From the NCBI RefSeq assembly GCF_013466425.1, contig NZ_CP059165.1, positions 868,001-932,000 of the forward strand: DNA of 64,000 nt, read 5' to 3'. The first letter of the stretch is position 1, and every line of letters starts with the position of its first letter. The stretch comes from Mycobacterium vicinigordonae. Lineage in GTDB: Bacteria > Actinomycetota > Actinomycetes > Mycobacteriales > Mycobacteriaceae. A model generated the notes under the pieces. The model did not search any database. It was not told the origin of the DNA and was given only the letters and a program-made list of their open reading frames with translations. The translations under genes were made by a program, and so were the position numbers. Of this stretch, positions 1-64,000 are shown piece after piece.

Positions 1-392
1 CCGTGTGGATCGCCGAGAACCTGCTGGTCGGCTACCTGCCACTGGATGCGCAGGATCGGTTGCTGCGCGACCTCACCGGCGCGAGCGCCGCCGGCAGCCA
101 GTTCGCCGCTGAACACCTGACCTGGACACAGTTGCAGCTACAAGAGGGACATGCCTTCATCGACCAGTGGCGCCGGCAAGGCTTGGATGTCGACCTGGCC
201 AAACTTACCTACACAGCCGAATTCCCTTCTGTTCCAGATGATCTAGCCGGTCGACGCTGGCAAGTGTCGGACCGCGACATCGTTGAGTTGCTGGCGGCGC
301 TGGGGTTGGCGGGACGCCTGCGGATGCGCCCACGCGATGTCGCGGCCAGCCCGCGTTACGTCACCGGAATGTTGCCCGGCGACACGCGTTAG
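1..392 (+). CDS. SAM-dependent methyltransferase, LCM/PPM1 family, 3' end only
   Basis: The gene enters from outside the window, so only about 130 C-terminal residues are visible. The piece opens with W-I-A-E-N-L-L-V-G-Y-L-P followed by D-A-Q-D-R-L-L, the signature after the last strand of the mycobacterial leucine carboxyl methyltransferase-like family. The complete family member at 48570 carries the matching [17 protein letters not shown] segment. The SAM-binding half is upstream of the window and the substrate is unknown. It ends 11 bases before the GNAT gene on the same strand, so it may belong to the same transcript. Confidence 0.8.
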   Translation, partial: VWIAENLLVGYLPLDAQDRLLRDLTGASAAGSQFAAEHLTWTQLQLQEGHAFIDQWRRQGLDVDLAKLTYTAEFPSVPDDLAGRRWQVSDRDIVELLAALGLAGRLRMRPRDVAASPRYVTGMLPGDTR

Positions 393-403
393 ACAGTTAC
401 GTG

Positions 404-913
404 ATGTCTTCACCGTCTTCGCCCGCGCCCGACTCCGGGGGCCTGCAGTTCGTGTCCGTGACGCTTGACGATCCACGGGCGCAGCCGCTGCTCGAGGCGC
501 TGGCCGACGAATACGCGGACCGCTACGGCGGTGACCGCCGGCTCTATCGGGAATGGATCGTCGGCGGCCCGGATGGCCAGTTCGCGGCCCCGCACGGCGG
601 GATGCTGATCGGCGTGCTGGATGGGGATCCGGTGACCGGCGGTGCGTTCTGCCGATACGACACGCAGACCGCCGAACTCAAACGGGTCTGGACGCACCGC
701 GACCACCGCCGCCGGGGATACGCGAGGGCGCTGCTGGCGACGCTCGAGTCTGAGATTGCGATCTGCGGTTACAAAAGGGTGTACCTCATCACCGGTGACC
801 GCCAACCTGAGGCCGTGGAACTGTACTCCTCCACCGGCTACATCCGGTTGGCTGAACCGCTGCCCGCCCGCGGCCCGGTGTTTCCGATCGCGTTCCTGAA
901 AGCGCTGGCATGA
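404..913 (+). CDS. GNAT family N-acetyltransferase
   Basis: About 169 residues with a complete GNAT fold. The acetyl-CoA-binding motif A is visible as R-R-R-G-Y-A-R-A-L-L around residues 103-112, and the C-terminal motif B as E-A-V-E-L-Y-S-S-T-G-Y. A GTG at 401 directly before the ATG is an alternative start. The stop overlaps the ATG of the next gene as ATGA, so it is translationally coupled to three flavin monooxygenases. In Bacillus, GNAT enzymes coupled to NtaA/MsnO8-type monooxygenases N-acetylate S-modified cysteines before oxidative C-S cleavage; a similar role here is inference. The substrate cannot be read from sequence. Confidence 0.85.
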   Translation: MSSPSSPAPDSGGLQFVSVTLDDPRAQPLLEALADEYADRYGGDRRLYREWIVGGPDGQFAAPHGGMLIGVLDGDPVTGGAFCRYDTQTAELKRVWTHRDHRRRGYARALLATLESEIAICGYKRVYLITGDRQPEAVELYSSTGYIRLAEPLPARGPVFPIAFLKALA

Positions 914-1953
914 CGTTTCACTTAGGCGTCGCACTGGACGGTTATGGCTGGCACACGCAGGCCTGGGAGTTGTGCGACGAGTTGCCCTCGGTGCTCAGCG
1001 GACGCTATTGGACCGACCTGGCGGCCACCGCCGAGCAGGGGCTGCTGGACTTTCTCACCATCGACGACACGCTGATGCCGCAGCCTGGGCGACGGGAGCG
1101 GATCGACCCGAAGCGGCTGGCCGGACGCGGCGACGCGGTGCTCCTCGCTGCCCGAATCGCGCCGGCCACCCGTCACATCGGGCTGATCCCGGTGGCCACG
1201 GTCACCCACACCGAACCGTTTCACATCTCCAAATCGATTGCCACCCTTGACTTTGTGTCACACGGGCGGGCGGGATGGCAGCCGCGGGTCAGCGTCACCA
1301 GTCACGAGGCGGCGCTTTTTGGTCGCCGCACCATCGATCCCGCCGAGTTGTTCGACGAAGCCCGTGACTACGTCGAGGTGGTGCGCAGGCTCTGGCACAG
1401 CTGGGAGGACGACGCGGTGATCCGCGACGTCTCCGCTGGGCGCTACCTCGACGTCGACAAGGTGCATTACATCGACTTCACCGGAAAGTTCTTCTCGGTC
1501 AAGGGGCCATCGATCACGCCACGCCCGCCGCAGGGTCAGCCGATTGTCGCCGTGCTGGCCCACGCCTTGCCGGTGTACGAATTCGCCTCCGAAACCGCCG
1601 ATCTCGTGTTCGTCACGCCGACGGACGCCTCGATAGGCGAGATCCTGAACCAAGTGCGGGGCGTCTCGGAAAGCCTGAAGATCTTCGCCGACATTGTGGT
1701 TACGTTCCACGGGCAGGACGACTTTCGCTCCGACACGTGGGTGTGGTCGGGTAATGCTGCGGAGTTGGTCGACCTGCTGCTGGGCTGGCAACGCCTGGGA
1801 ATCGCGGGAGCGCGGCTGCGTCCCGCTGTACACGCCATTGACCTCCCGGTGATAGTCGACGAGGTGGTGCCGCTGCTGCAGCGCGCCGGGGATTTCCGCG
1901 ACAGCTACCGGGATGGCGAGACGTTGCGGGAAAGGCTCGGTATCACAGCATGA
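910..1953 (+). CDS. LLM-class flavin-dependent oxidoreductase, NtaA-like
   Basis: 347 residues with the luciferase-like TIM-barrel pattern. The NtaA/SnaA/DmoA subfamily signature [13 protein letters not shown] lies near residue 110-122. It is shorter than usual for this subfamily (about 430-450 residues) and shorter than the relative at 3062, with less sequence between the GRAGW motif and the C-terminus. It starts by ATGA overlap with the GNAT gene and ends by ATGA overlap with the next LLM gene. Such enzymes normally take reduced FMN from a separate reductase; none is encoded nearby. F420 use is a less likely alternative given the NtaA signature. Confidence 0.85.
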
Positions 1954-3065
1954 TTCCGCTGTCGATCCTGGATCTCGCACCGGTCAGCGCCGGCAGCGAC
2001 CCGGCCACCGCGCTGCGCAACACCATCGAGCTGGCCCAGCACGCCGAACGCTGGGGCTATCGCCGGTACTGGGTCGCCGAACATCACTTCGTCGCGGTCG
2101 CCAGCGCGGCGCCGGCGGTGCTGATCGGACAGATTGCGGCCAGTACCAAGCGGATTCAGGTGGGTGCCGCGGCGGTCCAGTTGGGGTACACGACGGCCGT
2201 CGCGGTGGTCGAGAGCTTCGGCATGCTGGATGCGTTCTACCCCGGCCGGATCGATCTGGGGATAGGCCGGTCCGGGCAGCGGCGTTCCGAGCAGTCTAAA
2301 CCGAAGCCGCCCCGCGAGCCCAGGCCACCACGGCAGTGGCACGAAGTCGACGGGGTGGTCGTCCCGACACCGTTCGATGTGCGGGGACTGCTCGACCTCG
2401 AGCGGCTGCAGGCCACCATGAAGATCCTGCAGCAGCCGGAAGCGGTATCGCCGGACTTCGCCGAGCAGGTCGGCGACATCATCGCATTGCTCGAAGGTAA
2501 CTACCGGGTAGGCGAATTCGACGTGCATGCGGTACCCGGCGAAGGATCCGGCATGCGGCCATGGATCTTCGGCAGCACCCGGGGACAGAGCGCGCGGGTA
2601 GCCGGTGCGCTGGGCTTGCCGTTTGTGGCGAGCTACCACATCACACCGGCCACCGCCCTGGAAGCAATCGAGGCCTACCGCGACACGTTCCAGCCGTCGG
2701 CGGCCCTGGCCGAGCCCTACGTGGTGGTCTCGGCCGACATTGTGGTAGCCGAGGACACCGCTACCGCCCAGCACCTGGCCGCCGGCTATGGCCAATGGGT
2801 GTACTCGATCCGCACCGGTGTCGGAGCGATGCCCTACCCGGCCCCCGACGACTTCCCGCCGCTGGCCGAGGAGCAGTACGAGCTGGTAAAGGACCGTCTG
2901 GCAACACAATTCGTCGGCAACCCGGACGAGGTCGCCGACCGGCTCACCGCGCTGGCGCGCGTTTCGGGGGCCGACGAACTTGTGGTCACCTCGGTCACCC
3001 ACCGCCACCAGGACCGGCTGCGCTCACATGAACTCATTGCCCGCCGGTGGGGGCTGAATTTATGA
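1950..3065 (+). CDS. LLM-class flavin-dependent oxidoreductase, MsnO8-like
   Basis: 371 residues, luciferase-like monooxygenase fold. The segment W-V-A-E-H-H-F near residue 48 and the [12 protein letters not shown] motif near residue 100 fit the MsnO8-like group, which includes Bacillus YtmO/CmoO. It lies between two NtaA-type enzymes and is joined to both by ATGA overlaps, so the three are made together. In the Bacillus alkylcysteine pathway a YtmO-like and a YtnJ-like monooxygenase likewise share one operon with a GNAT. Substrate is inferred from context only. The ligand could alternatively be another sulfur or nitrogen compound. Confidence 0.85.
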
Positions 3066-4378
3066 GCCGCAAACCAATTCACCTGGCCGCGCATTTTCCC
3101 GGCGTCAACAACACCACCGTGTGGACCGACCCGACGTCCGGCAGCCAGATCGAGTTCGAGTCCTTCGTGCACCTGGCGCAGACCGCCGAGCGTGGCTTAT
3201 TCGACTTCTTCTTCCTGGCCGAGGGACTCCGGCTGCGCGAGCACCGCGGACGCATCTACGACCTGGACGTGGTGGGCCGCCCGGACACCTTCACCGTGCT
3301 GGCCGCGCTGGCCGCCGTCACCGACCGGATCGGACTGACCGGCACCATCAACACCACCTTCAACGAACCCTTCGAGGTTGCAAGGCAATTCGCCACCCTG
3401 GACCACCTGTCCGAGGGCCGGGCCGGGTGGAACATCGTCACCTCTTCGGATGCCTTCACCGGGGCAAACTTTCGTCGCGGCGGTTTCCTGGCCCACGCCG
3501 ATCGGTACGCTCGGGCCGAAGAATTCGTCGAGGTGGCGCGCAGGTTCTGGGACAGCTGGGCCCCGGACGCCGTGGTGCGCGAGAATGGCGTCTATGTCGA
3601 CCCCGCCGGAATCGGCAGGGTCGAGTACACCGGTACTCATTTCAAGGTTGACGGTTTCGCGACACTGCCGGCCGGCCCGCAGGGTCATCCGGTGCTTTTG
3701 CAAGCCGGCGATTCCGACGAAGGCCGCAACTTCGGTGCCCGGCATGCCGACGCATTGTTCACCCTGCACGGCTCGCTGGAAGACGGGCAGCGGTATTACG
3801 CCGACGTGAAGGCGCGGGCCCGGCGGTTGGGCCGAGACCCCAACCAGCTCAAGGTTTTTCCGGCGGCGACGTTCGTCCTCGGAGACACCGCCGACGAGGC
3901 TCGCGACAAGGCGCGCCACGTTCGGCGTCAGCAGGTGAGCGGTCCCACCGCAATCGCCATGCTGGAGCAGATTTGGGGCCGCGAACTCTCCGATTACGAC
4001 CCGGATGGTCCGTTGCCGGACTTCGATCCGGTCGTCGACAGCGACATCACCCAGGGCCGGGTCCGGCATGGCGACCCCGTCGCGGTGGCGCGACGCTTCC
4101 GGGAACGTGCCGAAGCGCAGAATTTGTCTATCCGGGAAGTGGTCATCGCGATGACCAGCCGGGAGCAATTCGTCGGCACCGCAACGCATGTCGCCGACGA
4201 GATTGACCGCTATGTGCAGGCCGACGCGTGCGACGGGTTTATCCTGGTGCCGCACCTCACCCCGCATGGACTTGACGAGTTCGTCGACAAGGTGGTGCCG
4301 CTGTTGCAGGAGCGTGGCGTCTACCGCACCGAGTACCCCGGGCGCATGCTGAGGGAGAATCTGGGTCTGGCCGGTTAG
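3062..4378 (+). CDS. NtaA/SnaA/DmoA family FMN-dependent monooxygenase
   Basis: 438 residues, full length for the nitrilotriacetate monooxygenase component A family, beginning [14 protein letters not shown]. The signature T-L-D-H-L-S-E-G-R-A-G-W-N is intact near residue 120. The ATG at 3062 was chosen because it overlaps the previous stop as ATGA, like the other junctions; a GTG at 3047 is possible. Family members oxidise amines or thioethers with reduced FMN supplied by a partner reductase, and some cleave C-S or C-N bonds. It is the last gene of the coupled run and its stop overlaps the convergent MBL gene by 4 bases. Confidence 0.9.
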   Translation: MSRKPIHLAAHFPGVNNTTVWTDPTSGSQIEFESFVHLAQTAERGLFDFFFLAEGLRLREHRGRIYDLDVVGRPDTFTVLAALAAVTDRIGLTGTINTTFNEPFEVARQFATLDHLSEGRAGWNIVTSSDAFTGANFRRGGFLAHADRYARAEEFVEVARRFWDSWAPDAVVRENGVYVDPAGIGRVEYTGTHFKVDGFATLPAGPQGHPVLLQAGDSDEGRNFGARHADALFTLHGSLEDGQRYYADVKARARRLGRDPNQLKVFPAATFVLGDTADEARDKARHVRRQQVSGPTAIAMLEQIWGRELSDYDPDGPLPDFDPVVDSDITQGRVRHGDPVAVARRFRERAEAQNLSIREVVIAMTSREQFVGTATHVADEIDRYVQADACDGFILVPHLTPHGLDEFVDKVVPLLQERGVYRTEYPGRMLRENLGLAG

Positions 4379-5127
4379 ATCGCCCCCGCTTTGCGCAGCG
4401 CGGTGTCGGTGGCCTCGCGGATCGGGCCGCGCCACAACGGTCCGTGGCCGGGTGCCAGGATCTCGGATTCCACCTGCGCCAGCACCGACAGGGTCCGGAT
4501 GCACTCTTGCTGGCTGTAGCTGAAGATCGCGGGCAGCAGCTGCGGCCCGTCGCGGACGATCAACGGATGTCCGGTGATCAGGGCGTCTCCGCTGACGAGC
4601 ACGCCATCGACGAGGTACGAGCAGTGGCCGTTGGTATGACCGGGGCTGAACACCGGCTTCGGGCGGCCGGGCAGCCCCGCGGCGACGTCGTCGGTCAGCG
4701 GTTGCGCGGTCGGGATGCCGGTGCGGTTCAGGCCGCCGCTGCGCACCACGTGCAGGGTCCACAGCGCCCAGCGCGGACGCCACAGCCGCAGCGCCAATGC
4801 GGGGATCGAGACTTGCTCGAGGTAGTCACGTTTGACGTGGCCGACCTCGTCGGCGTGGCTGTACACGGGTGTGCCGTACTCGGCGGCGAACCAGATTGCG
4901 GTGCCCAGGTGGTCGATATGGGCATGGGTGAGCAGGATGGCGCGCACGTCGCCGGGGCCGTAACCCAGCTTGCTTAGTGAGGTCAGCACCTCATCGCGGT
5001 CACCGGGATAGCCGGCGTCGATCAACATCACGCCGGTGTCGTCGTGCACGAGCGTCCAGTTGACCGCGGGGCCTTGCGCGAGATGAACCTTGTCGGTGAT
5101 TTGCACCAGCTCGGTCTGCTCAGTCAT
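4375..5127 (-). CDS. MBL-fold metallo-hydrolase (Rv0406c-like)
   Basis: 250 residues from the ATG at 5127. The metal-binding motif T-H-A-H-I-D-H-L-G is present around residues 70-78, with later His ligands in the S-P-G-H-T-N-G-H and G-H-P segments, so the di-zinc site looks complete. The family hydrolyses esters, thioesters or lactones, and the exact substrate is unknown. The gene is divergent from fgd1 with only 29 bases between start codons, the same arrangement as Rv0406c/fgd1 in M. tuberculosis. Upstream in-frame starts would run into fgd1, which is why the shorter start was chosen. Confidence 0.85.
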   Translation of the reverse strand: MTEQTELVQITDKVHLAQGPAVNWTLVHDDTGVMLIDAGYPGDRDEVLTSLSKLGYGPGDVRAILLTHAHIDHLGTAIWFAAEYGTPVYSHADEVGHVKRDYLEQVSIPALALRLWRPRWALWTLHVVRSGGLNRTGIPTAQPLTDDVAAGLPGRPKPVFSPGHTNGHCSYLVDGVLVSGDALITGHPLIVRDGPQLLPAIFSYSQQECIRTLSVLAQVESEILAPGHGPLWRGPIREATDTALRKAGAI

Positions 5128-5156
5128 GAGCAATAGCGTAGGAGTAGAAAAGACAC

Positions 5157-6167
5157 GTGGCTGAACTGAAACTCGGATACAAGGCGTCCGCCGAACAATT
5201 CGCACCTCGTGAACTCGTCGAACTCGCAGTCCTCGCCGAAGCGCACGGTATGAACAGCGCTACCGTCAGCGACCACTTTCAGCCATGGCGGCACGAGGGC
5301 GGCCACGCCCCGTTCTCGCTGGCCTGGATGACCGCGGTGGGCGAGCGCACCAAGCGGCTGCAGTTGGGCACCTCGGTGCTCACCCCCACGTTCCGGTACA
5401 ACCCGGCCGTCATCGCGCAGGCTTTCGCCACTATGGGCTGTCTGTACCCCGGCCGCGTATTCCTGGGAGTTGGCACCGGAGAGGCGCTCAACGAGATCGC
5501 CACCGGTTACCAGGGCTCTTGGCCGGAGTTCAAGGAGCGGTTTGCCCGGCTACGCGAGTCGGTGCGGCTGATGCGTGAGCTCTGGCGTGGCGACCGCGTC
5601 GACTTCGACGGCGAGTACTACCGGCTCAAGGGTGCCTCGATTTACGACGTACCAGAGGGCGGTGTGCCGATCTACATCGCCGCCGGCGGTCCCGCGGTGG
5701 CCAAGTACGCCGGTCGCGCCGGCGACGGCTTCATCTGCACCTCGGGCAAGGGCGAGGAGCTTTACACCGACAAGCTGATGCCGGCCGTGCGGGAGGGCGC
5801 CGCTGCCAATGACCGCAATATCGACGACATCGACAAGATGATCGAGATCAAGATCTCCTACGACACCGACCCTGATCTGGCACTAGAGAACACCCGATTC
5901 TGGGCGCCGCTGTCGCTGAGTGCCGAACAGAAGCACAGCATCGACGACCCGATCGAGATGGAGAAAGCCGCCGACGCGCTGCCTATCGAGCAGATCGCCA
6001 AGCGCTGGATCGTGGCCTCCGACCCCGACGAAGCCGTCGAAAAAGTGGGCCAGTACGTGCAGTGGGGCCTAAACCACCTGGTGTTCCATGCACCCGGACA
6101 CGACCAGCGACGGTTCCTGGAACTGTTCGAGAGGGACCTCGAGCCCAGGTTGCGCAAACTTGGTTGA
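5157..6167 (+). CDS. fgd1: F420-dependent glucose-6-phosphate dehydrogenase
   Basis: 336 residues, the exact length of the M. tuberculosis enzyme. It oxidises glucose-6-phosphate to 6-phosphogluconolactone and reduces cofactor F420, supplying F420H2 for deazaflavin reductases, including those that activate nitroimidazole prodrugs. Catalytic residues known from the M. tuberculosis structure are in register: Asp39, His40, Trp44 and Glu109. The start is GTG, with AGGAG about 12 bases upstream. The stop overlaps the likely TTG start of pta. The nearby LLM monooxygenases share the fold but are separate genes on the other side of the MBL hydrolase. Confidence 0.97.
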
Positions 6168-8253
6168 CGCCGGGTTGCTCGCGAAAGCGATCTACATCGC
6201 CGCTCCCGAGGCCGAGACCGGCAAGTCGACGATCGCGCTGGGCTTGCTGCACCGGCTGGCGGCAACGGTCGCCAAAGTCGGTGTATTCCGGCCGATTACG
6301 CGTCTGGGGGAGACGCACGACTACATTCTGGAGCTGCTGCTTCACCATGCCACCGCGGGCCTGCCCTACGAGCAGTGCGTCGGTGTGACCTATCAGCAGG
6401 TGCACGACGACGTCGAAGCCGCGATCGCTAGCATTGCCGACGCCTACCACGCGATGGCCGAGCAATGCGACGCGGTGGTGATCGTCGGCAGTGACTTCAC
6501 CGATATCGGCGGGGCAACGAGCCCGGCCGGGTTCGCGACGAACGCCCGGATCGCGGTCAACCTGGGTGCGCCGGTATTGCTGATGGTGCGTGGCTGGAAC
6601 CGCACCCCACAGGAGGTCGCCGACGTCGTGGAGGCATGCCTGGCCGAGCTTTCGGCGGTGCGTGCGCACGCCGCAGCCGTGGTGGTCAATCGTTGTGAGC
6701 CCGATGAGCTGGACGCAGTGCGCGACGCGCTGCGGAAGTTCACCCCGCGCGGCTACGTGCTGCCCGAGGCGCCGCTGCTGGCCGCGCCCACGGTCGCCGA
6801 ACTCAAAGACGCAGTAGGGGGGACTCCGGTCAGCGGGGACATTTCGCTGCGCGACCGTGAGGTGATGGGCGTCATGGTCGCCGGGATGACGGCCGATCAC
6901 GTGTTGGAGCGGCTCCGCGACGGCATGGCGGTGATCACCCCCGGCGACCGCTCGGATGTGGTGCTGGCGGTGGCGAGTGCACATGCGGCCGAAGGGTTTC
7001 CGTCGCTGTCATGCCTCATCCTCAACGGCGGCCTGGAGTTGCATCCGTCGATCGCGGCGCTGGTCGCGGGTCTGCACCTGCGGCTGCCCATCATCGCCAC
7101 CACCCTGGGCACCTACGACACCGCTAGCGCGGCGGCATCCTCCCGCGGCCGGGTCACCGCGAGGTCCCAGCGCAAGATTGACACCGCCCTGCAGCTGATG
7201 GACCGCAACGTCGACATCGACGATCTGCTGGCGCAGCTTGCCATCCCGATACCGACGGTCACCACGCCGCAGATGTTCACGCGCCAGCTACAGCAGCAGG
7301 CGCGGCGCAACCGCAAACGCATCGTGCTGCCCGAAGGCGACGACGACCGCATCCTGCGTTCCGCCGGCCGGCTGCTGCAACGCTCGGTCGCCGAACTGAC
7401 CATCCTCGGCGAGGAGTCTCAAGTTCGTTCCCGCGCAGCCGAACTCGGCGTCAGCCTGGAGGGCTCCGCAGTGATCGACCCGCGCTGCAGCGAGCTGCAC
7501 GAGCAGTTCGCCGGCAAGTACGCTGAACTGCGCGCGGCCAAGGGCGTCACCCTCGAGCACGCGCGCGAAATCATGAATGATGCAACATATTTCGGAACTA
7601 TGATGGTGTACACCGGAATGGTCGACGGAATGGTGTCCGGTGCGGTGCACACCACAGCGCACACCGTGCGCCCGGCGCTAGAGATCATCCGCACGGTGCC
7701 CGACGTGTCCACCGTGTCGAGCATCTTCTTGATGTGCCTGCCCGACAAGGTGTTGGCCTATGGCGACTGCGCGATCGTGCCCAACCCGACGCCCGAGCAG
7801 CTCGCCGACATCGCGATCAGCTCGGCGCGCACCGCGGCGCAGTTCGGCATCGACCCCCGGGTGGCCATGCTGTCCTACTCCACCGGCGACTCCGGCTCCG
7901 GGGCGGATGTTGACAAGGTCAGGACAGCAACGGAATTGGTGCGGTCCCGGGAGCCGGAGCTGGCTGTCGAAGGACCGATTCAATACGACGCCGCGGTAGA
8001 CCCATCGGTGGCCGCAACCAAGATGCGCGACTCGCCGGTCGCCGGGCGTGCAACCGTGCTGATCTTCCCCGACCTCAACACCGGCAACAACACCTACAAG
8101 GCGGTCCAGCGCTCGGCGGGCGCCATCGCGATCGGCCCGGTGCTACAGGGGTTGCGTAAGCCGGTCAACGACCTGTCCCGGGGCGCGACGGTCGAGGACA
8201 TCGTCAATACCGTTGCCATCACCGCAATTCAGGCACAGGGTGGCCATGACTGA
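6160..8253 (+). CDS. pta: phosphate acetyltransferase, long two-domain form
   Basis: About 697 residues, near the 690 of M. tuberculosis Pta. It interconverts acetyl-CoA and acetyl phosphate. The N-terminal part is a BioD/CobQ-like P-loop domain ([10 protein letters not shown]), followed by a DRTGG-type middle domain and a C-terminal PTA_PTB catalytic domain from about residue 375, with [10 protein letters not shown] near residue 570. The start is uncertain: TTG at 6160 has a CCAGG Shine-Dalgarno about 10 bases upstream and overlaps the fgd1 stop; TTG at 6175 is the alternative. The end overlaps ackA by 8 bases. Confidence 0.93.
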
Positions 8254-9394
8254 ACGTCTGGTGCTGGTGATCAACTCCGGTTCGTCATCGCTGAAGTTTC
8301 AACTCGTCGACCCCGACTCCGGGGTGTCGCGGGCCAGCGGTGTGGTGGAGCAGATCGGCGAAGCTTCGTCGCCGGTGGCCGATCACGACGCGGCGCTGCG
8401 GCGGGCCTTCGAGCTGCTGGCCGACGACGGTATGGACCTGGCCGATTGTGGGCTGGTGGCGGTCGGTCACCGGGTGGTTCACGGCGGGAATCGTTTCTAC
8501 CGTCCGACGAGGCTGGACGACGACGTGATCGAGCAGCTTACCCAGCTGTCACCGTTAGCGCCGCTGCACAATCCGCCCGCGCTGCAAGGCATCGAGGTGG
8601 CGCGCAAGCTGCTGCCAGATATTCCGCACATCGCCGTGTTCGACACGGCGTTCTTTCACCACCTGCCCGCGGCCGCCGCGACCTATGCAATCGAACGCGA
8701 GCTGGCCGAGGCCTGGCAGATTCGCCGGTACGGCTTCCACGGCACATCGCACGAATACGTCAGCGGACAGGCCGCGCTGTTTCTCGGCCGAACGTTGGCC
8801 AGCGTGAATCAGATTGTGCTGCATCTGGGTAACGGTGCGTCGGCCTCAGCGGTGGCGGGCGGGCGGCCAGTGGAGACGTCGATGGGCCTGACTCCGCTGG
8901 AAGGCCTGGTAATGGGCACCCGCAGTGGCGATATCGACCCGGGCGTGTTCAGCTACCTGTGGCGCACCGCGAAGATGGGCGTCGACGACATCGAGTCGAT
9001 GCTGAACCGGCGGTCCGGGGTGCAGGGGCTGGCCGGCGAGCGCGACTTCCGCCGGCTCCGGACCATGATCGAATCCGGCGATGCGGCAGCGAAATTGGCC
9101 TATGACGTGTTCATTCATCGGCTACGTAAATACATCGGCGCCTACCTGGCCGTGCTGGGTCACACCGACGTACTGAGTTTTACCGCCGGAATCGGTGAGC
9201 ACGATTCGGCGGTGCGCCGCGACGCGTTGGCCGGGATGGAAGAATTGGGCATCGAATTGGACTTGGAGCGCAACAGCGCCGGATCCGGTTCGCGGCGGAT
9301 CTCTTCGGACGGTTCGCGGATCACGGTGCTGGTGATCCCGACCAACGAGGAACTCGCGATCGCCCGCGACTGCCTGAGCGTTCTAGGCCGTTAG
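8246..9394 (+). CDS. ackA: acetate kinase
   Basis: 382 residues. It converts acetyl phosphate and ADP to acetate and ATP, completing the Pta-AckA pathway. Visible family motifs are N-S-G-S-S-S-L-K-F at residues 10-18, the Y-G-F-H-G-T-S-H motif near residue 165, H-L-G-N-G-A-S, and F-T-A-G-I-G-E-H near the C-terminus. The ATG at 8246 lies inside the pta 3' end (ATGACTGA), so the two genes are translationally coupled. The 3' end overlaps the convergent DUF1501 gene by 12 bases, an unusually tight junction that suggests the following gene pair was inserted here. Confidence 0.96.
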
Positions 9395-10576
9395 GAAGCC
9401 CAACGCCTTCCGGCCGGGCCCCACCGAGGGTGTGGGATCGGTCCCGACTGTGCGCGCCAGCACTTCGTAGTAGACGTCGCGAAAGTCGGTCGTGTACTTC
9501 AGGTCTCCGTTGTCGAGGTTGGTGAGGCTGGGCTCGTCGCCGTAAAATCCACCTTTAACGGGAGTGCCCGCGATGAACATCGGGCCCGCCGTGCCGTGAT
9601 CGGTGCCTTGGGAGGCGTTGGCCCGGACCCGGCGCCCAAACTCGGAGTAGGCCATTAGCACCACGTTGGCGCCCGCGACCCGCTGCAGAAACTGAGTGAC
9701 GGCCTGGTCGAAGGTTCCCAGCAACCGCTGCTGGGTCTCGCGTTCTCCGGCGTGAGTGTCGAACCCGCCGAGTTGCACGATGTACGCGCGGGTGGGAACC
9801 CGGGCTTCGACCGCCGCGGCTACCATGTTCAGTTGTCTTGCCAGCGAATTGTGTTCCTCGGTCGGCGGTTTGACCGCCTTGAAGGTGTCGTCGGTGGTGC
9901 GCGCGGCGCGGTAGGCTTTGGCCACGGCCGCCATGGCTGGTGTGTCGCCGGGGTCGTCGCGACCCAGTGCCGCCATGATCGAGGCGAACTCGTCGGCTTC
10001 GCGTGCGCCACCGGGATTCGTGGAAAGCGCTGCTGCCGTGTACTTCTGGCCCACCGCGAGTGGTGGTAGCACCGGCCCGATGTTTACCGCCCGTAGCGGG
10101 TCGTCGCCGGTTGCGTCGAGCCAGCGGCCGATCCAACCGGTCGAAACCGGTTCGGCCGGTGACGCGGTCTGCCAGATATCCATGGAGCGGAAGTGGCTGT
10201 GGTCGGGCTTGGGATAGCCGACACCGCGCACGATCGCAAGCTTTTTCTGGTTCCACAGCTGGGCCAGACCCTTCATCGCCGGGTTGAGCCCCAACTGCTG
10301 GTCGAGATGCAGCACATCGCCGGGAGCATAGGCGAGCTCCGGCCGGGCAGCATGATATGCGTTGTCCGCGTAGGGAATCAGGGTGTTGATGCCGTCGTTG
10401 CCGCCGTAGAGCGAGACGATAACCAGAACGCCCGCATTGGCGGGCAGTGGTCGATCCTGCGCTGCCCGCAACAGGTCTTGCCAACTGGCCGCCGCCGCGC
10501 CGGACAGCAGACCGGCGGCGCTGATCCCGGCACTGGCGATCAGGAATCTGCGGCGATTCAACTCGGGCATAGGCAT
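9383..10576 (-). CDS. DUF1501 family protein with Tat signal
   Basis: 397 residues. The N-terminus has a twin-arginine motif (N-R-R-R-F-L-I-A) followed by a hydrophobic A/G-rich stretch, so export by the Tat pathway is predicted. The body has DUF1501 (sulfatase-like alkaline phosphatase fold) features: S-L-Y-G-G-N-D-G near residue 53, H-S-H-F-R-S near residue 126, G-G-F-D-T-H near residue 272 and a late D-H-G-T-A-G. It lies 5 bases after the DUF1800 gene in one operon. DUF1501/DUF1800 pairs are common in bacteria but poorly characterised. I recall no counterpart between ackA and pknG in M. tuberculosis. Confidence 0.88.
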
Positions 10577-10581
10577 TCTCG

Positions 10582-11898
10582 CTAAGACGTCAGGTATTCG
10601 GGTGTATTGACGGCGACGGCCACCAACTGCGGCGGCCTGGCCACCAGGGACGCGAGCACCGCCGCGCTTCGGTCAGACCACGCACCGACACCGATCAGGT
10701 AACCGACCGCATCGACGCGATCACGAACGGCAGTGCGCTCGATGCTGGAGAGGTCACCGGTACGGGCCAGCTGGGTTGCCGCACGCAACCGGGTGCCCGC
10801 GCTGGCGGTGGACAGCCACACCTGGCCGCTGGGCCAACCGCCGACGCTGGGCGGATAGAACGGACGTTGCCCGAGCGCCCGCATGGTCGCCTCGGCCAGC
10901 TTCAGGTGCTTCGCGTCGGTCATCGGCACCTGCAGGGTCCGGATCACGCCGACGAGCCACTCCACCGGGGTGTTCACCCTGCCGCTCGGACTGTCGACGA
11001 ACTCAGGATCGGTCAGAATCGCCATGGTCAGGGCGCGCAGGTCGCGACCCGGACCGTAAGCCGCGACGATGCGGGCCAGCGCCTGGGGGGACGGCGGATC
11101 GTCGGAAGCCAACTGCTGCCACAGTCGACCCGCGACGTACTGCGACGACTTGGGCTGCGCCAGCACGGTGTCGCAAAACCCGGCGGCATCAAAGTTGCGG
11201 GTCAGGTCGAACAGCGTCTTGGTGCCCGCATCATGGCGCTTGGCGGCCAGCGAGGTCTGGCCATTGCGGTCGACCACCCAGCCGGTAAGTGCCCGGGCGC
11301 CGTTGCGCACGTCTTCCTCGGTGTAGCCGTTGCCGTGTCCCAGCGCGAACAACTCCATGAATTCGCGGGCCAGGTTCTCGTTGGGCGCTTTGGCGGTGTT
11401 GCTCTGGCCGTCCAGCCAGTGCAGCATGGCCGCGTCGGTCAGCATCGCGTAGGCCAGCGAGCGAAAGTCACCCGTCGCCATGGTGCGCAATTTGTGGTTT
11501 TGCGCGGCCATCTGCGCCGCAGTCCGCACTTTCGTCGCTGAGGTGGCAAAGTGGTTGTGCCACAACAATGTCAGCTTTTCGTGCAGCGGCTGGCGGACGG
11601 CGACCATCCGTTGCAGCCACCACCGCGACAGCGTGTCCAACTGCTCGGACAGCTGCCGGTTGTACTGCTTGCGCGATGCCGGGGTCGCCTTCTTCCCGGG
11701 CGGCGCAGGGGACGTGAACGTCGGCATCGCCGTCGCGACCGCGCCGGGGTCGGTGTTGGGATTGCTCGCTAGGGCGCCGCCGACATAAGCGCCCCAGTCC
11801 TGGGCGGCCACGGCGTCGACCTGGGCGCCGGTCGCTCCGAACCCGGCGCGGCGCAGGGCGCGGGCGGTGGTGATCCACTGCGCGGACTGTCCGGCCAT
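10582..11898 (-). CDS. DUF1800 family protein
   Basis: About 438 residues. It shows the DUF1800 pattern: an N-terminal R-R-A-G-F-G-A-T motif, then W-H-N-H-F-A-T near residue 107, N-E-N-L-A-R-E-F-M-E-L-F near residue 175, and P-P-S-V-G-G-W-P near residue 345. The ATG at 11898 is preferred; a GTG at 11916 with AAAGG upstream is possible. It is the promoter-proximal gene of the DUF1800-DUF1501 pair, which is normally co-encoded. It lies directly downstream of pknG on the same strand, 104 bases away, so it may be read through from that operon. Biochemical role unknown. Confidence 0.86.
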   Translation of the reverse strand: MAGQSAQWITTARALRRAGFGATGAQVDAVAAQDWGAYVGGALASNPNTDPGAVATAMPTFTSPAPPGKKATPASRKQYNRQLSEQLDTLSRWWLQRMVAVRQPLHEKLTLLWHNHFATSATKVRTAAQMAAQNHKLRTMATGDFRSLAYAMLTDAAMLHWLDGQSNTAKAPNENLAREFMELFALGHGNGYTEEDVRNGARALTGWVVDRNGQTSLAAKRHDAGTKTLFDLTRNFDAAGFCDTVLAQPKSSQYVAGRLWQQLASDDPPSPQALARIVAAYGPGRDLRALTMAILTDPEFVDSPSGRVNTPVEWLVGVIRTLQVPMTDAKHLKLAEATMRALGQRPFYPPSVGGWPSGQVWLSTASAGTRLRAATQLARTGDLSSIERTAVRDRVDAVGYLIGVGAWSDRSAAVLASLVARPPQLVAVAVNTPEYLTS

Positions 11899-12002
11899 GG
11901 ATTTGAGTGTCCACACGAACCTTTGAATCAGCTATGACCCAGGCCGCGCATGCCTGCGGGTTGCCTGTGGATGGAAAAAGTGGTGGTGCGCTCGGCCGTA
12001 AG

Positions 12003-15291
<3,289 letters not shown>

Positions 15292-15292
<1 letters not shown>

Positions 15293-16644
15293 CACCGGTA
15301 CTCTTTCAGCCGCGGCCAGAGCCCCAGCGCGACCGCGACGGCGGCGCCCAGGCTCAGCACCACCGCACCGACCTGCGCCCCGGCCAGGCCTCGCTTGGCG
15401 TTGAGGACGTCGTTGCGCAGGTGATTGCGGCTTTGCGTCATGGCCTTGTTGAGCGCCTCGTCGAGCTTGTCGAAGGCGGGCGTGGAGTCGTCCTCGCCCT
15501 TGCCGAGCGCCACTTGGGTGGCGGCCCGGTAGTTGCCGACCGAGATGTAGGCGTTGATCCGGTCGTTGGCCTGCTGCCAGCGCACCAGCAGTTGGTCGGC
15601 GCCCTGCAGGTCCGGCTTGTCGACCGCGTCGTGGCGGGCCATGTAGGAGTCGAGTTGGTGGTGCATGGCGTCGATGCGCTGGTAGAACGCCTGCTTGCGC
15701 ACCTCTTCGTCGCCGCGGCGGATCAGCGACAGCGTTTCGTCGGCGCGGGCCTGCTGGGCAGTGATGGCGAGATTGGTCACCGTCTTGAGCGACTCGGCGG
15801 CAGTGTCTTTCGCACTACGACTAGCAGTAGTGGAGATAGCCAATGCGGTCCCGACCCATACCACCATGACGAGGATACCGAGACCGCCGACGACCAGGCC
15901 GGGATTGATTCGCCGCCGGGTGCGCCGGGCCAGCCAGCGGTGCGAGAACGCACCGAACATCACCGTGGTGGCCACCACCAGGATCACCGGCGCCGGGATC
16001 TGGGTGGACGCGGTGGTTTCGCTGTCCACCCGGGCCGACGTTGCCTGGTAGAGCCGTTGGGCGTCCGGCAGGATCCGGGACTGCATCAGCCCGGACGCCT
16101 CCGACAGGTAGGACGAACCGACCGGGTTACCGGCCCGGTTGTTCGTGCGCGCGATTTCGATCAGACCGGTATAGACCGCCAGCTCGGCATTGATCCGGCC
16201 CAGCAGCTGCACCAGCGACTCATCGGTGAGCCCGCTGGATGCACGGGTCACCGCGCTCGCGGCGTCGGTGATGGCCTGCTCGTAACGCACCCGAACGCTG
16301 CGCGGTTCGGCCTGAGCGATGAACGCGGTGGCCGCTGCGGCGTCGGCCACCGACAGCGTGGTGTACAGCCGTCCGGCTGCGAAGGACAGTGGCTCGGTGT
16401 GGTCGAGCACCGTGGTCAGCACCTGCTGACGGTGGTTGATGGTGGTGGAGGTGGCGAACGCGCTGGAGACGCCGAGGGCGGCGAGCACGATGCCGATGGT
16501 CAGGATGCGGCCGGGGGTGGTGGATATGAACCACCAACGGGGGTGGGCCGGTTCGGCGGGCGAGCGCGAGCCCAGTGGCTCGGTAGACGGGTGCGCCAGC
16601 TCAACCGTCACGTCTGTTCCGACCTCATCTTTCGGCCATGTCAC
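15292..16644 (-). CDS. glnX: transmembrane signalling protein GlnX (Rv0412c-like)
   Basis: 450 residues from a GTG start. About four membrane segments are visible: residues 44-66, 218-238, 249-272 and 420-444, with periplasmic helical regions between the first and second and between the third and fourth. In M. tuberculosis Rv0412c is the link between GlnH outside and PknG inside. It is first in the glnX-glnH-pknG operon. A TTATAG/TATAGA box and AGAGG lie just upstream of the GTG on this strand. The gene is divergent from mutT3, with about 84 bases between the start codons. Confidence 0.92.
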
Positions 16645-16716
16645 GAACCTCTATAAGCGAAGTCTAAGAGCATTGCACGGAGGATGGGGGGAGGCGGGCA
16701 CAAATCACGGCGTGCA

Positions 16717-16722
16717 TATCCT
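16717..16722 (+). promoter_or_regulatory. -10 box for leaderless mutT3
   Basis: TATCCT sits 6 bases before the GTG at 16729, the spacing expected for leaderless transcripts. No Shine-Dalgarno precedes that GTG. Confidence 0.5.
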
Positions 16723-16728
16723 GAATCG

Positions 16729-17223
16729 GTGCAGGGAGACGGCGACGGATGGGTGATATCCGAGCGCGGCATCCACTACTGGGGCAGGTTCGGCGCGGCC
16801 GGTCTGCTGCTCCGGGCGCCACGGCCCGACGGCACCCCCGCGGTACTGCTGCAACACCGAGCGGTGTGGAGCCATCAGGGCGGCACCTGGGGCCTGCCGG
16901 GGGGCGCCCGCGACAGCCATGAGACCCCTGAGCAGACCGCAGTGCGGGAAGCGCGTGAGGAGGCAGGCCTGGACGCCGAGCGGCTGACCGTGCGGGCGAC
17001 ATTGGTCACCGCCGAGATCGCCGGGATGCGCGGTACGCAGTGGAGCTACACCACCGTCGTCGCCGACGCCGCCGAACTGTTGGAAACCGTGGCAAACCGG
17101 GAAAGCGCGGAGTTGCGCTGGGTCGGTGAGGACAAGGTGTCCGAGCTGCCGTTGCACCCGGGGTTTGCGGCCAGCTGGGAACAGCTGCGCACCGTCTTGG
17201 CCGGGCTGCCGCTGCGCGCGTGA
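16729..17223 (+). CDS. mutT3: Nudix hydrolase MutT3
   Basis: About 164 residues. The Nudix box is complete: G-G-A-R-D-S-H-E-T-P-E, then A-V-R-E-A-R-E-E-A-G-L, around residues 62-84. MutT3 is thought to hydrolyse 8-oxo-dGTP or related nucleotides. GTG 16729 was chosen because a TATCCT box is 6 bases upstream and no ribosome site fits elsewhere. The reading frame continues up to ATG 16684, whose GGAGG directly abuts it, and the extra residues A-Y-P-E-S resemble the annotated N-terminus in M. tuberculosis. The C-terminus ends at L-P-L-R-A and lacks the roughly 40-residue tail of the H37Rv protein. Confidence 0.85.
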   Translation: MQGDGDGWVISERGIHYWGRFGAAGLLLRAPRPDGTPAVLLQHRAVWSHQGGTWGLPGGARDSHETPEQTAVREAREEAGLDAERLTVRATLVTAEIAGMRGTQWSYTTVVADAAELLETVANRESAELRWVGEDKVSELPLHPGFAASWEQLRTVLAGLPLRA

Positions 17224-17225
17224 AA

Positions 17226-17903
17226 TCAGCGGAGGGCGCTCAGCGCCGCGGCGAGTTCCGCGGCGGCCGCCTGGGGGTCGTCGGCGCCGCTGATGGCGCG
17301 CACCACCACGATCCGCCGGGCGCCGGCCTCGACCACCTCGGATAGCCGCTGCGCGTCGATGCCGCCGATGGCGAACCAGGGCTTGTCGGTGTCCAGGCCG
17401 GCGACGGCGCGGACCAGGTCTAGTCCCGGTGCTGGGCGGCCCGGTTTGGTGGGGGTGGGCCAGCACGGGCCGACGCAGAAGTAGTCGGCGGGTCCGGCCG
17501 CTGCGGCGGCAGCTTCGCCAAGGGTGTGGCTGGACTGGCCGAGGAGCGGGTCCGGGCCGACAATGTCGCGCGCCACCTCCAGGGGCAGGTCGCGTTGACC
17601 CAGGTGCAGGACGTCGGCACCGGCCGCGCGGGCGATGTCGGCGCGGTCATTGACCGCGAACAGAGCGCCATGCCGGTGGGCCGCGTCGGCCAGGATCTCG
17701 CACGCGGCAAGCTCGTCGAGCGCCTCCAACGGACCGAACCGCTGTTCACCGGGCGAACCCTTGTCGCGCAGCTGGATGATGTCCACGCCGCCGGCCAGCG
17801 CGGCGTTAGCGAATTCGGCCAGGTCGCCGCGCTCGCGGCGGGCGTCGGTGCACAGGTACAACCGGGCTTCGTCGAGGCGGGGTGCGAGACAGGGGTGATG
17901 CAC
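17226..17903 (-). CDS. thiE: thiamine-phosphate synthase
   Basis: 225 residues. It joins hydroxymethylpyrimidine diphosphate with the thiazole phosphate to give thiamine monophosphate. Motifs of the TIM barrel are visible: I-I-Q-L-R-D-K near residue 42, [20 protein letters not shown] near residue 80, and G-P-C-W-P-T-P-T-K near residue 147 with A-I-G-G-I near 182. The start is GTG 17903. The gene is divergent from the riboswitch-led thiO operon, with 35 bases between its start and the riboswitch, and convergent with mutT3, 2 bases apart. Confidence 0.95.
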
Positions 17904-17938
17904 ACCGCGACGTTAGCGCGCTAGCGTAGAGGCCGAAC

Positions 17939-18061
17939 AACACACGGGAGTCCCGGGTACCAGCGGGGCTGAGAGTGGGCTAACCCTTTTCGCAGACCGG
18001 TCTGCGACTCGGACCTGCCCTTACCGTCACACCTGATCCGGGTCATGCCGGCGAAGGGAGC
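17939..18061 (+). ncRNA. TPP riboswitch (THI element) upstream of thiO
   Basis: The conserved GGGGCTGAGAG core is at 17964-17974 and the CCTGATCCGGGTCATGCCGG half at about 18032-18051, with the closing GGGAG just before the thiO start. Both thiamine-pyrophosphate-binding halves are intact. The optional P3 extension is long and contains the perfect palindrome CGCAGACCGGTCTGCG at 17991-18006. Because GGGAG of the closing P1 region is only about 10 bases before the thiO ATG, control is probably at translation initiation. Confidence 0.93.
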
Positions 18062-18066
18062 CAAGG

Positions 18067-19082
18067 ATGTCAAGCACGCCCGCCGGATCGGTCGCCGTGA
18101 TCGGCGGCGGCGTCATCGGGCTGTCGGTGGCGCGCCGCGCGGCGCAGGCCGGGTTCTCGGTGGTGGTGCACCGCGGTGAGCATCCCGGTGCCTCCTGGGT
18201 GGCCGGCGGGATGCTGGCCCCGCACAGCGAAGGCTGGCCCGGCGAGGAACGGTTGCTGCGGCTGGGCCTGGAGTCCCTGCGGCTGTGGCGCGAGGGCGGC
18301 TTTTTGGCGGGGCTCGGTCCGAATGTGGTGACCGCGCGCGAGTCACTAGTGGTAGCTGTGGACCGGGCCGACGTAGCCGACCTGCGGACCGTGGCGGACT
18401 GGCTGTCGGCCCAAGGCCACCCGGTGATATGGGAGTCGGCCTCGCGCGACGTCGAACCGCAGCTGGCCCAAGGTATTAGGCACGGCTTCCGGGCGCCGAC
18501 CGAGCTGGCGGTGGACAACCGCGCGGTGATCGAGGCGCTGATCGGCGACTGCGGGCGACTCGGGGTTCGGTGGGCTGGCCCGGTGACCGACCTGGGCGCG
18601 GCGGCCGGCGATTCGGTGGTGATCGCCAACGGCATCGACGCACCGGCCTTGTGCCCCGGACTCCCGGTGCGTCCGGTGAAAGGCGAGGTGCTGCGGCTGC
18701 GCTGGCGGAAGGGCTGCACACCGCTGCCGCGCCGGGTTATTCGGGCCCGGGTGCACGGCCGGCAGGTGTACCTGGTGCCGCGCGGAGACGGGGTGGTGGT
18801 CGGCGCGACCCAGTACGAACACGGCCGCGACACCGCGCCGGTGGTCTCCGGTGTGCGTGACCTGCTCGACGATGCGTGCGCGGTGATACCGGCGCTGGGC
18901 GAGTACGAACTGGCCGAGTGCGCTGCCGGCCTGCGGCCGATGACCCCGGACAACCTGCCGATCGTGCGGCGGTTGGACGAGCGGATCCTGGTGGCCACCG
19001 GCCACGGCCGGTCCGGATTCCTGTTGGCGCCGTGGACAGCTGAACAGATTGTGTCCCAACTCATTCCAATCGGAGTGCACTG

Positions 19083-19083
<1 letters not shown>
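18067..19083 (+). CDS. thiO: glycine oxidase ThiO
   Basis: 338 residues, a FAD-dependent DAO-family oxidase. The dinucleotide-binding motif V-I-G-G-G-V-I-G is at residues 12-19. The G-M-L-A-P motif near residue 48 and the C-terminal G-H-G-R-S-G-F-L-L-A-P complete the family pattern. ThiO converts glycine to iminoglycine for thiazole formation. It is the first gene behind a TPP riboswitch and overlaps thiS by one base (TGATG), so thiazole genes are made together. Length is typical of actinobacterial ThiO. Confidence 0.95.
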
Positions 19084-20843
<1,760 letters not shown>

Positions 20844-20853
20844 CGGGACAGAC

Positions 20854-21372
20854 TCAGCCGTTAGCCTGCCACCACTTGTAGAGCGCGGCGGTGTCGCCAT
20901 TGGATGCGCGCACGAACGCCAGCACATTCTTGGCGTCGACAGTCCAGATGACCTCAGCCTTGCCGTCATCGGTACCGCAGGCGACCTGCCCAGCCGAGTC
21001 GTTGGAGCTGCCTTGGTGCCAAGTGGTGGGAGACTTAGCGTCCCCGCAATTCGTAAGCGTATCGCCGCCAACGAGTTTGGTGAATGCGCTGGACATGTCC
21101 GAGCTGTTGGGGAACAAGAAGTACTTTGCACCGGACGGCCCACTGCTGTCTGAATTTTGCCCACACAGAAGGATGGACTGCACCGTCGGGAATACGGACT
21201 GCACCTCCGAAACCGCTTGGGCGGAGCAGTTGCTCGAGTTGTACCCTTTGGACAGCACGCCGGCAAATGCATCGGTGGGGTCCGCCGAAGCGCTGGCAGC
21301 ACCGAAGCAGCCGAAGCCGCTTACCAGCGCCGCAGCGCTGAAACCGCGCAGTGCGATCGCGCGATGAGTCAT
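20854..21372 (-). CDS. secreted four-cysteine protein, tandem copy A
   Basis: 172 residues with a cleavable signal peptide (hydrophobic residues 8-28, then A-S-A-D-P). The mature part has four main cysteines in the contexts S-S-N-C-S-A, L-L-C-G-Q-N-S, L-T-N-C-G-D and V-A-C-G-T, and ends D-T-A-A-L-Y-K-W-W-Q-A-N-G. It is a clear paralogue of the gene at 21459, over half identical by eye. AGGGAG precedes the ATG at a good distance. I do not recognise a function. The likely pair of disulfides and the W-W end suggest a small extracellular domain. Convergent with the SGNH gene. Confidence 0.82.
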   Translation of the reverse strand: MTHRAIALRGFSAAALVSGFGCFGAASASADPTDAFAGVLSKGYNSSNCSAQAVSEVQSVFPTVQSILLCGQNSDSSGPSGAKYFLFPNSSDMSSAFTKLVGGDTLTNCGDAKSPTTWHQGSSNDSAGQVACGTDDGKAEVIWTVDAKNVLAFVRASNGDTAALYKWWQANG

Positions 21373-21458
21373 TGATAGCTCCCTTTTAGTCGTCGAAGAG
21401 ATCGTCGCTGGACGCGATATGCGCTTTAACAGCGACGGTTTAGCCCAGATGGAAATGG

Positions 21459-21959
21459 TCAGCCGTTGGCGCGCCACCACTGGTAGAGCGCGGCCGTGTC
21501 GGTGTTGGAGGCGCGGATGAAGCTCAGCACGTTCTTGGCGTCGGTGGTCCAGATGACCTCCGCCTGACCCTGGTAGGTGCCGCAGGCCACCTGCCCGGCG
21601 GAGGTGGTGGCATTGCCCTGGTGCCAGGTGGTGGGCGAGTCGGCGTCCCCGCACTTGGTCAAGGTGTCGTCTTTGATACTGGCGGTGAAGGCGCTGGCCA
21701 GGTCGGTCGAGTTGCCGAACAGCATGTACTTTGCGACGACAGGCCCACCCTCTAGCGAATTCTGTCCGCATTCCATGACCGCGACCATGCCGCTGGACGG
21801 GTCCTTGGCGCTGCAGTTGCTAGTCGTGTAGCCCTTCGACAGCAGGCTGACGAGCGTTTCGTTTGGATCGGCGTTCGCCGGGGCCATGCCCGCGTAACTG
21901 ACACTGCCCAGCAGCGCCGCCGCGGAGGCGGCCCGCAGCAAGTTCGAGAGAGGGGACAT
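21459..21959 (-). CDS. secreted four-cysteine protein, tandem copy B
   Basis: 166 residues with a signal peptide ending near N-A-D-P. The mature domain repeats the layout of the downstream neighbour: S-K-G-Y-T-T-S-N-C-S-A, M-E-C-G-Q-N-S, L-T-K-C-G-D, S-P-T-T-W-H-Q-G, V-A-C-G-T, and the end L-Y-Q-W-W-R-A-N-G. GGAGT precedes the ATG at 21959 by about 7 bases. The two genes are 86 bases apart and probably one operon. Function unknown. They arose by tandem duplication and the middle loop between the first and second Cys has diverged in length. Confidence 0.82.
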   Translation of the reverse strand: MSPLSNLLRAASAAALLGSVSYAGMAPANADPNETLVSLLSKGYTTSNCSAKDPSSGMVAVMECGQNSLEGGPVVAKYMLFGNSTDLASAFTASIKDDTLTKCGDADSPTTWHQGNATTSAGQVACGTYQGQAEVIWTTDAKNVLSFIRASNTDTAALYQWWRANG

Positions 21960-22483
21960 CGAAGGACTCCTTGGTTCAATTTGGGATCGGCAGTGCACTG
22001 TGCCGATATCGGGGAAGTGTATTTGCGCAGCACGTCTTTAAACAGGGTTTCGTCAAAAGGCATCGTAGGGCTATGCCGCGGCGGCGCAACACATTCTGTT
22101 GAAAACTATCTTGCTCGGCATCTGTTTCCCATAAATCCGGGCACGGTGGGAGAATGTCGAAAGAACAATTCGCTCAACAATTTTCATCCGGATCCAGTGA
22201 CCGGACGGCAATTGGGGATTAGCGGAAGGGCATCGAGATTCGCGAACACATGACGACCGCGATGATCCGGTGAGGGGAGAGTGACGGGAAGTAGAGACCG
22301 ACCATCCCGTTATGACGCGCTGCAGCGCGGAGCCAGTCCGGCGGGTCGCACGTCATTTCGGTATCCGGATGGGCGGTGCTGGTGTGCTCCGGGATCCTGC
22401 CGGGCGACCCGACGGTGCCCGTCGGGCCGCTCACGTTCGTGTGATGGGCCCCGACCGACCGAAGCTGGTCTAGTCTGGGCGCG
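21960..22483. other. 524-base intergenic region, divergent
   Basis: No coding sequence is convincing on either strand. The first 250 bases are A/T-richer than the surroundings and probably hold the promoter of the secreted-protein pair. A near-palindrome, CGGCAGTGCACTGTGCCG, lies at about 21987-22004. The right end holds the lpqL promoter. Nothing else is recognised. Confidence 0.5.
22471..22476 (+). promoter_or_regulatory. -10 box of leaderless lpqL
   Basis: TAGTCT lies 7 bases before the lpqL ATG, and no Shine-Dalgarno is present, which fits a leaderless mRNA. Confidence 0.55.
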
Positions 22484-23989
22484 ATGGCGAACAAATCAAA
22501 GACGATTGCTACTGCCCTGGCCGTATGGGTCGTTGTGGCCCTGGTCGCTCTCCTCGCGGGTTGCGGGCGCTGTTCGAACGAAGCGCGGCCCGCCGCCAAC
22601 AGCACCGCCGCGACAGAGTTCGCCACCATGATTCGCGGCAAGGTCACCACCGACGCGATGATGGCGCACCTGACTAAATTGCAGGAGATCGCCAACGCCA
22701 ACAATGGCACCCGCGCGGTGGGCACTCCCGGTTACGACGCCAGTGTGGACTATGTGGTGGAAACGCTGCACAAGAACGGCTTTGATGTGCAAACGCCCGA
22801 ATTTTCGGCACGGGTGTTCCACGCCGAGAAGGGTTCGTTGACCGTCGGCGACCTGACCACCGAGGCGCGCGCGCTGGAGTACAGTCGCAGCGCTCCCGAC
22901 GGCGTAACTGGGCCGTTGCTGTTCGCGCCCGAGGGAGACAGCCCCGGCTGCACGCCTGGCGACTATGACCGGCTGCCGGTACAGGGCGCGGTGGTGGTGG
23001 TCGGCCGCGGAGCCTGCCAGTTTGCGCAGAAGGAGGACGCCGCTGCCCAGCGCGGCGCGGTCGCTCTGATCGTCGTCGACAATGTCGACGAGCAGTCGAT
23101 GGGCGGCACGCTGGGGGCCAACACCGACGTTAAGATCCCGGTGGTCAGTGTCACCAGATCGGTCGGCTATCAATTGCGTTCCAAGTCCGGTCCGGCGACG
23201 GTCAAGCTGAACGCGGAGACCAAGAGTTTCAAGGCCCGCAACGTGATTGCCCAGACCAAGACGGGATCGGCGAGTGATGTCGTGATGGCCGGAGCGCACC
23301 TGGACAGCGTCCCGGAGGGACCGGGCATCAACGATAACGGTTCCGGGGTTGCGGCAGTATTGGAAACCGCTGTGCAGCTTGGAAATTCACCTCAGGTCCA
23401 CAATGCGGTGCGGTTCGCGTTCTGGGGCGCAGAGGAACTGGGGCTGATCGGCTCCCGCAACTACGTCGAGTCGCTGGATCTGGAGGGGCTCAAGAACATC
23501 GCGCTGTACCTGAACTTCGACATGCTGGCTTCGCCCAACCCTGGTTACTTCACCTACGACGGCGACCAATCGCTGCCACTGGACCAACGTGGCCAGCCGG
23601 TGGTGCCCGAGGGCTCGGCCGGTATCGAGCGGATGCTGGTCAACTATCTGAAGCTGTCCGGTAAGACCGCGCAGGACACTTCGTTCGACGGCCGTTCCGA
23701 CTACGACGGGTTCACCCTGGCCGGTATCCCGTCGGGCGGGCTGTTCGCTGGCGCGGAGGCCAAGAAATCCGACGAGCAGGCCAAGCTGTGGGGTGGAACG
23801 GCCAACGAGCCATTCGACCCCAACTATCACCAGAAGGGTGACACCCTCGAACACATCGACCGCACCGCGCTGGGCATCCAGGGCGGCGGCGTCGCCTACG
23901 CCGTGGCGCTGTACGCGCAGGACATCGGCGGACGAAATGGGGTTCCGGCCATGGCAGACCGAACCCGTCACGTACTCGTGAAACCATGA
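22484..23989 (+). CDS. lpqL: lipoprotein M28-family aminopeptidase LpqL
   Basis: 501 residues (H37Rv LpqL about 500). Lipobox L-L-A-G-C places the lipidated Cys at residue 27. A PA domain inserted around residues 140-240 precedes the peptidase core. All M28 zinc ligands are visible: A-H-L-D-S, G-I-N-D-N-G-S-G (bridging Asp), G-A-E-E-L-G, N-F-D-M-L and the last His in N-Y-H-Q-K-G-D. It should be an active cell-envelope aminopeptidase. The stop overlaps the next ATG (ATGA), where a second copy of the gene follows. Confidence 0.93.
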   Translation: MANKSKTIATALAVWVVVALVALLAGCGRCSNEARPAANSTAATEFATMIRGKVTTDAMMAHLTKLQEIANANNGTRAVGTPGYDASVDYVVETLHKNGFDVQTPEFSARVFHAEKGSLTVGDLTTEARALEYSRSAPDGVTGPLLFAPEGDSPGCTPGDYDRLPVQGAVVVVGRGACQFAQKEDAAAQRGAVALIVVDNVDEQSMGGTLGANTDVKIPVVSVTRSVGYQLRSKSGPATVKLNAETKSFKARNVIAQTKTGSASDVVMAGAHLDSVPEGPGINDNGSGVAAVLETAVQLGNSPQVHNAVRFAFWGAEELGLIGSRNYVESLDLEGLKNIALYLNFDMLASPNPGYFTYDGDQSLPLDQRGQPVVPEGSAGIERMLVNYLKLSGKTAQDTSFDGRSDYDGFTLAGIPSGGLFAGAEAKKSDEQAKLWGGTANEPFDPNYHQKGDTLEHIDRTALGIQGGGVAYAVALYAQDIGGRNGVPAMADRTRHVLVKP

Positions 23990-25464
23990 TCGGGCGCCTG
24001 GCCGCCCTGTTTGCAACCTGCTTACTCGCGGCGTGCTCGGCCCCGCACCCATCGCCGTCGGCGGCCACCCCGGCCACCGCCCCGGATCCGGCGCGCGCAC
24101 TGGCGGCCAAGGTGACCGTCGACGGGATGCTCGCCCACCTTCATGCGCTGCAGAACATCGCCAACGCCAACAAAGGCAACCGCACATCGGGCACGTCGGG
24201 CTACGACGCCAGCGTCGATTACGTGGCGAACACACTGCGCGGCAAAGGGTTCGAGGTATCCACACCGCAGTTCGAACGCTTGCGCCACACCGCTCAAGGC
24301 AAGCCAACGCTGACGATCGCCGGCCGCAGCTTCCCCGTCGACCAAGCTTCACTGCTAGTCAAGACACCCTCGGGAGGCCTGAACGGGCAATTGGTGCGCC
24401 CCCTGCAGCCGGCCGGCTGTGCTGCCGCCGACTACCCGACCGCCCTACCCAAGGGCGCCATCGCCGTGGCCGACGACACCAACTGCTCGGTGGTGGACAA
24501 GCAGAATGCGGCGGTGGCCAAGGGTGCGGCGGCGCTTATCGTGACCAGCCAGCCCGGCGGCCACGGCGCACCGCCCACGCTGCTAAACGCCGGCTACTAC
24601 AACCAACTGACCGTTCCGGTCGCCATCGTCGGCGCCGACGGAACCGCCGCCCTGGGGCGGACCACCGGGCCGGTGCGCCTGGTACTGGATGGCGAGAACG
24701 TCAAAGTGACGTCGCGAAACGTGCTGGCGCAGACCAGGACCGGGACAGGCAAAGAGGTGGTGATGGTCGGCACTCACCTGGACAGCCCGCCGGGCAGCCC
24801 AGGCATCAACAACGCGGGGACCGGGGTGGCGGCGGTGCTGGAAACCGCGCTGCAGCTGGGCCCGCTGCCGGCAGTGACCAACGCCGTGCGGTTTGCGTTC
24901 TGGGGAGCCGAGGAAAACGGGACCAACGGGTCGATGGATTACGTGTTCGGACTGGACAACGACGCCCTCAACGACATTGCGCTGTACCTGAACTTCGACA
25001 TGCTGGGTTCGGCGAACCCGGGCTTCTTCACCGATGACGGCGATCAGTCAGGCCCTCCCGAAAACGGTATGGCGTCCACCGGTGTGCCGGAAGGCTCGGC
25101 CGGTATTGAACGCACCCTGGCCGGATATCTGAACCTGGCCGGCAAGCGGCCGCAGGACATGCCGTTGAACACCCGCACCGACTACCATCCGTTCCTAGTC
25201 GCGGGCGTACCGGTGGGTGGCATGAACACCGGGGCGGCGCAGCTGAAAACCACTGTGCAGGAGCGACTCTGGGGTGGCCAGTCCGGCGTCGCATTCGACC
25301 CGAACTACCAGAGTCCCCGAGACACCGTGGACGCCGTCAACCGGGAAGCATTGGCGGTGATGGGGTCTGGCGTGGCATACGCGGTGGGCAACTACGCCGC
25401 CTCCATCTCCGGCGTCAACGGCGTTCCGCCCCGCGACAAGCGCCACCGCACCAGGATCTCCTGA
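23986..25464 (+). CDS. LpqL paralogue, M28-like lipoprotein lacking zinc ligands
   Basis: 492 residues with lipobox L-L-A-A-C (Cys17). It aligns with LpqL along its whole length, including the G-T-S-G-Y-D-A-S-V-D-Y segment and PA domain, so it is a tandem duplicate. Two metal ligands are changed: the bridging Asp of G-I-N-D-N-G is Asn276 (G-I-N-N-A-G), and the final ligand His of N-Y-H-Q is Gln442 (N-Y-Q-S). His of T-H-L-D-S, Glu of A-E-E-N and Asp of F-D-M-L remain. It is probably not a normal di-zinc peptidase; it may bind peptides or regulate LpqL. Translationally coupled to lpqL. Confidence 0.9.
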   Translation: MIGRLAALFATCLLAACSAPHPSPSAATPATAPDPARALAAKVTVDGMLAHLHALQNIANANKGNRTSGTSGYDASVDYVANTLRGKGFEVSTPQFERLRHTAQGKPTLTIAGRSFPVDQASLLVKTPSGGLNGQLVRPLQPAGCAAADYPTALPKGAIAVADDTNCSVVDKQNAAVAKGAAALIVTSQPGGHGAPPTLLNAGYYNQLTVPVAIVGADGTAALGRTTGPVRLVLDGENVKVTSRNVLAQTRTGTGKEVVMVGTHLDSPPGSPGINNAGTGVAAVLETALQLGPLPAVTNAVRFAFWGAEENGTNGSMDYVFGLDNDALNDIALYLNFDMLGSANPGFFTDDGDQSGPPENGMASTGVPEGSAGIERTLAGYLNLAGKRPQDMPLNTRTDYHPFLVAGVPVGGMNTGAAQLKTTVQERLWGGQSGVAFDPNYQSPRDTVDAVNREALAVMGSGVAYAVGNYAASISGVNGVPPRDKRHRTRIS

Positions 25465-25555
25465 CGGATAGAGCGGTTGAGCCGCAGGCATTTAAGCCGG
25501 CAGGGACGGCGTGCCCGGCCCGACCCGTTACACCCAGTGACCTGCGCTGCACTGT

Positions 25556-25561
25556 CTAGAA
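25556..25561 (+). promoter_or_regulatory. candidate -10 box upstream of lpqM
   Basis: TAGAAT at 44 bases before the preferred lpqM ATG at 25605, and 13 before an alternative in-frame ATG at 25575. Confidence 0.4.
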
Positions 25562-25604
25562 TAAAGTTCCTCGCATGCAGGCCGGTCGGGACGGGGTTGG
25601 TCAA

Positions 25605-27062
25605 ATGAAGATGCGCTCACGCAGAGTGCTCGCGGCGATACGGATCGTGACGGTCTACCTGGGGGCGGTCCTGATGGTGGCCGGTTGCTCGCCGACCGTG
25701 GTTGCGGGTCGTGCGGTGTCGATCCTCAACGATCCCTTCCGGGTGGGCGGCCTGCCGGCGACCAACGGCCCCAGTGGGATCCGGCCGAACGCGCCGGCAC
25801 CCACCGGCACGGTGGTAAACACCGACAAAGGAGCGATCGACAAACTGGCGTTGTTGTCGATCAACGACATCGAGGCCTTCTGGAGGGCCAACTACAAGGC
25901 GCCGCTGAAGGGATCGTTCAAGCCTGTCGACAAGTTTGTGTCGTACAACTCGGAGGACCGCAACGGTGGGACCGTCTGCCGTGTCGATACCTACCAGAAC
26001 GTCAACGCGTTCTTCACCTCCCGCTGCAACCTGATCGCTTGGGACCGCGGCGTGTTCATGGCCACAGCGCAGAAGTACTTCGGCGACATGGCCGTCAACG
26101 GTGTGTTAGCACACGAGTTCGGCCATGCCCTGCAGTCGATGGCCAAACTCGTCACCCGAAAAGACCCGACCATCGTCTACGAGCAGCAGGCGGACTGCTT
26201 CGCCGGTGTCTACCTCTATTACGTCGCCGAGGGGAAGTCGCCGCGCTTCACCCTCAGCACGGGGGACGGGCTCGACCACGTGCTGGCCGGGATCATCACC
26301 ACCCGCGACCCGGTGATGGACTCTGACGACTCCAACGATGACGAGCACGGTTCGGCCCTGGACCGCGTCAGCGCCTTCCAGATGGGCTTCGTCACGGGAA
26401 CCCCGGCGTGCGCGACCATCAACAAAGCCGAGATCGAGCAGCGCCGCGGCGACCTGCCGACAGCGCTGCGAACCGACAACGGCGAGACCGGTGAGGTGGA
26501 GATCAACGAAGACACGCTGAAGACCCTGATGGAGTTGATGGGCAAAATCTTCGCGCCGAAGAATCCGCCCACACTGTCGCTCAAGCAGGGCGACTGCTCC
26601 GACGCCAAGCCCAGCCCGCCGGCGTCCTACTGCCCAGCCACCAACACCATCGCCGTCGACCTACCCTCTTTGGCGGCCATGGGCAAGGTTGCCGGTGAAA
26701 AGCAACACAGCCTGCCGCAGGGCGACGACACCGCTCTGTCGATCGTGATGTCGCGATACGCACTCGCGGTACAGCACGAGCGCGGTCTGCCGATGCAGAG
26801 TCCTTGGACCGCGTTGCGCACCGCCTGTCTGACCGGCATCGCGCACCGCAAGATGGCCGAGAACATCGAATTGCCTTCGGGAAACTCACTGGTGCTCACG
26901 GCCGGTGACCTCGATGAAGCGGTCGCTGGTCTGCTCACCAACCACATGGTCGCCAGCGACGCCGATGGCACCAGCGTGCCCGCCGGATTCACCCGGATCG
27001 CCGCGTTCCGATCCGGTGTGGTCGGCGAGATGGACGGTTGTTACTCGCGCTATCCCGGGTAG
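25605..27062 (+). CDS. lpqM: lipoprotein metallopeptidase LpqM
   Basis: 485 residues from ATG 25605. Lipobox M-V-A-G-C puts the lipidated Cys at residue 28. The zinc metallopeptidase motif H-E-F-G-H is at residues 170-174, within V-L-A-H-E-F-G-H-A-L-Q, followed by an E-Q-Q-A-D-C-F-A-G third-ligand region, as in neutral zinc metallopeptidases of the YpfJ-like type. In M. tuberculosis Rv0419 is LpqM, next to lpqL as here. In-frame ATGs at 25575 and 25611 are alternatives; 25605 gives a normal lipoprotein signal with positive N-terminus. Confidence 0.9.
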   Translation: MKMRSRRVLAAIRIVTVYLGAVLMVAGCSPTVVAGRAVSILNDPFRVGGLPATNGPSGIRPNAPAPTGTVVNTDKGAIDKLALLSINDIEAFWRANYKAPLKGSFKPVDKFVSYNSEDRNGGTVCRVDTYQNVNAFFTSRCNLIAWDRGVFMATAQKYFGDMAVNGVLAHEFGHALQSMAKLVTRKDPTIVYEQQADCFAGVYLYYVAEGKSPRFTLSTGDGLDHVLAGIITTRDPVMDSDDSNDDEHGSALDRVSAFQMGFVTGTPACATINKAEIEQRRGDLPTALRTDNGETGEVEINEDTLKTLMELMGKIFAPKNPPTLSLKQGDCSDAKPSPPASYCPATNTIAVDLPSLAAMGKVAGEKQHSLPQGDDTALSIVMSRYALAVQHERGLPMQSPWTALRTACLTGIAHRKMAENIELPSGNSLVLTAGDLDEAVAGLLTNHMVASDADGTSVPAGFTRIAAFRSGVVGEMDGCYSRYPG

Positions 27063-27065
27063 AGT
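27060..27065 (+). promoter_or_regulatory. -10 box of leaderless DUF4190 gene
   Basis: TAGAGT overlaps the lpqM stop codon (TAG) and lies 8 bases before the GTG at 27074. Confidence 0.45.
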
Positions 27066-27073
27066 TTGCGCCT

Positions 27074-27535
27074 GTGACCGAGCAGCCACCGGGCTATCCG
27101 CCGCCACCGCCAGGCGGTTACGGGTACCAGCCGCCGCCGTCAGGCGGGTACGGGTACACGCCGCCCCCGCCGATGTACGGATACCCGCCGCCGATGGGCG
27201 GCTACCCCGTTGCGCAGGGCACGAACGGCATGGCTATTGCCTCGCTGGTGTGTTCGCTTGCGGGGCCGTTTTTCTGCGGAGTCTCCACCATCCTGGGAGT
27301 GATCTTCGGGTTCATCGGGCTCAACCAGATCAAGTCGAGCGGACAACAGGGTCGCGGCCTGGCGATAGCCGGGATCGTCATCAGTGCGGTAACCATCGTG
27401 GCCGGTGTGATCATCCTGATCGCGGTGATCGTGGTGGGGCGGGCCGACTCACACCGCCACCACCATCGCAATGATGACTATTACAACAGCGCACCCGCCG
27501 CGGCCGTCGCTTTCGAAGCGCAGCTAGCCGCCTAG
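27074..27535 (+). CDS. proline-rich DUF4190 membrane protein
   Basis: 153 residues. Residues 5-48 are Pro/Gly/Tyr-rich with repeats of the form G-G-Y-G-Y-x-P-P-P. Two hydrophobic segments follow (about 56-80 and 94-121), forming a DUF4190 hairpin with the connecting L-N-Q-I-K-S loop. The C-terminus is polar, with an H-R-H-H-H-R cluster and D-D-Y-Y. Such proteins have both ends in the cytoplasm and unknown function. GTG 27074 was chosen because a TAGAGT box lies 8 bases upstream. Convergent with the small membrane protein at 27550. Confidence 0.82.
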   Translation: MTEQPPGYPPPPPGGYGYQPPPSGGYGYTPPPPMYGYPPPMGGYPVAQGTNGMAIASLVCSLAGPFFCGVSTILGVIFGFIGLNQIKSSGQQGRGLAIAGIVISAVTIVAGVIILIAVIVVGRADSHRHHHRNDDYYNSAPAAAVAFEAQLAA

Positions 27536-27549
27536 TCGACCCGTTGCGG

Positions 27550-27891
27550 TCAGGCGATCTCGGGGTGGGGCACCTTGTGCTCGGGCTCATCGCTGAGCTG
27601 CCGGCCGTCGTGTACCCACATGATGGCGACCCAGGTGAGCAGCAACCAGCCGAGCGCGACCGTAGGGATCGCCCAGGCCCGGCGGATCAGCAGCGCCTTG
27701 CCGCATCCGGCGGTCGGGGCGTTCACGTCGTGGGAGATGTGGGCGAGTTGAAAGCCGATGCCATTGCCGCAACTGATCTTGATACCGTAGGCGTCGTATT
27801 GGTCCAGATAGACCGGAAACCACAGCGCGGCCAGGCCGATGGCACCGAGCAGCAGGCCGACGATTGCGATGTATATCTGCCGATGAGTCAC
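27550..27891 (-). CDS. small two-helix membrane protein
   Basis: 113 residues from a GTG start with GGAG about 5 bases upstream. Hydrophobic segments at about 7-27 and 73-93 flank a loop with two cysteines (I-S-C-G-N-G and A-G-C-G-K) that could form a disulfide outside the membrane. The C-terminus is hydrophilic. It follows another small membrane protein by 44 bases on the same strand. Position matches Rv0420c (possible transmembrane protein), but I cannot confirm orthology. Function unknown. Confidence 0.7.
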   Translation of the reverse strand: MTHRQIYIAIVGLLLGAIGLAALWFPVYLDQYDAYGIKISCGNGIGFQLAHISHDVNAPTAGCGKALLIRRAWAIPTVALGWLLLTWVAIMWVHDGRQLSDEPEHKVPHPEIA

Positions 27892-27935
27892 AGCTTCTCC
27901 AGGTTGAAGTTAATTGTCGATTCGCTGGGCGATGT

Positions 27936-28160
27936 TCAGGTCATGCATACGTTGGAGAACAACAGGACAGGCCACGAGACGATGGACCCGAGAAACGACA
28001 CCGCCAGGTCGGCGCCCTGCATTTGATGTAGGTGTTCGGTGTGCGTCGCCGACCATATCGCTCCCACCAGTAGGTATGGCGTCCCGGTAATGATTCCGAT
28101 AGCGATCAGCTGACCTACGCTGAGCTGAAAACTCAGCACCCGGCGAATTCTTTCCAACAC
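27936..28160 (-). CDS. small membrane protein
   Basis: 74 residues from a GTG with GGCAGG just upstream. Two hydrophobic segments, about residues 17-36 and 52-71, enclose a short H-T-E-H-L-H-Q-M loop rich in His. It ends 44 bases before the next small membrane gene, so the two are probably co-transcribed. No known domain recognised. Composition and spacing support coding, but it is short and could be mis-called. Confidence 0.6.
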   Translation of the reverse strand: MLERIRRVLSFQLSVGQLIAIGIITGTPYLLVGAIWSATHTEHLHQMQGADLAVSFLGSIVSWPVLLFSNVCMT

Positions 28161-28266
28161 CCTGCCCCGCCAACCATCGGACTACCCTCGAATGCCGATT
28201 ATGTTAATAGACATTCCCGAGCATGTGGAAGTTCAGCGGCGATTTCCCGGGCCGGTCGGCCTCCTC

Positions 28267-28895
28267 CTAGATCCCATCTGGAGCAGACAGCAGCCCAAGT
28301 GCCGCAGTCACCGCCAGAGCGGGAACATCGAGCGTCTTCGACGCCAGGTCATGGCGCCCACCAGGGATCTCGACGATCTCGGTCGGCGCGGGGATCAGCA
28401 GCGCCGCGGCCCGCAACTCGGCGATGGTGCCAAACGGGTCCGAACTGCCGTGGACGAAGACCGTAGGCGAAGTGATGTTCGGCAGATGCTCGGTGCGGGC
28501 GCGTTCGGGCTTGCCCGGCGGATGCAGGGGGTAGGACGACAACGCGAGCAGATCGACGGTCGCGTCCCCGTCGGCGACCACCATCGACGTCTGCCTGCCG
28601 CCGTAGGAATGGCCACCGGCCACCAGCGGCCCGGCGGCAAGTCCTCGGCACAGCTCGATCGCCTCGACGATCCCGGCACGGTCGGCTGCAGCCGACCCCG
28701 ACGGAGGGCCCTTGGGGCGGCGCCGCCGGTAAGGCAGGTTGTAGCGCACCGCCAGCCAGCCTTGTCTCGCCCATTCTTCGCAATATTGTTGCAGCAGTTT
28801 GGAATCGCGATTGCCGCCGGCGCCGTGGGTCAGCAAGGCCACCCCGGTTGGCGTGCCCAGCGGTTCGTGCGCGATACCGGCGATGGGTTCGAGAT

Positions 28896-28899
<4 letters not shown>
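28267..28899 (-). CDS. alpha/beta hydrolase (Rv0421c-like, dienelactone hydrolase type)
   Basis: 210 residues. The nucleophile elbow G-G-H-S-Y-G-G is at about residue 96, preceded by L-T-H-G-A-G-G-N (oxyanion region) near residue 24. Asp in V-H-G-S-S-D-P and His in G-G-R-H-D-L complete the triad. Length matches Rv0421c (209). Its ATG overlaps the thiD stop as ATGA, so it is translated with thiC-thiD behind the TPP riboswitch. Substrate unknown; a role in thiamine metabolism would be inference from position only. Confidence 0.87.
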
Positions 28900-31487
<2,588 letters not shown>

Positions 31488-31546
31488 TTTTCGGTTGGGC
31501 GTCTTCCACGCTAGCGCAGCGCCGCACGGGAATGCAGGGTCGGCGG

Positions 31547-31828
31547 TTAGTCGGCCTCCTCCAGGGCTTCGCCGATCTCCTCGAGGATCTGGTTGCGGTG
31601 GTTGCTGGCCAGCAGATGTCCGGTAGCGATGACCAGGGCGACCGGCCAGTCGATTAGTTCGAAGGCGGTCAGCGCAGCGATACCCGCGTAGTAGGCCAGC
31701 TGTTCTGGGTGCGGAACCTGCAGTTTGCCCAGCACCGGCAGGTTGATCGCAAACGTCTGCCCAGCCCGGATCTGTTGCACAGCTTCACGTTGTGTGGTGC
31801 CGCTGGGAGCCTTCTTTTCGGCCATCAT
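31547..31828 (-). CDS. Rv0424c-like small protein
   Basis: 93 residues (Rv0424c about 91). A hydrophobic helix at about residues 46-68 (Y-Y-A-G-I-A-A-L-T-A-F) with W-P-V-A-L-V-I-A-T-G-H suggests a membrane-associated hairpin, and the C-terminus is acidic. AAAGG lies 5 bases before ATG 31828. The gene resembles the hydrophobic part of the protein at 32067 (W-P-I-L-L-A-V-G). In H37Rv the same two genes flank ctpH, which is absent here. Function unknown. Confidence 0.8.
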   Translation of the reverse strand: MMAEKKAPSGTTQREAVQQIRAGQTFAINLPVLGKLQVPHPEQLAYYAGIAALTAFELIDWPVALVIATGHLLASNHRNQILEEIGEALEEAD

Positions 31829-31888
31829 TTGCCTTTCAGTAACGAAGGGTTTGCCGCCACGCCGGGTGGTGCGGTCACCGTCGGGAAT

Positions 31889-32074
31889 ATGACGACGACA
31901 GATGCTCGGCTCGACCCGCTCGCCGCGTCGTTAGCTGTGTTGCTGAAGCGGCCCCTGACCGAACTCTATGCGTTGTTGTGGCGTGCCGGCGTGCTCGAGG
32001 TCGGCACCCGCGCGTACCGGGATGAGCTGTCCGATCGGTCCACACCCGTATATCAGCGCCGCTTGTCTAGTTAG
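31889..32074 (+). CDS. small protein of unknown function
   Basis: 61 residues starting at ATG 31889. It is charged and Leu-rich (L-K-R-P-L-T-E-L-Y-A-L-L-W-R-A-G), probably helical, and has no signal peptide. It is divergent from the Rv0424c-like gene (60 bases) and its stop overlaps the stop of the Rv0426c-like gene. A weak GGGA is 5 bases upstream of the ATG. It occupies the position where H37Rv has ctpH. It could be a fragment or a real small gene; support is limited. Confidence 0.45.
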   Translation: MTTTDARLDPLAASLAVLLKRPLTELYALLWRAGVLEVGTRAYRDELSDRSTPVYQRRLSS

Positions 32075-32510
32075 TGCTGCGCAGATCGCTGGCGCCGGCG
32101 CGCCGGCCGGCGGTCTTTTTGGCGGGGGCTTTGCGGGCCGCCTTCTTGGGCGCTTCCTCGGCGGCCTGCTCGGTGGGAACGGACGTGAGCTTGGCCGCCG
32201 TCGGAGCGGCCGATTGCTCGGGCTTCTTGCTCATCCGGCGCAGCAACAGTGCTCCGCCGCCGACCGCCAGCAGGATGGGCCATTCGACCAACCCGGCCGC
32301 GCCGATTGCCCCGAGGGTCAGTGCCGCCGCCGGAGTCGACTTACTGCCGGTGCTGATTCCGTGCTGGATCCCCTCGGCGGCACCCTTGACCCCACCGACG
32401 ATGCCGTCAACCGCTGCCCCGCCGACCGCTCCGGCGGCCGCCGTGGTAGCTGAGGCGGCGCGGCTGACCGTGCGACCCACCGCGCGAAACGTTCCGTCGA
32501 CGACACCCAT
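32067..32510 (-). CDS. Rv0426c-like membrane-associated protein
   Basis: 147 residues, equal to Rv0426c. The N-terminal half is Ala/Gly-rich with amphipathic repeats, followed by a hydrophobic segment at about 70-92 (G-A-I-G-A-A-G-L-V-E-W-P-I-L-L). The C-terminal third is Lys/Ala-rich (K-K-A-A-R-K-A-P-A-K-K), like histone-type tails. AGGGAG precedes ATG 32510. It lies downstream of xthA by 92 bases. Function unknown. Confidence 0.82.
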   Translation of the reverse strand: MGVVDGTFRAVGRTVSRAASATTAAAGAVGGAAVDGIVGGVKGAAEGIQHGISTGSKSTPAAALTLGAIGAAGLVEWPILLAVGGGALLLRRMSKKPEQSAAPTAAKLTSVPTEQAAEEAPKKAARKAPAKKTAGRRAGASDLRSTN

Positions 32511-32602
32511 GTTGACTCCCTGACCTCGGTTTCTCCTGCTTGTATACCCCGCACTCGGGGACTTCACCAGAAATAAAAATGGTTCACAGAAATTTGGGAG
32601 CA

Positions 32603-33424
32603 TTAAGTGGTACGCAGGTCGACCAGTACCGGGGCGTGATCGCTGGGCGCTTTGCCCTTGCGTTCGTCCCGGACGATCTCCGCGTGCATCACTTTGTCGG
32701 CCAGCGTGGGGGAGCCCAAGATGAAGTCGATGCGCATGCCCTGCTTCTTCGGGAACCGCAACTGGGTGTAGTCCCAATAGGTGTAGACGCCCGGTCCAGG
32801 AGTGAAAGGCCTTACCACATCGGTGAATTGGGCTTTGACGATCGCATCGAATGCCTTGCGTTCCGGTTCCGAGACATGCGTGGCGCCTTCAAAGAACTCG
32901 GTGCTCCAGACGTCGTCGTCGGTGGGCGCGATGTTCCAGTCCCCGACCAGCGCGATCGCAGACGACGGGTCCTCACGTAGCCACGATTCAGCGGCATCAC
33001 GAAGCGCGGCAAGCCAATTCAACTTGTAGACGTAGTGCGGGTCGTCCAGGGTGCGGCCGTTGGGCACATAGAGGCTCCATACCCGCACGCCCGCAGAGGT
33101 CGCGCCAATGGCGCGGGCCTCGGCGGCCGCGGCCACGTCGGGCTTGCTGCTCCAGCTCGGCTGACCGTCGAAGCCCACCGCAACGTCGTCTAGGCCCACG
33201 CGGGAGGCTATCGCCACACCGTTCCACTGATTGAAGCCGACGTGGGCGACCTCGTAACCCAGTTCGTAGAACGGGAGCGCGGGAAACTGTGTGTCCGAGC
33301 ACTTGGTCTCCTGCATGGCCAGCACGTCGACCTCGGCGCGCTCCAGCCAGCTCAGGACGCGGTCCAGTCGAGAGCGGATCGAGTTGACGTTCCAGGTGGC
33401 CAGCCGCAGCGTGTCTCGGGGCAT
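32603..33424 (-). CDS. xthA: exodeoxyribonuclease III (AP endonuclease)
   Basis: 273 residues. Exo/endo/phosphatase fold with the ExoIII motifs: T-W-N-V-N-S-I-R at residue 10, Q-E-T-K near 39, L-Y-V-P-N-G near 118, G-D-W-N-I-A near 162, W-D-Y near 226, R-I-D-F near 240 and S-D-H-A-P-V at the end. It acts on abasic sites and 3' blocked ends in base excision repair. H37Rv XthA is 291 residues. It is 22 bases downstream of the shortened GNAT gene and likely co-transcribed with def. Confidence 0.95.
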   Translation of the reverse strand: MPRDTLRLATWNVNSIRSRLDRVLSWLERAEVDVLAMQETKCSDTQFPALPFYELGYEVAHVGFNQWNGVAIASRVGLDDVAVGFDGQPSWSSKPDVAAAAEARAIGATSAGVRVWSLYVPNGRTLDDPHYVYKLNWLAALRDAAESWLREDPSSAIALVGDWNIAPTDDDVWSTEFFEGATHVSEPERKAFDAIVKAQFTDVVRPFTPGPGVYTYWDYTQLRFPKKQGMRIDFILGSPTLADKVMHAEIVRDERKGKAPSDHAPVLVDLRTT

Positions 33425-33446
33425 GGCTCCTCCTATCTACTTGGGG

Positions 33447-34055
33447 TCAGCTTGCCGGCGGGCTTGCGGGTGGACAGAAGTATCGACGGCGATGATGCAG
33501 CCAATATCCGTGCGGCGCGGCGGGCGGCGTGGCATCGTCCGGCACGACCAGAAAATCACCAGATGCCATGTCGCGCAGCAGGACTCGTTCGGTGTGCTCA
33601 AGCGCCCAACTCGGTGGCGGATCCAGCAGCCGGTCGGGGAGCGCAAGGTGCGGCGTCAGCCTACGCCTGCCATACCAGTCGACGATCGCGGGCACGGCGT
33701 TAATTTGTGCCGAAATATCCAGTGGCACAGCGGAATTAGTCGCGAGATCGACGCCATCGGCGGCGCGCAGGAGCCAGCCGTCCAGCCAGGTCTCCTCGCC
33801 GCCCGGCCGCGCCGCGGCGGCGAGGCGCTCAAGCGTGCGGATGTCGGCGTTGCGCACTGGCACGTCGGTCAGCACACGCAACGACACCACGTCGGCGGGC
33901 GAGACCTCGACAATCGTGCCCGTCTTCGTCTGCAGCCGCAGCGTCGGGTCGACCGCCAACAGATGCCCGATCGCGTCGGTCAGCGGCGGAACCGATCCGG
34001 GCGAGCGGCGGTAGCGAAGGGCGACGCGGGACCCCAGTTCCGGCCACGACGTCAT
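33447..34055 (-). CDS. C-terminally shortened Rv0428c-like GNAT protein
   Basis: 202 residues beginning M-T-S-W-P-E-L-G. The N-terminal SH3-like domain and the first part of a GNAT domain (W-L-D-G-W-L-L-R-A, then N-S-A-V-P-L near residue 120) match Rv0428c, which I recall as about 302 residues. Here the reading frame stops at P-P-A-S, 22 bases before xthA, so the acetyl-CoA-binding motif A and the rest of the GNAT fold are missing. Acetyltransferase activity is therefore unlikely. The ATG shares one base with the def stop (TGATG). It may be a decaying gene or a protein kept for its N-terminal domain. Confidence 0.75.
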   Translation of the reverse strand: MTSWPELGSRVALRYRRSPGSVPPLTDAIGHLLAVDPTLRLQTKTGTIVEVSPADVVSLRVLTDVPVRNADIRTLERLAAAARPGGEETWLDGWLLRAADGVDLATNSAVPLDISAQINAVPAIVDWYGRRRLTPHLALPDRLLDPPPSWALEHTERVLLRDMASGDFLVVPDDATPPAAPHGYWLHHRRRYFCPPASPPAS

Positions 34056-34651
34056 CAGTGGCCAAACGGGTCGGGCCCCTCGCCCGGCAGCCACGACAAC
34101 CCGGGCACACCCCAACCGTGTGACTTGATCGCGCGCTTGGCGGCGCGGGCATGCCGGCCGATCAGGCAGTCCACATAGAGGAATCCGTCGAGGTGTCCCG
34201 TTTCATGCTGCAGCATGCGGGCGAACAGCCCGGTGCCCTCGATGTTGACCGGTTTGCCCTCGCCGTCTAGACCGGTGACCCGGGCCCAGTCCGCCCGGCC
34301 GGTCGGGAATGACTCGCCCGGCACCGAGAGGCAGCCTTCGTCATCGTCGTGGCCGGCCGACGGCATGGTCTCGGGGATCTCGGAGGTTTCCAGCACCGGG
34401 TTGACCACCACCCCACGGCGGTGGCTGGTAAGTCCCCGGTCGTCGGCGCAGTCGTAGACGAACAGCCGAAGGCTATGGCCGATCTGGTTGGCGGCCAGGC
34501 CGACACCGTGGGCAGCGTCCATAGTCTCGAACATCGTCTTGATCAAATCGGGCAACTCTGCAGGCAGCGACCCGTCGGCTCCGACCGGCACCGGCGTCGT
34601 CGGAGCGTGCAAAACGGGATCGCCCACGATGCGAATGGGTACGACTGCCAT
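34055..34651 (-). CDS. def: peptide deformylase
   Basis: 198 residues (H37Rv 197). Removes the N-formyl group from new proteins. All three motifs are present: G-V-G-L-A-A-N-Q at 49-56, E-G-C-L-S with metal ligand Cys107, and Q-H-E-T-G-H with His149, Glu150 and His153. The first gene of a def-GNAT-xthA run. A TAAGCT box 8 bases before the ATG suggests a leaderless transcript. Confidence 0.97.
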
Positions 34652-34659
34652 GGTCGGCT

Positions 34660-34665
34660 AGCTTA
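34660..34665 (-). promoter_or_regulatory. -10 box of leaderless def
   Basis: TAAGCT on the minus strand, 8 bases before the def ATG, with no Shine-Dalgarno between. Confidence 0.5.
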
Positions 34666-34893
34666 AAGCGTGGCCACCCTCCGACCCGGAACGGGCCGCA
34701 GCAGTGTCACCTTCGTCACGCCGCGTGACCAGCGCCGAGGCCGGGCAATTCGACGACACGTTGGCCGACGCGCGGTCTGCTTTCCGGCGCAACACATTGC
34801 GGCGTGGTTCAATATTCGCGCACGACAATGCCCATATGTAGGTCAAGTCATTCGAGTATCGAGCATTCGCCGGAAGGGTCCAGGGGAAGCAAT

Positions 34894-35202
34894 ATGGACA
34901 GCGCCATGGCGCGGGCAGAGCGAGCGGGGGACGACTCGGAAATCGCCGACGGGTTGACCCGTCGCGAGCACGACATTCTGGCTTTCGAACGGCAGTGGTG
35001 GAAGTTCGCCGGGGTCAAGGAAGACGCCATCAGAGAGTTGTTCTCGATGTCTGCGACGCGCTACTACCAGGTGTTGAACGCGCTCGTCGACCGGCCCGAA
35101 GCGCTGGCCGCCGACCCGATGCTGGTGAAGCGATTGCGGCGGCTGCGCGCCGGCCGCCAGAAGGCGCGCGCCGCGCGGCGCCTCGGCTTCGAGGTGACCT
35201 GA
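34894..35202 (+). CDS. DUF3263 protein (Rv0430-like)
   Basis: 102 residues, the same as Rv0430. The central region (T-R-R-E-H-D-I-L-A-F-E-R-Q-W-W-K) is followed by a helix-turn-helix-like segment (I-R-E-L-F-S-M-S-A-T-R-Y-Y-Q-V-L) and a basic C-terminus (R-R-L-R-A-G-R-Q-K-A-R), which suggests DNA binding. AGGGGAAG precedes ATG 34894 closely. Upstream in-frame starts exist but the ribosome site favours this one. It precedes virR, as in M. tuberculosis. Confidence 0.9.
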   Translation: MDSAMARAERAGDDSEIADGLTRREHDILAFERQWWKFAGVKEDAIRELFSMSATRYYQVLNALVDRPEALAADPMLVKRLRRLRAGRQKARAARRLGFEVT

Positions 35203-35241
35203 CGGCTTACGCGGCTTTGCAGGTTCTGGCCCTCCGCTGGT

Positions 35242-35247
35242 TACAGT
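35242..35247 (+). promoter_or_regulatory. -10 box of leaderless virR
   Basis: TACAGT lies 7 bases before ATG 35255, with no Shine-Dalgarno. Confidence 0.5.
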
Positions 35248-35254
35248 GGCTCCG

Positions 35255-35722
35255 ATGAACGAGCGCGTACCCGACTCTTCGGGGCTTCCTCTGCGGGCCA
35301 TGGTGATGGTGCTGCTGTTTCTCGGCGTCATTTTCCTGCTGCTGGGCTGGCAGGCCCTGGGCTCGTCGGGAAAGTCCGACGACGAGTCCTCGCCGGCCAC
35401 TACCGCCTCCAGCACCGCCGCGCCCACTTCGACCAGTTCCAAGGCTCCCGCGGCGGACGCCGAGGTGCGGGTGTACAACATCTCGTCGAAAGAGGGCATC
35501 GCCAAGTCCACCGCCGACGAACTGAAGGCAGCCGGGTTCAAGGTGACGGACGTGACCAACCTCTCGATCTCGGACGTCGCGGCCACCACGGTCTACTACG
35601 GCGAAGAGAGCGAGAAGTCGACGGCGGACGCGGTCGGCAAGAAGCTGGGCGCTCCGGTCGAGAAGCGCATCCCCGCCCTCGCCGACCAGCCGCCGGGCGT
35701 CATCGTGTTGGTAACGGGCTGA
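35255..35722 (+). CDS. virR: LytR C-terminal domain protein VirR
   Basis: 155 residues (Rv0431 164). One membrane helix at about 15-36 ([10 protein letters not shown]) anchors the protein; a Ser/Thr/Ala-rich linker follows and then a LytR_C domain (V-R-V-Y-N-I-S-S ... P-G-V-I-V-L-V-T-G). In M. tuberculosis VirR restrains membrane vesicle release and affects envelope integrity. The N-terminus [10 protein letters not shown] matches that orthologue and fixes the start. The linker is shorter than in H37Rv. Confidence 0.92.
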
Positions 35723-35753
35723 ATCAGCAACCCCTTCCCGCGCGGCCGCTTGG

Positions 35754-35797
35754 CTGACTCCTCAGCGGGTCGTTTCGACCCGCATCGTCGTCACGCT
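35754..35797 (+). repeat. 44-base direct repeat, copy 1, with hairpin
   Basis: Identical to 35809-35852. Contains the inverted repeat GCGGGTCG-TTT-CGACCCGC (8-base stem) at 35764-35782. In this copy the bases that would form a -10 box read TTGGTC. Confidence 0.85.
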
Positions 35798-35808
35798 TGG
35801 TCGATTGT

Positions 35809-35852
35809 CTGACTCCTCAGCGGGTCGTTTCGACCCGCATCGTCGTCACGCT
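35809..35852 (+). repeat. 44-base direct repeat, copy 2, overlapping the sodC promoter
   Basis: Same 44 bases as copy 1, 55 bases downstream. The hairpin loop region carries TTCGAC (35829-35834), 17 bases before the sodC -10 TAGGCT (35852-35857), so this copy forms the -35 half of the promoter. Confidence 0.85.
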
Positions 35853-35857
35853 AGGCT
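35829..35857 (+). promoter_or_regulatory. sodC promoter, leaderless
   Basis: TTCGAC at 35829, 17-base spacer, TAGGCT at 35852, then 7 bases to ATG 35865. The -35 is buried in the 8-base-stem hairpin. Confidence 0.5.
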
Positions 35858-35864
35858 CTCCGCT

Positions 35865-36581
35865 ATGCCTAAGCTCGCCGGTCCCAAAGTTGCAGCCGTC
35901 ACCGCCGTCCTGTCCGCGGCCGCCAGCGTCGCGCTGGTTAGCGCGTGTTCGTCGCCCCAGCAAGCGGCGACGACGACCGGTACCAACCCGTCGGTCTGGA
36001 CCGGATCCCCAGCCCCGTCCACCTCCGGTCACGCCGAGGCGGCGCCCGGCACTCAGGAGGCACCTCCGGCGGGACAGACGCTGACCACCGTGCTCAAGGG
36101 CCCGGGCGGCAACGAGGTTGCGACGGCGAAGTTCGAATTCGCCAACGGCTACGCCACCGTGACCGTCACGGCCAACAGCGGCAGCGGGCTCGCTCCCGGT
36201 TTCCACGGCATGCACATCCACAAGGTCGGCAAGTGTGAACCGAACTCGGTGGCTCCCACCGGCGGCCCCACTGGTGACTTCCTGTCGGCCGGCGGGCACT
36301 TCCAGGCGCCCGGCTCGGGTGGCCACTCCAGCGGGGACCTGACCTCGCTGCAGGTGCGCAAGAACGGCGCCGCAACGCTGGTCACCACCACGGACAGTTT
36401 CACCATGGACGACCTGATCTCGGGCGCAAAGACCGCGATCATCATCCACGAGGGCCCGGACAACTTCATGAACATCCCGGACCGCTACCAGGTCAACGGC
36501 GTGCCCGGCCCGGACGAGACCACGATGACAACCGGTGACGCCGGCAAGCGGGTGGCCTGCGGTGTCATTGGGTCCGGGTAA
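35865..36581 (+). CDS. sodC: Cu(,Zn) superoxide dismutase lipoprotein
   Basis: 238 residues (H37Rv 240). Lipobox V-S-A-C puts the lipidated Cys at residue 28, so it sits outside the membrane and removes superoxide. Cu-binding G-F-H-G-M-H-I-H and the G-G-H-F, G-G-H-S and I-I-I-H-E motifs are present, with G-K-C and V-A-C-G-V giving the intersubunit/intrachain Cys pair. The M. tuberculosis enzyme is known to work without zinc. The end overlaps the start region of the next gene. Confidence 0.95.
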
Positions 36582-37725
36582 CGGTCCGGCCAGCCTGCCA
36601 GCGAGCCGGGCCGCCAGCCGCATCGACTTCGCCCGCTCGCCGCGCCCCACCGTGGGTGTGGAATGGGAATTTGCACTGGTCGACGGGCAGACCCGCGACC
36701 TCAGCAACGAGGCCACCGCAGTGATCGCCGAAATCGGTGAAAACCCGCGCGTGCATAAGGAATTGCTGCGCAACACCGTCGAGATCGTCAGCGGGATCTG
36801 CGTCAATGCCGCTGAGGCGATGCAGGATCTGCGCGACACCCTGGCCCCGGCCCGGCGGATTGTTCGCGACCGTGGAATGGAACTGTTCTGCGCCGGCACC
36901 CACCCGTTCGCGCAGTGGTCGAGCCAGAAACTCACCGATGCGCCGCGCTACGCCGAGCTGATCAAGCGCACCCAGTGGTGGGGCCGGCAGATGCTGATCT
37001 GGGGTGTGCATGTGCACGTCGGGATCTCCTCACCCAACAAGGTGATGCCGATCGTGACGTCGTTGCTCAACCAATATCCGCACCTGCTGGCGCTGTCGGC
37101 GTCGTCGCCCTGGTGGGCCGGCGTGGACACCGGCTACGCGAGCAACCGGGCCATGATGTTTCAGCAGTTACCCACCGCCGGACTGCCGTTTCACTTCCAA
37201 AAATGGTCGCAATTCGAAGGTTTCGTGTACGACCAGAAGAAGACCGGCATCATCGACCACGTCGACGAAGTCCGTTGGGACATCCGGCCTTCGCCGCATC
37301 TGGGCACCATCGAGGTACGCATCTGCGACGGCGTGTCCAACCTGCGCGAACTGGGCGCCCTGGTCGCGCTGACGCATTGCCTGATCGTCGACCTGGACCG
37401 CCGGCTGGAAGCCGACGAGCCGTTGCCGACCATGCCTCCATGGCACGTCCAGGAGAACAAGTGGCGCGCAGCGCGCTACGGGTTGGACGCGGTGATCATC
37501 CTGGATGCCGACAGCAATGAGCGGTTGGTCACCGAGGATCTCGATGATGTGCTGAACCGGCTCGAACCGGTTGCGCGGTTGTTGGACTGCGCCGACGAGC
37601 TGGCCGCCGTCGCCGACATTCCGCGCCTGGGTGCCTCCTACCAGCGACAGCGCCGGGTGGCCGAAGAGCACGACGGGGATCTGCGCGCGGTAGTCGACGC
37701 GCTGGTCGCCGAACTCGAGGTCTGA
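36562..37725 (+). CDS. GCS2/YbdK-type carboxylate-amine ligase (Rv0433-like)
   Basis: About 387 residues (Rv0433 376). Glutamate-cysteine ligase type 2 fold: V-G-V-E-W-E-F near residue 33, [11 protein letters not shown] near residue 105, H-V-H-V-G near residue 150, and R-A-x-M-x-Q-Q-L-P near 190. YbdK members make gamma-glutamyl amides weakly; the true substrate is unknown. The start is uncertain: GTG 36562 (with GGGTGG upstream), TTG 36568 or ATG 36535; all lie inside the sodC 3' end. Homology begins at A-S-R-I-D-F, so the extra N-terminus may be shorter. Confidence 0.88.
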
Positions 37726-37799
37726 GGGCACCCGGCCCTGACCAGCCGCCGGATTCAGCAGTCCTGCGCGGCTATGCTGGCACAGGGGTGAGATGGCCA

Positions 37800-38447
37800 A
37801 TGGATCGCGAACCGGTTGAAATGCCGATGTTTCCGCTCGAGTCGGTGTTACTCCCGAACGAGACGCTGCCGCTGCGCATCTTCGAGCCCCGGTATACCGC
37901 GCTGGTGCGCCACTGCATGGAATGCGAGCGGCCCCGTTTCGGTGTGGTGCTGATCTCGCGCGGCCGCGAAGTCGGCGGCGGCGACGAGCGCAGCGACGTC
38001 GGAACGCTAGCCACCATCACCGAATACGTGGACGGCGGTTCAGGCAGGTACGCGCTGCGCTGCCGGATAGGCGAGCGGATCCGGGTGCGCCAGTGGCTGC
38101 CCGACGACCCGTTTCCGCGGGCCCGCATACAGTCCTGGCCCGACGAGCCGGGGCTGCCCGTGACCGCCGCGCAACTCCACGACGTCGAGGACCGTGTGCT
38201 GGCGCTGTTCGAGCGGATCGCCGCGGTGCGTGGGGTCGAGCTACCGGACCGCGACGTGCTGTTCGACTACCCACGCGATTCCGGCGATAGGTCAAATACG
38301 TTGTACGCGTTGGCTGCTCGTGTTCCGATGGGTCCTGCGGACCGCTATGCTGTGCTGGCAGCGCCGTCGGCCGCGGACCGGTTGGCCGCGCTGCTGGAAG
38401 CCGTGGACTCGGTGACCGCGATGGTCGAGTTCCAGCTGTCTGATTAG
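37800..38447 (+). CDS. LON substrate-binding domain protein (Rv0434-like)
   Basis: About 215 residues (Rv0434 217). The LON N-terminal (PUA-like) domain is seen in M-F-P-L-E-S-V-L-L-P-N-E, P-L-R-I-F-E-P-R-Y, and F-G-V-V-L-I; no ATPase or protease domain follows. It may bind unfolded or marked proteins. ATG 37800 has an AGGGGTGA site 10 bases upstream; GTG 37788 is the alternative, with TATGCT 9 bases before it. Convergent with the AAA ATPase gene, stops overlapping by 4 bases. Confidence 0.88.
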   Translation: MDREPVEMPMFPLESVLLPNETLPLRIFEPRYTALVRHCMECERPRFGVVLISRGREVGGGDERSDVGTLATITEYVDGGSGRYALRCRIGERIRVRQWLPDDPFPRARIQSWPDEPGLPVTAAQLHDVEDRVLALFERIAAVRGVELPDRDVLFDYPRDSGDRSNTLYALAARVPMGPADRYAVLAAPSAADRLAALLEAVDSVTAMVEFQLSD

Positions 38448-40615
38448 CCGCGCGAGTCTTTGGCGAAGGCGCGCAACGATTCTAGCTGCATCGGATCCAG
38501 CGAGGGACGTACTTTTTCGCGGGCCGCGGCCAAGTCGGCCGCGGTGACGTCGGAGGCATCGATGGAGCGGCGCATCGCGCTCAGCGCCGCTTCGCGCAGC
38601 AGGGCCACACAATCTGCGGCGCTGTATCCGTCCAGTCCGGCGGCCACCTGCTCCAGATTCACGTCAGCGCTTAGCGGAATGGATTTACCTGCGGTGCGCA
38701 GGATTTCGCGACGTGCGTCAGTATCGGGCGGTTCGACGAACACCAGTCGCTCCAGCCGGCCCGGACGCAGCAGAGCCGGATCGATCAGGTCGGGACGGTT
38801 GGTCGCGCCTAGCACGACGACATCGCGCAACGGGTCGATGCCGTCCAACTCGGTCAGCAGTGCGGCCACCACCCGGTCGGTCACACCCGAGTCGAAGCTC
38901 TGGCCGCGCCGCGGCGCCAGCGCGTCCACCTCGTCGAGAAACACCAGCGACGGTGCCGAATCGCGTGCGCGCCGGAACAATTCGCGGACGGCCTTCTCCG
39001 AGGAACCCACCCACTTGTCCATCAGCTCGGAGCCCTTGACGGCATGCACACTCAACTGCCCGGTGCTGGCCAAGGCCCGGACCACGAACGTCTTGCCGCA
39101 GCCGGGCGGGCCGTAGAGCAACACCCCGCGCGGCGGGTCTACACCCAACCGGGCGAAGGTGTCGGGGTGCTGCAGCGGCCACAGCACCGACTCGGTGAGG
39201 GCCTGCTTGGCCTCGGCCATGTCACCGACGTCGGCGAGGGTGACACTGCCCACGCTGATCTCTTCGCTGCCCGAGCGCGACAGCGGCCGGATCACCGAGA
39301 GCGCACCGACCAGGTCTTCCTGGTTCAGCGTGGGGGGCTGGCCGTCGGTGCTGGCCCGCGACGCGGCCCGCAGCGCCGCCTCGCGCATCAGCGCGGCCAG
39401 ATCGGCGACCACGAAACCCGGTGTTCGGGAAGCGATCTCGTCGAGGTCGAGGTCGCCGGTGGGCACGTTCTTCAGCAGCGCCTCCAGCAGCGACTTGCGG
39501 GTCGCCGCGTCGGGCAACGGCAGGCCCAGCTCGCGATCGCACAATTCCGGCGAGCGCAGCCGGGTATCGATCTGGTCGGGGCGGGCCGTGGTGGCGATCA
39601 GTGCCACGCCGGCACTGGCTACCGCGGCGCGCAGTTCGGCGAGAATCAGCGCGGCCACCGGCTCGGCGGTCTCGGGTAACAGCGCGTCGACATCGGTGAT
39701 CAGCAGCACGCCACCGCCCTGCGCGCCGGCGCCACGTACCTTAGCCACGGCTGCGGTCACCGCCTTGAGGCGGTCCTCGGCGGCCAGCGCACCGATTGCC
39801 GGGCCGTCCAGTTCCACCAACCTGCGCCCGGCGCACACCGCTCGCACCAGGGTCACCTTGCCGACACCGGCCGGTCCCGACACCAGCACACCGAGGTTGG
39901 TGCCGGCACCCAGGCGCGTGAGCAGATGCGGCTCGTCGAGGGCGAGCTTGAGCCATTCGGTGAGTTTGCCGGCCTGCGGCTGAGCGCCTTTGAGCTCCTC
40001 GACCTGCATCTCCGGGGTGGCGACGTCGACGGGCGGGATGACGCGCACCGCGTCCGGAAGACCCTGGCCCCAGCTGACCAGAGTGTTGGGCTGCACACTG
40101 ACCGGCCCGTCCGGGTCTACGCCGGTCACGGTCAGCAGCTCGGAGGTCCAGCTGATTCCGACCGAGGAGGCCAGCGCGCGGGTGGCGTCCGACGTCGAGG
40201 TGCCCGGCCCCAGGTCACGCGGCAGCAGGGACACCGCGTCGCCGACCGTCATCACCTTGCCCAGCAGCGCCTGGCGCAGTGTGGCGGGCGACAGCGACCG
40301 GGTGGCCAGCGTCGAGCCGCTCAACAACACCGTCCGGGCGCCATACACGGTGACCGCACTGACAATCACCTCGGTGCCTTCCCGTAGGCCGGCGTTGGAC
40401 AGCGTGACGTCGTCGAGTAACACCGTCAGCACCGGGATGTCCCCGGCGGCCATCCCGGCCACCGCCGCAGTGGTCCGGGACCCGATGAGCGACACCGCAT
40501 CCCATTCCCGAATGCCCAACGCGGCGATAACGCTGGGATGCAGGCGCACCACGCCGCGGCGCGAGTCGACCGCCGAGGTATTCAGTCGCGCGGTGAGGGT
40601 GAGGTGCTGAGCCAA
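38444..40615 (-). CDS. CDC48-like double AAA ATPase (Rv0435c-like)
   Basis: About 723 residues (Rv0435c 728). An N-terminal CDC48-type double-psi beta-barrel precedes two AAA modules. The first P-loop is G-P-A-G-V-G-K near residue 252. The second, G-P-P-G-C-G-K near residue 500, is followed by Walker B V-F-L-D-E-V-D-A and the R-P-D-L-I-D-P-A-L-L-R-P-G-R-L-E sensor segment. The first module looks degenerate at Walker B (L-L-I-T-D-V-D). It is probably an unfoldase. TTG 40615, one base after the pssA stop, matches where homology begins; upstream frame would overlap pssA. Confidence 0.9.
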   Translation of the reverse strand: MAQHLTLTARLNTSAVDSRRGVVRLHPSVIAALGIREWDAVSLIGSRTTAAVAGMAAGDIPVLTVLLDDVTLSNAGLREGTEVIVSAVTVYGARTVLLSGSTLATRSLSPATLRQALLGKVMTVGDAVSLLPRDLGPGTSTSDATRALASSVGISWTSELLTVTGVDPDGPVSVQPNTLVSWGQGLPDAVRVIPPVDVATPEMQVEELKGAQPQAGKLTEWLKLALDEPHLLTRLGAGTNLGVLVSGPAGVGKVTLVRAVCAGRRLVELDGPAIGALAAEDRLKAVTAAVAKVRGAGAQGGGVLLITDVDALLPETAEPVAALILAELRAAVASAGVALIATTARPDQIDTRLRSPELCDRELGLPLPDAATRKSLLEALLKNVPTGDLDLDEIASRTPGFVVADLAALMREAALRAASRASTDGQPPTLNQEDLVGALSVIRPLSRSGSEEISVGSVTLADVGDMAEAKQALTESVLWPLQHPDTFARLGVDPPRGVLLYGPPGCGKTFVVRALASTGQLSVHAVKGSELMDKWVGSSEKAVRELFRRARDSAPSLVFLDEVDALAPRRGQSFDSGVTDRVVAALLTELDGIDPLRDVVVLGATNRPDLIDPALLRPGRLERLVFVEPPDTDARREILRTAGKSIPLSADVNLEQVAAGLDGYSAADCVALLREAALSAMRRSIDASDVTAADLAAAREKVRPSLDPMQLESLRAFAKDSRG

Positions 40616-40616
40616 C

Positions 40617-41477
40617 TCACGGCCGCCCGCCAGGCTTGCGCAGGCCGAGCCGTGCCACCGATCGTCGGTTCGGCTGTGCCCGCCGGGTCGCGCGCCGGGC
40701 GGCACGTCGTTGTTTGTTGTTGTCGTCCCACGCTTCGGGATGCTTGGCCAGCCAGCGTTTGCTGCGCATCGCAAACGGGATGTGGCAGACGTAGGAGATG
40801 ATGATCACCCAGATCAGGATGTAGGGGTAGACGACCGCGGCCGCCGCGGCGAGCGCGAGGACAGCCAGTAGCGGCGCGGCCCAGTTCGGCGGCACCGCCA
40901 AGGTATGGAATTTCTTCATCGGCAGCGCGCTGACCATCAGCAGCGAGGTCCCGGCGATCCACAGCGACAGCGCCCAGACCGACGTCCACCAGCCCTCGCC
41001 GAACTGCAATTTGAGGCCGATGGTGCCGATCATGGATACCGCTCCGGCTGGCGCCGGCATGCCGACGAAGTATTCCTTGGCGTACGGCGGCATGGTTCCG
41101 TCGTCCAACTGCGCGTTGTAGCGCGCCAGTCGCAGGACTACGCAGACCGCGTAGAGCAGCACCACCGGCCAGCCGACAGGAAACTTCGACAACAGCGTCA
41201 CGTAGACCACCAGCGCCGGTGCGACGCCGAAGTTCACCGCGTCGGCCAGCGAATCGATCTCAGCACCCATGCGCGACTGGGCGTCCAGGATGCGGGCCAC
41301 CCGCCCGTCCAGGGCGTCGAGGATCGCGGCGACCGCGATCAGCGCCATCGCGGGTATCGGCTTGTGGTCGAGGGCGAGCTTGATCGAGGTCAGGCCCGCG
41401 CAGATGGACAGCACGGTCATGGCGCTGGGCAGCAGATGCAGATCGACGGTGCGCCGGCGCGGCGGCTTGTTGATCAT
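40617..41477 (-). CDS. pssA: CDP-diacylglycerol-serine O-phosphatidyltransferase
   Basis: 286 residues, same as H37Rv PssA. Makes phosphatidylserine in the membrane. The CDP-alcohol phosphotransferase motif D-G-R-V-A-R, then G-A-E-I-D-S-L-A-D, near residues 56-78 is intact. About seven membrane helices. The C-terminus is strongly basic. The ATG overlaps the psd stop as ATGA, so the enzyme is coupled to the decarboxylase that uses its product. Confidence 0.96.
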
Positions 41478-42181
41478 GGCAGCTGGGCCAGTACGGTCTC
41501 GCCGCCAACCGCGCGCTGACCCATTTCGACCAGCGGTTGCGTGCCCGGCGGTAAGTAGGTGTCCAGCCGGGAGCCGAACCGGATCAGGCCGTAGGTGTCG
41601 CCGAGGGCAAGTTTGTCGCCGACGTGCGCGTTGCACACGATCCGGCGTGCCACCAGCCCGGCGATCTGGACGGCGACGACGTCGGATCCGGTGGCGGTGC
41701 GGATTCGTACGCTGGTGCGCTCGTTGGCCTCGCTGGCCTCGGGCAGGTCGGCGGACAGGAAGGCGCCGGGGCGGTGCTGGACGGCGATCACCTCACCGGC
41801 GACCGGTGCGCGTTGTACGTGGACGTCGAAGATCGACAAGAAGATGCTGATCCGGGGTAGTGGGGTCGTGCCCATGCTCAGCTCGGCCGGCGGGACCGCG
41901 GTGTCGATCACGCAGATCGTGCCGTCTGCGGGTGCGACGACCGCCCCCTCCGTGCAGGGTGGCACTCGCGACGGGTGGCGGAAGAATCCCGCGCAGGCAC
42001 CCGCCGCCAGCAGCCCCGTCCGGCGCACCCAGCGGCGCCGGTATCCGGCCGCCGCCACCGCCAGGCCAGCCGCGACGAACGGCAACCCGGCCGGGTGCAG
42101 CGGGGGCACAGTGGAGCGCACCAATTCGAACAGGTGCGCTGGGCCTTCGGAGGAGCCAGGGCGTTTTGCCACGCGGGTCAT
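41474..42181 (-). CDS. psd: phosphatidylserine decarboxylase proenzyme
   Basis: 235 residues (H37Rv 231). Converts phosphatidylserine to phosphatidylethanolamine. The self-cleavage site G-S in I-R-F-G-S-R-L-D is near residue 203, where Ser becomes the pyruvoyl group. The N-terminal part has a hydrophobic segment (A-G-L-A-V-A-A-A-G) for membrane association. ATG 42181 is the best start; a GTG three codons later is possible. It is divergent from an MFS gene, with 85 bases between starts. Confidence 0.95.
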
Positions 42182-42266
42182 CTTACGGAAGGCGATAGGC
42201 TCCCCGGAGGGGTCCGATCTGAAATCCACACCACATTCACGCTCGCCGGAGCTTCGCCGCGCCAAG

Positions 42267-43400
42267 ATGGCCGTCACCGCAGTGTTCGTCGCCCACGCTG
42301 TGGTGTTTTCGTCGTGGGCCGCGCACATTCCGCAGGTGAAGGGCAACCTGGGGTTGGACGACGGAGAGCTGGGGACCGCACTGTTCGGTGCGCCGCTGGG
42401 TTCGGTCGTGGCCACGATGTGCTGCCACTGGGCGTTGCCGCGCTGGGGCAGCCGCAGACTGGTGCCGGTGCTGGTCGCCGGGTATGCGCTGGCGGGTATG
42501 ACGGTCGGCTTGGCCACCTCGGGACTGTGGTTGTTCGCGACGCTGGCGCTGTGGGGCGCGTTCCAGGGTGGTCTTGATGTCGCGATGAACACCGCGGCCG
42601 GCACGGTCGAGCGCCTAACCGGTGCCCCGATCATGGCTCGCTTCCACGGTATGTGGAGTGTGGGCGCGTTGCTTGGTGCACTGATCGGCGCCGCATCCGT
42701 AACGGCGCGCATCCACCTCGAACCGCAGTTGGTGGTGCTGGGGATGGTGGTCCTGATCGTCGTGGAACCACTCACCGGGCACCTGGTCGCGGAGGAGGCC
42801 GTCGGCGCGTCGGCCCAGTCGCATGGACGCGCCCGGATCACCCCGACCGTCGCGATCCTGGCCGCGGTAGCCTTCGCGTCCTTCCTATGTGAGGGCGCGG
42901 CCACCGACTGGTCGGCTAACTACGTGCATGACGTCATCGGCGCCGGGGCGGGTGTGTCGGCGCTGAGCTATGCGGCCTACACCCTGGCCATGGTCGCGGT
43001 CCGATTCGGCGCGCTGCGGCTGCACGCGCGGGTGTCGGCCCGCCGGCTACTGCCCGCTCTGGCGTTCATCGCCATCATCGGCATGGGCGTGACGCTCGCT
43101 ACGGCCGACCCGGTGATCGGCGTGGTCGGCTTCGCAGGGTTGGGCGTGGGCGTGGCGCTGTTGGTGCCGACAGCGTTCAGCGCCGCCTACGCGGCCGGCG
43201 GCGGGGGATCGGCGATCGCGATAGTCGCCGCGACCGGATGGATCGGCTATCTGCTAGGCCCGCCTCTAATCGGACACCTTGCCCAGCGGGTTGGACTAGC
43301 GGCGGCGCTGGTTGTCATCCCGGTGGTCCTCGCCGTCACCGCAGTCGCGATCCGCGCCAGCAGGGCGTTCGACGCTGCCGACGAATTCCACCGGCCTTAG
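42267..43400 (+). CDS. MFS transporter, YbjJ-like
   Basis: 377 residues and about 12 membrane helices. The first helix begins right at A-V-T-A-V-F-V-A-H and leads into W-A-A-H-I-P-Q-V-K, a pattern of the YbjJ/inner membrane MFS group. The conserved G-x-x-x-G-x-x-D-V-A-M-N motif lies near residue 105. The ATG at 42267 leaves almost no cytoplasmic N-terminus; no other usual start codon is close. It is inserted between psd and moeA2 relative to H37Rv, and overlaps the moeA2 stop by 4 bases. Substrate unknown. Confidence 0.85.
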
Positions 43401-44596
43401 CTCAGATCCCACACCTGCAGCTCGGTGCCGGCCGGTACTTCCACAACGTCCTCGGGGATGTCGAGCAGCGCGTTGGCTGACGCCAGCCAGCGCAGATGGT
43501 GCGAGGCCGGGGGGCCGTAGCTGGTGACTCGCCCGCCGTCCAGAACCGCGCGCCGGAATTGCCGCTTGCCACGCGGAGAGGTGACCGCCTCGGTGAGCAC
43601 CGCTGTGCGGTGTGGTCGGTGCGGGTGCGGCAGCCCCATCCCCGCGCGCAGCGCCGGGCGGATGAACACCTCGAAGGACACCAGCGCGCTCACCGGATTG
43701 CCGGGCAGCGTGATGATCGTGGTGCCGGCCACCCGGCCGACCCCCTGCGGCATGCCCGGCTGCATCGCCACCTTGACGAAGTGGACACCCTGGTCACCGT
43801 CTCGCCCGAAGGCGTCCTTCACCACCTCGTAGGCGCCGGCGCTGACACCCCCGCTGGTGATGATCAAGTCGGCGTCGGCGGCATATCGGTCCAGTACCGC
43901 GCTGAACTGGGCGATGTCGTCGCCGGCGGTCTGGGTTGAGAGCACGTCGGCGCCGGCCTCGCGCAGCGCGGCCGCGAGCATGACGGCGTTGGACTCATAG
44001 ATCTGCCCGGGTTGCAGTTGGGTGCCCGGCGCCACCAGCTCCGACCCGGTCGAGATCACCAGCACCCGCTGCCGCGGAATCACCGTCAGCTGCGTCAGGC
44101 CCAGCGCCGCCACCAATCCGAGCGCGGCCGGCGTCACCACGGTGCCCGCCTTGAGCACGGTGGTGCCGGCCGCGACGTCCTCCCCGGCGCGCCGGATATG
44201 CCGGCCGGCGGTGGCGGGCTCGCGGATCGCCACCGAGTCGACACCGCCGTCGGTGGCCTCAACCGGGACGATTCCCGTCGCGTCGGTCGGCAAGGGTGCC
44301 CCGGTCATGATGCGGTGCGCGGTGCCAGGTCGCAGTGTCAACGAATCGGTGCGTCCCGCCGGGATGTCTTCGGTTACCGGCAGGACCACCGGCTGCTCGG
44401 GGGTGGCGCCGCTGGTGTCCTCGGCGTGCACTGCGTAGCCGTCCATCGCGGAGTTGTCGAAGACCGGTAGCGACAGGGGAGCAACGACGTCGGCGGCCAG
44501 GACCAGGCCCAGCGTTTCGGCGAGCTGGACGGCGGTGCCGGGTCGCGGCCGGATCAGGTCGGCGACGATGCGCTGATGTTCGGCGACAGAGCGCAT
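43397..44596 (-). CDS. moeA2: molybdopterin molybdenumtransferase
   Basis: 399 residues (H37Rv MoeA2 405). Inserts molybdenum into molybdopterin. N-terminal MoeA domain with D-N-S-A-M-D-G-Y-A, then the MoCF domain with T-G-S-E-L, Y-E-S-N and T-S-G-G-V-S-A-G-A-Y near residue 235, then P-G-N-P-V-S-A and a small C-terminal barrel. The ATG comes one base after the stop of the SDR gene, so they are co-translated. The rest of the Mo-cofactor pathway is not here. Confidence 0.95.
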   Translation of the reverse strand: MRSVAEHQRIVADLIRPRPGTAVQLAETLGLVLAADVVAPLSLPVFDNSAMDGYAVHAEDTSGATPEQPVVLPVTEDIPAGRTDSLTLRPGTAHRIMTGAPLPTDATGIVPVEATDGGVDSVAIREPATAGRHIRRAGEDVAAGTTVLKAGTVVTPAALGLVAALGLTQLTVIPRQRVLVISTGSELVAPGTQLQPGQIYESNAVMLAAALREAGADVLSTQTAGDDIAQFSAVLDRYAADADLIITSGGVSAGAYEVVKDAFGRDGDQGVHFVKVAMQPGMPQGVGRVAGTTIITLPGNPVSALVSFEVFIRPALRAGMGLPHPHRPHRTAVLTEAVTSPRGKRQFRRAVLDGGRVTSYGPPASHHLRWLASANALLDIPEDVVEVPAGTELQVWDLS

Positions 44597-44597
44597 C

Positions 44598-45527
44598 TCA
44601 GATTCCGAACCTGACCCCGGTGAGCTCTTCGGAAACCGCCCACAACCGTTGCTGCAGGTCCTGGTCGTGCGACTGCGCGCTGGACTGGACCAGCTTCGGG
44701 TGGCCGCGCTGCTCACCGAACCCGTCGGGCCCGTAGTACTGCCCGCCCTGCACGCTGGGGTCGGTGGCGGCCCGCAGCGTCGGCAGCGCGCCCATCTCGG
44801 CGCTCTGGAACAGCAGCGGCCCGAGCGCGTTGAGCGGGCGCAGCAGGCGCGGGATGTTACGGGCCAGCTCGGTGCTGGATCCGCCGGGGTGCGCGGCGAC
44901 GGCGATGGTGGGCGCGGCGGCGGCCTGCAGCCGGCGCTGGAGTTCGTAGGTGAACAGCAGGTTGGCCAGCTTGGACTGCCCGTAGGCGCCGATCCGGCTG
45001 TAGTTGCGCTCCCACTGCAGGTCGTCGAAGTGGATCGCGGCACGTAGCCGATGCCCGAGGCTGCTAACCGTCACTACGCGGGACCCGCGCACCGCAGTGA
45101 GGTGGTCGAGCAGGAGGCCGGTGAGCGCGAAGTGGCCCAGATGGTTGGTGCCGAATTGCAGTTCGAAGCCGTCGGCGGTGAGCGCCTTGGGCGTCCACAT
45201 CACGCCGGCGTTGTTGATCAGCAGATCGATCCGCGGGTAGTTGCTGCGCAGCGCGTCGGCGGCCCGGCGCACCGAGTCCAGCGAGCTGAGATCGAGCTCT
45301 TGCAGCGTGACGTCGGGTTTACCTGGCACTGCGGCGTTGATACGGGCCAGAGCGGCGTTGCCCTTCTCCAGGTTCCGCACCGCCAGCACCACCTGCGCGC
45401 CGCGGGCGGCCAGGGCCGCGGCGGTGTGGAAGCCCAGACCGGTGTTGGCGCCGGTGATGATGACGGTGCGTCCGCTCTGATCAGGGATGTCGGCGGCAGA
45501 CCACGTGTGGTTGTCGTTGGAAACCAT
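44598..45527 (-). CDS. short-chain dehydrogenase/reductase (Rv0439c-like)
   Basis: 309 residues (Rv0439c 311). Rossmann motif T-G-A-N-T-G-L-G near residue 25, N-N-A-G near residue 107, and catalytic Y-G-Q-S-K near residue 183, all intact. It belongs to the retinol dehydrogenase/WW-oxidoreductase-like group. Substrate unknown. It begins the SDR-moeA2 run and is divergent from the accessory island, across a 219-base gap with two palindromes. Confidence 0.92.
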   Translation of the reverse strand: MVSNDNHTWSAADIPDQSGRTVIITGANTGLGFHTAAALAARGAQVVLAVRNLEKGNAALARINAAVPGKPDVTLQELDLSSLDSVRRAADALRSNYPRIDLLINNAGVMWTPKALTADGFELQFGTNHLGHFALTGLLLDHLTAVRGSRVVTVSSLGHRLRAAIHFDDLQWERNYSRIGAYGQSKLANLLFTYELQRRLQAAAAPTIAVAAHPGGSSTELARNIPRLLRPLNALGPLLFQSAEMGALPTLRAATDPSVQGGQYYGPDGFGEQRGHPKLVQSSAQSHDQDLQQRLWAVSEELTGVRFGI

Positions 45528-45575
45528 AGCCCGAACATACTCAAGCCGAGCGACTACATATATTCGGCTGACCTG

Positions 45576-45599
45576 AACGATCGTTAGCCATTAAATGGC
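45576..45599. promoter_or_regulatory. two adjacent palindromes, candidate operator
   Basis: AACGATCGTT at 45576-45585 (perfect) and GCCATT-A-AATGGC at 45587-45599, one base apart, in the divergent A/T-rich gap between the SDR gene and the island. Confidence 0.5.
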
Positions 45600-45746
45600 G
45601 TCCTCTTAGTTCAGCGTTGCCCGAAAAAAGCAAAATCCGCGCGGACTTCTGCGCTGAATCCTGCACTCATATCGGTGACAGTGAAGTAAATTGCATACGC
45701 CGTTATCGCGTCCGTGGCCACCAGTGTGTGTGGAAGGACGGTGCAT

Positions 45747-46139
45747 GTGATCGAAATAGCCAATCCCGTGATTCGCCGTGCGGATCCGACGATTGTTGAA
45801 GCCGCACTGACCGATGCCCGGGCTCTTATCGAACCAACGCAGCGCGCCGCCCTCGATGCGCTGCCTGCCGACGTCCGCCACGTGGCCGGCCTTCATCTGG
45901 GTTGGTGGGATGCTGCCGGTCAGGAACGCCAGACGGGGCGCGGTAAGGCAATACGGCCGGCGCTGACGATTGCGTGTGCGCGTGCCGCCGGGGGTGACGA
46001 AGCGGGCGAAGCCGCGATTCGATCCGCCGTGGCGGTGGAACTGGTGCATGACTTCTCACTGCTGCACGACGACATCATGGACAGCGATCTGGTGCGCCGG
46101 CATCAGCCCACCGCGTGGTCGGCCTTCGGGGTTTCTTGA
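45747..46139 (+). pseudogene. truncated polyprenyl diphosphate synthase (IdsB-like)
   Basis: Only 130 residues of a family of about 330-350. It carries the N-terminal helices, H-L-G-W-W near residue 50, a variant of the F-R-P-A-L-T segment (I-R-P-A-L-T), and the first Asp-rich motif L-L-H-D-D-I-M-D (residues 106-112). It stops right after P-T-A-W-S-A-F-G-V-S. The second Asp-rich motif and the rest of the active site are missing, so it cannot be a working trans-prenyltransferase. The stop shares one base with the ATG of the exporter, so the break is exactly at that gene. GTG 45747 is 8 bases after GGAAGGA. Confidence 0.8.
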
Positions 46140-47737
46140 TGGGCAACAACGCAATCACAATGACTGTCAGAGTGCGTCCCGGGATCGTGCTTGCGGTCAT
46201 GTGCTTGAGCAATTTCGTCGCCAGCATTGATCTGACCATCGTCAATGTCGCGTTGCCGACGTTGTCGCGCGACTTGCTGGCCGACACCGCCGAACTGCAA
46301 TGGATCGTAGACGCTTACTTCTTGGCGGCCGCCAGCCTGCTGCTACCGGCCGGCAACCTTGGCGATCGCTACGGCAGGCGTGGCTGGCTCAACATCGGCC
46401 TGCTGACATTCGCCGTAACGTCCGCGGCTGCCGCGAGTGCCGATTCCCCGGAGACGCTGATCGCTTCGCGTGCGGCGATGGGCGTCGGCGCCGCCATCAT
46501 TTTTCCGACAACCTTGGCGCTGATCACCAACATCTTCACCGAATCCGCTCAGCGCGCCAAGGCAATTGGGTTGTGGTCGGCGATGAATGGTCTGGGCGTG
46601 GTGGTTGGACCGATCACCGGGGGATGGCTGCTGAAACACTTCGCGGTGGGTTCCATCTTCTGGATCAACGTGCCCATTGCCTTGGTAGCCGCCATCGGCT
46701 CGATACTGTTCGTGCCGACCTCACGCGACCCCGCCCGGCCGCCGATCGATCTTGTGGGGTTGCTGCTGTCGGTAGTCGGCATTTCGGTGCTGATCTACAC
46801 AATCATCGAAGCACCCAACGCCGGGTGGTGCAGCGTTCGGACACCTGTTGGTTTCGCCGTTGCGTTGATCGCCCTTGCTGCCTTCCAATGGCACGAACTG
46901 CGGACGCCGCACCCGATGCTGGATCTGACGTTGTTCGCCGACCGCCGATTTTCCGGCGGCAACATCGCCGGGGCTGCCGCGTACCTGGCGCTGTGCGGAT
47001 TCGTCTTCGTCATGACCCAGTACTTGCAATTCGTCACCGTTTATACGCCGTACCAAACCGGCATTCGCTTGTTGCCGCTCGCATTTTCGGTCGCCGCCGC
47101 CAGTGTCATCGCCCCGCGGCTTGCCGAGCGGTTCGGCACCACGCCGGTAGTCGCGGGGGGATTGGTGATCTTCGCCGGCGCTATCGCCTGGTCCGGCTTC
47201 TTCGCGACCGACACCTCGTACTGGGAGATCGGAGCCGCAATGACGATGCTCGGCGCCGGCGTCGGACTCACCATGGCCCCGGCGACCGAGTCGATCATGG
47301 CCTCCTTGCGCATCCACACCGCCGGTGTGGGATCGGCGGTCGCCGGCGTTACCCGCCAACTTGGCGCCACCTTCGGCGTCGCGATAGCGGGCAGCGTTTT
47401 CGCGTCGGTGTATCAGAGCCGACTGGACGAAGATTCCGCGCTGGCCGTTGTGAGTCCCGAAACGCGTGTGGCGATGCGTCAATCGATGGCAGCCGCGCAG
47501 CACGTGCTCGGTCAGCTGCCCACGAGCCAAGCGCAGTCCGTCCGCCCCTTCGTCGAGTCGGCCTTTCTCAACGGTGTGACAGCGAGCTGCCTGGTTTGCG
47601 CCGGCGTCGCGTTGGCTGCGGCGGCGGCGGTCGCCGTGATACTTCCGCGCCGTCGCCCCCCGGATGAGCAACCCGGCTCAGCGTCTCCGCCGATGGAGGA
47701 GGTGCCCGCGAATCTCCTACCGCCGCAGCAGAAGTAG
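46139..47737 (+). CDS. DHA2-family MFS exporter (14 TM)
   Basis: 532 residues. Motif A G-N-L-G-D-R-Y-G-R-R-G lies after helix 2 and the motif C-like G-P-I-T-G-G in helix 5, as in proton-driven multidrug exporters of the DHA2 group. The start overlaps the stop of the truncated prenyl synthase (TGATG). It may export a product of the neighbouring prenyltransferase/methyltransferase genes, or be a general drug pump. The C-terminus is Pro-rich and soluble. Confidence 0.88.
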   Translation: MGNNAITMTVRVRPGIVLAVMCLSNFVASIDLTIVNVALPTLSRDLLADTAELQWIVDAYFLAAASLLLPAGNLGDRYGRRGWLNIGLLTFAVTSAAAASADSPETLIASRAAMGVGAAIIFPTTLALITNIFTESAQRAKAIGLWSAMNGLGVVVGPITGGWLLKHFAVGSIFWINVPIALVAAIGSILFVPTSRDPARPPIDLVGLLLSVVGISVLIYTIIEAPNAGWCSVRTPVGFAVALIALAAFQWHELRTPHPMLDLTLFADRRFSGGNIAGAAAYLALCGFVFVMTQYLQFVTVYTPYQTGIRLLPLAFSVAAASVIAPRLAERFGTTPVVAGGLVIFAGAIAWSGFFATDTSYWEIGAAMTMLGAGVGLTMAPATESIMASLRIHTAGVGSAVAGVTRQLGATFGVAIAGSVFASVYQSRLDEDSALAVVSPETRVAMRQSMAAAQHVLGQLPTSQAQSVRPFVESAFLNGVTASCLVCAGVALAAAAAVAVILPRRRPPDEQPGSASPPMEEVPANLLPPQQK

Positions 47738-47809
47738 CGCCAACCAGCAATCTTCGATGGAAAGCCGGAACCTGATGCCACACATTGCACGATCAGAGGG
47801 TTAGCCGCC

Positions 47810-51292
<3,483 letters not shown>

Positions 51293-51299
51293 GCTTTGT

Positions 51300-51313
51300 T
51301 GAGACAAGTCTCA
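51300..51313. promoter_or_regulatory. probable TetR operator
   Basis: TGAGAC-AA-GTCTCA, a perfect 6-base inverted repeat in the 67-base gap between the divergent hydrolase and TetR genes. Confidence 0.65.
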
Positions 51314-51359
51314 CGTTACGGTGAAACTATTTCCATCGCAATGGGAAATTCACGCTACG

Positions 51360-52016
51360 ATGAAATTCGTGGCAAGAAAGCCTGCGACTCCTGGACCGCG
51401 GGACGAGCGCGGGGTCTTGTCCGCACGGATCCTGGCCGCTGCGCGCGAAGAGTTTGCCCAGCACGGCTGGGCGGGCACCACCATCCGGGCCATCGCGCGA
51501 GCGGCCGATGTCGACCCGGCGCTGGTCTACCACTACTTCGGGTCCAAGGAGGGCGTGCTCGACGCTGCTACCAACCCGCCGCAGAGGTGGTTGGACAACG
51601 TCGCCCAGGTCTGGACCGAGCCCGTCGAGGAACTCGGCACCGCCCTCCTGGAACTACTGCTGGCCAGCTGGTCCGACGACGAGATCGGCCCCACTCTGCG
51701 AGCCATCCTGCAGACCGCCGCGCACGACCCCACCACGCTCGAGAAACTGCGGCGGGTGGTGGAGGGCAGCCTGATGGGCGTCTCGCACCTGGGCAGCGAC
51801 GGGCGGGACAGGATGGTCCGCAGCGGGCTGATCTCGTCGCAGATGATGGGTTTCGCGCTGATGCGCTACGTCTGGAAGATCGAGCCGCTGGCGTCCATGA
51901 CCGAGGACGAAGTCATCGCCGCCGTCGCGCCCAACTTGCAGCGCTACGTTGATGGCGACCTCAGCCCTGGGCGAACGCCGCCGAGCGATCTTGCACTCGG
52001 CATAGGCGAGTGCTAA
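51360..52016 (+). CDS. TetR-family transcriptional regulator
   Basis: About 218 residues. The N-terminal helix-turn-helix is clear: I-L-A-A-A-R-E-E-F, then T-T-I-R-A-I-A-R-A-A-D-V-D-P-A-L-V-Y-H-Y-F around residues 23-60. The ligand domain has the T-A-L-L-E/L-R-R-V-V-E pattern of TetR_C proteins common in actinobacteria. It likely represses the divergent hydrolase and itself. GTG 51369 is an alternative start. The last codons and the TAA lie inside the first CIRCE element of groEL2. Confidence 0.9.
   Translation: MKFVARKPATPGPRDERGVLSARILAAAREEFAQHGWAGTTIRAIARAADVDPALVYHYFGSKEGVLDAATNPPQRWLDNVAQVWTEPVEELGTALLELLLASWSDDEIGPTLRAILQTAAHDPTTLEKLRRVVEGSLMGVSHLGSDGRDRMVRSGLISSQMMGFALMRYVWKIEPLASMTEDEVIAAVAPNLQRYVDGDLSPGRTPPSDLALGIGEC
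51990..52016 (+). promoter_or_regulatory. CIRCE element 1 (HrcA operator)
   Basis: CTTGCACTC, 9 bases, GAGTGCTAA. It matches TTAGCACTC-N9-GAGTGCTAA except at two left-arm bases. The right arm contains the TAA stop of the TetR gene. Confidence 0.9.
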
Positions 52017-52024
52017 GAATGACG

Positions 52025-52051
52025 TTGGCACTCGCGACCGGCGAGTGCTAG
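52025..52051 (+). promoter_or_regulatory. CIRCE element 2 (HrcA operator)
   Basis: TTGGCACTC, 9 bases, GAGTGCTAG. A second HrcA operator, 8 bases after the first and 134 before the groEL2 ATG. Confidence 0.92.
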
Positions 52052-52121
52052 GTCGGGACGGTGAGGTCCAGCGCAAGCTGCATGGGTCGTCCGTCGCGGG
52101 CACTGCGCCCGGCCAGCGTAA

Positions 52122-53810
<1,689 letters not shown>

Positions 53811-53829
53811 ATCAAGTCCGCCGTAGCGA

Positions 53830-53864
53830 AAAAGCCCGGCCCCTCACAAGGGGGCCGGGCTTTT
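53830..53864 (+). terminator. intrinsic terminator after groEL2
   Basis: AAAAGCCCGGCCCC, 7-base loop, GGGGCCGGGCTTTT: a perfect 14-base stem ending in four T. The A/T ends make it usable in both directions, which may also serve the convergent Rv0441c-like gene. Confidence 0.92.
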
Positions 53865-53899
53865 CCGTGCTGCAACGGTTCCGGGTGGTTGAATGCGGT

Positions 53900-54307
53900 T
53901 TACGCGACCGGAAGGCTGAACACCACGCAGTCGTGCAGGCAGCCCTTGGCCGCGGACGGGTTGTCGGCGTTGCGGTGCAACAGGGCGCGGGTCGGCGTGA
54001 TCTCGCAACGCACAGTGTCGATGCCGGCCTCGCTGAGCTGGGCGCAGCCGTCGACGATCAAGGAATATCCGCCGGGCTCAGTCGGCGGCCAGAGCAACGT
54101 TGCGTCGCTGCGGCGGGCCAGGTTGGTGCGAGTGCCGCCGCCGATCAGTCCGACGTCGAGGACGGTGTGGTCGCGCAGCACGGGTTCGACCGCCACCGTG
54201 TGTGCCCGATAGTCGTCGTCGACAGTGATCAGGTAGGCGAACGGGAAGTCCTCGAGCGCGGCGGCCAGTCGGTCGAAGTCAACTTTCTTCGCGGTCTTAG
54301 GGGCCAT
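53900..54307 (-). CDS. pyridoxamine-phosphate-oxidase-like split-barrel protein (Rv0441c-like)
   Basis: 135 residues (Rv0441c 142). The pattern [24 protein letters not shown] and T-L-L-W-P-P fits the FMN/F420-binding split-barrel fold. Cofactor and substrate are not certain. The C-terminus has a Cys in K-G-C-L-H-D-C. It lies between groEL2 (convergent) and PPE10 on the same strand, 9 bases after PPE10. Confidence 0.83.
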
Positions 54308-54316
54308 GAACCCTTA

Positions 54317-55750
54317 TTACTCCGATCGCACCGGGAACTTGATGACCCGGCTCTGATCGGCAGTGCCGCGGTCGACCTCCGGGTAGAAGCCCGACTTGGG
54401 AATGTTCGGGCTGCCGGCCCGCGCGTTTGGGTCACTGTGCGGGCTATAGAAGCCCGTCACGTTGTTGGTGCTGGTTCGCAAGCCCGAATTGGCGGCCGGG
54501 CTGCTCGTCGCGTTTGCGGAGATAGGGCTGGGACCGGCGGGGTCAATGGAGGCAGCGGAACCGGCGGCACCGACGGCCGGTGCCGCACCAGCTCCGGAAC
54601 TCAGCGCCCCTGCCAGGCCGAGATGCAAGCCGCCGGTGCTGGCCAGCGCAGAATTGAGCAGGCCGGTACCCAACGTGCTCAGACCACCCGTGGCGTAATG
54701 CGCGGTACTGGTCAATACGGCTTCCGATCCGGTGCTCAGGCCGTTGTACGTTCCCGATGCCCAGGGGCCGAAGCCGGCGCCGAAGCTGGTGTTGCCGCTT
54801 CCTGAGTTGCCGAAGCCGGCGTTCAGCATGCCCGAGTTGCCGACGCCGGAGTTGTTGGTCCCGGAGTTGAAGAAACCGGTGTTTCCGGTGCCGGAGTTGC
54901 CGAACCCGACGTTTCCGCTGCCCGAGTTGAACCCGCCGAAGCCCGCCTCATGGTCACCGGTGAGCCCGAAACCCAGGTTTGCGCTGCCGGTGTTGGCGAA
55001 GCCGAAGTTGTTGTTGCCGAAGTTGCCGAAGCCCAGGTTGTTGTTACCGGTGTTGCCGATGCCGACGTTGTTGTTGCCGGTGTTGCCGATGCCGATATTG
55101 CCGATGCCGCTGTTTCCCAGCCCCACGTTCATATTGCCGGCGTTGTTGTTGCCGATGTTGCCGAAGCCGGTGTTGCCGAAGCCAAAGTTGACGCCGCCGG
55201 CACCGACGTCGATGCCGAGATTGCGCAGCACCTGCTGCCAAGGTGCCAGCAGCGCCAAGGCGGCCGACGCATCGAAGTGATAGTTAGCCATCGCTGCCAC
55301 GTCGAGGGCCCACATCTGCTCGTATGCGGCCTCGGTGTCCATGATCGCCGGCCAGTTCATGCCGAAGAAGTTGGTGGTCGCCAGCATCTGGATCAGACCA
55401 CGGTTTGCTGCGACCACCGCCGGCTGCACCATGGCCGCCACTGCCGACTCGAACGCCGCGACTGTCGCCGCGGCTTGCGCCGCCGCCAGGTCCGCCTGGA
55501 CTGCCGCCGCGCTGAGCCACGCCGTGTACTGGGTCGCCACGGTCATCATTGCCGCTGCCGACGGCCCCAGCCAGGAAGAGGTGGTCAGCTCCTGTATGAC
55601 AGCGGTGAACGACGCCACCGATGACGCCAGATCCTCGGCCAATCCGCTCCACGCTGAGGCAGCAGCCAGCAACGGTCCCGCACCGGGACCGGCGAACATT
55701 AGTGCCGAGTTGATCTCAGGCGGCAACCACGCAAAATGCGGGCTTGTCAC
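54317..55750 (-). CDS. PPE10: PPE family protein, MPTR subgroup
   Basis: 477 residues (H37Rv PPE10 487). The N-terminal PPE domain of about 180 residues has P-P-E-I-N at residues 10-14 and the W-L-G-P-S motif near residue 58. A run of N-x-G-x-G-N-x-G pentapeptide repeats covers about residues 185-320, and a Ser/Ala/Pro-rich tail ends with K-S-G-F-Y-P. PPE proteins are exported by type VII systems. GTG 55750 gives the M-T-S-P-H-F-A-W start of the orthologue; a GTG one codon earlier is equivalent. No PE partner is adjacent. Confidence 0.93.
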   Translation of the reverse strand: MTSPHFAWLPPEINSALMFAGPGAGPLLAAASAWSGLAEDLASSVASFTAVIQELTTSSWLGPSAAAMMTVATQYTAWLSAAAVQADLAAAQAAATVAAFESAVAAMVQPAVVAANRGLIQMLATTNFFGMNWPAIMDTEAAYEQMWALDVAAMANYHFDASAALALLAPWQQVLRNLGIDVGAGGVNFGFGNTGFGNIGNNNAGNMNVGLGNSGIGNIGIGNTGNNNVGIGNTGNNNLGFGNFGNNNFGFANTGSANLGFGLTGDHEAGFGGFNSGSGNVGFGNSGTGNTGFFNSGTNNSGVGNSGMLNAGFGNSGSGNTSFGAGFGPWASGTYNGLSTGSEAVLTSTAHYATGGLSTLGTGLLNSALASTGGLHLGLAGALSSGAGAAPAVGAAGSAASIDPAGPSPISANATSSPAANSGLRTSTNNVTGFYSPHSDPNARAGSPNIPKSGFYPEVDRGTADQSRVIKFPVRSE

Positions 55751-55836
55751 CACCCAAACTTACCCGCCATGTAGTTTTGCCGTGGCCATATCGGGCAACC
55801 CGCGGACCCAATTCTCAGCCGTTTAGCAGCATCACG

Positions 55837-57570
55837 TCAGGCGGGGATCGGCGCCGTCTGTCGGCCGCGTACCAGTTTGCCGGGGCGGGCCGATGTGGGC
55901 GTGCCGTTCTCGGCGATCACCTCACCGGAGACCACCGTAGCGATATAGCCAGAGGCCGTCTGGTCCAGTCGGCGCCCACCAGCGGGCAGGTCGTAGGTAA
56001 TGATCGGTTTGTGTAGCCGCAGCCCCGCGTGGTCGATCACGTTCAGGTCGGCCTTGTAGCCGACGGCGATACGACCGCGATCCGCCAGCCCGGCGATGCG
56101 CGCCGGCACCGCGGTCAGTTCGCGGACTGCCTCGGGGATGGTGAATCGGCCCGTTGCGCGGTCGCGCGCCCAGTGCGCCAGGAAGTACGTCGAGTAGCTG
56201 GCGTCGCAGATCATGCCGTAGTGGGCGCCGCCATCGCCGAGACCCAGCACCACGTCCTCGCGGTGCAGCAACTCACCGACGGTGTCCAGCGAGTTGTTCT
56301 GCAGGTTGCTGGTTGCGACCAGCAGCATGGCTTGACCGTCCTCGTCGAGCATGCGGTCGTAGGCCTCTTCGATCGGCTCTACGCCGCGGGCCCGCGCCCG
56401 GGCCGCGATGCTTGTCGACATGTCCGGCTCGTAGCTGGGATTGTCATCCAACGGGAAGATCCAGTCCCACATCTGGGTGGCATACAGGATCGGGTGGCCG
56501 GCACCCGGCTTGTCGGCCAAGATGCGGGCGCGCACCTCCGGCTTGCGCATTTCGGCGACCCGCTCGGCCAGCGGCAGGTGTGCGATCTCGCGGTAGCTCG
56601 GGTAAAGCACGAACGGGTTGGCGGACAGCTGCAGACCGATGATCAACCCGATCGGACGCGGTAGCAACTGCGCGCTAACCCGGACTTCACCCGCGGCGCT
56701 GTTGGCCTTCTCGATCATCGTGATCGCTTCTGGCCAGGTCGGTTCGCCGCTGCTGGCGACCACCAGGGTGAAGGTGAGTGGCAATCCGACGTCCTCGGCG
56801 ACATCGAAAACCGTCTGCAATACGTGCTGATAGCCCCCGGTCGGGATGTCGGGCACGAACTGCAGCAGGCCGCCGCCGCCGTCGACGACGCCGCGGGCAA
56901 TCGCCTCGATCTCCTCGCGTCCGGCTTCGTAACTCGGTATCGGAGCACCGCTCTCGGTCTTATGGATCATCAGCCGCGACGATGCGAAACCCAACGCTCC
57001 GGCCTCCATTGCCTCCTTGGCCAGCGCGCGCATCCGCGCCAGGTCTTCGTCGGTGGCGGGCTCGCGGTCGGCGCCGCGCTGTCCCATCACGTACACCCGC
57101 AGCGGAGAGTGTGGCAGGTAGGCGGCGACGTCGATGTCGCGCTGTCGCGACTCGAGGGCGTCCAGATATTCGGGGAAAGTCTCCCAGGTCCACGGCAGCC
57201 CGTCGGTCATTACCACTCCGGGGATGTCCTCGACGCCGGCCATCACGTCGACCAGCACCTCGTGGTCCTCCTGGCGGCACGGCGCAAAGCCGACCCCGCA
57301 GTTCCCCATCACCACTGTGGTGACCCCGTGCGCCGAGGATGGTGTCAGCCGGTCCGACCAGATGGCCTGACCGTCGTAATGAGTGTGCAAGTCTACGAAG
57401 CCCGGGGTGACCAGCAGCCCGGTCGCGTCGATCTCCCGGGCCGCCGTGGCTCCGTCAAGCGCGCCCACGGCCGCGATGATGCCGTCCCGGACCGCGACAT
57501 CGCCGACGAACGGCTCACCTCCCAACCCGTCCACAATGGTGCCGTTCCGGATGAGAAGGTCGTAGGTCAT
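55837..57570 (-). CDS. N-acyl-D-amino-acid deacylase-like amidohydrolase
   Basis: 577 residues. Amidohydrolase superfamily: L-H-T-H-Y-D-G-Q with His62 and His64, the N-C-G-V-G-F-A-P-C segment characteristic of D-aminoacylases near residue 104, and a late G-D-G-G-A-H-Y (Asp ligand) near 465. The composite beta-barrel ends are present at both termini. It would release D-amino acids or act on related acyl amides. A TAGATT box 6 bases before the ATG suggests a leaderless mRNA. Not at this position in H37Rv as I recall. Confidence 0.88.
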   Translation of the reverse strand: MTYDLLIRNGTIVDGLGGEPFVGDVAVRDGIIAAVGALDGATAAREIDATGLLVTPGFVDLHTHYDGQAIWSDRLTPSSAHGVTTVVMGNCGVGFAPCRQEDHEVLVDVMAGVEDIPGVVMTDGLPWTWETFPEYLDALESRQRDIDVAAYLPHSPLRVYVMGQRGADREPATDEDLARMRALAKEAMEAGALGFASSRLMIHKTESGAPIPSYEAGREEIEAIARGVVDGGGGLLQFVPDIPTGGYQHVLQTVFDVAEDVGLPLTFTLVVASSGEPTWPEAITMIEKANSAAGEVRVSAQLLPRPIGLIIGLQLSANPFVLYPSYREIAHLPLAERVAEMRKPEVRARILADKPGAGHPILYATQMWDWIFPLDDNPSYEPDMSTSIAARARARGVEPIEEAYDRMLDEDGQAMLLVATSNLQNNSLDTVGELLHREDVVLGLGDGGAHYGMICDASYSTYFLAHWARDRATGRFTIPEAVRELTAVPARIAGLADRGRIAVGYKADLNVIDHAGLRLHKPIITYDLPAGGRRLDQTASGYIATVVSGEVIAENGTPTSARPGKLVRGRQTAPIPA

Positions 57571-57576
57571 CTAAAC

Positions 57577-57582
57577 AATCTA
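57577..57582 (-). promoter_or_regulatory. -10 box of leaderless deacylase gene
   Basis: TAGATT on the minus strand, 6 bases before the ATG at 57570. An inverted repeat ACGACCC-N6-GGGTCGT (57582-57601) overlaps it in the divergent gap. Confidence 0.5.
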
Positions 57583-57616
57583 CGACCCGTCGGGGGGTCG
57601 TGCCAGGATCGCATTC

Positions 57617-57985
57617 GTGATCGATCACCTCGGAATCAACTGTGCCAACTACCCCAAATCTCAGCAGTTTTACGACGCACTGTTGGGAGTGCTCGGCTTT
57701 ACCCGACAGATGGACGTCGGCGTCGCGATCGGCTACGGCCGCGACGGTAAGCCGGACTTCTGGATTGCCGACGGCTCCGTCATGGGGCCCAACCGGGAAG
57801 TCCACGTCGCGTTCCAGGCTGCCGATGAGGCCGCTGTGCGCGCCTTTTACGAGACCGCGGTCGGTCTGGGCGCGGAGTCGCTGCACGCACCGCGGCTGTG
57901 GCCGGAGTACCACCCCGGCTACTTCGGTGCCTTCGTGCGCGACCCGGACGGCAACAACGTCGAAGCCGTCTGGCACGGCGCGTAG
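57617..57985 (+). CDS. VOC/glyoxalase-family protein
   Basis: 122 residues. One vicinal-oxygen-chelate module: I-D-H-L-G-I-N at the start (metal His), F-Y-D-A-L-L-G-V-L-G-F, and Y-F-G-A-F-V-R-D-P-D-G-N-N-V-E near the end (metal Glu). Enzyme or binding protein function unknown. GTG 57617 has CAGGA about 9 bases upstream. It is divergent from the deacylase and 11 bases before the DinB gene on the same strand. Confidence 0.88.
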   Translation: MIDHLGINCANYPKSQQFYDALLGVLGFTRQMDVGVAIGYGRDGKPDFWIADGSVMGPNREVHVAFQAADEAAVRAFYETAVGLGAESLHAPRLWPEYHPGYFGAFVRDPDGNNVEAVWHGA

Positions 57986-57996
57986 GGTCGCGGGAT

Positions 57997-58515
57997 ATGT
58001 CCGGTCACACAGAAGATGCAGTAGCCGCCCGGGAACTGCTCCGGGATGCGTTCACCCGGCTGATCGAACACGTCGCCGAGCTCACCGAGGGCCTGACCGA
58101 TGAGGTTGCCGACTTCCGGCCGACACCCGAAGCGAACAGCATCGCGTGGCTGATCTGGCACAGCGCCCGGGTGCAGGACATCCAGCTGGCGCACATCGCC
58201 GGCATCAACCAGGCGTGGGACGAATGGGTGGACCGATTCGCTCTAGACCTGCCGCGCAACGACACCGGATACGGGCACAGCGCCGAGCAGGTCGCCAAGG
58301 TGCACGCTCCGGCCGGACTGCTGGCCGGTTACTACCGCGCCGTGCACCACCTCACTCTCGAGTACGTGGCGACGGTGACCGCCGACGAACTAGCCCGTGT
58401 CGTCGACACCAACTGGGATCCGCCGGTGACCGCCAGCGCACGCCTGATCAGCATCATCGACGACTGTGCGCAACACCTGGGCCAGGCCGCCTACCTGCGG
58501 GGTATGCGGGCGTAG
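57997..58515 (+). CDS. DinB/DUF664 family protein (Rv0443-like)
   Basis: 172 residues (Rv0443 171). Four-helix DinB fold with metal ligands visible as I-W-H-S-A-R, H-H-L-T-L-E and the late C-A-Q-H-L-G-Q-A-A-Y-L-R-G. Related mycothiol-dependent enzymes and DUF664 proteins use such a His site; the activity here is unknown. Short gaps to the VOC gene before (11 bases) and a membrane protein after (8 bases) suggest an operon. Confidence 0.9.
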   Translation: MSGHTEDAVAARELLRDAFTRLIEHVAELTEGLTDEVADFRPTPEANSIAWLIWHSARVQDIQLAHIAGINQAWDEWVDRFALDLPRNDTGYGHSAEQVAKVHAPAGLLAGYYRAVHHLTLEYVATVTADELARVVDTNWDPPVTASARLISIIDDCAQHLGQAAYLRGMRA

Positions 58516-58523
58516 GGGCGGCC

Positions 58524-59378
58524 GTGCGATTCCTGGCCGGGATCTTGCGGGCGTTGTGCTGGCTGCTGGCCACAGCGGCGCTCGCGGTTGCGGTGCCCGC
58601 GGCGTGGTTGCAGACCAACATCGTCGATGAGGATGGCTACTCAGCGCTGGCCGAGCGGGCGGCCGGCGACCCGGCGCTGCAGACTGCGATGGCGTCCGAG
58701 CTCACCACGCGGGCGACGGCGCTGATCAACCGGCACAGCTACCAGGTGGACAGTGCGACGGTGCACGGCGTCGCCGCCGCATTCACGGCCGGCGCGTCGT
58801 TTCCCCCGTTGTTCGCCCACACGAACCGGGCCGCGCATGCCTGGTTGTTCACCGCGCCGAAGTCCGGCGCAGAACAATGGATGGTTGACGTCGCCCCGAT
58901 GCTGCGGGAAACGTCGATCCAGCAGCTACTGAACTCCTACCACGTGCAGGTGCCCGACACGCTGCCGGTGCCAGTGACCGTCTCGGGGTCCGTGCACCAG
59001 GGCGAGTTGCATCGCGCCGCGGTGTGGGGTCCATGGGTCAGCATCGGCGCAACGGCCGGCTGCGTGGTGTTCGCACTGCTCGCCCTCGCGGTCGCGCGCA
59101 GCCGGGGCCGTGCGCTCACCGGACTCGGAGTATCGGCGCTGCTCGTCGGAGCGGCGGGATGGGCCGGCATCGAGGTCGGTCGCCGTTACCTGAACGAGCA
59201 GCTCAACCGGACGACGGGCGATATCCGCCGGATTGCCGATGTGATGGTCGGCCACGCTGAAGACAGCCTGCACTGGTGGCTGAACGTGACCCTGGCCGCC
59301 GGCGTCGCGTTGGTGGTGTTGGGTTTCGTCGTCGCGATGGTCGGCGGCCTGGTCGGGAAATCCAGACCGGCAAGCTGA
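58524..59378 (+). CDS. three-helix membrane protein
   Basis: 284 residues from GTG 58524 with GGGG upstream. A hydrophobic helix at about 8-29, a long extracytoplasmic part (about 30-170), then helices at 173-193, 203-222 and 253-276. The extracytoplasmic domain is helical with conserved-looking D-E-D-G-Y-S-A-L-A and E-Q-W-M-V-D-V-A-P. I do not recognise a family. The stop directly abuts the rskA stop on the other strand. Confidence 0.78.
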   Translation: MRFLAGILRALCWLLATAALAVAVPAAWLQTNIVDEDGYSALAERAAGDPALQTAMASELTTRATALINRHSYQVDSATVHGVAAAFTAGASFPPLFAHTNRAAHAWLFTAPKSGAEQWMVDVAPMLRETSIQQLLNSYHVQVPDTLPVPVTVSGSVHQGELHRAAVWGPWVSIGATAGCVVFALLALAVARSRGRALTGLGVSALLVGAAGWAGIEVGRRYLNEQLNRTTGDIRRIADVMVGHAEDSLHWWLNVTLAAGVALVVLGFVVAMVGGLVGKSRPAS

Positions 59379-60077
59379 TCAGCCCAGCGGCAGCTTCGCA
59401 AGCATCTTGCCCGTCGGCTCCGCAGATCCGCTGCCCGGCTCGATGGTGAACGCCAGCGCCGTCGCACCACCCAAGTCGTCCAGCGTGGTCTTGGTGGACG
59501 GTGACATCGTTTCGGCCCCCATCGTCCCCGCCGAAGTCGATCCGTTGGAGCCCATCAGCCACATTTGATAGACGGTGTCCGGCGCCGGCGGCGGCACGTT
59601 GTTCATCATTAGCACCGCCGCGTTGCGGTCGCGGGAGAACATCACGGTAGCCGTTCCGGTGGCCAGTGGGCCCGACACGGTGCGCATGTCGGGCGCGGCC
59701 ATGACCTGCTCGGCAACAGTCGGCGTGTACGCCGGCCTGGTCAGCACACCGAGGCCGAACGCGCCCAGTCCCACTACGATCGCCGCAGCAGCGGCGAAAA
59801 CCACGTTGCGCCAACGTGTTCGGTGCTTGGTGGCAGCCGGTACAGCCAGGGCCAGCACCGCTGTGCGTAGCTGATCCGGCGGTTCGACGGCGCTCGCCGA
59901 CGACAGTGCCGCCATGGTCTCGCGGACGGCGCGCACTTCGCCTTCGAAGGCGGCGGCAACCGGCGGCGGCGCGGCCGCCACCCGGGTCTCGATCTGGACT
60001 CGTTCGGCGTCGGAGACGGCGTTGAGTGCGTACACGGCCGCCAGCTCGAGCAGTTCGAAGTCGTCCGGGGTGGTCAT
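59379..60077 (-). CDS. rskA: anti-sigma-K factor
   Basis: 232 residues, same as H37Rv RskA. The cytoplasmic N-terminus ([13 protein letters not shown]) binds SigK. One membrane helix at residues 91-112 leads to an extracytoplasmic C-terminal domain with V-Y-Q-M-W-L and the [12 protein letters not shown] motif. Regulated proteolysis of RskA frees SigK. The ATG overlaps the sigK stop (ATGA). The frame is intact with no sign of the inactivating changes known in some M. bovis-group strains, though single residues were not compared. Confidence 0.96.
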
Positions 60078-60634
60078 GACATGTCCAGGCAGCTACGCAG
60101 ACCGCGCAACGCGTCCCGCATGCGTGACTTGATCGTGGACAGGTTCGCGGCCAATAGCTGCGACACTTCGGCATAGGTGTGCCCGTCGTAGTAGGCCATC
60201 TCGATGCACTGGCGCTGAGCGTCGGTCAACGCGTCGAGACAGCGGACCAGCCGGCGGCGTTCGTCGCCCGCAATCGCCGAATCGGCCACAACATCGACGG
60301 CAGGTTCGAGATTGGTTGCTCCGTAACGGGATTCGCGTTGAGCGCTGGCTTGTTCGCTGCGCACCCTGTCGATAGCGCGCCGGTGTGTCATCGTCATCAG
60401 CCAGGCCAGCGCGGAACCCTTGGTGGAATCGAAAGCCGCAGCCGTCCGCCACACCTCGAGATAGATTTCCTGGGTGGTTTCCTCGCTGTAGCCGGCGTCG
60501 CGCAGCACCCTGGTCGCCAGTCCGTAGACCCGGCTTTTGGTTTGGTCGTAGAAGGCGGCGAATGCGGCCTGGTCGCCGCGGGCGATCCGGCCCAGCAGTG
60601 CGTCCAGGTCGCGCGGGTGCTGCAGTGCGGTCAT
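60074..60634 (-). CDS. sigK: ECF sigma factor K
   Basis: 186 residues (H37Rv 187). Sigma region 2 covers about 20-90 and region 4 about 125-180 (A-E-V-S-Q-L-L-A). Cys132 and Cys182 match the pair reported to form a redox-sensitive disulfide in M. tuberculosis SigK. SigK drives mpt70/mpt83 and its own neighbourhood. A TAGGCT box 8 bases before the ATG suggests an additional sigA-type leaderless promoter. Confidence 0.97.
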
Positions 60635-60642
60635 CGCTGGGT

Positions 60643-60648
60643 AGCCTA
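60643..60648 (-). promoter_or_regulatory. -10 box of leaderless sigK
   Basis: TAGGCT on the minus strand, 8 bases before the sigK ATG, in the 45-base gap after the Rv0446c-like gene. Confidence 0.5.
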
Positions 60649-60679
60649 ACGCCAGACAGCGCGCGGTCGGGTGAGCCGG

Positions 60680-61474
60680 TCATGGCCGGGATGCCGGTGT
60701 CGGCGGGTGTGGAACGAAATATGATGTGCGACTTTGATATTCGGCAAAGCCTGGTCGACCCCGCATGTACTTCTCGGTCAGCCGGGCGCCGCTGACGTCA
60801 ACCAGGAAGTAGGTCATCACCAACGGTGAGACCACAGTGGTCAGGGGTACCCAGCCGGTGACGGTGATCAGCCACACCCCCCACCACACGCAGGCGTCTC
60901 CGAAATAGTTCGGGTGCCGCGTCCAGGCCCATAGGCCGTGATCCAGGATCGTGCCCTTGTTCGCCGGGTCGGACTTGAACGCTTTCAACTGCCGATCGCC
61001 CACCGCCTCGAAACAGAAGCCGATCGACCAGACCACAACGCCGAATGCGCAGACGGGAAGCAACGGCTTGGGAGTTGGGCCCCTAACCGCGGACAGCTGC
61101 AGTGGAAAGGAGATGAACACGATCAGGAACCACTGCAGCAGAAAGACTCTGGTGATCACCGTCGCTGTCGAAGCGCTGCGCAGCAGGTCAGCGTAGCGGC
61201 GATCCTCGCCGCGGCCGAGCGTCTTGCGATGGATGTGCCAGCTGAGCCGCAAGCCCCAAATGGACACCAGCGCCAGCAACGTCCAGCGTCTGATCGGGTC
61301 GCCGTGTCCAAGCAGCGCCGCCACGGCAGCGACCAGGACAAAGCCCAGGCCCCAGGCGACGTCGACGACGTTGTAGCGGCCGACCCGGCGGGCTATCACA
61401 AAGGTGATCGAATGCAGAATGGCCACCGCCAGCGCCGCGGCCGCGGTGACGGGCAGGATGTCGAAGTCGCTCAC
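60680..61474 (-). CDS. DUF1295 membrane protein (Rv0446c-like)
   Basis: 264 residues (Rv0446c about 256). Several membrane helices and the DUF1295/steroid-reductase-like C-terminal pattern W-x-W-T-R-H-P-N-Y-F-G-D near residue 187, with L-x-E-K-Y-M-R-G-R-P near 240. The family includes NADPH-dependent reductases and fatty-acid modifying enzymes. GTG 61474 has GGAGG 7 bases upstream. It heads what is left of the SigK operon here and has a candidate SigK promoter at 61552. Confidence 0.92.
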   Translation of the reverse strand: MSDFDILPVTAAAALAVAILHSITFVIARRVGRYNVVDVAWGLGFVLVAAVAALLGHGDPIRRWTLLALVSIWGLRLSWHIHRKTLGRGEDRRYADLLRSASTATVITRVFLLQWFLIVFISFPLQLSAVRGPTPKPLLPVCAFGVVVWSIGFCFEAVGDRQLKAFKSDPANKGTILDHGLWAWTRHPNYFGDACVWWGVWLITVTGWVPLTTVVSPLVMTYFLVDVSGARLTEKYMRGRPGFAEYQSRTSYFVPHPPTPASRP

Positions 61475-61551
61475 CGTACACCTCCACGCTGCACCGGACC
61501 GCTGACGACCGCGCCGAATCCTAGGCGTGGGTCAATTGGTGCACACCGGGA

Positions 61552-61579
61552 ATTCGGAGTGCCCGGCCATCCGGATTGG
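61552..61579 (-). promoter_or_regulatory. candidate SigK-dependent promoter
   Basis: On the minus strand: CCAATC (61579-61574), 16 bases, CCGAAT (61557-61552). The M. tuberculosis SigK consensus is CCATCC-N16-17-CCGAAT, so the -10 is exact and the -35 matches at 4 of 6 positions. It lies 78 bases before the Rv0446c-like start. Confidence 0.7.
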
Positions 61580-61600
61580 CCGGCGGCCCGGACTGCCGGC

Positions 61601-64000
61601 TCAGCGTTCGCCGCTGAGCGCAAACGACCTGGTCTGCTGGTCCTCGCGCGGAAGCGCGGGGGTGCGCGCCGGCCGCGACCGCACTCGCAGCGGCCACCAG
61701 AACCAACGGCCCAGCAGGGCGGCGATCGACGGGGTCATGAACGCCCGCACGATCAGAGTGTCGAACAGCAGACCCAGCCCGATAGTGGTGCCCACCTGGC
61801 CGATCATCCGAGCGTCGCCAATGATCATCGAGGCCATAGTGAACGCGAAGACGAGGCCGGCGTTGGTCACGACCTTGCCGGTGCCGCCCATCGACCGGAT
61901 GATGCCGGTGTTCAGGCCGGCGTGTATCTCCTGTTTGAAACGGGACACCAACAGCAGGTTGTAGTCCGATCCCACCGCCAATAGCACGATGACCGACATC
62001 GCGATGACCAGCCAGTGCAGCGGGATGCCCAGGATGTGCTGCCAAACCAGTACCGACAGGCCGAAGGAGGCGCCCAGCGACAGCGCCACCGTGCCAACGA
62101 TCACCGATGCGGCGACGAAGGCACGGGTGATGATCAGCATGATGATGAAGATCAGGCAGAGCGAGGAGACGCCGGCGATTACCAGGTCCCATTTGGCGCC
62201 ATCGGAGATGTCCTTGAAGACGGCGCCCGTTCCGGCCAGGTAAATTTTGGCGTCCTCCAGCGGCGTGCCCTTGAGCGATTCCTCGGCGGCCGTCCGGATC
62301 TTGTCGATACTGGCGATGCCTTCGTCCGAGGCGGGGTCGCCGCGGTGCAGGATGATGAACCTGGCCGAGTGCCCATCGGCGGACAGGAAGTTCTTCATGG
62401 CGCGCTTGAAGTCGGCGTTTTTGAACACCTCGGGCGGCAGGTAGAACGAGTCGTCGTTCTTGGCGGCGTCGAACGCGTGGCCCATCGCGGTAGCGTTCTC
62501 GCTCATCTCGTCCATCTGGTCGAAGATTCCCGACATGGTGCTGTGCATCGTCAGCATCATGGTCCGCATGCTGACCATCGTGTCGATCATCGGCGGGAAG
62601 GTGGCGATCATCTGGGGCATCAGGGTGTCCAGCTGCTTGATGTCGCCAACCAGTACGTCCAGCTTTTCGGTCAGCTGGTCGATACCGTCCAGCGCGTCGA
62701 AGATTGACCGCAGTGTGAAGCAGACCGGAATGTCGAAACAGTGCTTCTCCCAATAGAAATACGCCCGGATCGGCCGGAAGAAGTCGTCGAAGTTGGCGAT
62801 CTTGTCGCGTAGGTCGTTGGTGATCTGCTGCATTTCCTCGGTGTCACCCACCATCTTGTGGGTGACACCGACGAGCTTGGTCATCAGCCCGTACATCTGT
62901 TGCATCAGGCCGATCGTCTTGGTCATCTCGTCAGCCTGTTTGAGCATGTCGTTCATCCGGTCGCGCTGGTACTTCATGGTCTGTACCTGGCCGGCGTTCT
63001 GCATGCTCATCTGGAATGGGATGGACGTGTGATCCATCGTTGTGCCGTCGGGCCTGGTGATCGCCTGGACACGGGAGATGCCCGGTACTCGGAAGATGCC
63101 CTTCGCCAGCTTGTCGAGTACCAGGAAGTCCGCCGGATTACGCATGTCGTGATCCGACTCGATCATCAGGATTTCCGGCTTCATGCGGGCCTGGGAGAAG
63201 TGGCGATCGGCGACGGCGAATCCCTGGTTGGCCGGGATGAAGGTGGGTAGGTAGGCGCGGTCGTCGTAACTGGGCTTGTACCCCGGCAGGGTGATCAGGC
63301 CGACGATGGCGATCGCCATGGTGACGGCCAGAATCGGCAGCGGCCAGCGCACCACCGCCGTGCCTATTCGACGCCAGCCGCGTACCGACAGCACCCGTTT
63401 GGGGTCGAACACTCCGAACTTGCCGGCGACCACCAGCACCGCCGGGCCCAGGGTCAGCGCGACGATGACCGCGACCAGCATGCCGACCGCACAGGGGATG
63501 CCCAGCGTCTGGAAATAGGGCATTCGGGCAAAGTGCAGGCAGAGCGTGGCACCGGCGATCGTCAGCCCTGACCCCAGAATGACGTGCGCGGTGCCGTGCC
63601 ACATGGTGTAGAAGGCTGTCTCGCGGTCCTCGCCCGCTTGGCGGGCTTCCTGATATCGGCCGATGATGAAGATGCCGTAGTCGGTCCCGGCGGCGATTGC
63701 CAGCGATGTGAGCAGGCTGACGGCAAACGTGGATAGTCCGATCAGCCCGCTGTGCCCGAGAAGGGCCACCGCCCCGCGCGCGATGCTCAACTCGATGCCG
63801 ACCGTGAGGAGCAGCAGGACCACGGTGAGGATGGAACGGTAGATGAAGATCAGCATCGTGAAGATCACCACGACGGTGGTGATGGTGATCTTCGCCATGG
63901 ATCTGTCGCCGCTTTCGTGCAGGTCTGCTGCCAGCGCCGATGCCCCGGTGACGTAGGCCTTGAGCCCGGGCGGCGCCTTGATGCCGTCCACGATCTTGCG
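61601..64000 (-). CDS. mmpL4: RND-type lipid/siderophore transporter MmpL4, 5' end outside window
   Basis: About 799 C-terminal residues of an expected 967 or so. Two RND membrane blocks are visible, each with the Asp-Tyr proton-relay pair: [12 protein letters not shown] in the first and [12 protein letters not shown] in the second. A long porter loop with coiled-coil-like Met-rich helices (about 62500-63000) lies between. MmpL4 exports mycobactin-type siderophores with MmpS4. The gene order after sigK and length of the C-terminus fit MmpL4; MmpL5 is very similar and cannot be excluded from sequence alone. Confidence 0.92.

Follow-up and report, generated by a model that had tools for sequence, protein, structure and literature searches.

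Mycobacterium vicinigordonae carries a four-gene operon that probably salvages cysteine from S-substituted (N-acetyl-)cysteines, and in which a short NtaA-type protein, NtaA1, would serve as the FMN-less, obligate partner of a longer one, NtaA2. To judge from gene content and protein comparisons, the set would be a new form of the salvage known for CmoO and CmoJ, one in which the CmoJ-like enzyme is probably heteromeric.

A conserved set of four overlapping genes

The window, that is the whole stretch of 64,000 nucleotides analysed here (contig NZ_CP059165.1, positions 868,001 to 932,000), contains near its start four genes on the forward strand. They encode a GNAT N-acetyltransferase of 169 aa (404..913; PF00583, E 1.1e-13), NtaA1 (347 aa, 910..1953; TIGR03860, 219.3 bits), an MsnO8-type luciferase-like monooxygenase of 371 aa (1950..3065; TIGR03558, 295.5 bits, over the cut-off) and NtaA2, an NtaA/DmoA-type monooxygenase of 438 aa (3062..4378; TIGR03860, 437.1 bits, over the cut-off). 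Successive genes share ATGA stop/start overlaps, at 910..913, 1950..1953 and 3062..3065. The first-pass annotation had reported this gene content and these overlaps, and both were recovered, the families by profile search and the overlaps by direct reading. The GNAT gene starts 11 bases past a TIGR00027-type SAM methyltransferase gene, a match below the model cut-off, whose 3' part lies at 3..392 on the same strand and which begins before the window, at position 19478 of the 20 kb upstream segment (L009). A related gene (c16) is present in 11 loci, and this gene is possibly an operon member. In H37Rv, the corresponding place is presumably occupied by pks6. No description of the set in mycobacteria was found in the open-licence PMC literature.

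Across the 98 genomes of the genus that were compared, 49, the source genome counted, contain an MsnO8 relative of at least 58% identity, and all four genes stood together at 27 of these 49 loci, as counted from the locus map. Because the set is conserved across the genus, its chance assembly is excluded. NtaA1, MsnO8 and NtaA2 were found on an all-or-none basis, 52 genomes having all three and 46 none, with presence thresholds that we set ourselves and with NtaA1 truncated by the contig end in one genome (G061). In 14 genomes with an MsnO8 locus lacking NtaA1 and NtaA2, the pair sits elsewhere (L189-L201, L130).

The GNAT is only loosely coupled to the set. Among the 98 genomes, 46 have both, 14 neither, 32 the GNAT alone and 6 the set alone (Fisher p 0.025). 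The GNAT gene is present in the operon, as first proposed, but across the genomes it is not tightly tied to the set. Of 20 GNAT loci fetched that have no set beside them, 18 are still by fgd1 (L169-L188 except L175 and L178). Solved-structure matches of the GNAT, to YsnE and two other proteins, were weak. A dependence on F420, which the adjoining fgd1 might suggest, is not favoured, because fgd1 stays where the set is absent and TIGR03860 and TIGR03558 are, as we take them to be, FMN-type families.

The loose coupling and the set-free GNAT genes by fgd1 speak for another reading, compatible with salvage, that we consider less likely: the three flavoenzyme-type proteins would use mercapturic acids released by Mca, and the GNAT would be a neighbour with another job. 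Mca is encoded in the genome (503.4 bits, over the cut-off) and, according to excerpts of PMC4267739, releases N-acetylcysteine S-conjugates. However, three mycobacteria (L076-L078), S. clavuligerus and Rhizobium NXC24 have a GNAT of the window type in one operon or cluster with the set; in three Streptomyces plasmid clusters, the GNATs are of another type. Moreover, the same excerpts report that mercapturic acids derived from mycothiol conjugates are released or exported.

NtaA1 has lost the residues of the FMN site

NtaA1 had been singled out as unusually short, and it is: its relatives elsewhere, at about 386-428 aa, are likewise shorter than NtaA2. It scores below the TIGR03860 cut-off of 279.7 bits, its best stretch covering model positions 2-239 of 422, and its AlphaFold2 model is an NtaA barrel (mean pLDDT 84.2). 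In NtaA2, the alignment places a QAGDS flavin-phosphate motif at residues 214-218 (3701..3715, forward strand). The stretch of NtaA1 aligned with this QAGxS motif reads VLAHA (residues 215-219, 1552..1566, forward strand). We followed six FMN-site residues, at positions taken mostly from docking and mutagenesis of NtfO2 as given in excerpts of PMC8027225. Among 152 distinct NtaA1 proteins, none of the six was kept in 132 and one in 20; among 151 NtaA2 proteins, all six were kept in 148 and five in 3. With the NtfO2 residues as reference, the short NtaA-type protein therefore lacks the FMN site, and its NtaA-type neighbour keeps it. The first-pass annotation had counted two NtaA-type monooxygenases here; since the site is lost in NtaA1, the two proteins probably do not act separately.

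The two genes travel together. NtaA2 lay within 2.5 kb of NtaA1 in 155 of 162 cases, on the same strand every time. The pair is known from several actinobacterial genera as well as from Rhizobium NXC24, and the order of its genes differs among loci. In L133, L244 and L281, the last of which is at a contig end, the search beside NtaA1 gave no NtaA2. NtaA1 is probably an FMN-less partner subunit of NtaA2, most likely in a heterodimer, and this association would form the heteromeric CmoJ-like enzyme.

The replaced pocket positions of NtaA1 are themselves conserved, F56 having become T in 147 and A58 having become E or D in 149 of 152 sequences, and NtaA1 is therefore under selection. This would also be expected if NtaA1 were an enzyme in its own right, its pocket put to another use, and not a subunit of NtaA2. 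Such an enzyme is unlikely, given the pairing across gene orders, actinobacterial genera and Rhizobium, and the precedent of the NtfO1-NtfO2 pair; the point bears on the role of NtaA1 only.

NtaA2 resembles CmoJ, and the MsnO8-type enzyme may be CmoO-like

The best solved match of NtaA2 by sequence was B. subtilis CmoJ/YtnJ (308.6 bits), the next different protein scoring 266.4, and further matches included BdsA (261.1 bits) and DmoA (204.5 bits). Its closest solved protein is thus a sulfur-salvage enzyme, in agreement with the role first proposed. By family, by this match and by its FMN-site residues, NtaA2 classes with the CmoJ-type NtaA-family FMN monooxygenases, at the level of sequence and solved relatives, and it would be the CmoJ-like subunit that cleaves the C-S bond. 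The MsnO8-type family is large, with 446 matching plasmid records, and, to judge from family and context, its member here may be a CmoO-like S-oxygenase. No ytm-like operon was seen in three Firmicute and one Klebsiella plasmid records, taken from the 60 of these 446 matches that were listed. In a Priestia megaterium plasmid record, an MsnO8-like gene adjoins an NtaA-type gene.

Partner genes are found beside relatives outside mycobacteria

In line with the first-pass annotation, a family search of seven ORFs (3-6164) returned no importer, no flavin reductase and no amidohydrolase of the M20 type. PF01546 has 8 matches in the whole genome. The closest of them lies about 19 kb off (about 23291-23737 in the window, 30 bits), so that no N-acetylcysteine deacetylase of the M20 type is linked. 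A putative ABC permease/ATPase pair, read from the ORF listing, lies about 4 kb upstream on the opposite strand (L009, 12817-15992).

In three other mycobacteria (L076-L078), cystine-type (PAAT) permease, ATPase and SBP genes head the operon, directly upstream of the GNAT gene; the transporter proteins of L076 had no match in L010. The other neighbour frequencies are raw counts, taken without a random-locus control. Among 64 named loci from outside mycobacteria, 20 have relatives of the L076-L078 transporter close to NtaA1-NtaA2, and 18 have peptide-type transporters near relatives of the set. An amino-acid or peptide ABC transporter was present in 34 of the 64, versus 1 of 16 mycobacterial named loci, neither type being present in 30 and 15, respectively; a flavin reductase stood beside the relatives in 16 of 64 versus 0 of 16. 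Partners missing at the window locus are thus found next to relatives, mostly outside mycobacteria. At 4 of 10 plasmid loci examined (out of 28 matching records), the GNAT and the ABC importer were both absent.

These neighbours also bear on a substrate other than S-substituted cysteines. Like DszA, SfnG, DmoA or SsuD, the set could desulfurise sulfones, sulfonates or thioethers. SsuD-type genes adjoin a paralogous cluster in L081, L083 and L084 and occur in 10 of the 64 non-mycobacterial loci, and SsuD and other LLM proteins near relatives, together with the BdsA and DmoA matches of NtaA2, make a wider organosulfur role possible. Nevertheless, GNATs and transporters of the amino-acid and peptide types stand beside relatives more often, and CmoJ is the top solved match, so that we regard this alternative as rather improbable.

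In some relatives the set follows a polycysteine ORF and cysK-cysE

In five loci (L060, L067, L071, L216 and L276), NtaA1, MsnO8 and NtaA2 stand behind a leaderless polycysteine ORF followed by cysK and cysE. All five loci at which cysK-cysE shares a contig with the set carry the ORF, and these loci may stem from one inherited event. The source genome's own cysK-cysE operon has the leaderless ORF and lacks the set. In Streptomyces NBC_01558, the set is linked to a homoserine O-acetyltransferase, a sulfhydrylase and ssuE.

A polycysteine leader at the window locus was sought and rejected, none with a leaderless box being present in the window or the 20 kb before it; NtaA2 harbours one short cysteine-containing frame (4188-4352) and L009 three, all of which lack such a box. 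A dedicated second cysK behind the polycysteine ORFs was also rejected, because this cysK is a copy common to 33 of 98 genomes, source included, at 81-100% identity. The ORF accompanied the operon of that cysK type in 10 of 10 loci examined (L291-L300), and the other type in 0 of 2 (L301, L302). In L300 (G089), its box is poor, it starts with GTG and the gene upstream is broken.

Modification of a non-sulfur metabolite, in secondary metabolism or chelator breakdown as by NtfO1-NtfO2 or NtaA/EmoA, is very unlikely. In its favour, the nearest short-plus-long precedent found is a polyketide hydroxylase (NtfO1-NtfO2, excerpts of PMC8027225), and two Rhodococcus plasmid pairs have no sulfur genes among their annotated neighbours, but the linkage to polycysteine-cysK-cysE, to cystine-type transporters and to the sulfur genes of NBC_01558 argues against it.

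Discussion

For alkylated-cysteine salvage, as initially proposed, the part that stands is a role in cysteine or organosulfur metabolism, indicated by the CmoJ/YtnJ match, the PAAT transporters and the polycysteine-cysK-cysE linkage; the GNAT is only loosely tied to the set. In the pathway that we favour, with chemistry drawn from excerpts of PMC10863075, the GNAT or another source would supply an N-acetylated S-conjugate, whose sulfur the MsnO8-type enzyme, like CmoO, would oxidise to a sulfoxide. Using FMNH2 and O2, NtaA2 would then break the C-S bond of this sulfoxide in the manner of CmoJ, yielding N-acetylcysteine sulfenic acid and an aldehyde. The sulfenic acid would be reduced by thiols or thioredoxin, and a deacetylase encoded elsewhere would free cysteine. 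NtaA1 would be a pseudo-flavoenzyme, keeping the NtaA barrel without binding FMN and acting as obligate partner of NtaA2, most likely in a heterodimer.

A broader and more speculative proposal is that mycothiol producers, mycobacteria included, close a detoxification cycle in this way: mercapturic acids released by Mca would be returned to cysteine by the MsnO8-type enzyme, acting as a sulfoxidase, and by a CmoJ-like Pummerer monooxygenase, a heterodimer whose second subunit would be a flavoenzyme without its flavin, the set having been taken, in some lineages, into a polycysteine-controlled cysK-cysE operon. If the conserved set does act in salvage, many mycobacteria could recover the sulfur of mercapturic acids, and the NtaA family would gain an FMN-less partner subunit widespread in actinobacteria, for which the one precedent found belongs to polyketide biosynthesis (excerpts of PMC8027225). 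The question is directly testable with two purified proteins.

The closest known system is ytm/ytn (CmoO-CmoJ) of B. subtilis, whose gene order we take to comprise a GNAT, monooxygenases and a cystine-type ABC transporter. The mycobacterial set likewise combines MsnO8-type and NtaA-type monooxygenases with a GNAT, with NtaA2 best matching CmoJ/YtnJ, and in relatives (L076-L078) it has the transporter as well. It differs by the added NtaA1, which lacks the FMN site and is paired with NtaA2, by having no linked deacetylase, by the loose coupling of the GNAT, and by its place behind a polycysteine-controlled cysK-cysE operon in five loci. To our knowledge, the scm (yxe) system of B. subtilis has no MsnO8-type or NtaA1-type partner. 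As described in excerpts of PMC12757645, it acetylates S-(2-succino)cysteine, cleaves it with an FMN-dependent monooxygenase and deacetylates the product, and its single monooxygenase step (ScmK/YxeK) sets it apart.

In NtfO1-NtfO2, StmO1-StmO2 and NgnO1-NgnO2 (PDB 7e36), a short NtaA-type protein also stands beside a longer, FMN-binding one, and the stmO1 and stmO2 coding regions overlap (excerpts of PMC8027225). These heterodimeric monooxygenases differ by hydroxylating polyketides, and NtaA1-NtaA2 is a putative heterodimer; NtaA1 is also distant from NtfO1, which scores 148.5 bits with the NtaA1 profile. In bacterial luciferase, LuxA/LuxB, too, just one of the two luciferase-like subunits is catalytic; its subfamily and chemistry are different from those of the NtaA-type pair.

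A four-gene operon ahead of fgd1

The window (C1:868001-932000 of a single-contig genome of 6.27 Mb) carries near its start four overlapping ORFs, encoding a GNAT (404-913), NtaA1, a short NtaA-type protein of 347 aa (910-1953), an MsnO8-family protein (1950-3065) and NtaA2, a full-length NtaA/DmoA-family protein (3062-4378). The ATGA overlaps joining them were read in the sequence at 910-913, 1950-1953 and 3062-3065, which bears out the gene set of the first-pass annotation. Downstream lie a metallo-beta-lactamase-fold gene (MBL), then fgd1; the corresponding place in H37Rv is presumably that of pks6. A methyltransferase-like gene (TIGR00027, below cut-off), spanning window 3-392 and 19478-19999 of the preceding 20 kb (L009), has its stop 11 bases ahead of the GNAT start and may be a fifth operon member; related genes (group c16) are present in 11 fetched loci.

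Compared with TIGR03558, about 40 extra residues are inserted in the MsnO8 protein between model positions 106 and 111 (window 2274-2408), a stretch that its relatives in the genus align through. A weak Peptidase_M20 match (30 bits) at window 23291-23737, unlinked to the operon, is a possible deacetylase candidate.

NtaA1, MsnO8 and NtaA2 occur together

The three genes, hereafter the set, were found together in 52 of 98 genomes of the genus and were jointly absent from the other 46. Presence was scored at E <= 1e-100 for MsnO8, 1e-45 for NtaA1 and 1e-110 for NtaA2, thresholds chosen after inspecting the score distribution and beneath which weaker relatives fall. In genome G061, NtaA1 is truncated by a contig end and was missed by the search, its tail being visible in L066. 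Three of the 52 genomes (G019, G022, G073) carry a paralogous version and no other (MsnO8 48-51%).

As counted from the locus map, an MsnO8 relative of at least 58% is present in 49 loci, and 27 of these have all four genes together. Three lack a visible GNAT (two of them at contig starts), 12 have GNAT-MsnO8 alone and two MsnO8 alone, one shows partial loss of NtaA1/NtaA2 (L057), and four are away from fgd1 (L060, L066, L067, L071). All 14 genomes in which MsnO8 stands apart from NtaA1-NtaA2 have a second NtaA1-NtaA2 pair elsewhere (L189-L201, L130); the three proteins therefore co-occur whether or not their genes are linked. In a phylum-wide search with NtaA1 (E <= 1e-30), 29 of 396 genomes matched, some of the matches being ordinary NtaA proteins at 33-39% identity.

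Broken remnants of MsnO8 and NtaA2 adjoin MBL-fgd1 at L088 8133-9689 (G089), a decay of the set in a small genome of 3.2 Mb. At the fgd1 locus of G027 (L057 7915-10482), NtaA1 is diverged and NtaA2 partial, with another pair at G027:C34 (L202). In draft genome G015, the MsnO8 match runs over two frames (L075 3635-4745), by a break or a sequencing error, and was scored present.

The GNAT is only loosely coupled to the set

The GNAT was detected in 78 of the 98 genomes (E <= 1e-25): 46 have GNAT and set, 32 GNAT only, six set only and 14 neither (Fisher p 0.025). Among 20 fetched loci without an adjacent set, it adjoins MBL-fgd1 in 18 (exceptions L175, L178). These findings speak against an indispensable GNAT. 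GNATs of the window type do share a cluster with the set in L076-L078, S. clavuligerus (L165) and Rhizobium NXC24 (L164), and GNATs of a different type are in three annotated Streptomyces plasmid clusters. Any GNAT was present inside the fetched flank of 29 of the 80 named loci, the best 80 of at least 596 matches (9/16 mycobacterial, 20/64 other).

The set behind cysK-cysE in five loci

In five loci (L060, L067, L071, L276, and L216 of Mycolicibacterium vulneris), NtaA1-MsnO8-NtaA2 lies downstream of cysK-cysE, separated from it by a thioredoxin gene in the first three. All five have a short ORF with a terminal cysteine run and a TATAGT box 6-7 bases 5' of its ATG. When 3.97 Mb of fetched sequence, some stretches twice, was scanned blind for leaderless polycysteine ORFs of this kind, seven matches came up: these five loci and two others. 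In M. smegmatis, polycysteine ORFs are described as cysteine-responsive attenuators (PMC9031893, citing Canestrari et al. 2020).

The window's own genome also has a leaderless polycysteine ORF ahead of cysK-cysE (L291 3003 onward), as do all ten fetched loci of its cysK type (L291-L300) versus neither of two of another type; in L300 the box is poor and the upstream gene broken. In L296 and L297, which are without the set, thioredoxin is followed directly by c49, the gene found after NtaA2 in L060, L067 and L071. Since the polycysteine ORF also precedes cysK-cysE without the set, the set is most simply read as an addition to an already existing cysteine operon with a polycysteine ORF. The five loci may descend from one event.

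Transporters and other neighbours

Three genomes of 4.6-5.1 Mb (L076-L078) have permease, ATPase and solute-binding protein genes leading straight into the GNAT, with one extra ORF between GNAT and NtaA1 in L078. The best NCBIfam matches of the L076 proteins are cystine transporter models (PRK15100, TcyN, PRK11260), all under curated cut-offs, so "cystine-type" denotes the polar amino-acid family and does not prove the substrate.

In Streptomyces NBC_01558, the set adjoins homoserine O-acetyltransferase, sulfhydrylase and ssuE genes; in Tsukamurella the genes are ordered as in mycobacteria, and an amino-acid ABC transporter lies close by. Among ten plasmid records examined of 28 matching, three have a PAAT transporter and a GNAT, one a PAAT transporter only, one a GNAT with another ABC importer, one a GNAT with ssuE, and four none of these.

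Within the same best 80 of at least 596 matches, the 64 non-mycobacterial loci show a PAAT transporter in 20, an oligopeptide-type one in 18 and either in 34; flavin reductase in 16, SsuD in 10, a GST_C protein in 18, and cysK or metX/metY in three. The 16 mycobacterial loci show one transporter, no flavin reductase and two cysK. PAAT permease was absent from all 20 GNAT loci without an adjacent set (L169-L188). For one GST_C protein, the comparison with solved structures gave one match, a GST of PDB 3ppu (46 bits, right at the 1e-10 limit). A fourth LLM protein accompanies the set at L159 11587-12738, at L123 5734-6825 and in 31 of these 64 non-mycobacterial loci from the best 80; it is nearest to the CE1758/Atu2307 types of NCBIfam, below cut-off.

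Putative leader peptides are annotated near Streptomyces clusters (L159 8748-8909, L167 8754-8864, L160 4048-4113, L165 7509-7634). A (V/I)DL(L/Q)RV stretch close to the end is common to the four, none of which is polycysteine.

Proposed chemistry

Mca, found in the window's genome, is reported to yield N-acetylcysteine conjugates (PMC4267739). In a less probable variant of the scheme below, such conjugates would be the substrates, which would account for a dispensable GNAT.

For B. subtilis, CmoO is described as oxidizing N-acetyl-S-alkylcysteine to the sulfoxide, and CmoJ as converting this, probably by an N5-hydroperoxy flavin, into N-acetylcysteine sulfenic acid and an aldehyde, with reduction and deacetylation following (PMC10863075); three N-acetylcysteine deacetylases are reported there (PMC12757645). 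Judged by family and context, MsnO8 would take the sulfoxidation step of CmoO and NtaA2 the C-S cleavage of CmoJ, and NtaA1 might help to shape the active site of NtaA2 or cover it. The thioredoxin beside cysE, present without the set too (L291, L296, L297 and others), would fit reduction of the sulfenic acid. Among solved structures, NtaA2 scored 266.4 bits with 3sdo, 261.1 with BdsA and 308.6 with YtnJ/CmoJ itself.
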